Positions 1 through 48,827 of a stretch of 48,827 nt of DNA are shown in pieces. Position numbers and translations under genes: made by a program. The stretch's first letter is position 1. The number at the start of each line of letters is the position of its first letter. The notes under the pieces were generated by a model. That model worked only from the letters and a program-made list of their open reading frames with translations. It did no database searches and was not told where the DNA came from. Source of the stretch: an uncultured Chloroflexota bacterium (GTDB lineage Bacteria; Chloroflexota; Anaerolineae; Anaerolineales; Anaerolineaceae); contig CACYHU010000007.1 of assembly GCA_902774215.1 (NCBI GenBank), positions 1-48,827 on the forward strand, read 5' to 3'.

Positions 1-36
1 TAAAGTGCTAATGAACCGGTGCAAACCGTTATTCAT
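1..36 (-). CDS. possible 5' end of a gene running off the left edge
   Basis: On the minus strand an ATG at 36-34 opens a frame with no stop for the 12 codons left in the window (begins MNNGLHRFISTL). A GGAGAGA Shine-Dalgarno-like sequence lies a few bases upstream. This is all that is visible, so product and even reality of the gene are unknown. The stretch 37-181 between this start and the next gene is AT-rich and would hold its promoter; I see no convincing -35/-10 pair there. Confidence 0.3.
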   Translation of the reverse strand, partial: MNNGLHRFISTL

Positions 37-181
37 CGATTCTCTCTCCAATAATCATCAATAAATCGTTTTCGAACTTTTTCCTATGCAGTTTCTCCCT
101 GCTGCAAAATTACAGAATATGATACGTTTATAATTATAATGATTTTCCTATCATTTTACGTGATTTCGTAAAAATTTCTAT

Positions 182-1129
182 TCAAATTTTTTTATATTTT
201 ATATATTTTTCCATATAAACACAATCAAAGGTGGATCTGTGAGCCTGGAAGGAATCATTATATTTATACCCGAGTTTTTCGTAGAAAGGTTCGCAGCCTT
301 TTCTACAGGAAATCACGATTTTTTGATAACCATCTTGTTTGATCCAGGATTCTGCCTCCCGCATCACAAGAGAACCAAGATGCATTCCGCGATATTCAGG
401 GAGAACAACGACCCGCCCGATCTCAACCGTTCCTGTACCTGTTTCAAACCAGCGGCAGGTTGCTGCCGGAAAATCATCATCAAGCGCCAGAACATAATGA
501 CAATCCGGTCCGTCGATTTCATCAAATTCCTCTCGTAAGGTGATGTGATAAGCTTTTGCCATAGCCTGGATGCGAACATAATATGCACCTGCACGCTGGA
601 ATTCCTCATCTGCATGGAGTACCCGGAAGCGCTGTTTTAGCTTTTCTGTCTTAAGCCAATCAGAAGCCTCTTCACGGGAATGAAACATAATAACATCAAC
701 TCCAGCACTGTAACGCTCCAACAGTTCACAGATCCCCGGCATCTGATCATGAGAAAAATCCAGGATCCACTGCCGAAATTCCGGGGCGAAGTCCTCTTCT
801 ACCCACGGAAGATCTTCACGGACAGTGCCAATCCGGGCAGCAGCACCTTCCAGACAAAGCTCCGTAGGATAGTTCAGAAAAAAAACCGTATCGCAATGCT
901 GCAGCCGTGTTTCCAGAGTACGGATATAATTTCCATCAATGATCCATTTATCCCCGGCAAGCACTTTTGCAAGCGAGGCATCAAACCATTCCCGTGTTAC
1001 AGTCGTCCGATCCTCCTTATGCCACAACCGGTCCAGATAAATCAGAGGAAGTCCGGTCAGGTCCCGCAACTCTCTTGCAAAAGTGCTTTTTCCCGCTCCC
1101 GGGCAGCCAATAACGATTATTTTATCCAT
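182..1129 (-). CDS. P-loop kinase (FlaR/topology-modulation type) fused to a GNAT acetyltransferase
   Basis: This is a 315-residue two-domain protein. Residues 1 to about 170 look like the small adenylate-kinase-like family often named 'topology modulation protein'. The P-loop GCPGAGKST is at residues 8-16, followed by the family's LPLIYLDRLWHK segment and a WIIDGNY motif. Residues from about 180 to the end form a GNAT domain with an acetyl-CoA loop (LPEYRGMHLGS) and a terminal FYEKLGY motif. The ATG at 1129 is preferred over an upstream start at 1156 because MDKIIV is the normal family beginning. That ATG overlaps the stop of the upstream broken esterase by eight bases, so the two were probably one operon. 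Substrates of both domains are unknown. The fusion suggests phosphorylation and acetylation of related small molecules, which is inference. Confidence 0.85.
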   Translation of the reverse strand: MDKIIVIGCPGAGKSTFARELRDLTGLPLIYLDRLWHKEDRTTVTREWFDASLAKVLAGDKWIIDGNYIRTLETRLQHCDTVFFLNYPTELCLEGAAARIGTVREDLPWVEEDFAPEFRQWILDFSHDQMPGICELLERYSAGVDVIMFHSREEASDWLKTEKLKQRFRVLHADEEFQRAGAYYVRIQAMAKAYHITLREEFDEIDGPDCHYVLALDDDFPAATCRWFETGTGTVEIGRVVVLPEYRGMHLGSLVMREAESWIKQDGYQKIVISCRKGCEPFYEKLGYKYNDSFQAHRSTFDCVYMEKYIKYKKI

Positions 1130-1917
1130 TGTATTCCCTGCCTGTGACCTGTTCAAATTCTGTGAAACCGAAATCCCGGAGCATCTTCATATAAACCTCG
1201 CAAAGTCTTGCCCTCGCCTGTTTTGCTTTTTTTGTCCATGGCAACATCATATCAAACGCATGTACTTTTCCTGAATAGATATCCGCTGACGCGGGAATTC
1301 CTGCCCGCTGCAGATTTCTGATATATGACAGTGTTTCGTTATAAAACGGTTCACCTTTACAAACAAAGGTATAAGCCGGCGGAAGTCCTGTATAATTTGT
1401 TTCACGGGCAGGAGAAGCATATTTCGGTTAAAGTATTCCAGAAATATCCGTGATTATCTTTAGAAGTGGGTGTATCAAAACAGTCAAGCATAGGATAAAG
1501 CGGGAGCTGATATGCAACTCGTATCTTTCCCCGATCCCTGGCCAGCATACAGACAGCCGCAGTCAAGCCACCTCCCGCACTTTCACCGCCAACGATTATG
1601 CAGTCGGAACATATCATCAGTTCTTCCGCATGCTCATACATATATTCCAGCGCCGCATAACAGTCATTCACTGCCGCAGGATAAGGAGCCTGCCATGACA
1701 GCCGATAACCCGGTGAGATCACCACTGCTCCGAATTTTTCCGCAAGCATCTTTCCTGCAGAATGATAAACCATCGCCGCCATCCCGGACAAGTAGCCGCC
1801 GCCATGGAACCAAAGTATCCCCGGTAAAGGCCGATTCTGTCCCTTCGGACGAAGAATGATGAGTCTCATTCTTCCAGACATGGTTTTTATCTTTTTACTC
1901 TGACTGACCAGTTTCAT
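1122..1917 (-). pseudogene. alpha/beta hydrolase (HSL-type esterase), frameshifted and internally shortened
   Basis: The first 171 codons (1917-1402) encode the N-terminal part of a hormone-sensitive-lipase-type esterase, with the oxyanion motif HGGGY and the nucleophile elbow GESAGGG. That frame stops at a TGA just after YFWNT. In another frame the rest continues directly (about 1421 to 1122): YASPARE, GLPPAYTFV, GEPFYNETLSYI, and KVHAFD carrying the catalytic His. The C-terminal frame has a stop (TAA) just upstream of the joint, so one indel alone does not restore an ORF. Family members usually have some tens more residues at this place, so a small deletion is likely. The catalytic Ser and His are now in different frames. 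I infer an inactive gene. Its end overlaps the kinase-GNAT start. Confidence 0.85.
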
Positions 1918-2121
1918 TTGAATTTTACGCAGGCACCTTTCCCTCTTACTTGTCTAATCATACCATTTGATTTATAAATTGCCAAAAGTTACTATTTACA
2001 ACCTGCAGTGTGTCAGTTTCCGAGTAATTCGTGCAAAACACAAATTTATTCTGATATTGATTCGTATAATCAAAATAAAATATTTGTAAAAACGCTTTTG
2101 AAAAAGGGATAAAATTTAATT

Positions 2122-3426
2122 ATGAATAATGAAAACTGGTACCCATTAGAGACATCCGCAAAAATATATCCGGCAATCATTTCACCCCGGCAGCCGAGCG
2201 TATTCCGATTATCCTGTACTTTTCATAACGAAATTGACCCAAATATCATGCAGACAGCACTGAATGTGACAATGGTTCGCTATCCTGGATTCTCCATGAC
2301 ACTCAAACGCGGTGCTTTCTGGTTTTATTTCGAAGAAATGGATAAAAATCCAACTCTGCAGCCGGAACAATATTATCCCTGCCAAATCGTCGATCCGGAA
2401 GCAGAAAACGGATTTCTTTTCCGCGTCACATGGTTCAAAAAGCGGGTAAATCTTGAAGTTTTCCATGTTATTACCGACGGAACCGGTGGGTTGGAATTTT
2501 TAAAAACGCTGGTTTATTATTACCTGTTACTTTCCGGAGAAGACATAAAACCCGGTGAAAATATCCGCACGCTTAGGCATAAGCCTACAGAAGAAGAACG
2601 GGAAAACAGTTTCCTGCGATATTATGACCCACAGATCCCGTCTGACCGTGCCGACAGCAACGCTGCTCTGCATTATGAAGGAACACGTATGCCGGTAGGA
2701 CACTCCCGCGCGATCCATATACACACAGAAACCGCTCCTCTGCTGGCTCTTTCACGCAGCTGCCAGGTGACACTGACTGAATATCTGACGGGACAGTTCC
2801 TTCGTTCTTTCCTTGTTGTATTGAAAGAAACGACCGACTCCGAAAAACCGGTAAAGATCTCCATCCCTATCAATCTGCGAAAGCTTTTCCAAAGCGACAC
2901 CCTGCGGAACTTCACCTATTTTGCCAACATCGGAGAACCTGTTGCCAACGCAGATGAACCGCTGGAGAAAACGCTGCAATACATCAAAACACAGCTGCGT
3001 GCCACATGCACACGGGAAGCTCTGATTCCGCGTCTCAACCCGAATGTGAGCTCTGAGAAAAATCCTTTTCTGCGGGCGGCACCGCTGAGTCTCAAACAGC
3101 TTGTACTAAGGGAAGCACACCACATTTTGGGAGATAACCTGTTTACTGCTTCCTTTTCTAATCTCGGAATCATCCGTCTGGATGATTCGATGGCAAAACA
3201 TATCCGGAATTTTGATTTCGGTTTGAGCTGCAGTGATTTGATCCCGCTGAATCTCAGTATGGTTACTTGGATGGATACGGCATATATGACCTTTTCTTCA
3301 ATTGTAGAGGAGCGCCATGTAGAGCGGATATTTATCAGCAAACTCAGTGAAGCCGGTCTAAAAATGAAGGTTTGGACAAGCGATCCGTCGGAGGCCGAGG
3401 GAGATACACATGAAAATTTGTCCTGA
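2122..3426 (+). CDS. condensation-superfamily acyltransferase (alcohol acetyltransferase-like)
   Basis: The 434-residue protein carries the HxxxDG signature of CoA-dependent acyltransferases and NRPS condensation domains (HVITDGTGG, near residue 115). A late segment with NLSMVTWMDTAYMTF matches the fold's second half. It lacks carrier-protein or adenylation domains and is a free-standing enzyme. It is the first gene of a five-gene run (2122-5981), and its last 17 bases overlap the next ORF, a zinc-ribbon membrane protein. I know this pair as a recurrent neighbourhood in Clostridia, suggesting joint acylation of a lipid or cell-surface compound. The acceptor is unknown. A TAAAAT box ends six bases before the ATG, and an AAAGGGAT sequence could serve as ribosome binding site. 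Confidence 0.75.
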   Translation: MNNENWYPLETSAKIYPAIISPRQPSVFRLSCTFHNEIDPNIMQTALNVTMVRYPGFSMTLKRGAFWFYFEEMDKNPTLQPEQYYPCQIVDPEAENGFLFRVTWFKKRVNLEVFHVITDGTGGLEFLKTLVYYYLLLSGEDIKPGENIRTLRHKPTEEERENSFLRYYDPQIPSDRADSNAALHYEGTRMPVGHSRAIHIHTETAPLLALSRSCQVTLTEYLTGQFLRSFLVVLKETTDSEKPVKISIPINLRKLFQSDTLRNFTYFANIGEPVANADEPLEKTLQYIKTQLRATCTREALIPRLNPNVSSEKNPFLRAAPLSLKQLVLREAHHILGDNLFTASFSNLGIIRLDDSMAKHIRNFDFGLSCSDLIPLNLSMVTWMDTAYMTFSSIVEERHVERIFISKLSEAGLKMKVWTSDPSEAEGDTHENLS

Positions 3427-4090
3427 ATGTAAGATTGAGATCGGAGGCACTGAATATTACTGTCCGCTTTGCGGAAGTGAACTCACTCTCTCTGATGACA
3501 AAGGCGGAGAAGAAAGCTTATATCCCGATTTTTCGCTGCCGGTTAATCCACCAAACAGATTTCCTTTTCTGGCAAAACTGTTTGCTTTTTTGTCACTGAT
3601 CGCTGTCCTGGTTTGTGGGTTGATCGATCTGCTGATCAATCATCAATTGACCTGGTCTTTATTCGTGATCGGAGGGATTGCAGCCGCCTGGGTCTCACTG
3701 GGAACCCATCTGCTCACAAATATCAACCTGAACTACAAACTGCTGCTGGACCTTTGTGCACTTTCGCTCTATTTGATCCTGATAGATCATCTGACCGGAT
3801 GGCACCAGTGGTCAATCGATTATGTGATCCCGATCCTTTACATCGGTGTTATGATCACTACCATTGTACTTGCTTTGGTTTTCCGGGAGTTCTGGAGAGA
3901 ATACATCCTGTCTTTGGTCGCGATCTGCGTTCTCGGACTCGGTCCGCTGCTGATTTTTTTCACCAGTAAATCCCCGATGCGTTATCTTTGTCTGGCAGCC
4001 GCATTATTAGCAGCTGCCCTGCTGATCGGCCTGATTTATTTCGCCGGCGGCAAAGTGTTTTCCGAATGGAAACGCAGGATGAATTTTTAG
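3410..4090 (+). CDS. zinc-ribbon polytopic membrane protein (DUF6320-like)
   Basis: The 226-residue protein starts with a zinc ribbon (CPECKIEIGGTEYYCPLCG, two CxxC knuckles in residues 4-22). After a short linker come about six hydrophobic helices from residue 48 on. It overlaps the upstream acyltransferase by 17 bases, so translation is probably coupled. Zinc-ribbon-plus-helices proteins of this type usually follow condensation-like acyltransferases in Clostridia (DUF6320 from memory). Its role may be as membrane partner of that enzyme. No catalytic residues are recognisable. Confidence 0.7.
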   Translation: MKICPECKIEIGGTEYYCPLCGSELTLSDDKGGEESLYPDFSLPVNPPNRFPFLAKLFAFLSLIAVLVCGLIDLLINHQLTWSLFVIGGIAAAWVSLGTHLLTNINLNYKLLLDLCALSLYLILIDHLTGWHQWSIDYVIPILYIGVMITTIVLALVFREFWREYILSLVAICVLGLGPLLIFFTSKSPMRYLCLAAALLAAALLIGLIYFAGGKVFSEWKRRMNF

Positions 4091-4101
4091 AGGAGATATT
4101 A

Positions 4102-4644
4102 ATGAAAAAACTCCTGATTCTTCTCAGTATAATATTTGCGCTAAGTCTTTGCATCTTCTCCTTAAGCTTTGCGGATTTCGCCAATTATGCAGGGCCACAG
4201 CTGGAATATATCTCTAACTCATTTCCGATTTTGTGGAATAAACCAAAGACAGAAGTAATGCGGGTCATGAGCATTTTCCCGGATTTTATCTGCAAAGACT
4301 ATACAGACCAGCTGGTTTGTACCAGCAGGTTTAATACTGACAGAAATAACAATATCTATATCAACTTTTTTATGGATGATTACGAGGAACATCACGATAA
4401 TCTCTGGAAGGTTTCCGTAACTGCGGATGTCCAGTCCTCAGAACAGATCCAGTCGCTTTTTGATGTTCTCTGGATCAACGGTATGAAGCCCTTCCATGAT
4501 CCTGATGATGAATTCTGGTTCGAAGGCGTGGTGCCGCTTTATTTCAATAATGAAACAACCACTATGGTCGCCTGGTTCCAGCCTTATAAGCCAAACAATG
4601 GTGCCTTTTTTCTGGTGGAATATTACAACGGTTTTCTGCGATAA
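4102..4644 (+). CDS. small exported protein of unknown function
   Basis: The ATG at 4102 follows an AGGAGATATTA ribosome binding site, 11 bases after the previous stop. The 180-residue product begins with a clear signal peptide (MKK, about 17 hydrophobic residues, then SFADF). The mature part is acidic and aromatic, with no cysteine pattern or enzyme motif I recognise. Reading the frame upstream to 3988 would only extend into the previous gene. It belongs to the 2122-5981 operon by spacing. Confidence 0.7.
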   Translation: MKKLLILLSIIFALSLCIFSLSFADFANYAGPQLEYISNSFPILWNKPKTEVMRVMSIFPDFICKDYTDQLVCTSRFNTDRNNNIYINFFMDDYEEHHDNLWKVSVTADVQSSEQIQSLFDVLWINGMKPFHDPDDEFWFEGVVPLYFNNETTTMVAWFQPYKPNNGAFFLVEYYNGFLR

Positions 4645-4657
4645 AGGAGTATGATCC

Positions 4658-5491
4658 ATGATCCAGGATATTCAGCCTGTTCAATTCAACAACCAATATA
4701 AACATATTAAACCAAACGAAGATGACCTTATCATATGCTTCCACAGTAATAAATTCTACATTCATTACAACAAAGATCAGCAAAAGCTCACCTTCCCGAA
4801 ATGGTACGAATTTACAAAAAAAACGGATTCCGTGTACCTGTTTTCCCTTGATGATGAAAAATATTTCCTGGTTATAGAAGCGGACAACCTTCCTGATGGA
4901 TATGAATGGTACGATATACAGGAACTGCGAAAACTGAAAAAACAGGGAAATCAGGATATTTTCATCATCTTTACCGCATGGCACCTGGCAAAATGGTATC
5001 ATTCCAGCCGCTACTGCGGGATCTGCGGTACAAAAACAGAATTCGACACCATAGAACGGGCTATGGTCTGTCCGCATTGCGGAAATAAAATCTATCCGCG
5101 CATCAACCCCGCTGTCATAGTCGGTGTGACCAACGGGGACAAATTGCTGCTGACAAAATATAACCGTACTTATGCTTATAACGCCCTGATCGCCGGTTTC
5201 ACAGAGATCGGTGAAACCATGGAAGAGACGGTTCAGAGGGAAGTGATGGAGGAGACAGGGCTTACAGTCAAAAATATCCGCTATTACAAATCCCAGCCAT
5301 GGGGTATTGCAGCTGACATTCTGATGGGTTTTTACTGCGATGTAGACGGAGATGACACGATCCATCGCGATGAAACCGAATTGAAATACGCTGCCTGGGT
5401 AAATCGGCAGGATATTGAACTACAGCCGGACTCACTGAGCCTTACCAACGAGATGATGATGATGTTCAAACAGGGTTCAGAAATAAAATAA
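4658..5491 (+). CDS. nudC: NudC-type Nudix hydrolase (NAD+/NADH pyrophosphatase or NAD-decapping family)
   Basis: The 277-residue protein has the NudC layout. There is a variable N-terminal domain to about residue 110 and a four-cysteine zinc ribbon (CGICG near 118 and CPHCG near 140). The Nudix domain follows, with a full box: G, five residues, E (EIGE), seven residues, REVMEETGL. The SQPW motif just after the box (YYKSQPWG) is the hallmark of this family. Known members hydrolyse NADH to NMNH and AMP and remove NAD caps from RNA. The symbol is by family resemblance. It lies 13 bases after the exported protein and 10 bases before a second Nudix gene. Confidence 0.88.
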   Translation: MIQDIQPVQFNNQYKHIKPNEDDLIICFHSNKFYIHYNKDQQKLTFPKWYEFTKKTDSVYLFSLDDEKYFLVIEADNLPDGYEWYDIQELRKLKKQGNQDIFIIFTAWHLAKWYHSSRYCGICGTKTEFDTIERAMVCPHCGNKIYPRINPAVIVGVTNGDKLLLTKYNRTYAYNALIAGFTEIGETMEETVQREVMEETGLTVKNIRYYKSQPWGIAADILMGFYCDVDGDDTIHRDETELKYAAWVNRQDIELQPDSLSLTNEMMMMFKQGSEIK

Positions 5492-5501
5492 GACAGCGCT
5501 G

Positions 5502-5981
5502 ATGCGTTCCAAGATGATCGCCATGAGACTAACGACTTTATGCTATATTGAAAAAGACGGGCGGTGGCTTATGATGCACCGCGTAAAAAAGGAACAGGAT
5601 GAGAACGCTGGAAAATGGATCGGGATCGGCGGCCATTTGGAGGAAAATGAATCTCCGGATGAGTGCATTCGCCGGGAATGTCGGGAAGAAGCCGGAATGG
5701 AGCTGATCGATCTGAAGCTGCGTGGTATTCTCACTTTTATCCTTCCGGCCTGGGGCAATGAGCTTACATTCCTTTACACTGCCAAATCAGAAAAAGAGAC
5801 TCTCCCTGCATGTGAGGAGGGAATCCTGCGATGGATCCCGATACAGGAAGTACCGGAACTTCCTGTATGGGAAGGCGACAGAATATTCCTTCCGATGCTG
5901 CAGACCCGTAAAGATATTTTCTCCCTGAAGCTGATTTATGATCACGCGGGAAACCTTATTTCATATCAAACTGATTATTAA
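5502..5981 (+). CDS. MutT-like Nudix hydrolase (8-oxo-dGTP diphosphatase type)
   Basis: The 159-residue protein carries a complete Nudix box starting at GGHLEENE and ending RECREEAGMEL. The preceding ENAGKWIGIGGHLE pattern and the C-terminal WIPIQEVPELPVWEGD fit the 8-oxo-dGTP/dihydroneopterin group of MutT-like enzymes. Internal ATGs at 5514 and 5523 are equally possible starts, since LTTLCYIEKDG is the typical beginning and no strong ribosome binding site marks the first ATG. It is the last gene of the operon; the hairpin at 5993 follows. Confidence 0.85.
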   Translation: MRSKMIAMRLTTLCYIEKDGRWLMMHRVKKEQDENAGKWIGIGGHLEENESPDECIRRECREEAGMELIDLKLRGILTFILPAWGNELTFLYTAKSEKETLPACEEGILRWIPIQEVPELPVWEGDRIFLPMLQTRKDIFSLKLIYDHAGNLISYQTDY

Positions 5982-5992
5982 TCAATCTAAAA

Positions 5993-6014
5993 GGACAGGC
6001 CTGATGGCCTGTCC
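5993..6014. terminator. bidirectional hairpin between convergent genes
   Basis: A perfect 9-bp stem (GGACAGGCC / GGCCTGTCC) with a TGAT loop sits 12 bases after the Nudix stop and 26 bases beyond the 3' end of the convergent dipeptidase. On the minus strand it is followed by TTTTAGATT; the plus side lacks a good T run. It mainly looks like the dipeptidase terminator. Confidence 0.75.
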
Positions 6015-6039
6015 CAAATGTTACGGATGAAAAACCGTA

Positions 6040-7503
6040 TCAGTTATCTGCGCGGTTATAACCGTTTTTCATGTGAATAGTGGCTTCAAGCAGAACCTTA
6101 TTTAAAGTCTTTATCGTCTCTTCTTTCGCCATATCGCAGAGCTTCCGGTTTGCTTCTTCCATCAGGCTAAAATTATTGTTTTCGATCATTATCCGGTCAT
6201 ATTCACGGATCAGCTGCCGCCCTCTGGTGATTACTGCATTATGATAACGCTCTATGTTCTGGATAGAACTGCCATAACAGGGATCTGCAAGTGCACCAAT
6301 AAGCCGGCTGCCCCAATAGAAATTTTCGGTAGATGTATCAAGCGTTACATCTGTCAGATAGCGGGGCAGGCGGGATACATTGGTATAAACAGGCAGCATG
6401 GCGCTGAAAGTAGTCGAGCCGAAACAGATCCATTCAATGCCTTTAATTGCATCAGGAACATCACTGCGGATCTGACAGATCGATGTCACACCAGTGCGGT
6501 TGATACCAATCGGGCGGTAAATTCCACGCTGTCCGTTATCATGCTTCGCATATGGATTATAGGGTGTTCCCTGAAAATGAGAAGACAGCATATACTTTAC
6601 ATCCTCTGCCGCAACCTTTCGTTCCGGGACAATTGACCAGGGAATATTTTCACTTTCCGGAGTAAAATCCGCGTTCTCACCATCCCAGCGGTATCTGTGC
6701 GGCATCAGATAACGAGCCATGAACCAGGCACGCGGAGTATTGTAAATGTGGTCCATATCTGTATGGGAACCAAAAATGTCACGGGGATTAAACAAACCCG
6801 CTTCCTGATTCAGGTCAAGATGGTTTTCCGAAATGAACTCCCGCAGATCAGCTGAACACAGGTTTTCTTTCTGCTCACCAAAAGCGTCATTCAAGTCAAA
6901 GCCATCCATTCCCCACTGATTCGGATTGATCACAACACGATTATCCGGAACTCTGCGAGCCATCCAGTGATGTCCGCCGATGGTTTCCAGCCACCAGGCT
7001 TCATTTTCATCATTGAATGCAATGCCGTTCATCTCATAGGTGCCATATTGCTCCAAAAGTGAAGCCAGGCGAAGAACACCTTCACGGGCAGTATGGATAT
7101 ATGGCAATACCAAAATGACAAAATCTTCTTCTCCGATCCCGCCGGGAACCATTTTTGTCCGGCCTTTAGCTTCCTTCATCTCAACCAGTGGATCAGCTGC
7201 CAGAACACGGGGATTGGAAGTAATAGTTTCCGTCGCCGTCATACCGACATTGGCTTCATTGATGCCGGTTGCCGCCCATATGCCGTGTTTCAGATCCACA
7301 CTCGGACAGGCAGTATAACGCATCGGGTTATCCGGAAGTTCGATTTCCACATGCGAAATCACACTCTTATATTTCCGCGGCTGTTTTTTAGGATCCATAA
7401 CGATCATCTTCTTCACGTCAAAGTGCCCGTCATCTGTTCGGGCAACCATTGTTGATCCGTCATTACTGGCTTGTTTTCCAACCAAAATTGTTGTACAAGA
7501 CAT
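6040..7503 (-). CDS. C69-family dipeptidase (PepD-like)
   Basis: The 487-residue protein begins MSCTTILVGKQASNDGSTM, the start typical of C69 (U34) dipeptidases, where the near-terminal Cys (here residue 3) becomes the N-terminal nucleophile. Downstream segments such as ARTDDGHFDVKK and EAWWLETIGGHHW also match the family. The ATG at 7503 is chosen because a GGGAGG ribosome binding site lies about ten bases upstream. An in-frame ATG at 7521 overlaps that site and would add only MGGYIN. No signal peptide is seen, so a cytoplasmic role in dipeptide breakdown is likely. The gene stands alone. Confidence 0.9.
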   Translation of the reverse strand: MSCTTILVGKQASNDGSTMVARTDDGHFDVKKMIVMDPKKQPRKYKSVISHVEIELPDNPMRYTACPSVDLKHGIWAATGINEANVGMTATETITSNPRVLAADPLVEMKEAKGRTKMVPGGIGEEDFVILVLPYIHTAREGVLRLASLLEQYGTYEMNGIAFNDENEAWWLETIGGHHWMARRVPDNRVVINPNQWGMDGFDLNDAFGEQKENLCSADLREFISENHLDLNQEAGLFNPRDIFGSHTDMDHIYNTPRAWFMARYLMPHRYRWDGENADFTPESENIPWSIVPERKVAAEDVKYMLSSHFQGTPYNPYAKHDNGQRGIYRPIGINRTGVTSICQIRSDVPDAIKGIEWICFGSTTFSAMLPVYTNVSRLPRYLTDVTLDTSTENFYWGSRLIGALADPCYGSSIQNIERYHNAVITRGRQLIREYDRIMIENNNFSLMEEANRKLCDMAKEETIKTLNKVLLEATIHMKNGYNRADN

Positions 7504-7614
7504 ATTAATATATCCTCCCATATAAAATAGTAATCAGGAATAATTTCCTTAAATAATATTTTTTTAGGAAATCGTCTCTAATAACCAATATTTACTGACA
7601 TCTGAGAACTGCCG

Positions 7615-8796
7615 CTAAAGTTTTGCCGCTTTTGCTGCAGCAGCCCGTTCCTCACATAGTTTTGTCCAATTGGGCAACTTCGGCATCAATTCTGCAAATT
7701 CTGACATTGCTTTCGGAATGTCTATCTTCTGCGGACAGATCTGTGTACATTGTCCGCACCCAATACAGGCTGATGGTAATTTGTCCCCCGGTAAAGAATC
7801 CAGCATCATCGGAACGGTAAAAGAAGCCGGATGCAGCCGGGCATCGTTGAATGCATTGATAAGAAGCGGAATGTTCAGCTCCATCGGGCAGCCGTCACAG
7901 CAATAACGACAGGATGTGCAAGGTAAAGCATTTTTCATCCCGTCAGCTATTTCCATCAGTGTTGAATATTCAACATCATTCAGCGGTTTATATTCCTCAA
8001 AAGTCGCAGTATTCTCCTTCATTTGATCCAAACCGGACATGCCACTGAGAATCATTGTGACATTGGGAAGACCCTGCAGAAAACGGAAAGACCAGGCAGG
8101 AATAGTTTCCTCAGGACGAAGCGCCTTAAGGCGGTTCTGATCTTCTTCCGAAAGGCTGCAAAGCCGTCCACCGTGAAGCGGCTCCATAACCCAAACAGGT
8201 ATTCCACGCTCAGTGAGGATCTCATACTTCCGTTTTGCGTTTTGCAGTGTCCAATCAAGAAAATTAAGCTGTATCTGACAAAATTCGATGTATTTTCCCC
8301 AACGGTCAAGAAATTTTTCAAGATTTTCAGGAAGCGCATGAGAGGACATACCGAAATGACGTATTCTTCCTTCCGCCTTTTGTTCCAAAAAATAATCTAT
8401 GATCCCCCAGCGAGGATCTTCGTAAGCAGGAATGGACATCTCGCAGACATTATGAAGCAGATAAAAATCAAAATAATCCACCTGGCATTTATGCAGCTGA
8501 TCGTTAAAAATATCTGCCGGGATATAGCTTTCAGCGAGTTGGTGACCGGGATATTTATCAGCGAGAAAAAAGGATTCCCGCGGATATCTGGCCAAAGCCT
8601 TACCGATCACTATTTCTGATTTCGAAGCATGATAGGGATAAGCGGTATCAAAATAGTTAACACCATGAGCTAATGCATAGTCAGTCATTTCAAAAACCTG
8701 AGGTTCATCAATACTCTTATCCGGATTCAGCGGCAGCCGCATTGTTCCGAAACCTAAAGAAGACAGCTGAAGATCCTGAAAATTGTGGCAAATCAT
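7615..8796 (-). CDS. aldo/keto reductase with C-terminal 4Fe-4S ferredoxin domain
   Basis: The 393-residue protein has an aldo/keto reductase barrel in residues 1 to about 280. Catalytic Asp and Tyr are in YFDTAYPYH, Lys in LADKYPG and His in YLLHNV. It then has two ferredoxin-like cysteine clusters (CTSCRYCCDGCP near 290 and CIGCGQCTQICP near 340), each followed by the usual Pro. This architecture is widespread in anaerobes. Electrons may come from ferredoxin as well as NAD(P)H. The substrate is unknown. GGGAG lies seven bases before the ATG. It is preceded by the terminator at 8829-8855, so it probably has its own promoter. Confidence 0.9.
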   Translation of the reverse strand: MICHNFQDLQLSSLGFGTMRLPLNPDKSIDEPQVFEMTDYALAHGVNYFDTAYPYHASKSEIVIGKALARYPRESFFLADKYPGHQLAESYIPADIFNDQLHKCQVDYFDFYLLHNVCEMSIPAYEDPRWGIIDYFLEQKAEGRIRHFGMSSHALPENLEKFLDRWGKYIEFCQIQLNFLDWTLQNAKRKYEILTERGIPVWVMEPLHGGRLCSLSEEDQNRLKALRPEETIPAWSFRFLQGLPNVTMILSGMSGLDQMKENTATFEEYKPLNDVEYSTLMEIADGMKNALPCTSCRYCCDGCPMELNIPLLINAFNDARLHPASFTVPMMLDSLPGDKLPSACIGCGQCTQICPQKIDIPKAMSEFAELMPKLPNWTKLCEERAAAAKAAKL

Positions 8797-8828
8797 GATT
8801 TTACTCCCGAAAATATAAGGAAAAAAGT

Positions 8829-8855
8829 CAACTGCCTGAAAATTTCAGGCAGTTG
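8829..8855 (-). terminator. intrinsic terminator of the small secreted protein gene
   Basis: Reading on the minus strand, an 11-bp or longer stem (CAACTGCCTGA / TCAGGCAGTTG) is followed by GACTTTTTT. It lies 35-60 bases after the stop of the 8890-9303 gene. Confidence 0.85.
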
Positions 8856-8858
8856 GCT

Positions 8859-8876
8859 ATTATTCGTACGAATAAT
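8859..8876. promoter_or_regulatory. perfect 18-bp palindrome (possible operator)
   Basis: ATTATTCGTACGAATAAT is a perfect palindrome immediately after the small secreted protein gene and just before its terminator. It could be an operator-type site or an extra mRNA stem. A 4-8 base self-complement is common by chance in AT-rich DNA, but 18 bases is unusual. Function unknown. Confidence 0.35.
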
Positions 8877-8889
8877 TAGATTTGATTAA

Positions 8890-9303
8890 TTACTGACCAG
8901 CACCAGTAACCCGAACGGGAGTGAATGAATCAAACCCATGATGACTGGGATGTCCATGCAGATGGCAGCCTTTGCAGGTGCTTCCGCCGGCATAAGCGCC
9001 GATGCAGATCGCCTTCAGTTCAACGCTTTCTTCCGGCATTACGAACTTGTTATAGTTATAACCGAAATCAGCGATACCGTCATCATCAATATCCCAACCG
9101 TAGAAGATCAGATAATCTTTATACTGAACGGGTTCAAAAAGGACAGTAACTTCATCACCGGCAGCATATAATGCTTCATCGGTGGGAACTTCAGCCAGGC
9201 AGTCATTTTCAAGATAAGTGACTGTGAGGTCCTGGGCAGAAACAGCGGCAACCGCGAACAACATTACGAAACACAGTGCCAAAATAAGAATGGATTTTTT
9301 CAT
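8890..9303 (-). CDS. small secreted protein with a beta-repeat-like domain and a Cys/His-rich tail
   Basis: The ATG at 9303 has an AAGGAG site ahead of it and gives a 137-residue product; a frame start at 9324 is less likely. Residues 1-23 are a signal peptide (MKKSILILALCFVMLFAV, ending VSAQD). The middle resembles bacterial InlB-B-type repeats: a 'VP.DEALYAAGDEVTV' start, a YGWDIDDDG segment like a calcium loop, and an ending FVMPEESVELKAI. The tail is striking, with CKGCHLHGHPSHHGF near residues 111-125. CKGCH matches the CxxCH haem-attachment pattern, but one site next to five further His suggests metal binding instead. It is separated from pyrH by 100 bases, with no clear promoter seen. 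Confidence 0.75.
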   Translation of the reverse strand: MKKSILILALCFVMLFAVAAVSAQDLTVTYLENDCLAEVPTDEALYAAGDEVTVLFEPVQYKDYLIFYGWDIDDDGIADFGYNYNKFVMPEESVELKAICIGAYAGGSTCKGCHLHGHPSHHGFDSFTPVRVTGAGQ

Positions 9304-9403
9304 CAGGATACTCCTTTTCTCCAATCAAATTGATGATTTTCAAACTTTTCCCCGAAAATCGAAGGGACTTCAAAAATTCATCGAATCGGCTACCGACAAC
9401 ATT

Positions 9404-10120
9404 TTACGCTTCAACCAGCGTACCAACCTTTTCACCCATCAAAGCCTTTTTAAGTGATCCTTCTTCCCAAAGATTCAAGACCATCAGGGGCATGTGATTT
9501 TCCATGCAGAGAGAAATGGCAGTCGCATCCATGACCTGCAGCTTTTTGTTCAGCGCATCCATGTAAGTCAGACGGTCAAATTTCTTTGCGTCCGGGTTCT
9601 TCTTCGGGTCGCTGTCATAAATGCCATCCACTTTCGTAGCCTTGATCAGCAGATCAGCATTTATTTCAACTGCCCGCAGAGCTGCAGCTGTATCCGTCGT
9701 AAAATACGGATTGCCCGTTCCCCCGGCAAAAATCACAACTCGGTTTTTCTCAATATGACGCAGCGCACGTCTGCGGATGTACGGTTCCGCAATCGCGCGC
9801 ATTTCAATTGAAGTCTGGACTCTGGTGGTAACACCAATATTTTCCAGTGCATCCATCAGCGCAAGTGAGTTCATGACCGTTGCCAGCATACCCATATAGT
9901 CTGCTGTTGCCCGGTCCATTCCCAACTCGAGGCCGACTTTCCCACGCCAAATGTTGCCTCCTCCTATTACTATTGCAAGATTCGCGCCTAACTGCACTAC
10001 AGATTTAATTTGTTCGGAAATCATTTTCGCAGAAGCGGGATCAATTCCCGATCCATTCTTCGGTGCAAGGGCTTCACCACTCAATTTCAACAGGATACGG
10101 TTGTAACAAATATCGGCCAT
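9404..10120 (-). CDS. pyrH: UMP kinase
   Basis: The 238-residue protein is a hexameric amino-acid-kinase-family UMP kinase. It begins with [13 protein letters not shown] and has [23 protein letters not shown] and the ATP-site [20 protein letters not shown]. It phosphorylates UMP to UDP in the cytosol, directly downstream of the UMP that the pyr operon at 37-43 kb makes. It follows tsf, the common bacterial order rpsB-tsf-pyrH, but frr, which normally comes next, is absent. A terminator-like hairpin separates it from tsf, so its expression may be partly independent. Confidence 0.97.
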
Positions 10121-10133
10121 AGTCCTCCAAATT

Positions 10134-10167
10134 AAAAAAGAGCCAACGTTATCCGCCGGCTCTTTTT
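10134..10167. terminator. hairpin between tsf and pyrH
   Basis: AGAGCC (10139-10144) pairs with GGCTCT (10158-10163). On the minus strand the stem is followed by a T run (TTTTTTAAT), and on the plus strand by TTTTTATT, so it could act both ways. It lies in the 56-base tsf-pyrH gap and would attenuate pyrH or separate it. Confidence 0.8.
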
Positions 10168-10176
10168 ATTCCCTGA

Positions 10177-10791
10177 TTAGTCTTCGATGGATTCCGTAGA
10201 TTCACCAAGTGAATAGCGGGTGAAGCGGCGGACAACGATGTTTTCACGAAGCGCGACAATGTTCTGGTTGATCAGGTCGGCAACGGTGATTGATTCATCG
10301 CGGATATAAGGCTGGTTCATCAGGACCATTTCGGTCTTGAATTTCTTAATAGCACCTTCAACGATCTTCGGGATAATGATTTCCTTCTTGCCTTCTTCGC
10401 GGGCTTTGGCTGTAGCGATCTTTTCTTCGCGTTCGAGAACTTCTGCCGGAATATCTTCTTCCTTGATATAGAGGGGATCAGCAGCAGCGATCTGCAGAGC
10501 CAGTTCGTGTGCAAGTTTCTGGAAAGCTTCAGATTTGCCGACAAAATCGGTTTCACAGTTCAGTTCCAGCATAACACCCATGCGTCCACCCATGTGGGAA
10601 TACAGTTCGATGATACCTTCGGAAGCCTGGCGTGTGGCACGTTTCTGAGCCTGTGCAAGACCCTTTTCACGCAGATAATCCAAAGCGGCTTTGAGGTCGC
10701 CGTTGGCATTTTCAAGCGCTTTGCGGCATTCAAGGATACCGGCACCGGTGTCGGCACGCAGTTGTTTAATCATATCAGTGGTGATTGCCAT
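10177..10791 (-). CDS. tsf: translation elongation factor Ts (short form)
   Basis: The 204-residue protein starts with ITTDMIKQLRADTGAGILEC, the diagnostic EF-Ts N-terminus. It contains the core LNCETDFVGKSEAFQ motif and ends with the short C-terminal region seen in compact EF-Ts proteins (about 200 residues, versus about 280 in E. coli). It is the nucleotide exchange factor for EF-Tu. It lies 25 bases after rpsB. Confidence 0.97.
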   Translation of the reverse strand: MAITTDMIKQLRADTGAGILECRKALENANGDLKAALDYLREKGLAQAQKRATRQASEGIIELYSHMGGRMGVMLELNCETDFVGKSEAFQKLAHELALQIAAADPLYIKEEDIPAEVLEREEKIATAKAREEGKKEIIIPKIVEGAIKKFKTEMVLMNQPYIRDESITVADLINQNIVALRENIVVRRFTRYSLGESTESIED

Positions 10792-10816
10792 TCTATTTCT
10801 ATCCTTCTATAACAAA

Positions 10817-11653
10817 TTATTCAGCGGCTTTGCCGTTGATTTTTTCAAGGGTGGAAGCGCCAAAGAGATCTTCATCTTTGGTATCGCTGTCATCAGCAGC
10901 CAGACGGCCGGCGGCTGCAGCATTGGTATCGGCGCTGAATTCGACGGAAACTGTTTCGCCGCCATCGCGCATCATCTTGCCTTCGATAGCCGCATCAGCG
11001 ATCTTGCCAACAACAAGTTTAATCGCGCGGATCGCATCATCATTGGAAGGAATCACATAGTCAACATTGCGCGGATCGCAGTTGGTATCGACCATACCGA
11101 TAACCGGGATATTTTTCAGATTCGCTTCATGGATAGCAGTAGCTTCACGCATGACGTCGATAACGAAAATCAGACCCGGCAATTCCTTCATGTTGCGGAC
11201 GCCGCTGAGGCGCAGCTGCAGACGGGCAATATCACGTTCGACCATCAAACCTTCCTTTTTGGTCAGCTTTTTGATATCGCCGGTATCGCGCAGTTTTTCC
11301 AGGCGTTCGAGTTCATTGATACGCTGAGCAATCGTGGCCCAGTTGGTGAGCATACCACCCAACCAGCGTTCGGTCACATAAGGCATACCGCAGCGGATCG
11401 CTTCGTCGCGGATAGTTTCCTGAGCCTGACGTTTGGTTCCGACAAACAGAATGTCTTTGCCGGAAGCAACAGTATCACGGACAAGGGCATAAGCCGTATT
11501 CAGGCTTTTCGCAGTCTGCTGCAGATCAATGATATGGATCCCATTGCGTTCGGTGAAGATATACGGCTTCATTCCCGGGTTCCATTTGTTCGTGCGATGG
11601 CCAAAATGCACACCGCTTTCCAGTAACGCCTTCATGGAAATAACGTTAGTCAT
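10817..11653 (-). CDS. rpsB: 30S ribosomal protein S2
   Basis: The 278-residue product starts [19 protein letters not shown], the normal S2 beginning. The upstream in-frame extension to 11794 is not family sequence. An AAAGGAG site lies upstream of the ATG. Hallmarks include [30 protein letters not shown] and PGLIFVIDV. The acidic tail after about residue 235 ([13 protein letters not shown]) extends beyond the conserved core. It is first gene of rpsB-tsf-pyrH. Confidence 0.97.
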
Positions 11654-11772
11654 AAAAAATAAAACTCCTTTGCGTTTTGTTCCTCCGCCTTTCTCACATC
11701 GCCGCGGAACTGCCTGATTGCCGGCAGCACGCCCGCATAGATCAAAAGACGTGCGGTTTTTTAATCCATAGC

Positions 11773-11781
11773 ATTTTACCA
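11773..11781 (-). promoter_or_regulatory. candidate extended -10 promoter of rpsB
   Basis: On the minus strand TGGTAAAAT is an extended -10 element (TG, one base, TAAAAT) about 120 bases before the rpsB start. No good -35 is visible. The leader between (11654-11772) is GC-rich and can pair with itself (ACCGCACGTC near 11750). S2 autoregulation of such leaders is known in other bacteria; whether it occurs here is not shown. Confidence 0.4.
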
Positions 11782-11867
11782 CAAAAAATGGCATTCCCTA
11801 TAAGTTGTTCATTTTTAGTGAGCAGTCAACAGAAAATTCAAAGCCGAAAAGGAATCACAGCGGTCAT

Positions 11868-13562
11868 CTATTCGCCATACCTGTCTTCAGGAAGAAATTG
11901 TTCTCCGTATGGAGGGCAGCGAAGATCCGCGGAAATTCCCGGAAGCTGATAAAACAAGGCAGCAGCTTTATTGAACTCATCCTCGGGATCTTCCAGAATA
12001 TCCTCACGAAAACTGCCGGGAGAAGGAAGTGAACAGGTTTTTACAGGTTCGGAAAAATCTTTATATTGTTCCAACAGATAATTCCGTATATACCAGCTCT
12101 GCCGAATATTGCGGGCATTATCGATATTTTCAGAATAGAACTTATTTATCAGCAGACAGAGCAGCAGCGCACAAAAAATCAATTTTATGCTCCCGTTCCA
12201 TCGCTCTTTTCCCTGAACCAGGAAAGACCCTGAAAGAATAGAGAGCAAAGCCATAGCAGTTACAAACCAGCAGATTCCTACCGTGATCACCCTTGGCGGA
12301 ACATAATTCAACAGGGTATTGATCAATAGAACACAGTGGGCAACGACAGCCAGCAGGACAGCCAGAATCAAATACTTACGGTATGCTTTTTTGTCTATTA
12401 CAAGATTTGTTCCGATAAGAAAAGCGATTCCAAGAAATATCAGCAGCTGCCGGGATTTAATGAAGGTATATCCATAAAGACCATTAACTGCCCAGCCTGC
12501 AGCACCGGGAAGCCATTCAGCCAGTTTTCTGAAAGTATTTATATTGTCAGGCTGTTCTGAATTTCCCCAATTTCCTGCATATCGCAAAGTACCGCTCAGC
12601 AACAGGATAGCAATGAAAAGAATACAGATCTCCGTAAAGAAGAAAAGGACCTGATGATTCCATTTTTTTGTCACGATCCGCTTCCATATTAAAATGATGA
12701 GAATAAAAGAAGCCAATGAAGCAGCGCACAACTCCGAACAGCCGCAGGTCAGAAAACAGGTAACTGCCGGAAGGATCATTTTTCCGGGCAGCGGCTCATC
12801 TGCAGCGTTCAAAACCAGTGCAACACTCAATACACACATGGCGATCCCAAAACCGTAAATCATGGTTCCGGATCCCCAGAACCAGAATTCCCAGATATTG
12901 GAAGACATGAGTACAAATGAGAGTGTAAGTCCAATGCCGGCTAAAAGAGCTTTTACCCTCAGACCGGTATTGACAGATGAGAAAGATATCTGTGATTTCA
13001 GCAAACGGTAAACCAGCATCGAGGTTCCTGCTGTCAGCAGAACCAGTGTCAGGAACAAAAAGATATCAATATAGGGAATATTCGGCAGCACAGCATGCAG
13101 TGACCGGAGTGCCCAGCCGGTATAGCGTCCATTCCACTGCCGAATCTCATAAAACATTGAACCGGGAAAGCCATATTTCCGGGCATCTGCGATCTCCCAG
13201 TAATCATCCCTCCGAAGCACCTGATTGGCACAGATCACCAATAATTGCCCGCCCGGTACCGCAGCGATCAGCAGAATAACAGCATCCGCAAGCCTGGAAT
13301 AACCGGCATTACGGCTGATCAGCCGTTCCAAAAGGATCGGTAACAAAACACAGATCAGAAAAAAAACGCCGAAAACAGCAATTTGTACCAGAGGATTCCG
13401 TCCGGTCAGGTTTTTACCAAACAAAGACAGGAAAATATTGTCCGCTTTTTGCAGAAGATCATTGCGGTAATAAGCGATTAAGCCGCAAACTGCAAAAAAA
13501 GAGTACAAATAGCTGATTTTCAGCGTATATTTCTTCAACACACAAAACCCGTCTTCAACCAA
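11868..13562 (-). CDS. polytopic membrane protein, DUF6056/GT-C-like
   Basis: The 564-residue protein has about 11-12 hydrophobic helices and an early extracytoplasmic loop with QVLRRDDYWEIADA. The paired-acid motif (DDY) in the first loop is typical of GT-C glycosyltransferases and DUF6056 proteins. The start is uncertain: the frame opens with a TTG at 13562, and a GTG at 13541 is another choice. Neither has a clear ribosome binding site. It follows the GT39-like gene by about 50 bases and probably belongs to the same envelope-glycan operon. Donor and acceptor are unknown. Confidence 0.7.
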   Translation of the reverse strand: MVEDGFCVLKKYTLKISYLYSFFAVCGLIAYYRNDLLQKADNIFLSLFGKNLTGRNPLVQIAVFGVFFLICVLLPILLERLISRNAGYSRLADAVILLIAAVPGGQLLVICANQVLRRDDYWEIADARKYGFPGSMFYEIRQWNGRYTGWALRSLHAVLPNIPYIDIFLFLTLVLLTAGTSMLVYRLLKSQISFSSVNTGLRVKALLAGIGLTLSFVLMSSNIWEFWFWGSGTMIYGFGIAMCVLSVALVLNAADEPLPGKMILPAVTCFLTCGCSELCAASLASFILIILIWKRIVTKKWNHQVLFFFTEICILFIAILLLSGTLRYAGNWGNSEQPDNINTFRKLAEWLPGAAGWAVNGLYGYTFIKSRQLLIFLGIAFLIGTNLVIDKKAYRKYLILAVLLAVVAHCVLLINTLLNYVPPRVITVGICWFVTAMALLSILSGSFLVQGKERWNGSIKLIFCALLLCLLINKFYSENIDNARNIRQSWYIRNYLLEQYKDFSEPVKTCSLPSPGSFREDILEDPEDEFNKAAALFYQLPGISADLRCPPYGEQFLPEDRYGE

Positions 13563-13612
13563 CGCGCAGCGTCACAAATAAACAAATACCTGACATTTTC
13601 TCTGAATCTTAA

Positions 13613-15952
13613 TCAGTCCCATTCCGCATCTTTCGGGCCTTGAATGACAACTTTTGAAAGATCAAAGCTCTCCAGAAAATTTCTCAGCTTTTCTTCACTG
13701 AAGTCTTCTGTTTTTTCAAAGATCCATACCGGCGGATGATCATAGATACTAAAAGCTTCTTCAGCAGCCCAGCTGCTGAGATTCACCACCGGAAGTTCCG
13801 GAACATCCCGGGTCACCGTACCGGCAAGATCTGAAATATAGTACGGACCGATTTTAATCGGGCGCTGATATTCACCCACCAGTTTGAAACCGAGAGAACC
13901 ATCAAACAAAGCCTGGTAATAAGCCATGGTCATCGGATATGTCTTGGGAATGCGGCAAACGCTCCAAATGCCACGCTGAGAAGGCAGGATCAGATAATCC
14001 GCCTCCGGAAGCACCCGCATAAACATATCAACCTTGTCCTTATTGTCATACCAGCGGACCTCATTGGTCACACCCTTATACATCTGACCGAATGGGTCCA
14101 TACCGCGCATACGGAAAGGCAGACCTTCGTCCCAATTTTCGTTGGCAATGACAATTCGGCGTAAAAGAAGGGCAGGGCCTTCCTTAACCTTTACACTCAG
14201 GGAATAAAGGCTGTCCGCCTTCAGTTTCGCGGTACGTATGGGCAGATCTAATTCGATCTCTTTAACTCCGACTGAAACTGTTTGTTCCGAATGAGAAATA
14301 CAGGCACTGCCGTTACTTTCATCGCACAATTCGATGACCAGTGTTACATCTTCAGGATCCGGACCACCTGTCAGCAGTCTGGCTTTTGGAATTCGGAGCA
14401 TATTTACTTCCGCATCCTGATAAGGACGGAAATTCTTATTTACAGCTGTCCCCGGATGCAGGATCTCCGTTTCATTTGCGGGAACCGGTATTGAAGTAAT
14501 TAACGCATCACCGTCCATTACTGCCAGCTGAAAGAGAGAAGGAATGTTATCATAGATCCATTCGACAGCTTCCACACGTGAATGCTTTTGTCCATATACC
14601 GTTTTCATAAAAGAAGAAGACCACACCAGCGTTCCCCCGATAATAACCAGTCCGGATGCACAGCATAAAATTCGGCTCAGACTGTGTTCCGAACGCCGGA
14701 ACCAGGTGAGCAGTCCCCAGGCAGCTCCCAAACAGAAACTTGGATAGACCGGCAAAAAATAGCGGTTATTTTTTACAAAGCGGGTGCTCATGAACAGAAA
14801 GAAAAGGGTAGCCCAAAAGAGCGGCAGCAGCAGCTTTTTCCACAGGCCTTCTTCTTTTGCCCGGAAAATATTTATCCAGCCTATAATTAGAAATATCCAA
14901 ACAGCAATACCGAGCGGAAGTCCCATACCCCAAAGAACCTGATTTTCCCATGCAAAGAAAAAAGCAGGTCGGTGAGACCATTGTTCAGACGGCGGTCCGC
15001 CCCCGATACCGCTGGATTCAGTCGCAGCAACATTCATAGAACGAACCCAATCGGGATTGAGTGCAAAAGTGAAAAATGATGTATTCCCGGTCTTTGCCCG
15101 AAACATCATCGGCTGGAACAGGCGGCATGCAAGAACCATCACAGCAATTGCAGCAAGCGCACTGGCTGCAGCCAGCGTCACTATACGGCCAAAATCCTTC
15201 CGGCTGACGAGTTTCACATCTGCAAAGCTGATAAAAACCGCGGGAGCCAGTATCAGTCCCAGCATCGCCAGATTTACTTTACAGCAGATTGTCATCCCGA
15301 GAAAAAGGCCAAAACACATCATGTTAAACCAGCCGCTGCGTTTCATCCTGTAAACACCGGAAGGTCCGCGGTCCAGATAATTGTTCTGTGCAATACTGAC
15401 CGCCGAAAGCAGCGTGAGCATCGTGAAAAAGACAGCAAAATTATCAACGGTCATAAAATGAGACTGCTGGATCGACTGGACACAGAGGCTGAAGAAAGCA
15501 CAGGAGAGCAATGCAATTGTCCGGTCAAATAGTTTACGGGCAATCACAAACAGAATAAAGATCGAACCGACATCCATTAACGCGGAAAGCCAGCGGCCCA
15601 GGGTTCGCAGTTCCTGATAACCGGTCCTGTTCAGTGCTTCTGCGGTTGTACGGATCATAAGCATGGGCAGCTGCCCCCAACGCATTGTGTTATCCGGACC
15701 ATTAGCTGTCGTTTCACCATTCAGGTCATATTTATTATACGGGCTCATCGGAGCGATCCGGGTATTAAAATAGTCTGAAATTGACGACGGCATACGGAGC
15801 TGCGTCAATGTATTCGTCAAACCATATTCATCCGGATGCAATAGAGCACCGGAATCCCAATTCATATTATAAAAACGGAAGAAAACTCCCAGACCGATCA
15901 ATAACAGTGAAAGCACTTCCAATATAAATTCAAACAACTTTCGTTTTTTCAT
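13613..15952 (-). CDS. GT39-type (ArnT/PMT-like) membrane glycosyltransferase
   Basis: The 779-residue protein has an N-terminal helix, then a loop with SGALLHPDEYGLTNTL. The DE pair in the first extracytoplasmic loop is the catalytic signature of GT-C enzymes using polyprenyl-phosphate sugars. About ten further helices follow to residue 450, then a soluble C-terminal part of 300 residues outside the membrane. The ATG at 15952 overlaps the TGA of the preceding GNAT gene (ATGA), so it is preferred to the start three codons earlier. It likely transfers a sugar to protein or lipid on the outer face of the membrane. The specific substrate cannot be read from sequence. Confidence 0.8.
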   Translation of the reverse strand: MKKRKLFEFILEVLSLLLIGLGVFFRFYNMNWDSGALLHPDEYGLTNTLTQLRMPSSISDYFNTRIAPMSPYNKYDLNGETTANGPDNTMRWGQLPMLMIRTTAEALNRTGYQELRTLGRWLSALMDVGSIFILFVIARKLFDRTIALLSCAFFSLCVQSIQQSHFMTVDNFAVFFTMLTLLSAVSIAQNNYLDRGPSGVYRMKRSGWFNMMCFGLFLGMTICCKVNLAMLGLILAPAVFISFADVKLVSRKDFGRIVTLAAASALAAIAVMVLACRLFQPMMFRAKTGNTSFFTFALNPDWVRSMNVAATESSGIGGGPPSEQWSHRPAFFFAWENQVLWGMGLPLGIAVWIFLIIGWINIFRAKEEGLWKKLLLPLFWATLFFLFMSTRFVKNNRYFLPVYPSFCLGAAWGLLTWFRRSEHSLSRILCCASGLVIIGGTLVWSSSFMKTVYGQKHSRVEAVEWIYDNIPSLFQLAVMDGDALITSIPVPANETEILHPGTAVNKNFRPYQDAEVNMLRIPKARLLTGGPDPEDVTLVIELCDESNGSACISHSEQTVSVGVKEIELDLPIRTAKLKADSLYSLSVKVKEGPALLLRRIVIANENWDEGLPFRMRGMDPFGQMYKGVTNEVRWYDNKDKVDMFMRVLPEADYLILPSQRGIWSVCRIPKTYPMTMAYYQALFDGSLGFKLVGEYQRPIKIGPYYISDLAGTVTRDVPELPVVNLSSWAAEEAFSIYDHPPVWIFEKTEDFSEEKLRNFLESFDLSKVVIQGPKDAEWD

Positions 15953-16401
15953 ATTCTGCATTTATCTGTATCTTTTTCCATCTCAAATGCATCATGCCCG
16001 TTCAGATAATAAGCATGAATCACTCCGGTCTGCCGATATCCGTTATGCTCATAAAGACAGATTGCACTCCGGTTTTCACAGTCCACCGTCAGAAAATATT
16101 TTGTTTGCGTAAAAGCTTCTTCACACCGTTTCAGGAGAGCGGTTCCGATGCCCTTTTTCCGGAATTCCGGCCGGACAGCCAGCGTCATCAGACACACCGC
16201 TTTCCGCCCCGCATCATATTCTGCCGCGGCGAACCCGGCGAATTTGCCACCCACAAGAGCGGTAAATTTCTTTATACCGCGGAATGAAAACACGCCAGCA
16301 TAATCCAGGATAGACCAGGCATCCACGCCAAAAGCTTCCTTATCCAGCTGCAGTGCCGCGTGCAAATCACGAGGGACTGCTTTCCTGATTTCAAAACACA
16401 T
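15949..16401 (-). CDS. GNAT N-acetyltransferase, RimI-like
   Basis: This is a single GNAT domain of about 150 residues. It begins CFEIRKAVPRDL, with the acetyl-CoA loop RPEFRKKGIGTAL and the RimI-like ending ENRSAICLYEHNGYRQTGV. It could acetylate a protein N-terminus or a small amine. The start may be the ATG at 16401 or a TTG at 16407, which sits at a better distance from the AGGAT site. It is first in the operon with the GT39-like gene, with ATGA overlap. Confidence 0.85.
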   Translation of the reverse strand: MCFEIRKAVPRDLHAALQLDKEAFGVDAWSILDYAGVFSFRGIKKFTALVGGKFAGFAAAEYDAGRKAVCLMTLAVRPEFRKKGIGTALLKRCEEAFTQTKYFLTVDCENRSAICLYEHNGYRQTGVIHAYYLNGHDAFEMEKDTDKCRI

Positions 16402-16449
16402 GAGCAAATTTTATCCTGTTTCTCATCTTTCGTGTGAAATGACCCGCAT

Positions 16450-16498
16450 GACTGTGATTTTCCGGTTTTTTGTTACCAATAATCACAGTCTTTTTTTT
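16450..16498 (+). terminator. terminator with eight T's upstream of the GNAT-pyrophosphatase gene
   Basis: A perfect 10-bp stem, GACTGTGATT (16450-16459) with AATCACAGTC (16481-16490), is followed directly by TTTTTTTT on the plus strand. No plus-strand gene ends here; the neighbours are divergent. It may stop antisense transcription arriving from the left. Confidence 0.75.
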
Positions 16499-16509
16499 AC
16501 CAAATAGAG

Positions 16510-16515
16510 TATACT
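16510..16515 (+). promoter_or_regulatory. candidate -10 box giving a leaderless transcript
   Basis: TATACT ends seven bases before the ATG at 16523, so transcription would start at or next to the A of the start codon. No ribosome binding site precedes that ATG, which fits a leaderless message. The -35 region is poor. Confidence 0.45.
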
Positions 16516-16522
16516 GTTACTT

Positions 16523-17326
16523 ATGAACAGCAGCACAGCCATACGAGATGCAAAAGCAAAAGATGCCTCACGAATTGCGGAAATACTGGTTTTTTCAAAA
16601 CGGACTCACTATCGCCAGATTTTCCAGGATGATGCATTTTCATTTGGAGAGCTGCAAGTCCTTTCCATTGCGCAAAGCCTTCTGATCCGACCCAAAAGCC
16701 TTGCCTCTTATAAAGTCTACGATGACGGATTCGTAAAAGGGCTGATTCTGCTCAAAGGAGATGAGATCACAGAACTTTACATCGATCCGTTTTTTGAAGG
16801 ACAGGGGATCGGTACTGCATTAATAGCTTACGCCCTTGAAACCATTCTCCATCCGCGTCTCTGGGTAGTTGACGGCAATGAAAATGCGGTCCGGTTTTAT
16901 CAAAAGCAAGGTTTCCGCTTCACAGGAGAGCAGCAAAAGGTTTCCGGAACGGAAAAAACGGAGTCAAGAATGGTTCATACCGGTCCCGTCACCGGTGATC
17001 TGTCCCGCAAGATTGTCCGTGTTATTGTAGACCGTCCGATGGGCAGTCATCATCCTGACTATCCGGATCTGGTCTATCCTGTCAACTATGGTTATGTCAA
17101 GGGTGTCCCCGGCGGAGACGGAGAAGATCAGGACGCTTACATTCTCGGCATTGAGGAACCGGTTTCCGAAATTACCGGGAAAATAGCAGCCATCATTCAC
17201 AGAGAAGATGATAACGAAGATAAATGGGTCGTGGCACCAGTCGGCACAAAGATCCGGACTGTCGACATCCTGAGGAAAACCGCGTTTCAGGAACAATATT
17301 TCAGATCAAGCATCACGCTGATTTAG
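16523..17326 (+). CDS. GNAT acetyltransferase fused to an inorganic-pyrophosphatase-like domain
   Basis: This is a 267-residue fusion. Residues 1 to about 150 are a GNAT domain (IDPFFEGQGIGTALI, VRFYQKQGFRF). From about residue 165 comes a 100-residue domain resembling short 'inorganic pyrophosphatase' proteins. Its landmarks are VDRPMGSHHPDYPDLVYPVN, NYGYVKGVPG, GEDQDAYILG and a final FQEQYFRS. The domain keeps the acidic cluster (GEDQDAY) but is much shorter than family I pyrophosphatases of about 175 residues, so true activity is uncertain. I recall both the stand-alone short form and GNAT fusions from Firmicutes. It is the only plus-strand gene in this part of the window. Confidence 0.8.
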   Translation: MNSSTAIRDAKAKDASRIAEILVFSKRTHYRQIFQDDAFSFGELQVLSIAQSLLIRPKSLASYKVYDDGFVKGLILLKGDEITELYIDPFFEGQGIGTALIAYALETILHPRLWVVDGNENAVRFYQKQGFRFTGEQQKVSGTEKTESRMVHTGPVTGDLSRKIVRVIVDRPMGSHHPDYPDLVYPVNYGYVKGVPGGDGEDQDAYILGIEEPVSEITGKIAAIIHREDDNEDKWVVAPVGTKIRTVDILRKTAFQEQYFRSSITLI

Positions 17327-17347
17327 ACACGTTCCGGAAGAATCCCT

Positions 17348-19999
17348 TCACCTTCTGCCTGATATAAAACGGAAAAAATTAAAAATCAGAAAAACACCAA
17401 CAGTGATTACAGGGATCAGAAGAATCAGGGTCACAAACACAGGCAAGCCATAAAACCGTTTCAGTTTTCCTGCAAAAATGACCGACGTTGCAAGCGCGGT
17501 AACACAAAACATCAAAATTACCGCAGCCCAGACAGAACCGGCCTGACCGGTCAGAATAAAAAGCCAAAGAAGACCGAAATATTTTGTGAAAAACATGGTT
17601 CGTGCCAAAATTCCGGGTTTCCGTCTTCCGCGGAAAATGATGACTGTAAGGTAAGCAGCAAGAAACTCAATACCGTAAATCAGCAGCAATACCAGCAGAT
17701 TGATAACAATCATGCGTTTTCCATTAGAAAAATAATGGTTCATTACAGTCCAGGTGCTGATAAAAGTAATCAGCCCTATCAGACAGGCCGGTCCGTTCAA
17801 TTCTTCGTTTTCAGCGACTTCCCGATAAGCTGTAGGAGAGAAAAACAAGGTTTTGGCAAGGATAAAAATCCAGTTTCTGATATTTATGACTTGATGGAAC
17901 AAAGCCTTCAAAGAAGTCGTATCAACATCTTTTTCCGCAGCTGCATGAAAGACCGGTGAATTTTTGATTTGAGTCAGAACCGGATAAACTTCCCGCGAAT
18001 TTCTAATCGTCTCGGGGATTCTAATAGAAGAAGAGTACATCAGAAAAGGTTCAGTCTGTTGACCGCCGAATCCGCCATGGGAACCAATCAGTTCCTCATA
18101 AGCAGCAACCGTCCCATCCTCATAGACCGGTGAAATAATAACCAGGTCTCCCACACTTGGAAAATTCATAAGATAAGCGAGCTGTTCAGCACGCAGCTCC
18201 GGCTCTTCATACATAAGAAGCGGATCTGTCCCAACAACTTCACCATTTTCCAGATTACGGCAGCCATTTTCACAATACACAACAGGCCCTTCATCCGTAT
18301 GAACGCAAACCGTACCCACTCCGGGATGCAGCGTCAATTGTGTGACCAGTCCGGGATAATAAGCCTCAATTTCTTCATAAGTCAGCTGCTCATCTTTGTT
18401 CCGGAAATAAGCGTTGACCATATTGCCGCTCGCAAGGACAATGATATCATTTGCTTCACTTTCTGCTTTTTCGATTGCATCGTTTTCAGCCGTATTGATC
18501 GCATTTTCCAGATTGTCTGCGGTCTGATGGATCAGGTTGTTCCCTTTCTCGCCGCCCAAAACATTCAGAACTGCAACGACATTGGCGCTGTTATCGTCAT
18601 CATCTTCCACACTCACGACACGCAGTGACTGATCGGAACGGGATGTTCGGTCGGCAAGATCTTTTATATAATCAGCAAGAGAGATTCCGTACCGCTGCTT
18701 AAATGTGGCTCCATACGATTGTCCATGATCGGACAGGATGACCATTTCATATTGCCGGGCATTCGTGATCTGTATCGCTTCATAGATTTTCCGGATGGAG
18801 CGGTCAATACCGCCCAGTGCGTTGAATGCTTCATGGCTATCCGGCCCGGAATGGTGAGCGATCTCATCATAACCGAGAAATGTCGTATAAGCAGCCTCTT
18901 TTCCTTCCGCGACAGCATCCGCGATCATCGCAGTAGAGATATCCCGAAGCAAAATATTCGAGGCACCGCGAATCAATGGATAAAATCCCTTCAGACGATT
19001 CAGGCGAGGCTTTTTCCTTCGGATAAAATCCCACCAATAAGAAAGAACCTCCCGCCCCGCGTCAAGGAATGTCAGCAAAAGGGATTTTGTCATCAGAAAA
19101 GGACGAAGCGAAAAATAAAACAAATCACGGCTGACTTTATTGATCTCCTCCCTGCTGCCGGGAAGAAGACGTGAAGTCGTGAGAATATTTTCGGAAGCAT
19201 TCCCGGAAATGATATTATTTACACTCATCCCGTTGTTTAAGATCCCGCTCGGTTTTTCTCCTTTGAACAGCATCATTTCCATCTCGGCAGCATCCTGAGA
19301 TTTACTGGAACTGTATACACGGCGACCGGCTTTATCATACCAGCGAAACGCACAGATGTTTTCATTGCGTCCGTACATGATCCCCGCCTGACAGGAAGAG
19401 GTCTGAGACGGAATACCGCAGTCATAAGGCCGGACAGTAAAAGAACCTGAAAGCAGCAGATCCTTCAAAAAAGGCATCCTGCCGCTTTCAACAGCTGACA
19501 TCAGCCGCGGGTAAGAGAGTCCGTCAATTTCCAGCATGACGATCCCTTTGGAATAGGACCTTTTTTTGTTTTTTGCTGCCCGCCGCTGACCGAGAATGCT
19601 GTAATAGATGATATCGTCATCCATAGGGATAAGCGTCTGAAGAACCATATTCAAAATTGCAAAGATAAAGGTTGCTGCAATTCCGACCCAGAACCCTGTT
19701 GTCTCAAGTGAAGCAGAAAACTGATCCAGCAGAATTATAAATATCCCATTAAGGAATATGGAAAGCAGCCCGACCGTCAGCGCATTCAGAGGAAGAAGCA
19801 GCATCAGCAGGATCGGACGCAGAGTTGTGTTCATTATTGTCAAAACCAGTCCCAGTTCCATCACCAGCAAATAAAGGGGGACATTCGGCTGCGGATAAAG
19901 AATCATACCGGGCAGCCATTGCGTACAGGCATAAAGACAGACCGAGTTAAAAAACCAGTTTGCAATGAAATGCAGAAGTGTCCGAATAAAGGTTCTCAC
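17348..19999 (-). CDS. holin-4-2/YvlD domain fused to a type I phosphodiesterase (alkaline phosphatase superfamily)
   Basis: The 883-residue protein has three parts. Residues 1 to about 130 are four helices of the phage_holin_4_2/YvlD family (NTTLRPILLMLLLPLN). Residues 150-650 are an alkaline-phosphatase-superfamily phosphodiesterase, with a metal Asp in MLEIDGLSYP, a nucleophile region at PSQTSSCQAG, and further metal ligands in DEIAHHSGPDSH, LSDHGQS and IGSHGGFGG. Four more helices follow at about 735-883. The catalytic part probably faces the outside and cleaves phospho-esters of lipids or nucleotides. The GTG start overlaps the TGA of the upstream epimerase (GTGA), so the trio with the GH13 gene is translationally coupled. 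Despite the holin name there is no phage context. Confidence 0.85.
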   Translation of the reverse strand: MRTFIRTLLHFIANWFFNSVCLYACTQWLPGMILYPQPNVPLYLLVMELGLVLTIMNTTLRPILLMLLLPLNALTVGLLSIFLNGIFIILLDQFSASLETTGFWVGIAATFIFAILNMVLQTLIPMDDDIIYYSILGQRRAAKNKKRSYSKGIVMLEIDGLSYPRLMSAVESGRMPFLKDLLLSGSFTVRPYDCGIPSQTSSCQAGIMYGRNENICAFRWYDKAGRRVYSSSKSQDAAEMEMMLFKGEKPSGILNNGMSVNNIISGNASENILTTSRLLPGSREEINKVSRDLFYFSLRPFLMTKSLLLTFLDAGREVLSYWWDFIRRKKPRLNRLKGFYPLIRGASNILLRDISTAMIADAVAEGKEAAYTTFLGYDEIAHHSGPDSHEAFNALGGIDRSIRKIYEAIQITNARQYEMVILSDHGQSYGATFKQRYGISLADYIKDLADRTSRSDQSLRVVSVEDDDDNSANVVAVLNVLGGEKGNNLIHQTADNLENAINTAENDAIEKAESEANDIIVLASGNMVNAYFRNKDEQLTYEEIEAYYPGLVTQLTLHPGVGTVCVHTDEGPVVYCENGCRNLENGEVVGTDPLLMYEEPELRAEQLAYLMNFPSVGDLVIISPVYEDGTVAAYEELIGSHGGFGGQQTEPFLMYSSSIRIPETIRNSREVYPVLTQIKNSPVFHAAAEKDVDTTSLKALFHQVINIRNWIFILAKTLFFSPTAYREVAENEELNGPACLIGLITFISTWTVMNHYFSNGKRMIVINLLVLLLIYGIEFLAAYLTVIIFRGRRKPGILARTMFFTKYFGLLWLFILTGQAGSVWAAVILMFCVTALATSVIFAGKLKRFYGLPVFVTLILLIPVITVGVFLIFNFFRFISGRR

Positions 20000-20889
20000 T
20001 TTTCCCTTAAATAAGCTAAATTCTGAGTCATACGGGTTGGCATCAAACCAAACTCACGGGGGAGAATATCCAGGGCCGCGATCCTGTCCTCTGCCATATA
20101 ATCCAGCCAGAAATACATAGGTATTCTGTTGGGAAACCATTGTTCATTGGCAATATAGATCGAACGTAAAATATTCGCCTGGACCGGTATGATCCTCTTT
20201 TTTTTATGGATCGTTTCCATCACCAGTTCCAGACATTCACGGAAGGTAAAGGTTTCGATCCCTCCTGTAAATAAGGTTTGGTTTAAAGTGCTGTCATCGT
20301 CAATACAAAGCATCAGCGCAGTGATGAGATCTTCGACCCAAATCGGCTGGATCCGTGTCTGATCACCTCCGGGGATCAATAGTGGACCGCGGGTTTTCAG
20401 TATGAAATCCCGCAGCGCGCTTGTAAAATGATCGTTTTCTCCATATACGATTCCGCTCCGGATAATCGTATACGGCACACCGCTTTCTTTAATTGCAGAT
20501 TCCGCTATGGCTTTAGCCCGGAACAAATTGTAGGCTGAAGAGCGTTCGGCTCCGATGTGGCTGAGATAAATGAACCGTTCCACATCCATCTGCTGCGCGA
20601 CATTGGAAAACATCCTTGCAGCCCGGATATCAACATCTTCATATTCAGCCCGGATACCTTTCCATTCGGTACCGACGAGGTGAATAACTGTGTCGATATC
20701 TTTCATGGACGCACGCAGATTGCGTTCATCGTTCATACTTGAAATCGCGACTTCAACCGAAACTCCGCGAGGGAGTTTCGGATAGTCGCGGGAAGGGTTC
20801 AGCAGCAGGCGGACGGGATATCCCAGCGTGACCAGATGGCTGACCAGGATACGCCCGATAAAGCCTGTTCCGCCGGTTACAAGTATCAT
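19996..20889 (-). CDS. NAD(P)-binding SDR, NDUFA9/atypical epimerase type
   Basis: The 297-residue Rossmann protein starts MILVTGGTGFIG. It has DTVIHLVGTEW, a YLSHIGAERSSAYNLFRAK segment in place of the classical YxxxK, and IIRSGIVYGENDHF. This is the NDUFA9-like atypical extended SDR pattern, seen in quinone or sugar-nucleotide context in various bacteria. The reaction is not predictable. It overlaps the GH13 gene by ATGA and the phosphodiesterase by GTGA. Confidence 0.85.
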   Translation of the reverse strand: MILVTGGTGFIGRILVSHLVTLGYPVRLLLNPSRDYPKLPRGVSVEVAISSMNDERNLRASMKDIDTVIHLVGTEWKGIRAEYEDVDIRAARMFSNVAQQMDVERFIYLSHIGAERSSAYNLFRAKAIAESAIKESGVPYTIIRSGIVYGENDHFTSALRDFILKTRGPLLIPGGDQTRIQPIWVEDLITALMLCIDDDSTLNQTLFTGGIETFTFRECLELVMETIHKKKRIIPVQANILRSIYIANEQWFPNRIPMYFWLDYMAEDRIAALDILPREFGLMPTRMTQNLAYLREK

Positions 20890-23800
20890 AGTTCCTGATC
20901 GGAGTCAGAGGCTTCTGCAGCCTCTTCGCCGGGTTCCTCCATAATCAAGCGGTCATAATGGTATTCGGCATTTTCAATGCGCTCTTCCAATTTATCAGCG
21001 GCTTTTTCAAACAGCAGTGTATCTTCGATTTGTCCGGATAAGCTGCCTGCAGGATCGAATATTCTGAGATAATATCCGCTGATGCGTATGAGGTCCGCAA
21101 GTACCTCTGCAGCTTCTTTGTTGAACCAGGTGACATGATCGTAATAGTTTGTTTTAAGCAGCCGCATGGTATCGCCCTGTTCAAGGATCTTGTCCAGATC
21201 TTCTTCAATGGTTTCAACAGTCCAGTGTTTCATGCTGTCGAGATTGAAGTAAAGCCATTGGATGATTTCAGCCTGCTCATTGGGAGAGATATCATAAAGA
21301 TCCGTGTCCTTCAGACAGCGGGCAAGTGTTTTGGTCAGATGGCATTTTTCGTGAATATTGGGGCGGTCCCCGGCCAGGTCTTCAGTGAGCAGGCGTTCCT
21401 GAGCAGCTATGAGCTCCGCGATCCAGAGGTGAGGTTTGGTATGGATGATCTCAGAGATGGTGCGGGCAGCCCGGGCTGTCTGCTGTGTGTCCGGAATGCG
21501 GACTGTAAGTGGATCGCGAAGCAGGGCTGTTAATCCGCTGACATAGAGGTTGAAGAGGTCTTTGCCATAGGTTTTCGGATAGCCGAATTCTGCCCGGAAA
21601 GCATTGGCCAGGTTTTCAAAGTCTGTCCAGGTTCCGCTGCGGAGTTCATCCCAGGTTTCGGGACGAATCGCGGCTCCGATACCGTTATGGAGCCAACGGA
21701 GTTTGTTTCCGTCAAAACTGCCGCGGTATGGATTCAGAATGTTCCCGAAACGTATCTCTTCAAGGGCTTCCTGAATATCCGGTGTACCTTCGTTATTGAG
21801 CCATTCGAAGAGTCGGCGCCAGGTGCGCTGGTCGTCATCGCGTACTTCATAGACATCATTGAATGCGTAATATTCATAGGCGTGCAGATGCATGTAAAGA
21901 CCTTCGCGGCACACCGTTTCGGAAGAGCGGATGTAATCCAAACCGCGGATGTGATCATGCAGAATCAGGAAATATTCTGAGTCCGGATGGAGACCAAGGC
22001 TTTCGGACAGGGTCGTAGAAGTCATGACCTTGGTGTCGCCCTGTTTGCGGGCAAAGGATACAGACTGTTTTACAAACCCTTCCGTGTCGCCGTAACGGTT
22101 GTTGTAGACAATAAGAGAATGATAATTTTCGCCATAGTTGGAATAGGCATAGACGTTTTCGTCAACATTGCCGTATTGGTTGGCGAAATTATAAAGAACG
22201 AAATTGCGTACTTCGGCGAAGCGGCGGCGCTGATGCAGCAGCGGGAAGATCTCACGGCGATGGCGGTCGAGCAAGCCCTGGTTGACCTGTTCGTTCCAAT
22301 ATGCCCTTTTGTATTCCATTCCGTATTTTTCGCCGAAACCTTCAAGCTGCCCATGTCCAAATAGTGGCAGTCCGGGCATAGTGGAGAGCAGCAGACAGAT
22401 GCCAAAGTATTTGTCGCCGGATCCGAATTGTTCGATTGCGGTTTTTTCGTCAGGATTGTTCATGAAGTTTACGTAACGCTTAAGGATCTCAGGATCAAAT
22501 TCGAGTGTGTTTTTGAGAACCATGCGGTACCGGCCATTGTCTTCGTCACGCAGGAGATTCATGAAAGCGCTGTTATAGACACGATGCATGCCAAGTGTGC
22601 GGACAAAGTAGTTTTCCATCATCCAGAAAGCTTCAGCAAGAAGCAGCGTATCGGGTGCTTCTGCTGCAACGCGGTCGACGACTTCACGCCAGAATTCTTC
22701 AGGGATGGCTTTGTCAAACTCCTCTTTAGTCAATCCATGTTCGGAGCGGGTAGCGATATCTCCGCCGCTGCCGGGTTCAGGGAACCAGAGACGCTGGATT
22801 GACTTTTTAGCAAGGGTCATTGCCGCATCAAAGCGGATAATAGGTGTGTGGCGGGCAACTTCGAGAATGGTCTGGATGACGGTCTCACGTACTTCAGGGT
22901 TAAGGTAGTTGAGCTGTGCGGTATCATTCCAAGGCATTGAGGTACCATCGTTACCATGATAGATGTAGCGGGTATCACCGGTGTTATAGTCGATACGCTG
23001 GAAGACGACTGCAGCATCGGATTGTGTGAAATAGTGGTCTTCAATACGGATACCGATGTTGGGGTCAGGGGAAAGGTTGCCGCAATTGAATCCGTATGTA
23101 GAGTATGGACAATACGGAAGCGAGAGGAATCGGTCCGGATGGTAGAGCACCCAGTCAGAATCAATACCCATATGGTTTGGCACCATATCAGAGGCCATAC
23201 GGATACCATGCTGCCATGCACGCCATTTGAGGTTCTGGAAGGCCTCCTCCCCGCCAAGATCCCATGCTATGGTGTAATCTTTAAGAGAATAAGCGGAAGC
23301 CAGGGCTTCGGGATTACCGCACCACTGCTTGATAGTCTGTGAGGCTTTGGATCGTTCCCAGAGGCCAATGAGCCAGAGTCCGGTAAAACCTTCTTCAGCA
23401 AGTGACTGCAGTTCTTCATCAGGAACATCATTGAGGTGACGGATCTCCCGTCCGTATTTTTTTGAAAGCTGATCGAGCCAAACATAAGTATTTTTGGCCA
23501 TCATGACAAGGCGGGGCATCCATTCGGAATCGGCACTGAAGTTTTCATAGTCTCCATCCAGTCCATCGAAGTTGGGAACCTGAGTTTCACCCGGACCGCC
23601 GAATCCATGCTGTTTGTATTCTTCACGCATGATATCAAGGCTGAGCAGCAGCCGGCGCAGAAAATCACCAAGAATGGCAGCCCAGTGCCGCCGGATATAG
23701 TCGAGCTGATCGAAAAGAGAATCCGGGTGTTTGAGTGCGGGCTGGCGGAGGAAATCAACAAAGGACATGCCTTCAATGGGGGGCTGGGTACGTGCGAACT

Positions 23801-24353
23801 GATCCAGCTGCAGGATGGCCTTGTTATAATCGCATTTTTCGACGAGAGCTGATTCATCGAAGAGTTCTCCTGCAAGCCTCATGGCAGCGGGGTTGCGGTT
23901 CGTGATCCAGAGCATGAGAAGTTCTTCGACGGTATCATAACGGTTTTTGAGTCCCTGCGGATCAGTGGTATCGAGATATTCGGCTACGGTCTGTTTGTTC
24001 TGAAGGACTGCAAGCGGAGGAAATTCTTCACAGAAGGTGTTCAGGACTTCATCGAGTTTTTCGGAGCCAAGTTTTTCATCGAGCCAGTCATAGGCTTCGA
24101 TGTTCAGACGGGGTGCATATTGTTTGCGGTATTGATCCAGGAAGGCATGCATGATCTCATCGAGAAGACCCAATGCGTTCATTTCTCCGATGGACATAGG
24201 TTCTTTACCTTCCTTGGCACGAACGATGTTTATTTTTGCAGTGAATTCGCGGACTGCCCGGAGATCTGCAAAAATAACGTTGCCGTTGTAAGTAAACAAT
24301 TTGTCAGAAAAATCATAGTGTTTTCTGGCTTTGCCTGAAATGTGGAATTCCAT
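20886..24353 (-). CDS. very large GH13 alpha-amylase-family protein
   Basis: The 1155-residue cytoplasmic protein has no signal peptide. The ATG at 24353 has AAGAGGTG upstream and gives MEFHISGKARKHYDF; a 48-codon upstream extension is not convincing. Residues 1 to about 330 are helical. The (beta/alpha)8 GH13 domain lies near 335-760. Region I is DMVPNHMG, region II IIRFDAAM (nucleophile Asp), region III LLLAEAFWM (acid/base Glu) and region IV FMNNPDE. In region IV a Pro stands where the usual NHD His is. About 350 residues of mostly helical sequence follow. Size and layout are unlike ordinary amylases and suggest an alpha-glucan-processing enzyme of unknown specificity. It is first gene of the overlapping trio. 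Confidence 0.85.
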   Translation of the reverse strand: MEFHISGKARKHYDFSDKLFTYNGNVIFADLRAVREFTAKINIVRAKEGKEPMSIGEMNALGLLDEIMHAFLDQYRKQYAPRLNIEAYDWLDEKLGSEKLDEVLNTFCEEFPPLAVLQNKQTVAEYLDTTDPQGLKNRYDTVEELLMLWITNRNPAAMRLAGELFDESALVEKCDYNKAILQLDQFARTQPPIEGMSFVDFLRQPALKHPDSLFDQLDYIRRHWAAILGDFLRRLLLSLDIMREEYKQHGFGGPGETQVPNFDGLDGDYENFSADSEWMPRLVMMAKNTYVWLDQLSKKYGREIRHLNDVPDEELQSLAEEGFTGLWLIGLWERSKASQTIKQWCGNPEALASAYSLKDYTIAWDLGGEEAFQNLKWRAWQHGIRMASDMVPNHMGIDSDWVLYHPDRFLSLPYCPYSTYGFNCGNLSPDPNIGIRIEDHYFTQSDAAVVFQRIDYNTGDTRYIYHGNDGTSMPWNDTAQLNYLNPEVRETVIQTILEVARHTPIIRFDAAMTLAKKSIQRLWFPEPGSGGDIATRSEHGLTKEEFDKAIPEEFWREVVDRVAAEAPDTLLLAEAFWMMENYFVRTLGMHRVYNSAFMNLLRDEDNGRYRMVLKNTLEFDPEILKRYVNFMNNPDEKTAIEQFGSGDKYFGICLLLSTMPGLPLFGHGQLEGFGEKYGMEYKRAYWNEQVNQGLLDRHRREIFPLLHQRRRFAEVRNFVLYNFANQYGNVDENVYAYSNYGENYHSLIVYNNRYGDTEGFVKQSVSFARKQGDTKVMTSTTLSESLGLHPDSEYFLILHDHIRGLDYIRSSETVCREGLYMHLHAYEYYAFNDVYEVRDDDQRTWRRLFEWLNNEGTPDIQEALEEIRFGNILNPYRGSFDGNKLRWLHNGIGAAIRPETWDELRSGTWTDFENLANAFRAEFGYPKTYGKDLFNLYVSGLTALLRDPLTVRIPDTQQTARAARTISEIIHTKPHLWIAELIAAQERLLTEDLAGDRPNIHEKCHLTKTLARCLKDTDLYDISPNEQAEIIQWLYFNLDSMKHWTVETIEEDLDKILEQGDTMRLLKTNYYDHVTWFNKEAAEVLADLIRISGYYLRIFDPAGSLSGQIEDTLLFEKAADKLEERIENAEYHYDRLIMEEPGEEAAEASDSDQEL

Positions 24354-24400
24354 AATATGCACCTCTTGATAATTAGTAGTTGACAATAAATCAACAAATT

Positions 24401-25549
24401 TTAAAGCGAAAAAATGTTGGTTATCACATTCGCACCCAGACCGCCGATATTCTGCGTCATGGCAATCTTTGCACCCTCTACCTGTCCTTCTCCGCATATT
24501 CCCTGCAGCTGCTGGACGGCTTCAACAATTTGATAAAGCCCGGTAGCCCCGACCGGATGTCCCCGGGCTTTGAGTCCGCCCCGGGTAGAGATCGGGATGC
24601 GGCCTTTCAGTGTAATTTCATTTTCCTCGGCCAGCTGCGGTCCCCTGCCCCGTTCAGCAAAACCGCTGCACTCCAGGCTCATTGCGCTGATGATGGTAAA
24701 AGCGTCATGTGCTTCAAACAGGTCGATATCCTCCGGCGTCAGTCCCGCCTGAGCATAGGCCTGCTTCGCGGAACGTTCAACCGCATTCAGCCATAATGGA
24801 TCCTTACGGGCATGCAGTGCTGCTGTATCAGTCGCGGCACCGGAACCAAGGATCCTGACCACGCCCAATTGTCCACAGACATGATCCCATGGTACGATCA
24901 GCACAGCTGCCGCGCCATCCACAACCGGCGGAGCATCCATCACGCTTACAGGATCAGAAACCATTTCCGCCCGCAGGTAAGTCTCTTTGCTGATTGCCTT
25001 ACGGAAACGGGCATTCGGGTTATATACCGCATTGGCATGAGCGTTGATTGAAAAGTTCGCAAAATTTTCACGATTCCAGCCATACTCGATCATATAACGG
25101 CGCATCAGCATCGCATTCAATGCGGTGAATGAGACACCCATATCCCGTTCATATTCCGAATCCGCCGCTGTCGCCAGTTCTGCTGTGATCTCTTCAGCAG
25201 GTGAATCAGTCATTTTTTCAGCACCGACTGCGATGGCAGTATCAACATCACCGGAGGCAACCGCTATCAATGCCTGACGGAATGCGGAAGCGCCTGAACT
25301 GCAGGCTGTTTCCACATGGATACCTTCTGTATGGCGGGCTCCGAGCCAGTCGCCCAAATAGGAGCCGAGATGCAGCTGGTTATTGACTGCACCGGAGAGC
25401 ATATTGCCGAAAAAAACACTGTCAACATTATTCAATCCGGTTTTTTCAAAAATCTGAAGAACCGGCTCTCCGGCTATTTCCAGCAAACTCTTATCCCAAT
25501 GGTCGGATACCGGGATTTGTCCAATTTCCAATATGGCTGCTTCTCTCAA
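24401..25549 (-). CDS. thiolase-family acetyl-CoA acetyltransferase (SCP-x/lipid-transfer type)
   Basis: The 382-residue protein has thiolase landmarks. The nucleophile Cys is in HVETACSSGASAFRQAL, FEAHDAF is near residue 275, and the loop TRGGLKARGHPVGATG carries the catalytic His. The C-terminal catalytic Cys of degradative thiolases is not obvious; the end reads TQNIGGLGAN, as in SCP2/non-decarboxylating archaeal-type thiolases. The TTG start at 25549 is supported by a GGAGGG site a few bases upstream and by the family start (REAAILEIGQIPV). It may act in acetyl-CoA condensation. No HMG-CoA synthase or DUF35 partner is adjacent. Confidence 0.85.
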   Translation of the reverse strand: MREAAILEIGQIPVSDHWDKSLLEIAGEPVLQIFEKTGLNNVDSVFFGNMLSGAVNNQLHLGSYLGDWLGARHTEGIHVETACSSGASAFRQALIAVASGDVDTAIAVGAEKMTDSPAEEITAELATAADSEYERDMGVSFTALNAMLMRRYMIEYGWNRENFANFSINAHANAVYNPNARFRKAISKETYLRAEMVSDPVSVMDAPPVVDGAAAVLIVPWDHVCGQLGVVRILGSGAATDTAALHARKDPLWLNAVERSAKQAYAQAGLTPEDIDLFEAHDAFTIISAMSLECSGFAERGRGPQLAEENEITLKGRIPISTRGGLKARGHPVGATGLYQIVEAVQQLQGICGEGQVEGAKIAMTQNIGGLGANVITNIFSL

Positions 25550-25646
25550 ACGCCCTCCATAATGACCTGTGATACAAACTCACTTACTATCATTATACAT
25601 TTAAATTTTAAAAAGTTCAATTGAGTGAAACGCCACCTGATACAAA

Positions 25647-26309
25647 TCATTTACGCACGGGGAATTTTCCTTCGTCTTCCTCCTGTTCCTGCATAAAGAG
25701 GATAGACTGCCAGGCTTCCGGATCGATCTCACGTCCATCGTAATATTTATTCCGATCCGCCTCCGTGATCTGACGAATAACGCGGCAGGGATTTCCGGCA
25801 GCGACAGACCATTCCGGAATGTTCCGGTTGACCACGCTTCCGGCTCCAATGACCGTATTTGAGCCGATCGTGACACCGGGAAGAACAACGGTATTAGCCC
25901 CGATCCAGACATTATCACCGATGGTAATATCAAAACCATATTCGTACAGAGTGTTACGGGTCGCGGGATGGACCGGATGACCGGCTGTATAAATACCCAC
26001 ATTCGGTGCAAACTGACAGTTATTACCGATCCGAACCATACCTGTATCAATTATGGTACAGTTATAATTGGCGAAAAAGTCTTTTCCGACTTCAATCCTG
26101 TCACCATAATCACAATAAAACGGCGGGTTGACAAAGGCATTTTCAGATTTACCAAACAGCTCCTTCACGATAGCTTTGATCCCGTCAAAATCAGACCGGT
26201 CTATCATGTTCAGCTGCTGTGTCAGCCGTCTTGCACGCTTTTGGGTCTCAAAAATTTCATCATCGGAAATGTAAACCAATCCCTGCTTCATTCTTTCAAT
26301 ATTTTTCAT
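25647..26309 (-). CDS. maltose/galactoside O-acetyltransferase family (hexapeptide repeat)
   Basis: The 220-residue protein has the Maa/LacA layout. An N-terminal helical cap comes first, then FYCDYGDRIEVGKDFFANYN, the catalytic His in YTAGHPVHP, and left-handed beta-helix repeats (ITIGDNVWIGANTVVLPGV, IGSNTVIGAGSVVNRNIP). It transfers acetyl from acetyl-CoA to a sugar hydroxyl. Its C-terminus runs about 20 residues past the usual end (ADRNKYYDGREID onward). It is 97 bases upstream of the thiolase; a joint transcript is possible but no functional link is evident. Confidence 0.88.
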   Translation of the reverse strand: MKNIERMKQGLVYISDDEIFETQKRARRLTQQLNMIDRSDFDGIKAIVKELFGKSENAFVNPPFYCDYGDRIEVGKDFFANYNCTIIDTGMVRIGNNCQFAPNVGIYTAGHPVHPATRNTLYEYGFDITIGDNVWIGANTVVLPGVTIGSNTVIGAGSVVNRNIPEWSVAAGNPCRVIRQITEADRNKYYDGREIDPEAWQSILFMQEQEEDEGKFPVRK

Positions 26310-26433
26310 TAGCGGCCTCTTTATCCATCTTATTAACGTAATACCACTTTGGATTAAATTTCAGAACCTGATCAATTCAATAAATATAACGATTTCTTCT
26401 CAAAAAAGTCATTTCAGGGTCGTTATTAACACA

Positions 26434-26469
26434 AAACACCCCGAAATGAAAATTTACTCCGGGGTGTTT
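26434..26469 (-). terminator. intrinsic terminator after the MsmX-type ATPase
   Basis: AAACACCCCG (26434-26443) pairs with CGGGGTGTTT (26460-26469) around a 16-base loop. On the minus strand the stem runs into GTTTTGTGTT. It lies 18 bases past the ATPase stop. Confidence 0.85.
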
Positions 26470-26486
26470 CACATTTAAAATTTTAA

Positions 26487-27641
26487 TCAGAAGTTATAGC
26501 GTTTGCATTCCGGCGCATTGGCATTGCTGGATTCTTCATCGAACCAGATAAGATTGCGCTGGGTCTCTTTATCAAAGAGCTGAATGAGTTCCGGCAGAGT
26601 GGTGAAGTTCACCTTTGCGCCCATGGAAACATCCGTCTTCAGGCCCATGGTCGGGATCACCATAACCACTTCATCCTCACCGCAGCGGGCATGGATGTTA
26701 TATTCCGTACCCATCATTTCGCTGACTTCAACTGTCGCGCTCAGGTTACCCTTCCCGACAGTGATGTACTGCGGCCGGACACCGGCAACGATATCACAAG
26801 GTTTCTGATTATTCTGTTTCAGCGCTTTCTGCTGGAATTCGCTCAGTTCAAATTTTTCGCCATAAATCTGAGCAAAATATTTTCCATTTTCCAGCAGCAG
26901 CTTGCTGTCTGCAAAGAAATTCATCACCGGCATACCGATAAAACCGGCAACGAAAAGATTCACGGGCTTATCGAAAAGCTCCTGCGGAGTACCGATCTGA
27001 TTGACATAACCGTCTTTCATAATAACAATGCGGTCTCCGAGGGTCATAGCCTCGGTCTGATCATGTGTAACGTACATGAATGTGGTATTAATGCGCTTGC
27101 GCAGTTTGATGATTTCCGCGCGCATCTGGTTGCGAAGCTTCGCATCCAGGTTGGAGAGCGGTTCATCCATCAGGAAGACTTTCGGGTCACGAACCATGGC
27201 ACGGCCGATAGCGACACGCTGGCGCTGACCACCGGAAAGAGCCTTCGGTTTACGGTCCAGATACTGGGTAATGTCGAGGATTTCCGCGACTTCCTGTACC
27301 TTCTTATCGATCTGATCCTGAGGAGTCCTCTTGAGTTTCAGTGCAAAGGCCATGTTGTCACGGACAGACATATGCGGGTAAAGCGCATAGTTCTGGAAAA
27401 CCATAGCGATGTCGCGGTCTTTCGGAGCAATATCGTTCATCAGGTTCCCATCAATATAAAGTTCGCCGCCGGAAATATCTTCCAGACCCGCGACCATACG
27501 CAGGGTGGTGGACTTTCCACAGCCGGACGGACCGACAAGGACAATAAATTCCTTGTCTTTAATGTGAAGATTCACATCATGCACAGCGGTCACTTTGTTG
27601 TCGTAGACCTTTTTCATATTTTTGATCAAAACTTCGGACAT
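26487..27641 (-). CDS. carbohydrate ABC transporter ATPase (MsmX/UgpC type)
   Basis: The 384-residue ATPase has Walker A GPSGCGKST, signature LSGGQRQRVAIGRA, Walker B VFLMDEPLSNLDAK and switch VTHDQTEAM. A MalK-type TOBE domain follows from about residue 240. MsmX-like ATPases energise several sugar importers. This one diverges from the solute-binding protein/permease operon at 28139, which has no ATPase of its own, so it is the likely partner. The start at 27641 (MSEVLIKNMKKVY) is set by homology; no good ribosome binding site precedes it. A strong AGGAGG at 27760-27765 lies about 120 bases upstream, in front of a 12-codon ORF. Confidence 0.93.
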   Translation of the reverse strand: MSEVLIKNMKKVYDNKVTAVHDVNLHIKDKEFIVLVGPSGCGKSTTLRMVAGLEDISGGELYIDGNLMNDIAPKDRDIAMVFQNYALYPHMSVRDNMAFALKLKRTPQDQIDKKVQEVAEILDITQYLDRKPKALSGGQRQRVAIGRAMVRDPKVFLMDEPLSNLDAKLRNQMRAEIIKLRKRINTTFMYVTHDQTEAMTLGDRIVIMKDGYVNQIGTPQELFDKPVNLFVAGFIGMPVMNFFADSKLLLENGKYFAQIYGEKFELSEFQQKALKQNNQKPCDIVAGVRPQYITVGKGNLSATVEVSEMMGTEYNIHARCGEDEVVMVIPTMGLKTDVSMGAKVNFTTLPELIQLFDKETQRNLIWFDEESSNANAPECKRYNF

Positions 27642-28138
27642 AAGCTTGACTCTGGCGATCCCGCCCATGCAGGATCGTCTCGCGGCCGTCCGCTGAAGGA
27701 ACGATCCACATTACGGCAGGTCTCCACGCTGCCGCACCGCGAGCCACACGGTAAATAAACCTCCTCTTCCGATAAGCGTCTTCCATATGAGTGGAGTGAA
27801 AAGACGCTGCTTGAACTGCCGGGCATAAAAACAGATTTACCCGGTAATTGAATTTTATCGGTACCTGCGGTGAATTGGTATGGAAAAATGTTGCATTTCT
27901 ATATCTTAATGTGATAGAAAAAATTTTTTTATTTTTGTTCAGTGACAAAATTCGTGATATAAGTCACATTTGTCATACAATATTATGGCATAAATGTTGC
28001 CTAAGTGCGAAAGGAGACACATTTATCCATGATTAGCTCACATTTATCCATACAACATTTTTCCATAAAGTATTACATTTATATAAACCGTGTCCTTTTG
28101 TTGGAGATGGATCTAATCATATCAAAGGAGTAAATATA
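27642..28138. other. divergent intergenic region, 497 bp
   Basis: The left half, the leader of the minus-strand ATPase, is GC-rich and includes AGGAGG at 27760-27765 before a 12-codon GTG ORF (27749-27711). The right half is AT-rich and holds the AraC-type half-sites. A 34-codon ORF (28029-28133), preceded by AAAGGAG, overlaps those sites and stops inside the ribosome binding site of the next gene. Its reality is doubtful. Confidence 0.5.
27965..28087 (+). promoter_or_regulatory. AraC-type half-sites and activator-dependent promoter of the alpha-galactoside operon
   Basis: CACATTTATCCAT occurs exactly twice, at 28018-28030 and 28039-28051, 21 bp apart start to start (two helical turns, same face). 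A degenerate third copy (ACATTTTTCCAT) lies at 28055-28066, and CACATTTGTCAT occurs upstream at 27965-27976. A TATATAAA -10-like box follows at 28080-28087 without a recognisable -35, as in class II AraC-type activation. The regulator gene is in the operon (31350-32306). Binding is inferred, not shown. Confidence 0.6.
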
Positions 28139-29419
28139 ATGAAACGTTTTATTGCCCTCTTCGTTGTGCTTATGCTGGCGATTTCTGTCAGCGTAGCTGC
28201 CGCTGAGACCCTGACTGTTAATGTCTGGGATGCGAACCAGGCTCCCGGCATTCAGCAGATCGCTGATGAATGGTCCGAGATTTCCGGTATCGATGTTAAA
28301 GTCGAAGTTGTTGACTGGAACAATTACTGGACCCTTTTGGAAGCCGGTGCTTACGGCGGTACACTGCCGGATGTCTTCTGGACCCACTCCAACACCGTCC
28401 AGATGTACATGGATGCCGACCTTCTGCTGAAACTCAATGACTATATCGAAAATGATGAAGCCATCGACCTGGACAATTACTATCCGGGTATCGTTGAACT
28501 CTATACCCGCTCCGACGGAAATGTCTATGCAGTCCCGAAGGATCACGACACCATCGCCCTGCTCTACAACAAGGCCATCTTTGATAAATATGGTGTTGAA
28601 TACCCGACCGATAACTGGACCTGGGAAGATATGTACGCAGCTGCCGAACAGATCACCGAAGCCTCCGAAGGCAGTGTTTACGGTTTAGCTTTGAACACCT
28701 CCAACAACCAGGACGGCTGGTACAACGTTGTGTATGATTACGGTGCCAACATCGTCAATGAAGAACATAACGGTACCACCATCGATTCTCCGCAGGGCAA
28801 AGCCGCTATGGAAATGGTCCGCCAGCTCCTGACTGTCGGTGCTCCGCAGTCTGTTGTTGCCGAAACCGGTACCGATTCCCTGTTCCAGTCCGACAAAGTC
28901 GGTATGATCACACAGGGTTCCTGGATGATCACTTCTTTCTACAATGCTGAACATGCTGATGATTACAAATGGGCACTGCTGCCGTACGCTGACGTGAACG
29001 GCAACGGCGAAGCTGATCCGGAAGAACGCTGGTCCTGCTACAACGGCCTTGGCTGGGCTGCTGCTTACAATACCCCCAACCCGGATGCCGCATACTCCCT
29101 CATTTCCTGGTTCTGCTCCGAGGAAGGTCAGCTGAAACAGGCTGAATTGGGTATCACCATGGCCGGTATGCCCGGTATCTCCGAAGAATTCGCCAACGCC
29201 TTCCCCGGAATGGATATCACTCCTTTCCTGGAAGCTGAAGATTTCAGTCTCTACATGCGCCCGTACACCCGCAACACCGTTGTATGGGAAGATGCCCTGC
29301 AGCAGTCCGGTGGTTTCCTGGATGCCTGGCAGAATCCTGAAGATCCTGAAGTCATGGAACAGGCTTGCGACAACGCCGCGAAGATCATCCGCGACGCCAT
29401 CGCTGAAGAAGAATGGTAA
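28139..29419 (+). CDS. ABC transporter solute-binding protein, carbohydrate (family 1 type)
   Basis: The 426-residue protein has a signal peptide (MKRFIALFVVLMLAI, cleavage after about residue 22, VAAAE) and no lipobox Cys, unusual if the host is a Firmicute. The mature protein begins TLTVNVWDANQAPGIQQIAD and has the family's VEVVDWNNYWTLLE, LPDVFWTHSNT and YNKAIFDKYGVEYPTDNWTW segments. The context of a GH36 alpha-galactosidase and an AraC regulator suggests alpha-galactosides such as raffinose or melibiose. It is preceded by a clear AAAGGAG site and followed by a terminator that would raise its expression over the permeases. Confidence 0.92.
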   Translation: MKRFIALFVVLMLAISVSVAAAETLTVNVWDANQAPGIQQIADEWSEISGIDVKVEVVDWNNYWTLLEAGAYGGTLPDVFWTHSNTVQMYMDADLLLKLNDYIENDEAIDLDNYYPGIVELYTRSDGNVYAVPKDHDTIALLYNKAIFDKYGVEYPTDNWTWEDMYAAAEQITEASEGSVYGLALNTSNNQDGWYNVVYDYGANIVNEEHNGTTIDSPQGKAAMEMVRQLLTVGAPQSVVAETGTDSLFQSDKVGMITQGSWMITSFYNAEHADDYKWALLPYADVNGNGEADPEERWSCYNGLGWAAAYNTPNPDAAYSLISWFCSEEGQLKQAELGITMAGMPGISEEFANAFPGMDITPFLEAEDFSLYMRPYTRNTVVWEDALQQSGGFLDAWQNPEDPEVMEQACDNAAKIIRDAIAEEEW

Positions 29420-29436
29420 TCTGATTTTTCAATGAA

Positions 29437-29466
29437 GGCTGGGGATCTCCGGATCCCCGGCCTTTT
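29437..29466 (+). terminator. intrinsic terminator between binding protein and permease genes
   Basis: An 11-bp stem (GGCTGGGGATC / GATCCCCGGCC, one G-T wobble) with a TCCG loop is followed by TTTTCC. It is 18 bases past the binding-protein stop. Partial read-through would give excess binding protein relative to the membrane components. Confidence 0.85.
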
Positions 29467-29468
29467 CC

Positions 29469-29528
29469 TGAGTCAACATGGACGGCCTTTGACTCAGCAG
29501 AGATTCAAAATCCGTCCACACTGACTCA
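29469..29528 (+). repeat. nested inverted repeats with two alternative foldings
   Basis: TGAGTCAA (29469-29476) can pair with TTGACTCA (29489-29496) in a short hairpin. Alternatively the arm 29469-29485 (TGAGTCA, ACA, TGGACGG) can pair with 29512-29528 (CCGTCCA, CAC, TGACTCA) in a longer one with a 3x3 internal loop. The two are mutually exclusive. They lie between the terminator and the ribosome binding site of the first permease. Confidence 0.6.
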
Positions 29529-29557
29529 ATTCATCCCGTTATCCATAAAGGAGGATC

Positions 29558-30457
29558 ATGAACGAACCTTCAAAACACAAAATGACGGCAGCGGAAAAGA
29601 CTGAAGCGAAATGGGCTTATGCTTTTATTGCCCCGACGATCCTTGGTCTGATCATCCTTAACTTCTATCCCGCTATCGATACCGTCCGTCAATCCTTCTA
29701 TAAATCCGGCGGCCTTGGCAAAGGAATGAAATTTGTCGGCATAGACAACTATACCAAAATGCTCCAGGCTTCAGAAACCTGGCAGGCGCTTTGGAACACG
29801 GTCAAATACGCACTTGTCGAAGTTATCCCCGGTGTGGCCATCGCCCTTATCCTTGCCGTTTTCCTCAACAAGAAACTTAAAGGGACTTCTGCTTTCCGCA
29901 CCATCTTCTTCCTGCCGATGGTTTGTGCCCCGGCAGCAGTCGCCATGGTCTGGAAATGGCTCTATAACCAGCAGTTTGGTTTGCTGAACAACATCTTCCA
30001 CACCAACATTGCCTGGATCTCAGACCCGAAGATTGCCTGGATATCTGTCGGTATCATCGGTGTCTGGTCTGTTATCGGTTATAACATGGTGTTGTTTATT
30101 TCCGGTCTTCAGGAGATCCCGGGGGACTACTATGAAGCAGCGGCGATTGACGGAGCGACCGGCATCCGCCAGTTTTTCCACATCACGATCCCGCTTCTGA
30201 GCCCCACCACCTTCTTCATTATCCAGACCCGTCTGATCGGTGCGCTGACGATTTTCGACCTGATGTTCATGGTAATGGACAAGACCAATGCCGCACTGAA
30301 ATTTGTACAGTCCGTTGTTTATCTTTTCTACGATTACGCTTTCACCAAATCCAACAAGGGGTATGGTGCGGCTATCGTCGTTTTCCTTGTGGTATTCATT
30401 ATGATCGTCACCTTCTTCATGCAGAAGCTGGAGAAGAAAATGGTATTTTATAACTAA
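29558..30457 (+). CDS. sugar ABC transporter permease (MalF/UgpA type)
   Basis: The 299-residue inner-membrane permease has six predicted helices. The EAA loop, which contacts the ATPase, is EIPGDYYEAAAIDGATGIRQ near residue 185. An AAAGGAGG site lies six bases before the ATG. It pairs with the next gene in the transporter; the ATPase is probably the divergent MsmX-type gene. Confidence 0.93.
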   Translation: MNEPSKHKMTAAEKTEAKWAYAFIAPTILGLIILNFYPAIDTVRQSFYKSGGLGKGMKFVGIDNYTKMLQASETWQALWNTVKYALVEVIPGVAIALILAVFLNKKLKGTSAFRTIFFLPMVCAPAAVAMVWKWLYNQQFGLLNNIFHTNIAWISDPKIAWISVGIIGVWSVIGYNMVLFISGLQEIPGDYYEAAAIDGATGIRQFFHITIPLLSPTTFFIIQTRLIGALTIFDLMFMVMDKTNAALKFVQSVVYLFYDYAFTKSNKGYGAAIVVFLVVFIMIVTFFMQKLEKKMVFYN

Positions 30458-30478
30458 AAGGGGAAAGGAGAAAAGATT

Positions 30479-31321
30479 ATGGAAAGCGCACGCGCACAAG
30501 CCAGATTCAACAAGTTCATCATGTACCTTGTTCTGTGTATCATGGCTTTCATTATGCTCGTCCCCTTTGCGTGGATGATCCTGACTGCTCTTAAGACCAA
30601 CCAGGAAGCGATTTCGGTCGACCCGTTTTACATCTTCCCTGCCCATGGCTGGCACTGGGAAAACTTCGCGGAAGTGTGGGAAAGCTATAACTTTCTTATT
30701 CTCTACAAGAATACCCTGCTTATGATCCTGCTCCGCGTGGTATTCGCCTGTCTTACAGCGACCATGGCCGGTTATGCCTTCGGCCGTCTGAAGTTCCCGG
30801 GAAAGAACTTCTTTTTCTCCCTGGTACTGATCCAGATGATGATCCCTTCACAGATTTTCATCATTCCGCAGTATACCATGGCTTCCAAGTTGGGCTGGCT
30901 GAACACAACGATGGGTCTGGTATTTCCGGGTCTGGTTACTGCATTCGGTACTTACCTGCTGAAGACAGGGTATCAGGGTTTGCCTAAGGATCTGGAAGAG
31001 GCAGCTGCTATTGACGGCTGTAATATCGGTCAGCGTTTCCTGAACATCATGATGCCGCTAACCCGTTCTTCCATGGTTTCTCTCGGCATTTTCACAGCCC
31101 TTTTTGCTTTCAAGGATCTGATGTGGCCGATGATCGTTTGTACAAACTCCGCGACCACTACCCTGTCCGCCGGTCTGGCAAAAATGCAGGGGCAGTACGG
31201 CAACAACTATCCGACCATGATGGCAGCCGCAGTTCTCGCGATCATCCCGATGATCGTGATTTATCTCATCTTCCAGAAGCAGTTCGTGGAAGGTATAGCC
31301 ACATCCGGCGGTAAGCTGTAG
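30479..31321 (+). CDS. sugar ABC transporter permease (MalG/UgpE type)
   Basis: The 280-residue second permease has six helices. The EAA loop is LPKDLEEAAAIDGCNIGQRF near residue 170, and SMVSLGIFTALFAFKDLMWP follows as in MalG-like proteins. It starts 21 bases after the first permease behind a GGGGAAAGGAG site. It completes the membrane part of the alpha-galactoside importer. Confidence 0.93.
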   Translation: MESARAQARFNKFIMYLVLCIMAFIMLVPFAWMILTALKTNQEAISVDPFYIFPAHGWHWENFAEVWESYNFLILYKNTLLMILLRVVFACLTATMAGYAFGRLKFPGKNFFFSLVLIQMMIPSQIFIIPQYTMASKLGWLNTTMGLVFPGLVTAFGTYLLKTGYQGLPKDLEEAAAIDGCNIGQRFLNIMMPLTRSSMVSLGIFTALFAFKDLMWPMIVCTNSATTTLSAGLAKMQGQYGNNYPTMMAAAVLAIIPMIVIYLIFQKQFVEGIATSGGKL

Positions 31322-31349
31322 TTTTTACAGGCAGTTCGTAGTTTATCAT

Positions 31350-32306
31350 TTGAAAATTGAAACCGCCGGAGGCATTGTTGAAATACTTCCGGCGGAAATT
31401 TTAAAAAAGATGCAGCTGACAGACGAAACCATATCCACTCTTTACGAAACCAATCTATACCGCTGTCTGGTTTATCATGAAAAGCAGACAGACGATATTT
31501 TTCTTACCCTGTGCGGGGTAGAACAGTGTCTGCCGGGATATGAATTCCACTGCGGCAGCAGGGGCGGATATCATTTGCATGTGATCCTTTCCGGCAGAGG
31601 AATTTTAACCGTTAACGGCATCACGCATCCGATGCACCGCGGACAGATGTTCGTGACAAAACCCGGAGAACAAAGCTGGTACCGGGCAGATGAAAAAGAT
31701 CCCTGGGTCTATTGCTGGATGACCTTTGACGGTAACAAAGCCCCAAAATATGTCGAAAGCATCGGTTTGCCGGAAGGAATCAATTGGCGGGACTGTTACA
31801 CGGACCCGATGGAATATTATAATATTGTCAAAGAGACTCTCAATCGTCCGGAGATGACGCTCGCCAATGACCTGTGGCGTCTGGCGCATCTGCTTTCCTT
31901 TATCTCTCTCGCAGCCGAAAGTGAGTCAAAAAAACAACATCTCTCCCGTCACGTCAGTGACATTAGTACAGATATATATGTGGATAAGGCGATAACCTAT
32001 ATCCAGAGCAATTTTTCCAATATAAAAATAAGTGATGTCGCCCGCAATATCGGCATTAACCGCTCTTACCTGACAAAAATCTTCAAACAGAAAACCGGCA
32101 TCTCTCCGCAGGAATATCTTATGGAGCGAAAGCTCAGTTATGCCTGCAAACTTCTGATAGAAACGGATGCTCAAATTCAGGATATTGCGCGGCGGATCGG
32201 TTATGAAAACTTACTGACATTTTCAAAAATATTCAAAGGCAGATATGGCATCAGCCCGAAAAACTACCGCATTCAAAACAGAAGCGAAAAGGAGCAATAT
32301 TTATGA
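31350..32306 (+). CDS. AraC-family transcriptional regulator
   Basis: The 318-residue protein has an N-terminal cupin sensor. ETNLYRCLVYHEKQTDDIF and YHLHVILSGRGILTVNG are typical of sugar-responsive AraC proteins next to alpha-galactosidases. The C-terminal domain has two helix-turn-helices: IKISDVARNIGINRSYLTKI, and IQDIARRIGYENLLTFSKIF with the GISPKNYR ending. The TTG start at 31350 is supported by family alignment at the N-terminus; an ATG at 31410 would cut it short. Its last four bases overlap the alpha-galactosidase start (ATGA). It probably activates the promoter at 28080 through the repeated half-sites. Confidence 0.9.
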   Translation: MKIETAGGIVEILPAEILKKMQLTDETISTLYETNLYRCLVYHEKQTDDIFLTLCGVEQCLPGYEFHCGSRGGYHLHVILSGRGILTVNGITHPMHRGQMFVTKPGEQSWYRADEKDPWVYCWMTFDGNKAPKYVESIGLPEGINWRDCYTDPMEYYNIVKETLNRPEMTLANDLWRLAHLLSFISLAAESESKKQHLSRHVSDISTDIYVDKAITYIQSNFSNIKISDVARNIGINRSYLTKIFKQKTGISPQEYLMERKLSYACKLLIETDAQIQDIARRIGYENLLTFSKIFKGRYGISPKNYRIQNRSEKEQYL

Positions 32307-34498
32307 GTATAGTATTTGATCAGCAGAAACAATTGCTGACATTGACAACAACAAACAGCAGCTACCAGATACAGATCGATCAGCTGGGTTTTTTGCATCA
32401 TTTATATTACGGCAGCCGGACCGGCTCTCAGGATATGTCCTATCAGCATTTAGCTCAGGATGTCGCATTTTCAGGCAATCCGGTTGAATACAGAAAAAGC
32501 CGTGACCTTTCTCTGGACATTATTCCGCAGGAATACACATCTTTCGGCATAGGCGACTACCGGGTAAACAGTATCGCGGTAATTAATCCGGATGGCAGCC
32601 GTACTGCCGGATTTCAATATGTCGGCCATGAGATCGTAAAAGGCAAATACGCAATTCCCGCGCTGCCCGCCGCATATGATAACGGTGATGAAGCAGAGAC
32701 ATTGATCATTACCCTTTGTGATAAAGTGACTGCTCTGAAATTACGGCTTTATTATGGCGTTTTTGAAAAACAGGATATTATTACCCGCTGTGCTGAAATC
32801 GTCAACGATGGAAAAGCGGTCACTACTCTTGAAAAAGCCGCATCTGTATGTCTCGATTTGCCTTTCGGAAATTGGGACCTCATGCATTTTTGGGGTAAAC
32901 ATTGCCTGGAAAGACAGCCTGAACGCAATCCGATCGGCCATTGTATTACCACGATCGGTTCGACCCGCGGAATGACGAGCCACCAGCAAAATCCATTCAT
33001 TATCCTGTGCGATCATGAAGCAACAGAAGATCATGGAGATTGCTACGGAATGATGCTCGCCTACTCCGGCGGATTTAAGGCAGAGATCGAAAAAAATCAA
33101 ATCAACAGCGTCCGTGCTGTGCTGGGCATCGATGATACTTACTTCGCCTGGAAGCTTGAACCCGGTGAAAGCTTCCATACCCCTGAAGTGATCCTTTCCT
33201 TTGCGGATGGTCTTACATCCCTGAGTCATAATTACCATCGTTTTATCCGCCATAACATATGCCGGGGAGTGCATCATCTCCAGAAACGACCTGTACTGAT
33301 CAACAACTGGGAAGCCACATATTTTGATCTCGATGAAGACAAAATGTTTGCTCTGGCAAAAGAAGCAGCCGCATTGGGGATCGATCAGTTTGTGCTGGAT
33401 GACGGCTGGTTTGGCGCCCGTTATGATGACAATGCCGGACTGGGGGACTGGTTTGTAAATTACAGGAAACTGCCGAACGGACTGGACTCCCTGATAAGCA
33501 AGATAAACGGCCTCGGGATGAAATTCGGAATCTGGGTGGAACCGGAAATGATCAATGAAGATTCCGATCTTTATCGGGCGCATCCGGACTGGCCGCTGAC
33601 TGACCCGGGCAGGGAACCGACTTTCTGCCGCAATCAGCTTGTTCTTGATATGTCACGGAAAGACGTGCGGGATTACCTGTATGACTGTCTTTCCAGACTT
33701 CTGAGTGAACACAACATTGCCTATATCAAGTGGGATTTCAACCGCTGTATCAGCAATGTATATTCTCACGCATTACCGACGGACCGTCAGGGAGAGGTTT
33801 CACATCGTTTTGTGCTTGGTCTTTACGAACTGCTTGAACGTCTTACTTCAAATTTCCCGAATGTTCTATTTGAAGGCTGTTCGGGCGGCGGAGGACGCTT
33901 TGACGCAGGTATGCTTTATTACACGCCGCAAATCTGGCTCTCGGACGACACAGATGCTATTGAACGCCTGACCATCCAGGGCGGAAGTTCTTATGGTTAT
34001 CCTGTCTGCGCTATGGGCGCTCATGTATCCGCGGCACCCAATCACCAGACCGGAAGAACGACCCCGATCTATACCCGTGGTGTTGTGGCAATGTCCGGTG
34101 CTTTCGGGTACGAGCTGGATCTCACAAAACTTCCGGCATCCGACAAAGATGAGATCCGCAGGCAGGTCCGGCAATATCATCAGGATGAAGAGCTGATCCA
34201 TCAGGGACTGTATTATCGGCTGACTGATGTTACAAAAGGTTATTACACAGCCTGGCAGTTTGTCAGTGAAGATAAGTCAAAGAGTCTTGTAAATCTGGTG
34301 ATCACCGGTCCGCAGCCGAATCCGGAACCGCTGCATCTCCGGTTCAAGGGTTTGGATCCGGATACGCTGTACAGCATCGAAGAGAACGGCCTTAGCGTTT
34401 CCGGAGCAGCGCTGATGAATTCAGGATATACTTTCCCGCGAATGGCAGGAGACTATCCTGCTGCGCAGCTGCATTTGTCAGCGATCAGCGCTTTGTAA
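32303..34498 (+). CDS. alpha-galactosidase, GH36
   Basis: The 731-residue enzyme has the complete GH36 signature set. VLDDGWFGARYDDNAGLGDW is near residue 370, MKFGIWVEPEMIN near 410 and YIKWDFNRCIS, with the nucleophile Asp, near 476. The acid/base Asp is in WLSDDTDAIERL near 547. No signal peptide is present, so it hydrolyses raffinose- or melibiose-type alpha-galactosides after import. It is translationally coupled to the regulator by ATGA overlap. Length matches the AgaA/RafA subgroup of about 720-745. Confidence 0.95.
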   Translation: MSIVFDQQKQLLTLTTTNSSYQIQIDQLGFLHHLYYGSRTGSQDMSYQHLAQDVAFSGNPVEYRKSRDLSLDIIPQEYTSFGIGDYRVNSIAVINPDGSRTAGFQYVGHEIVKGKYAIPALPAAYDNGDEAETLIITLCDKVTALKLRLYYGVFEKQDIITRCAEIVNDGKAVTTLEKAASVCLDLPFGNWDLMHFWGKHCLERQPERNPIGHCITTIGSTRGMTSHQQNPFIILCDHEATEDHGDCYGMMLAYSGGFKAEIEKNQINSVRAVLGIDDTYFAWKLEPGESFHTPEVILSFADGLTSLSHNYHRFIRHNICRGVHHLQKRPVLINNWEATYFDLDEDKMFALAKEAAALGIDQFVLDDGWFGARYDDNAGLGDWFVNYRKLPNGLDSLISKINGLGMKFGIWVEPEMINEDSDLYRAHPDWPLTDPGREPTFCRNQLVLDMSRKDVRDYLYDCLSRLLSEHNIAYIKWDFNRCISNVYSHALPTDRQGEVSHRFVLGLYELLERLTSNFPNVLFEGCSGGGGRFDAGMLYYTPQIWLSDDTDAIERLTIQGGSSYGYPVCAMGAHVSAAPNHQTGRTTPIYTRGVVAMSGAFGYELDLTKLPASDKDEIRRQVRQYHQDEELIHQGLYYRLTDVTKGYYTAWQFVSEDKSKSLVNLVITGPQPNPEPLHLRFKGLDPDTLYSIEENGLSVSGAALMNSGYTFPRMAGDYPAAQLHLSAISAL

Positions 34499-34520
34499 TC
34501 AGCCGCGGATGGTAAGCAGC

Positions 34521-34557
34521 AGGCAGATATGGGGAAATACAGTCCACATATCTGCCT
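34521..34557 (+). terminator. hairpin after the alpha-galactosidase gene
   Basis: An 11-bp stem, AGGCAGATATG (34521-34531) with CATATCTGCCT (34547-34557), lies 22 bases past the stop. The following TGTATTCAT is not a strong T run, so it may be a weak terminator or an mRNA-stabilising stem. Confidence 0.5.
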
Positions 34558-34584
34558 GTATTCATAGTAATAAAAGGAGCGACA

Positions 34585-35277
34585 GTGCCGAAAAAATTTT
34601 CGTTTCGGAAATGGTGGAAAGAAGAACGAGAAAAACTGTCTGAGATGAGTTTCAAAAAAGCCGTCAAATATATCTGGCAGTATTATTGGATATTCATCCT
34701 CGGCTTTATCGGAATCATCTGGCTTGCGGTTTTTGCTGTTAACCGCATCCTCACCGGGACACCGGAATACCGGATCTATGCTGTCTTCGCCAATTCTACC
34801 GTTAATCCCGCGAACATATCCCGGCTGCAGAATGACTTCGCGGAATACAGCGGCCGGGATATACATGAAAAACAGATTGAATTCTCAACCAATATGTACT
34901 TCGACTATAACCGCAATCAGGCACGGGGAAATGAGTATTATAACAGCTTCGTTGCCCTGACCGATACAGGGACACTGGACCTGATCACCATGTACCCGGA
35001 ACAGCTCGCACCACTCGGAGAAAGCGGACGGCTGCTGGACTGGAATCTGGAACGCTGTGCGGAACTGCGGGAGAAATACGCAGACCGCCTGATCTGGTAT
35101 CAGCCGCCTGATTACATGGAAGAAACGGATCCTGTTCCGGTCGGGATCGATGTCAGCGACAGTCTGCTGGTCACAAAATACGGTATCTATCCCGAATCCG
35201 CCGCCCTCGGCATCGCTTCCGAAACCACCCGACTCGACGAGGTAGGAAAATTTATTGAATTTATTATGAGCAAGTAA
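34585..35277 (+). CDS. single-pass membrane protein with large outer domain, YesL-associated
   Basis: The GTG start at 34585 follows AAAGGAG and gives 230 residues. A basic N-terminus is followed by one transmembrane helix at about 35-55 (YWIFILGFIGIIWLAVFAV) and an acidic outer domain of about 170 residues. I recall similar one-helix proteins beside DUF624/YesL genes in clostridial carbohydrate loci. A YesL gene lies downstream at 36159, after an intervening cassette. Function unknown. Confidence 0.65.
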   Translation: MPKKFSFRKWWKEEREKLSEMSFKKAVKYIWQYYWIFILGFIGIIWLAVFAVNRILTGTPEYRIYAVFANSTVNPANISRLQNDFAEYSGRDIHEKQIEFSTNMYFDYNRNQARGNEYYNSFVALTDTGTLDLITMYPEQLAPLGESGRLLDWNLERCAELREKYADRLIWYQPPDYMEETDPVPVGIDVSDSLLVTKYGIYPESAALGIASETTRLDEVGKFIEFIMSK

Positions 35278-35311
35278 GACAAAACTCCGGAAAGTATATC
35301 AAGCCGATTTG

Positions 35312-35320
35312 TGATATGAT
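35312..35320 (+). promoter_or_regulatory. candidate extended -10 promoter of the small cassette
   Basis: TGATATGAT fits TG, one base, TATGAT, 20 bases before the first cassette ATG at 35341. No good -35 is visible. An own promoter would fit a cassette inserted into the sugar operon. Confidence 0.4.
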
Positions 35321-35340
35321 TAAAAAAAGGATTTTAAAAA

Positions 35341-35634
35341 ATGGAAAAATCGGTTCTGAAAGATAACGTAGCTTTGCTAAGCAGCGATGGAGAGTATTCT
35401 TTATTTCAATTTCGAAATGTTACTATCAAATTTCTGACAGGAACCAATCTGGATCGTTATACGAAAATCCTCGAATGGGATCATGGCTATCTGGTTGTGT
35501 TGTGCAGAACAAAATCTGCCCCGGATAAAGAGGAAGAGGATTATATAGATCTGCTGCCAATTTTGGATAATCTTTACATTGATTCAGAGTCATTTCTAAA
35601 TCCAATCAAAGATGTTGAGGTTCATTATGAATGA
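35341..35634 (+). CDS. small hypothetical protein (DUF6911-like), first gene of cassette
   Basis: The 97-residue acidic protein (VTIKFLTGTNLDRYTKILEW, EEEDYIDLLPILDNLYID) resembles small Firmicutes proteins found in pairs with the next gene's family (DUF6911 from memory, low certainty). AAGGA precedes the ATG. The DNA is visibly more AT-rich than the flanking sugar genes. The last eight bases overlap the next start. Confidence 0.6.
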   Translation: MEKSVLKDNVALLSSDGEYSLFQFRNVTIKFLTGTNLDRYTKILEWDHGYLVVLCRTKSAPDKEEEDYIDLLPILDNLYIDSESFLNPIKDVEVHYE

Positions 35635-35866
35635 AGAAAAGCTCAGGGAAATAGCTGATAATGCAGATATGATCATCAGAGGATATGCCTTTACAAAGAA
35701 AGACCAAAACATATCAGTATTGAATCTGAACAGACCAAGCAGCGCAATGTATATGTCATCTGAAGGAAAAATGCTGGAATCAACGATGGATGAGATTGAA
35801 CAGGCAATTGTCCTTAAAATTTGGGAGCGTGATTCCCAATTTATGGAGGACTCAGTGAATGCCTAA
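35627..35866 (+). CDS. small hypothetical protein (DUF7724-like), second gene of cassette
   Basis: The 79-residue protein starts MNEEKLREIADNADMIIRGY and carries SVLNLNRPSSAMYMSSEGK, a pattern I associate with DUF7724-type proteins. The ATG at 35627 is chosen because it overlaps the preceding stop by eight bases, and it again overlaps the next start by eight bases. Such trios look like immunity or antitoxin modules; this is inference. Confidence 0.6.
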   Translation: MNEEKLREIADNADMIIRGYAFTKKDQNISVLNLNRPSSAMYMSSEGKMLESTMDEIEQAIVLKIWERDSQFMEDSVNA

Positions 35867-36140
35867 ATACTTTCAGGAAAAAGTTGCAGGTTATTATCTC
35901 TATTTTACATAACATTGTATCATCGAATGCATGCATGCACATGCCAGCGACCGAAAAATGACGGAAGCCGGTTCCGCAAAATTTTTCGTAAGAAGTGATG
36001 GCAGTTCATATGTACAGCATAAAGGCCTTTTGACAGAACGTGAGATTCGCATTATTCAGCGTTTTATCAAACTGCACCATATGGAAATGTATGAGAGATG
36101 GATACGTGAAGGCGGCACAGATTTTTATCAGGATAAATGA
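35859..36140 (+). pseudogene. DUF4160-family gene interrupted by an in-frame TAA
   Basis: The ATG at 35859 overlaps the preceding stop by eight bases and begins MPKYFQEKVAGYYLYFT. Codon 18 (35910-35912) is TAA, after which the same frame continues (HCIIECMHAHASDRKMTEAG and so on) to a stop at 36140. From memory, intact relatives read straight through here with Ser, so TCA to TAA is the simplest change. Codons 19-93 carry the full DUF4160-like core (AKFFVRSDGS, LTEREIRIIQRFIKLHHMEM). Translation may restart at the ATG at 35931, giving a 69-residue fragment, or read through; otherwise the gene is dead. DUF4160 proteins are small and often encoded beside DUF2442 partners; their function is not firmly known. 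Confidence 0.8.
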
Positions 36141-36158
36141 AATCAGACAGGAAAAACG

Positions 36159-36950
36159 ATGCATGAATTGATCCAGGGACTCATCAGCAATGAAAGCCTT
36201 TTCGGGCGCATCATGACCCGAATCGGCACGGTTATCGCGGCGAACATTATGTTCGTCCTCTTCTCCATGCCCGTAGTGACTGCGGGGGCTGCCTTCGCCG
36301 CACTGCACCACACCATGTTCAAAATGCTGCGCAGCAAAGACGCTATCAACCCGTTCAAACAATTCTGGAAAGGATTCACCGGCAATTTCAAACAGGCCAC
36401 GATCGCCTGGATCATCGCGCTGGTGCTGACCGTGCTGGGCTGGTTCAACGTCCGAATCTGCCAACAGGCGGGCGGATTTATCGGCAGCATCCGTTACGGG
36501 GTCTACGCTCTGGGGATCATCCTCTTCATTGGTCTGGTTTACCTGTTCCCGACCATGGCAGCTTTTTCCGACACCCTTTTGAATCTTTTCCGGAACGGTT
36601 TCTACTGGGCGCTGCGCAAACCCTTCAAGCTGCTGGTCATCCTGTTTTTTCATTTCTTCCCCATGTTCCTTACCTATACCGACCGGCATTTTCTTCCCCT
36701 GTACACATTTTTATGGGCCATGTTCGGCTTTGCCGCGATCGTGCTGCTGACTGATTTTCTGCTGCTCCCGGAATTTGAACCCTATCTGCCTCTGGTAGAC
36801 GAGTGCGGCGACTTCATCATCAATCCCGCAACCGGCAAACCCTTCATGCCCGGTGAAGAAGAACTGATCGAAGCTGAAGCACCCGGTGAGGCACCCGAAT
36901 TGTCGGAGGATGAGATACTGGAGGAGATGCGGAAACTGGACGGATTCTAA
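36159..36950 (+). CDS. YesL-like DUF624 membrane protein
   Basis: The 263-residue protein has five to six hydrophobic helices. The first, at about 22-45, contains ANIMFVLFSMPVVTAGAAF and is followed by ALHHTMFKMLRSKD, which is the DUF624/YesL signature. An acidic tail of about 60 residues (EELIEAEAPGEAPELSEDEI) is longer than usual. YesL proteins accompany sugar ABC operons in Firmicutes, so this is probably the last gene of the alpha-galactoside operon, displaced by the small cassette. Confidence 0.85.
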   Translation: MHELIQGLISNESLFGRIMTRIGTVIAANIMFVLFSMPVVTAGAAFAALHHTMFKMLRSKDAINPFKQFWKGFTGNFKQATIAWIIALVLTVLGWFNVRICQQAGGFIGSIRYGVYALGIILFIGLVYLFPTMAAFSDTLLNLFRNGFYWALRKPFKLLVILFFHFFPMFLTYTDRHFLPLYTFLWAMFGFAAIVLLTDFLLLPEFEPYLPLVDECGDFIINPATGKPFMPGEEELIEAEAPGEAPELSEDEILEEMRKLDGF

Positions 36951-36969
36951 AAGAATGTCACCTCAGCTA

Positions 36970-36998
36970 TTGACAAGCAAAAAAAATAAACATATACT
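36970..36998 (+). promoter_or_regulatory. sigma-70-type promoter of the pyr operon
   Basis: TTGACA (36970-36975), a 17-bp spacer and TATACT (36993-36998) make a near-consensus promoter. Transcription would start around 37005, leaving a leader of about 115 bases before pyrC. Confidence 0.85.
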
Positions 36999-37004
36999 TT
37001 TATA

Positions 37005-37119
37005 AGCCAAATGATGACCCGCCAGGGATCGGACAGAGAAATTATACCGGGCGTAAAGCCCGTTTTTGATGCGCTGCGCTCCCTGGAGGAGGGCAGTTTT
37101 TTATAAAAAAGGAGCTCCA
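37005..37119 (+). promoter_or_regulatory. pyr operon leader with two terminator hairpins and a leader ORF
   Basis: Two intrinsic-terminator-like hairpins lie in tandem. The first is CGGGC/GCCCG with loop GTAAA and T5 (37048-37067). The second is CTGC-g-CTCC / GGAG-g-GCAG with T6 (37074-37102). A segment before them (GGACAGAGAAATT, 37031-37043) loosely resembles the PyrR-binding consensus but lacks the GAGG core. A 31-codon ORF (37011-37106) runs through both hairpins and ends just after the second T run, as in pyrBI-type UTP-sensitive attenuation. It has no ribosome binding site and only about six bases of leader. Confidence 0.65.
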
Positions 37120-38388
37120 TTGCAGACCCTGTTTACCAACGTCAATATTTACCGGAACGGTGATTTCTACAGAGGAAATGTATCCGTTTCTGACAGGCTT
37201 TTGTATTTTGGGACTGATGTTTCCGATCCTGAACAAAAAATAATTCCAGGTGATGATTTCACCATTTTCCCCGGCTTTGCTGATGTGCATGTTCACTTTC
37301 GCGAGCCGGGTTTTTCTTATAAGGAGACGATCGCCAGCGGCAGCCGGGCTGCCGCACACGGAGGATACACCGCTGTCTGCACCATGCCGAACCTGAACCC
37401 CACACCGGATGATCCCGAAAAACTGAAAGTGCAGCTGGACGCAATCGAAAAAGACGCCGCGGTTTCCGTTTTTCCCTATGGAACGATCACTGTCGGGGAA
37501 AAGGGAGAGGAATTATCCGATCTGCAAGGACTGGCTCCGCGTGTGATCGCTTTCTCCGATGACGGACATGGTGTACAGCAGGACGAAATGATGCGCAAAG
37601 CCATGATCCAGGCGAAAGCACTCGGAAAACTGATCAGCGCGCATTGTGAAGATAACAGCCTGCTCCGCGGAGGTTATATCCATGACGGTGCATACGCAGC
37701 AGCTCACGGACACAAGGGGATCTGCTCCGAATCAGAATGGGGCCAGATCGCACGCGACCTGGAGCTGGTCAGGGAGACCGGATGCGCCTATCACGTCTGC
37801 CATATTTCAACCAAAGAAAGCGTTGAACTCATCCGCAGGGCAAAGGCTGACGGTCTGGATGTAAGCTGTGAGACCGCACCGCACTACCTGCTGCTGAACG
37901 ACACCATGCTGCAGGAAGACGGCCGTTTCAAAATGAATCCGCCCATCCGCACAGAGGAAGACCGGCAGGCGCTGCTTGACGGGCTCCGCGACGGGACGAT
38001 CGACATCATTGCTACCGATCACGCGCCTCATTCAGCAGAAGAGAAAAGCAAAGGCCTGAAGAGCAGCCTGATGGGCATTGTCGGTCTGGAGACCGCCTTC
38101 CCGCTGCTTTATACATATCTGGTCCAAAAGGGAGAGCTCACGCTTAAACAGCTCATTGAAAAGCTCTGCTGCAATCCGCGCAAACGTTTCGGCCTGCCGG
38201 AGACGCTCCAGGAAGGGAAACCGGCAGACTTCACCATGTTTGCGCTCGGAGAAAGTTACACCATAGATCCCGCCGCATTTCTCAGCAAGGGAAAAAGCAC
38301 GCCATTTGAAGGCAGGGCTGTACAGGGCCGCTGCATGCTGACAATGGCGAACGGCAGGACCGCCTATTCAGCATGGGAACAGGAATAA
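37120..38388 (+). CDS. pyrC: dihydroorotase
   Basis: The 422-residue amidohydrolase starts with TTG at 37120 (AAAGGAG upstream, product beginning with QTLFTNVNIYRNG); a start at 37066 inside the leader is rejected. Metal-binding and catalytic motifs are PGFADVHVHFREPG near 45, ISAHCED near 170, AYHVCHIS near 225 and the Asp of IIATDHAPH near 298. It cyclises carbamoyl-aspartate to dihydroorotate. The usual carboxylated Lys position of class I enzymes is not evident by eye. It is first gene of the operon; pyrK follows after six bases. Confidence 0.95.
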   Translation: MQTLFTNVNIYRNGDFYRGNVSVSDRLLYFGTDVSDPEQKIIPGDDFTIFPGFADVHVHFREPGFSYKETIASGSRAAAHGGYTAVCTMPNLNPTPDDPEKLKVQLDAIEKDAAVSVFPYGTITVGEKGEELSDLQGLAPRVIAFSDDGHGVQQDEMMRKAMIQAKALGKLISAHCEDNSLLRGGYIHDGAYAAAHGHKGICSESEWGQIARDLELVRETGCAYHVCHISTKESVELIRRAKADGLDVSCETAPHYLLLNDTMLQEDGRFKMNPPIRTEEDRQALLDGLRDGTIDIIATDHAPHSAEEKSKGLKSSLMGIVGLETAFPLLYTYLVQKGELTLKQLIEKLCCNPRKRFGLPETLQEGKPADFTMFALGESYTIDPAAFLSKGKSTPFEGRAVQGRCMLTMANGRTAYSAWEQE

Positions 38389-38394
38389 ACCGGT

Positions 38395-40022
<1,628 letters not shown>

Positions 40023-40075
40023 TAACAGCGGTCAGCATCCGGCTGCCGGCTGTCATTAACAAAGGAGTCAAAACT

Positions 40076-40774
40076 ATGGGAAAAGATGTCATTATTGCCT
40101 GTGATTTTGCGACGGCGGAACAAACTTTCGCTTTCCTGAACAGGTTTACGGATGAAAAACCGTTCGTGAAGATCGGTATGGAGCTTTTCTATGCGGAAGG
40201 GCCGGAAATCGTGCGGGAAATAAAGAACCGCGGACACAAGATCTTCCTGGACCTCAAGCTTCATGACATTCCGAACACCGTCAAAAAAGCTATGGCAGTG
40301 CTTTCCCGCCTGGATGTGGATATCTGCAACCTGCACGCCGCCGGCGGACTGGACATGATGCGCGGTGCTGTGGAGGGACTCACCCGTCCTGACGGCACCC
40401 GTCCGCTGCTGATCGCGGTCACGCAGCTGACCTCCATTGACCAGGAGCGCATGGAAAATGAACTGCTGATCAAGGCGCCTCTGGCTGAAGTGGTGATGCA
40501 GTATGCCGCCAACGCAAAGACCGCAGGTCTGGACGGTGTGGTCTGCTCCCCGCTGGAAGCGAGCAAAGTCCATGAGGTTTGCGGCGATGGATTTCTGACC
40601 GTCACACCGGGGATCCGGTTCGCAAACGGTCCTGAGGGTGACCAGCAGCGCGTCACCACCCCTGCCAAAGCACGGGAAATCGGCTCTGACTACATCGTCG
40701 TCGGGCGCCCCATCACCGCCGCGGAAGACCCCGTGGCAGCCTACCGGCGCTGCGTGAAAGAATTCGTCGGATAA
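40076..40774 (+). CDS. pyrF: orotidine 5'-phosphate decarboxylase
   Basis: The 232-residue protein has the catalytic tetrad motif [16 protein letters not shown] near residue 58 and the phosphate-binding [13 protein letters not shown] near the C-terminus. It decarboxylates OMP to UMP, the last step of the pathway. AAAGGAG precedes the ATG; the 53-base gap from pyrD is the longest in the operon and holds nothing obvious. Confidence 0.96.
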
Positions 40775-40802
40775 TAACAAATCAAGATCAAGAGGAAACA
40801 GG

Positions 40803-41441
40803 ATGGAAGAAAGAATTGCAAAAGATCTGCTGTCAATCGGTGCCGTGTTCCTGCGGCCTGAAGAACCCTTCACCTGGGCCAGCGGTATCAAAAGCCCGGT
40901 TTACTGTGACAACCGGCTGACACTGACTGCACCGGCTGTGCGGAATGACATCGAAAACGGACTGGCTGAGCTTGTCCGAAAATATTATCCGGATGCGGAG
41001 GTGCTGATGGGCACATCCACCGCAGGGATCGCCCATGCCGCGATCACCGGTCATATACTGAACATGCCCATGGGATACGTCCGCAGCAGCAGCAAGGATC
41101 ACGGAAGGCAGAACCGCATCGAAGGGAAACTGGAAGCGGGTCAGAAGGCCGTGGTCGTGGAAGACCTCATCTCCACAGGCGGCAGCGTGATCGATGTAGT
41201 GGATGCGCTCCGTGAAGCCGGCGCGGAAGTGCTCGGCATCGTCAGCATCTTCACCTACGGGATGAAAAAGGGGCTGGAACGGATGGCAGAAGCTAACGTG
41301 GAGAACCACTCCCTGACCAATTTTGACGTCATCACAAAGGTAGCCGCGCAGGAGGGTTATATCAAACCGGAGGACGTGGACCGTCTGATCGCGTTCCGCA
41401 ACAACCCCTCGGATGAGAGCTGGATTGGGAATAGGGGATAG
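40803..41441 (+). CDS. pyrE: orotate phosphoribosyltransferase
   Basis: The 212-residue protein has the PRPP-binding motif [20 protein letters not shown] near residue 120. The catalytic-loop region [15 protein letters not shown] and the start [18 protein letters not shown] match OPRTase. It makes OMP from orotate and PRPP. It lies 28 bases after pyrF with an AGAGGAAA site. Confidence 0.96.
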
Positions 41442-41449
41442 GACAAAGA

Positions 41450-42367
41450 ATGAACAATCTGATCGATATCATGGATATGAGCACGGAAGAGATCCGGGAG
41501 CTCATTGAGAAAGCACTGGACATCATCGACAACCCGGGAAAGTACTCCGAAGTCTGCAAAGGGAAGATCCTCGGGACGCTGTTCTTTGAACCGTCCACCC
41601 GGACGCGCCTCAGTTTTGAATCCGCGATGTACAGCCTGGGCGGCAATGTGATCGGCTTTGCCGACAGCAAGAGCAGTTCCACTTCCAAGGGCGAAAGCGT
41701 ATCCGACACAGTCCGAACCGTAGGCTGCTACGCGGACATCATCGCCATGCGCCACCCGAAGGAAGGCGCACCGCTGGTAGCCTCCCGGTCTGCCGGCGTC
41801 CCGGTCATCAATGCCGGCGACGGCGGACACAACCACCCGACCCAGACGCTCACGGACCTGCTGACGATCTACCGGGAAAAAGGAACGCTTGAAAACCTGA
41901 CGGTCGGCTTCTGCGGCGATCTGAAATTCGGCCGCACAGTGCATTCGCTGATCTCCGCCATGTCCCGCTACAAAGGCACCCGCTTCATCCTGATCTCACC
42001 GGAAGAGCTGCAGGTACCGCGCTACATCATCACCGATATACTGGACGCCAACAACATCCCGTATGAAGAGGTCACCAGTCTGGAAGACGCCATGCCGCAG
42101 CTGGATATCCTCTACATGACCCGGGTCCAGCGGGAACGGTTCTTCAACGAGGCAGATTACATGCGTCTGAAGGATACCTATATCCTGACCCCGGATAAGC
42201 TCCGCAATGCAAAGGAAAGCCTTTCCATCCTGCATCCGCTGCCGCGCGTCAATGAGATCTCGATTGCGGTCGACAGGGATCCGCGGGCAATCTATTTCAA
42301 GCAGGTGGCAAACGGAAAATATATCCGCATGGCCCTCATCATGAAATTACTGGAGGTGAACGCATGA
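41450..42367 (+). CDS. pyrB: aspartate carbamoyltransferase catalytic subunit
   Basis: The 305-residue enzyme carries the carbamoyl-phosphate signature [15 protein letters not shown] near residue 47. It also has the catalytic loop [16 protein letters not shown], the aspartate-site [14 protein letters not shown] and the late motif [10 protein letters not shown]. It starts eight bases after pyrE and overlaps pyrI by ATGA, fitting the ATCase holoenzyme of catalytic trimers and regulatory dimers. Confidence 0.97.
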
Positions 42368-42792
42368 TCATCGGACAAATCAAAGACGGAATCGTATTGG
42401 ACCACATCACCGCGGGGCGGGGCATGGATATCTACAGGATCCTCGGTCTGGACAAGCTGGATTGCACCGTAGCCATGATCAAAAACGCGGAAAGTCCGAA
42501 AATGGGCAAAAAGGATATCATCAAGGTCGGACAGGTCATTGACCTGGACTTCGACATCCTCGGCTACATCGACCCGGGCATTACCGTCAACATCATCCAA
42601 AACGGGGAACTGATCAAACGGGAACACCTGACCCTGCCGGAACGGGTGAGGGATATCGTCAAATGCAAAAATCCCCGCTGCATCACCTCGACCGAGCAGG
42701 AGCTCGTCCAGGAATTCCATCTTACAGACCGGGAGAAGAAGATCTACCGCTGCATATACTGCGAACACGAAATGCCGAAACCGGAAGGATAA
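42364..42792 (+). CDS. pyrI: aspartate carbamoyltransferase regulatory subunit
   Basis: The 142-residue protein has an N-terminal allosteric nucleotide-binding domain ([17 protein letters not shown]) and a C-terminal zinc domain with four Cys (CKNPRC, then CIYCE). It would allow CTP/ATP control of ATCase. It is slightly shorter than the E. coli protein (153 residues). It is the last pyr gene. Confidence 0.96.
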
Positions 42793-42864
42793 GCAGCCGG
42801 GCAGCAGAAACCAGGAAGAACCAAAAGGAGCTGCCGCAAATTATAATTTTGAAAAGCCATCGGG

Positions 42865-42990
42865 AGGGAGTGCTTCGCAGGGACGCGGAATAAGCGTCAG
42901 CCGGCAGCGAAAGTGATCCCCGCGTCCCGGTTAATTCAGTCGGGGGACACGCGCTGAGCAAGCTCACGCGTGTCCCCCGACACCCCTGTA
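42865..42990 (+). repeat. diverged third copy of the GC-rich structured repeat
   Basis: It shares GGAGGG-nn-TGCTTCGCAGGG with the tandem pair at 46.6-47 kb. Helix 1 is TGCTTCGC (42871-42878) with GCGAAAG (42907-42913). Helix 2 is GGGACGCGG (42880-42888) with CCGCGTCCC (42920-42928), nine perfect pairs. The helices interleave. A long GC hairpin follows, GTCGGGGGACACGCG (42939-42953) with CGCGTGTCCCCCGAC (42967-42981), then ACCCCTGT, echoing the GGGGGCC/GGCCCCC-ATACCCCC part of the other copies. Sequence differs from those copies while pairing is kept. Confidence 0.65.
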
Positions 42991-43205
42991 TAAACCGCTG
43001 AATCACTCCGTTGATGATACGATCATTCAAATGATTTCCCAAAACAAAAGATGAGCCGTTTCGCGTTATTTAAAGGCGCCAAAGCCGGCGGGTGACGGTC
43101 AAGCTCAACCGACCCGGCAATATCTCCATGGTGCAGCGGGAAGTTCTTCCGCCGGCACCGCCCGCCATTTCGGAGCATTTGCTTTTGATGGTATTAATGA
43201 GAAAA

Positions 43206-43237
43206 GCTGTCGTACACCATAAAAGATGTACGACAGC
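43206..43237 (-). terminator. intrinsic terminator of the small exported protein gene
   Basis: An 11-bp perfect stem, GCTGTCGTACA (43206-43216) with TGTACGACAGC (43227-43237), is followed on the minus strand by TTTTCTC. It is 27 bases beyond the stop. Confidence 0.85.
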
Positions 43238-43263
43238 CCTTTCTGCCTGTTAATTATAATCGA

Positions 43264-43650
43264 TCAGCTATGGGAACTGCCGACAGGTTGGTAATTACCG
43301 GTAACTTCAGTACCGAAAATCGCATTATTAAAGTAATGAGCCTGGCTCAGCAGATATTTCGCATCTTTCTTATTGCTGACAGCCTCATCCGCATATCTGA
43401 TGATTTCCATCGCGCGGGGATCATTAGCCTGAATGCTTACCAGGTATTTAATACCGTTATAAACAGCCGAGCGAACTTCACCGAGAGCAGAACTGACATT
43501 CTGGTTACGGGCGATCGCGCCTTCAAGGTTGTTCAATGCGACGTTGATATTTGCCCAATGGGTGCTTTTGTCTTCAGCAGAAGCAGCCATGGTGATGCCC
43601 AGAAGCATCGCAGCCAACAAAAACAAAACAAAAACGGTAGATTTTTTCAT
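43264..43650 (-). CDS. small exported helical protein, unknown
   Basis: The ATG at 43650, with AAAGGAAG upstream, gives 128 residues. A signal peptide comes first (MKKSTVFVLFLLAAMLLGIT, then MAASAED). The mature protein of about 105 residues is mostly helical (NINVALNNLEGAIARNQNV, ALGEVRSAVYNGIKYLVSI). There are no Cys or known motifs. It stands alone with its own terminator. Confidence 0.7.
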   Translation of the reverse strand: MKKSTVFVLFLLAAMLLGITMAASAEDKSTHWANINVALNNLEGAIARNQNVSSALGEVRSAVYNGIKYLVSIQANDPRAMEIIRYADEAVSNKKDAKYLLSQAHYFNNAIFGTEVTGNYQPVGSSHS

Positions 43651-43796
43651 ACTCACTTCCTTTCGCCTCTGATTTTCCCAATCAGCAGCTTTTGCAATAT
43701 ATATCACTAACATTATACACGATATTTGAAAAATATCAAATAAATGTCATGTAATTCATACTACCCTAAAAATTCAGCAATAAACATGCCAACTCG

Positions 43797-44879
43797 CTAT
43801 GACTCCAGCACATGGACAGAATCCGGCTCGAAGACCAGGCAGCATTTTTCACCGACATTATATATACGTTTGTTCTTCGGATTATGTTCCTCAAGCTTGA
43901 CAAGCGTATTTCCGACCATCACATGATAGTTCTGATAAGAACCCATAAAGCAGGAAAGCACGACCGTGCAGGGAAGGCCGCCGCTGTCCGCAAGGGTCGC
44001 CGCCTCCGGGCGGAGTACGATCGTGTAATTCCTCCCCTTCACCATAGCGGGATCACCGACAGCTTTGACCGGATTTCCTTCGATATTCAGGGTGACATAA
44101 TTCCCTTCGCGGACGGTCATGGGACCGCGGAGGAAGTTCGCCTCACCGATGAAGTCCGCGACAAATTCGCTCTTCGGATGGTAATAGATCTCCTGCGGAT
44201 TGCCCATCTGCGCAACCACACCCTTTTCCATAATAATGATCTTGTCGGAAAGCGCCATCGCTTCAGACTGGTCATGCGTCACGTAAATCGCGGTAATACC
44301 GACTTCCTGCTGGATGCGGCGGATCTCGGTACGCATGCTCACGCGGAGCTTGGCGTCCAGGTTGGAAAGCGGTTCATCGAACAGAAGGACGGACGGTTCG
44401 ATCACCAGCGCACGGGCCAGCGCGACACGCTGCTGCTGACCGCCGGAAAGCTGGTTGGTCATCCGGCCTTCCATGCCCTCCAGACCGACGAGCTTGAGCA
44501 TACCCAGCACGCGGCTTTTGATCTCTTCCTTCGGGACCTTGCGCAGCTTCAGCCCGTATGCGACATTATCAAACACGTTGTAATGCGGCAGCAGCGCGTA
44601 GCTCTGGAAAACCATGGCAGTGTCGCGTTTGTTCGGCGTCAGTTCATTGACCGCTTCATCCCCGATATAGATCTCGCCTTCATCCGGACTTTCGAAACCG
44701 GCGATCATCCGCAGGGTCGTTGTCTTACCGCAGCCGGAGGGACCAAGCAGCGTCACAAAAGCCCCCGGTTCGATTTCCAGCGATGTATCCTTTACCGCGT
44801 AGAAATCCTTGCCCGTCTTCGGGTCCTGATAGATCTTTGAAATATGATCCAGGCGTACGCCTTTCTTAACTTTTCCCAT
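43797..44879 (-). CDS. ABC transporter ATPase, PotA/FbpC type
   Basis: The 360-residue ATPase has Walker A GPSGCGKTT, signature LSGGQQQRVALARAL, Walker B LLFDEPLSNLDAK and VTHDQSEAM. A TOBE domain follows from about residue 240 (GEANFLRG, TIVLRPEA). It starts two bases after the permease stop, preceded by GGAGG. The subgroup serves importers of ferric iron, polyamines or 2-aminoethylphosphonate; the operon's binding protein favours iron or phosphonate. Confidence 0.93.
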   Translation of the reverse strand: MGKVKKGVRLDHISKIYQDPKTGKDFYAVKDTSLEIEPGAFVTLLGPSGCGKTTTLRMIAGFESPDEGEIYIGDEAVNELTPNKRDTAMVFQSYALLPHYNVFDNVAYGLKLRKVPKEEIKSRVLGMLKLVGLEGMEGRMTNQLSGGQQQRVALARALVIEPSVLLFDEPLSNLDAKLRVSMRTEIRRIQQEVGITAIYVTHDQSEAMALSDKIIIMEKGVVAQMGNPQEIYYHPKSEFVADFIGEANFLRGPMTVREGNYVTLNIEGNPVKAVGDPAMVKGRNYTIVLRPEAATLADSGGLPCTVVLSCFMGSYQNYHVMVGNTLVKLEEHNPKNKRIYNVGEKCCLVFEPDSVHVLES

Positions 44880-44881
44880 GA

Positions 44882-46597
44882 CTAATCCTCCTTGATCTTT
44901 CTGCTGGTGCCGAAGTATTTCGTAAACAGATTCATCAGCAGAACGGCACCGTAGGTGATGATGATCAGAATTGTTGCAAACGCACAGGCCAGGCTGTAGG
45001 AGCCTTTTTCAGCGAACTCATTGATCTGTACCGTGATGAGCAGGAACTGCGGCGTCACAAGCAGGATGATCGCTGAAATAGCCGTAATGGAGCGGACAAA
45101 CGCGGTCACCAGACCGGAAAGGAAGGAATCCTTGATGAGCGGCAGGGTGACAGTCATAAACACCTTGAAGCTGTCCGCGCCCATGTCGTAGGCGGATTCT
45201 TCAATGGATTTATCGATCTGCCGCAGGGCGGAAATACCGGAACGGGTCCCGGTCGGCAGGGAACGGACAATGAAGACGATGATCAGGATCAGCCCCGTAC
45301 CATAGATACCCTGCAGAAAGCCGGTATGGAACACGCCGCCTGAAAAACCGCGGATGTACCCCACGCCGAGCACTGTACCCGGGACAGCCATCGCCAGCAT
45401 GGAAACAGCTTCGATGAAGCCCTTGGATTTGAAGCTGCGTTTGACCACCAGATAGGAGATGATCATGGAAAGCAGCGCGGTGATCGGAGAGGCAATCAGG
45501 GAGAGGACGAAGGAGTCCTTGAAGGCTTTGAAGCCCTTGTAGCGGGTGAAGACCAGCTCGAACCATTTGCCTGTGAGCGGGAAGAATTTGCGGCCCCAGG
45601 TCGGGAACAACGCGCCGATCGGCACGCAGATGTACATCGCGATAACGAAGAGCGCGACGAGCGTGCAGAGGACAGTGAGCGGGATCTTGACGCTCTTGTC
45701 TTCCATCAGCATACGGCCGCGGGAAGCTTTCCCGGTAAGGGTGGCAGCGGTCTTGGCTTCGAGGTAATACTTCTGGACGGCAAACATGATGAGGGTGATG
45801 CACAGCAGCACGACAGCCATGGCGGCAGCACCGGCCTTGTCATAGGCGCCGGTGATCTGCAGGTAAATGGTGGTCGCCAGTGTATCATAGGAACCGCCGA
45901 TCAACATCGGGTTGGCGAAGTCCGCGATGGACTCAATGAAGGTCACCAAGAAGGCATTGCCGATGCCGGGGAGCATCAGCGGCAGGGTGACATCGAGGAA
46001 GACCTTCCAGCGTCCGGCGCCCATATCCCGGGCAGCCTCCTCCAGGGAGGGATCGATGTTCTTCAGCAGCCCCTTGAGCATCATGTAGCAGACAGGGAAG
46101 AAAGTCAGCGTCTGTACGATGACGATCCCCCAGTATCCGTACACGCTGTTGTCATAAATGCCGAGCAGGTGGCGGGTGATGATCCCCGCTTTACCGAACA
46201 GCATGATCATGGAAAGCGAGAGTACGAAGGGCGGAGAAACCACCGGCAGCATGGAGACGACCTTGAACAGGCCGCCGACGAATTTATTCAGCCGGACATA
46301 GACTTCCACATAAGCAAAAAGCAGCCCGATGAAAGATGACAAAAGCCCGACGACAAAGCCGACCTTCAGCGTATTGGTAATGGCTGTACGGAAATTCGGC
46401 ATCGCGAAGATCCGCTGGAAAACGGAAAACGAAAAGCCTCCATCACCGACAAAGCTGTCAACCAACAGGATCGCCAGCGGATAGAGGATAAATAAGGTAA
46501 GGAAAGCGATCAGAACAACGATCGTTGTGATCATGATCGGATCACCGAACAGCTTTTTACGATCAAGTTCCGCGCTCTGACGCGTTCTTGCTGCCAT
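44882..46597 (-). CDS. ABC transporter permease, fused FbpB type
   Basis: The 571-residue protein has two consecutive permease domains, about 12 helices. There are two EAA loops: NIDPSLEEAARDMGAGRWKV near 195 and QIDKSIEESAYDMGADSFKV near 470. One polypeptide thus replaces the usual permease dimer, as in FbpB/AfuB-type iron importers. AAAGGAGG precedes the ATG. The 426 bases between it and the upstream binding-protein gene hold a terminator and the tandem structured repeat. Confidence 0.93.
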   Translation of the reverse strand: MAARTRQSAELDRKKLFGDPIMITTIVVLIAFLTLFILYPLAILLVDSFVGDGGFSFSVFQRIFAMPNFRTAITNTLKVGFVVGLLSSFIGLLFAYVEVYVRLNKFVGGLFKVVSMLPVVSPPFVLSLSMIMLFGKAGIITRHLLGIYDNSVYGYWGIVIVQTLTFFPVCYMMLKGLLKNIDPSLEEAARDMGAGRWKVFLDVTLPLMLPGIGNAFLVTFIESIADFANPMLIGGSYDTLATTIYLQITGAYDKAGAAAMAVVLLCITLIMFAVQKYYLEAKTAATLTGKASRGRMLMEDKSVKIPLTVLCTLVALFVIAMYICVPIGALFPTWGRKFFPLTGKWFELVFTRYKGFKAFKDSFVLSLIASPITALLSMIISYLVVKRSFKSKGFIEAVSMLAMAVPGTVLGVGYIRGFSGGVFHTGFLQGIYGTGLILIIVFIVRSLPTGTRSGISALRQIDKSIEESAYDMGADSFKVFMTVTLPLIKDSFLSGLVTAFVRSITAISAIILLVTPQFLLITVQINEFAEKGSYSLACAFATILIIITYGAVLLMNLFTKYFGTSRKIKED

Positions 46598-46620
46598 TTA
46601 ATCTCTCCTCCTTTCTACTT

Positions 46621-46787
46621 TAAGAGCCCACTTTGCATTCCGGAGGGCTTGCTTCGCAGGGCGCGGGACCGTAAGTCCGTGTGTCTGCGAAAGCCGCAGC
46701 CCGCGCCTGATTTCCGGGGGCCTGCGGCCCCCATACCCCCGCTCTGTTTCAGGGCTCTTTTTCTGACTCATCCGCAAAATGCGGCGG
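46621..46787 (+). repeat. GC-rich structured repeat, tandem copy 1 (167 bp)
   Basis: Helix 1: TGCTTCGCAG (46650-46659) with CTGCGAAAGC (46685-46694), one bulged base. Helix 2: GGCGCGGG (46660-46667) with CCCGCGCC (46700-46707), interleaved with helix 1. Then a hairpin GGGGGCC-TGC-GGCCCCC (46716-46732) followed by ATACCCCC. AGAGCCC (46623-46629) and GGGCTCT (46752-46758) can close the whole unit, followed by TTTTTCTGA on the plus strand. CCGCA-AAA-TGCGG ends it. Not coding in any convincing way. Confidence 0.75.
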
Positions 46788-46793
46788 TAGCGA

Positions 46794-46960
46794 TAAGAGC
46801 CCGCTTTGCATGCCGGAGGGCATGCTTCGCAGGGCGCGGGACCGTAAGTCCGTGTGTCTGCGAAAGCCTCAGCCCGCGCCTGATTTCCGGGGGCCTGCGG
46901 CCCCCATACCCCCGCTCTGTTTCAGGGCTCTTTTTCTGACTCATCCGCAAAATGCGGCGG
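46794..46960 (+). repeat. GC-rich structured repeat, tandem copy 2 (167 bp)
   Basis: It is a direct repeat of 46621-46787 with a 173-base period. By eye the copies differ at four positions (near 46803, 46807, 46822 and 46870), all outside helix 2. All helices of copy 1 can form here. The pair occupies most of the gap between the binding-protein and permease genes of the ABC operon. Confidence 0.75.
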
Positions 46961-46980
46961 CTGCTTCTTTAAAATAACGA

Positions 46981-47005
46981 AGGATGGCGGAAATTCCGCC
47001 ATCCT
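46981..47005 (-). terminator. hairpin after the ABC binding-protein gene
   Basis: A perfect 10-bp stem, AGGATGGCGG / CCGCCATCCT, with a 5-base loop lies 19 bases past the stop. The minus strand continues CGTTATTTTAAAG, a weak T run. It probably limits read-through into the permease and ATPase genes. Confidence 0.7.
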
Positions 47006-47023
47006 TATTAAAATGCGGACAGA

Positions 47024-48106
47024 TCAGTTCGTCTGGAAGCGGCTGGTATCGCCGGTGTCGGCACCGGAGTTCGCCAGAGCATCCATGACCTCGCTGATGT
47101 AGGTCTTAATGTTGGCAGTCGCGTCTTCGAAGTCATAATCCATGACATTTTCCGGATCGAGACCGAAGTCATAAGCGGCCTGCGGCTGCTTGGCATTGTC
47201 CAGGACGAGGAACTGGTAGGAGCCGTTTTCAGCGCCGAGTTCAACACATTCCGGGCTCAGGGCATATTCCAGCCACAGCTTCGCGGCGTTCGGATGGGCA
47301 GCGCCCTTGAACATGGCAGTGGCGCCGATTTCGAAGGAGGTACCGGTGGACGGGATGACCAGGGCGATGTTGTCATAGCCGTTGTCCAGGATCTGGGTGA
47401 TGCCGTCATGCAGGAAACCGATGCCGATGACGCATTCGCCGGTGCCAACGTTCTTGGACGGGCCGGAACCGGACTTGGTGTAGACTTCGATATTCTTGTC
47501 AAGGTCGACAAGGTACTGGATGCCTTCGTCGTGGCCGTATTTCTGGATCATGGTGTTGATGACCAGTTTAGCGGTACCGGCGGTGTTGTAGTTGGACAGC
47601 CAGATCAGGTTCTTGTATTCGGGTTTCAGGAGGTCAGCCCAATCCTGCGGAGCTTCGAGGCCCATGCGGTCCAGTTCTTCCTGGTTGACCATGAAGCCAA
47701 GGATACCCTTGTAGATACCGAACCAGTAGCCGTCAGCGTGGCGGTACATGGGGCTGGTGAGGTGGACAGCGTTTTCGGGTTCAACCGCTTCGAGCAGGCC
47801 TTCAGCAGCGACGACATTGTACGGGTCGGTTGTGCCGCCGAACCATACGTCAGCAGAGGGGTTGCCGTTTTCTTCTTCGATCTTGGCCTGAACTTCACCG
47901 GTGGAAAGACGCTGATAGGTCGTCTTGATACCATAGAGGTCCTGGAAGTGCTGGGTGGCTGCGGCGAGATATTCTTCTTCGCAGGAACCGTAAACAACCA
48001 GTTCGCCTTCTGCCTGGGCAGCGGCGATCAGTTCTTCTGACTGGGCCATGGCGCCGTTAACAAGGACCATGAGCGCAAGAAGTACGAGAGCAATAATTTT
48101 CTTCAT
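47024..48106 (-). CDS. ABC transporter solute-binding protein, AfuA/FbpA type
   Basis: The 360-residue protein has a signal peptide (MKKIIALVLLALMVLVNGAM, then AQSEEL) and no lipobox. The mature start EGELVVYGSCEEEYLAAATQ is characteristic of AfuA/FutA/phosphonate-type binding proteins. Later segments include PSADVWFGGTTDPYN, WIGIYKG-like YWFGIYKGILGF, and HPNAAKLWLEYALSPE. Ligand candidates are ferric iron and phosphonates. The double Tyr of classical FbpA iron sites is not evident, so iron is uncertain. AAGGAG precedes the ATG; a consensus promoter lies 75-105 bases upstream. Confidence 0.88.
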   Translation of the reverse strand: MKKIIALVLLALMVLVNGAMAQSEELIAAAQAEGELVVYGSCEEEYLAAATQHFQDLYGIKTTYQRLSTGEVQAKIEEENGNPSADVWFGGTTDPYNVVAAEGLLEAVEPENAVHLTSPMYRHADGYWFGIYKGILGFMVNQEELDRMGLEAPQDWADLLKPEYKNLIWLSNYNTAGTAKLVINTMIQKYGHDEGIQYLVDLDKNIEVYTKSGSGPSKNVGTGECVIGIGFLHDGITQILDNGYDNIALVIPSTGTSFEIGATAMFKGAAHPNAAKLWLEYALSPECVELGAENGSYQFLVLDNAKQPQAAYDFGLDPENVMDYDFEDATANIKTYISEVMDALANSGADTGDTSRFQTN

Positions 48107-48133
48107 TATTCTTTCTCCTTATATTTTGATTGA

Positions 48134-48170
48134 TCCGGCATACGCCGAATGTGCCATGGTATGGCATTTT
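48134..48170. promoter_or_regulatory. inverted repeats just downstream of the ABC promoter
   Basis: The untranslated leader has two adjacent inverted repeats: TGCCAT-ACC-ATGGCA and CGGC-GTAT-GCCG (minus-strand reading). They sit within the first 40 bases of the predicted transcript and could be an operator or mRNA-stabilising stems. The cognate protein is not known. Confidence 0.45.
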
Positions 48171-48181
48171 TACGGATTTTC

Positions 48182-48210
48182 ATTATAGCCTTTGGGGGTA
48201 AAAAAGTCAA
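48182..48210 (-). promoter_or_regulatory. sigma-70-type promoter of the ABC operon
   Basis: On the minus strand TTGACT (48210-48205), a 17-bp spacer and TATAAT (48187-48182) form a near-consensus promoter. Transcription would start near 48175, giving a leader of about 70 bases. Confidence 0.85.
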
Positions 48211-48255
48211 TCTTGAGAGGGGGTGAGATTTTTCCTGAATATCACTGATATTTTG

Positions 48256-48579
48256 CATGGGAGTTGGTAGTTGGTAGTTGGTGGTTGGTAGTCAGTGGTC
48301 AGGGGTCAGTGGTCGGTGGGGGGCAGTGTTCAGTGGTCGGTGGTCAGTGGTCAGTCGGCAGCAGACAGATGGCAAAAGAGTTCAAAGTTCAAAGTTCAGA
48401 TAAGGTGACGCTTCGCGTCTTTTTTGATTACCGGCAACTGGCAACTCGCAACTAATAACTACCAACTACCAACTAATAACTACCAACTACCGGCAACCGG
48501 CAACCGGCAACTGCTGCCAACTGCCAACTGCCTGCTGCCGACTGCCTGCTGCTACCAACTACCAACTACCAACTAATAA
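48256..48579. repeat. degenerate short-repeat tract with self-complementary halves
   Basis: The left part (48262-48357) is G/T-rich, built of GTTGGTA and GGTCAGTG units. The right part (48430-48579) is C/A-rich, built of TACCAAC, AACTAATAAC and GGCAACC units. The two halves are near reverse complements and could fold into one large imperfect hairpin. Between them lie TTCAAAG repeats and a terminator. No coding sense: the ORF at 48264-48455 is pure repeat. The tract lies between the ABC promoter and the small minus-strand gene at the edge. Confidence 0.8.
48407..48425 (+). terminator. compact terminator hairpin inside the repeat tract
   Basis: GACGC-TTC-GCGTC followed by TTTTTT is a compact plus-strand terminator at the apex of the self-complementary tract. 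No plus-strand gene ends nearby. Confidence 0.6.
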
Positions 48580-48827
48580 CTACTTCCTCTTCTTCCGTTT
48601 TTCACGCAGTGCTTTGCGGGTCTCTTTGGAGGGACCTCTTGCGGCGGCTTCTTTGATGGCTTTTTCTTTCTTCAGGGTTTCGATGTAGCGCTCCCAGCGG
48701 GCGCGGAATTGCGGTTCGTCCTCCTGCTGGATGGCCAGAACAGCCGCCTGATCGCCTTCCCTGAGTGCCTTCTCGATGAGCTTCTTCCGGGCTTCTCCTT
48801 CGCTGATCATTCCCGGCGGGCACTCCG
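48580..48827 (-). CDS. charged small protein, possibly 5'-truncated by the window edge
   Basis: The frame from ATG 48810 gives 76 residues, very charged and helical (EARKKLIEKALREGDQAAVL, WERYIETLKKEKAIKEAA, ending RKALREKRKKRK). The frame stays open upstream to the edge (ECPPG before the Met) and no clear ribosome binding site is seen, so the gene may continue beyond the window. No family recognised; the Lys/Arg tail could bind nucleic acid. Confidence 0.5.
   Translation of the reverse strand, partial: ECPPGMISEGEARKKLIEKALREGDQAAVLAIQQEDEPQFRARWERYIETLKKEKAIKEAAARGPSKETRKALREKRKKRK

Follow-up and report, generated by a model that had tools for sequence, protein, structure and literature searches.

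Non-autonomous elements derived from IS200/IS605 leave no duplication, lack terminal inverted repeats, carry subterminal hairpins at both ends and show a target preference next to one end. The YPAL/RU-2 repeat of Yersinia is 168 bp long. It is characterized, in the sections of PMC2229807 that deal with it, as a sequence that is not A+T-rich, with internal inverted repeats, for which empty and filled sites exist and which makes duplications of 3–26 bp. According to the same sections, ERIC/IRU elements have TA ends, carry terminal inverted repeats of 7 bp and make duplications, and an orientation-dependent effect of ERIC on mRNA is reported (PMC2229807). GTAG REPs are 20–40 bp long and, according to the part of PMC3733652 that covers them, have been reported in Chloroflexi.

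Here we analyse a repeat in a 48,827-nt stretch of DNA (the window; contig CACYHU010000007.1) from an uncultured Anaerolineaceae bacterium whose genome, G000, evidently belongs to gut Flexilinea. We consider it likely that the feature under study consists of two tandem copies of a non-autonomous interspersed repeat that is new and specific to this lineage; we call it family A, and it measures ~182 nt. Among the matches listed for the open PMC literature, there was no account of Flexilinea repeats.

A tandem repeat in a transporter operon

The initial annotation had described two near-identical 167-bp units, 173 nt apart, that take up the intergenic space between the genes for a binding protein and its permease. 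Both points were borne out: the window holds two direct copies of 167 nt (46621–46787 and 46794–46960) with 98% identity and a start-to-start distance of 173 nt, and the flanking gene coordinates agree (Table 1). The helix arms named there are also in the sequence. The count of three copies was wrong; two are full, and the supposed third, seen as 29 matching bases at 42860, belongs to a diverged relative from another family, B. Because both flanking genes lie on the minus strand, the RNA strand of the units is likely to be the minus strand, that of the operon and the complement of the one read initially. In this sense family A reads AAAAGGTAACCACC...TATAGTAG (consensus from an alignment of 72 full copies); the outer ends of the tandem pair have diverged from the family ends AAAAGGTAACC...TATAGTAG. 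The sequence AAAGGAGG, which the unit adjoining the permease gene abuts, is the likely Shine–Dalgarno sequence of the permease.

Table 1. Features at the tandem repeat and its surroundings (window positions)
Feature	Position	Strand	Remarks
Family B relative	about 42827–43028	−	long hairpin and P4/P5-like core with TGCGAAGCACTCCCTCC
ABC permease gene (BPD_transp_1)	44882–46597	−	downstream of repeat on minus strand
Family A unit adjoining permease gene	about 46615–46796	−	3′ end (..CTCTTAAAGTAG) abuts AAAGGAGG
P1 closing helix, one arm	46622–46629		AAGAGCCC on +; partner 46752–46759; second unit +173
P2, one arm	46642–46651		partner 46732–46740 (GGGGGTATG on −); one pair broken in unit 1
P5 (pseudoknot helix), one arm	46651–46659		GCTTCGCAG
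P4, one arm	46660–46667		GGCGCGGG; partner CCCGCGCC 46700–46707
P5, other arm	46685–46694		CTGCGAAAGC
P4, other arm	46700–46707		CCCGCGCC
P3 hairpin GGGGGCC-TGC-GGCCCCC	46716–46732		present in unit 1
P1 closing helix, other arm	46752–46759		GGGCTCTT on +, then T run
Family A unit adjoining binding-protein gene, tandem copy	about 46789–46969	−	junction merged with other unit, outer end diverged
Hairpin past binding-protein gene	46980–47006		in all four relatives without repeat
Binding-protein gene (SBP_bac_6)	47024–48106	−	upstream of repeat on minus strand

The orthologous gene pair was found in four relatives (G005, G006, G007 and G013) and in none of nine other genomes of the genus (E 1e-20). 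In all four, the repeat is absent from the gap between the two genes and the hairpin behind the binding-protein gene is kept; this hairpin is ancestral and lies outside the element. Since the orthologous gap lacks the repeat in four relatives, family A was inserted here. The flanking genes of these relatives already differ by 13–18%, so the gap comparison is not base-exact. At another G000 copy, two alignable blocks are 308 nt apart, as against 14 nt in G005. The suggestion of a non-autonomous mobile repeat is supported by dozens of dispersed copies, by the four orthologous gaps without it and by a patchy distribution.

The gap itself (orthologues of window 46598–47023, L413–L420) is an insertion hot spot, with an insert that differs from species to species: by eye, G006, G013 and G005 carry array-like inverted sequence, and G007 has a gene for a four-helix bundle (23S rRNA IVP-like) flanked by inverted arms. 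Arrays of short units (TTGGTAGTTGGTAG... and complementary AACTACCAACTACC...) occur in the window at 48255–48585. In this genus, genes for 23S rRNA IVP-like four-helix bundles lie between inverted arms of a similar kind (L432, L438, L443, L453 and L458 in G000, L447 in G007), and by eye several such elements lie shortly ahead of start codons (7 of 30 fetched loci read). The array in the window may be an arms-only version of an IVP-type element.

Copies, ends and related repeats

In G000 the 40-base core occurs at 60 places, the window's two included; patterns for the 5′ and the 3′ end matched at 66 and 71 places, and reversed-pattern controls gave 0. Further copies in the genome, on which the initial annotation had made its reading depend, thus exist far above chance. 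BLAST recovered at least 45 family A matches (40 of 174 candidates scored). In G013, a 26-base core occurs at 11 places and the 5′ and 3′ ends at 12 and 16; G007 has one place for each of the three patterns. G005 has the core at three places, and neither of the two family A end patterns matched there. BLAST positives came from 5 of 61 genomes, G000 included, among them G005 with a core of at most 53 bases only and G039 with a weak 36-nt match. The core pattern occurred in 3 of 147 genomes of the family (40 places in G000, 72 in G005 and 7 in G013). With a covariance model of the core, under strict filters and with 12 scored candidates per row listed, G000 was the one match among 301 genomes drawn from the order; G005, G007 and G013 are absent from the rows listed.

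The hairpin pattern GGGGTATGGGG...CCCCGGAAA matched 78 stretches in a collection of 84,980 species, in an answer that did not contain G000 itself, as such records may be omitted there. Sixty-two lie in one goat-gut Flexilinea metagenome-assembled genome (MAG; the same sequences as G005), seven in the rumen MAG RUG13159, and nine are singles in unrelated bacteria, which we take as probable chance matches. The searched genomes and the species collection held no convincing family A copy outside the genus. Viral contigs held no hairpin pattern, and a phage or plasmid origin was rejected as the unit has no match to either.

Family A has no terminal inverted repeats, as its ends AAAAGGTAACC and TATAGTAG are not complementary. 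Among 64 copies there was no clear excess of 2–8-nt target-site duplications over shuffles; one copy had a duplication of 5 nt and one of 7 nt (0.3 and 0.1 expected). The right flank is 62–73% A across 4 nt on the minus strand, a preference and not a strict site, and the left flank carries no strong signal. GTAG ends the consensus on its minus strand, with a variable second base, and the hairpin at one end is 89.1% paired, with five double-change cells. Coding was rejected: 83 substitutions were synonymous and 234 not (26% against 28–29% expected), which gives no sign of coding selection. A 38-aa frame of the consensus is still open in 51 of 72 copies; as a gene it was discarded, because substitutions are about flat over the codon positions (120, 134 and 142) and 20 of the 72 copies are shifted or stopped.

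Either end may be missing from a copy, and among the partial copies read, 5′- and 3′-truncated forms are about equally common, which argues against retro-copying via 5′ truncation. Two chimeras (L340:445–642 and L346:2144–2345) are family A up to the P3 loop and family B beyond it, and L332 is a family B copy carrying the family A 3′ end. A separate hairpin repeat (TTCGGCTTATT.GTCGAAAGAATAACTGTCAGG) stands directly upstream of family A in two unrelated loci, L101 and L114, and similar letters follow a truncated copy in L343.

Family B occupies 69 places in G000, five in G007 and two in G006, and 16 of its 31 placed copies sit in convergent gaps. G005 carries a third family, with inverted ends GGGCACCTCTAAAA/TTTTAGAGGTTCCC; both ends were found in 64 of 81 elements, and 36 of these 64 show an exact 4-bp duplication, compared with 9.75 in shuffles. 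By ends and duplications, the G005 elements resemble DDE-type MITEs. The same hairpin core is thus carried with different ends and in different placements by family A, family B and the G005 family.

Conservation of the helices

The whole window had no match at the repeat in Rfam at the gathering cut-off, where a malK-I RNA elsewhere was the sole match (RF03069, 27636–27814, minus strand, 115.9 bits); with E up to 10, seven sub-threshold matches appeared, the best at 0.74. The view that the unit is not a known riboswitch or Rfam family therefore holds at the repeat, and an exact match to a known repeat or RNA family was not found. A terminator-like match at P1 and the T run exists on the plus strand only. 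P3 is longer in some other family A copies, where it contains a nested hairpin. Minimum free energies gave z scores of −1.5 (consensus) and −1.9 (window plus strand), which are not decisive alone.

Within family A, covariation support for the nested helices is weak: they are 94.0% paired as against 93.8% in shuffles (12/500), with 14 double-change cells against 6.6 (3/500). RNAalifold on alignment A1 (80 family A copies, from 82 references minus L325 and L356) returned an almost nil covariation term (−0.11) because the copies are too alike. From 45 chosen cores we took 30 (A2), and from 30 A cores a covariance model, R1, was built. Run on 31 loci picked by hand, R1 gave 37 matches at E up to 1, G005-type and family B elements among them and mostly over the whole model; for the best of the diverged ones E was 1e-5 to 1e-12, and several were weak. 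In the alignment of these 37 matches, seven of them family A, P3 is 98.6% and P4 98.9% paired. The two helices show 93 double-change cells (32.9 in shuffles, 0/500) and score 0.308 for covariation (0.125 in shuffles, 0/500), in an alignment that is fitted to the model, built on hand-chosen loci with a few weak rows and drawn from ~3 lineages. In each of the four P4 pairs with double changes, the 12 sequences that differ are the family B rows, so independent events are few. P2 is 81–85% paired.

The unit had been called structured, with a second helix that would make it a pseudoknot. Covariation among homologues does exist: P3 and P4 covary across diverged families, albeit in few independent lineages, and are the conserved structure. 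For the pseudoknot helix P5 the outcome is mixed. P5 is 98.1% paired in family A as against 97.6% in shuffles (1/500), with a single doubly changed pair that occurs in three sequences, two of them the tandem units of the window; a local hairpin competing with P5 is 91.9% paired in the same family. Across family B, P5 is kept in many copies with a change of G-C for A-U and broken in some. The G005-type cores lack a P5 partner, and P4 is followed there by TGCGAAGCA or by unrelated sequence; in a G013 relative the P5 spot is a local hairpin, TGCTGC-GAA-GCAGCA. The pseudoknot is therefore a feature of families A and B at best.

Placement relative to genes and competing explanations

Placement was scored on genes called by our own simple caller, not a published one. 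The 84 copies scored, full or partial, come from G000, G013 and G007 and include tandem copies and one weak match that is actually family B. Copies in co-directional gaps are sense in 44 cases and antisense in seven; in divergent gaps 14 of 16 lie nearer the sense start, in convergent gaps nine of 11 nearer the sense stop, and of the 61 copies that have a gene in sense downstream, 27 end at most 40 nt from its start. The 71 full non-tandem copies gave the same picture (36 sense and seven antisense in co-directional gaps, 13/15 divergent, 7/8 convergent, 26/52 within 40 nt of the start). A target model, in which the observed flank preference was weighted over all sites in 167 repeat-free intergenic regions of G000, predicts 0.389 sense versus 0.350 antisense and 15% within 40 nt. 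Full G000 copies with both neighbours called, tandem copies included, are 30 sense versus six antisense (P = 1.2e-4), and 23 of 42 lie within 40 nt (P = 3e-9). Target preference as sole cause of orientation was rejected on this comparison, and the excess over the A-rich target model means that orientation and closeness to starts need selection or transcription-linked targeting.

An intrinsic-terminator pattern is present in 22 of 80 copies read antisense and in none of 80 read sense; both units of the window have it on the plus strand. These matches offer a simple, partial reason for the smaller number of antisense copies and leave the closeness to start codons unexplained, for which loss of promoter-hitting insertions might be the cause. 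Twenty-eight genes start within 60 nt of a full copy. Besides the permease, 20 were scanned and proved diverse (NAPRTase, ATP synthase alpha/beta family, YchF, GMP synthase, HisRS, CPSase small chain, Rrf2, HxlR and others; six without a family at E 1e-8), and several look essential (ATP synthase alpha/beta family, HisRS, GMP synthase).

From these observations, one family A copy would have entered an A-rich site just 5′ of the Shine–Dalgarno sequence and then been duplicated head to tail. Transcripts of the operon probably include the repeat as a structured leader RNA that would still let the next gene be translated. Antisense copies would be rarer, perhaps since some end transcription when read that way. 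As no duplication and no inverted ends are found, we propose a single-strand mechanism: family A may have spread in trans through a Y1/HUH-type enzyme acting on hairpins in single-stranded DNA, which is a guess and the weakest step of this scheme.

Closeness to start codons could instead reflect selection for a function. A cis-regulatory leader RNA, riboswitch-like or an mRNA-stability element, kept ahead of many genes would fit the sense copies within 40 nt of starts (in both sets of copies), the bias in divergent gaps and the covariation of P3 and P4; we nonetheless hold it to be unlikely, given the diverse functions downstream, copies behind stop codons in convergent gaps, four orthologous operons without the repeat and an Rfam search without a match at the repeat. 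A riboswitch regulon was set aside because the scanned genes, 20 of the 28, share no common function. The inverted ends and 4-bp duplications of the G005 relatives with the same core would invite the reading of family A as a classical MITE of a DDE transposon. That reading is already contradicted by family A's own non-inverted ends, by its want of a clear duplication excess and by the failure of its end patterns to match in G005, and its probability is very low. A slim chance goes to the idea that the P2–P5 core is a shared functional module, carried as cargo by two mechanistically different types (family A and the inverted-end G005 elements), with family A a mobile leader cassette whose insertion depends on transcription, its target being either the coding strand of 5′ leaders that are active or the RNA itself.

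We consider it unlikely that family A belongs to the REP/BIME type and is mobilised by a RAYT transposase, even though its consensus ends in GTAG. Y1 (IS200/RAYT) matches occur in all five species holding A, B or G005-type repeats and in two of nine others (on open frames of 186 and 209 aa), a co-occurrence confounded by the five being also among the larger genomes. One of three tested Y1 proteins passes the NCBIfam cut-off of 80 for REP-associated tyrosine transposases (86.7; the others 41.6 and 50.2). Set against this, family A is several times longer than a REP, none of 23 Y1 loci (some stopping at contig ends, with incomplete flanks) had a family A match at E 1e-3, and the palindromes that surround 16 Y1 genes, read by eye, are not family A; most of these genes have them on either side, and for L376, L377 and L385 a single side could be judged. 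Since other repeats surround the RAYT genes in these loci, RAYT was rejected as the mobiliser. In one case a family B copy lies ~280 nt upstream of a RAYT. By eye, Y1/RAYT-like genes of gut Flexilinea (L368, L372, L375, L380–L384 and others) are each surrounded by distinct palindromic repeats of their own, so that one genus apparently contains several REP-like systems.

Other candidate mobilisers were also rejected. Sequences other than family A surround the three IS200-like TnpA genes (G005, G006 and G007), and at E 1e-3 neither family A nor family B matched in the 30 fetched 23S rRNA IVP loci. The search for an autonomous element bounded by family A ends found none among the unpaired ends fetched, which were partial copies and chimeras, or in those gaps between copies that were read. 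The one facing pair of family A copies checked (L355:2012–4804, G013) was rejected as a larger element, since it encloses two ordinary genes, adenine deaminase and a cytidine-deaminase-like gene.

With family A, Anaerolineaceae offer a clear example of a lineage-bound intergenic repeat that is structured and placed in sense right ahead of start codons, those of essential-looking genes included. One hairpin core is common to repeats with two kinds of ends, and A–B chimeras are joined inside the hairpin. Two questions become testable here: by what route such repeats move when they lack inverted ends, and whether targeting or selection accounts for their placement as sense leaders.

Compared with described systems, family A is like IS200/IS605-derived elements in lacking duplications and terminal inverted repeats, in its T-rich plus-strand flank and in a hairpin near at least one end; unlike them, it came with no TnpA gene bearing family A ends among those found. 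It shares the P3/P4 core with the inverted-end MITEs of its G005 relatives and lacks their ends and duplications. With GTAG REPs, as far as covered in PMC3733652, it has in common GTAG at one end, hairpins and RAYT genes in the same genomes, whereas its ~182 nt contrast with 20–40 bp and the RAYTs here are flanked by other palindromes. Like ERIC/IRU it is intergenic and structured, although terminal inverted repeats and duplications, which PMC2229807 gives for ERIC, are missing. In its properties it is like YPAL/RU-2, by its size class, its internal rather than terminal inverted repeats, a composition that is not A+T-rich and the existence of empty and filled sites; unlike YPAL as described there (3–26-bp duplications), it shows none, and its host belongs to a different phylum. 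By properties the nearest systems are YPAL/RU-2 and ERIC: family A likewise has many intergenic copies, structure, and filled and unfilled sites. Our best reading is that family A is a lineage-specific repeat of the ERIC/YPAL kind, much like those of other bacteria.
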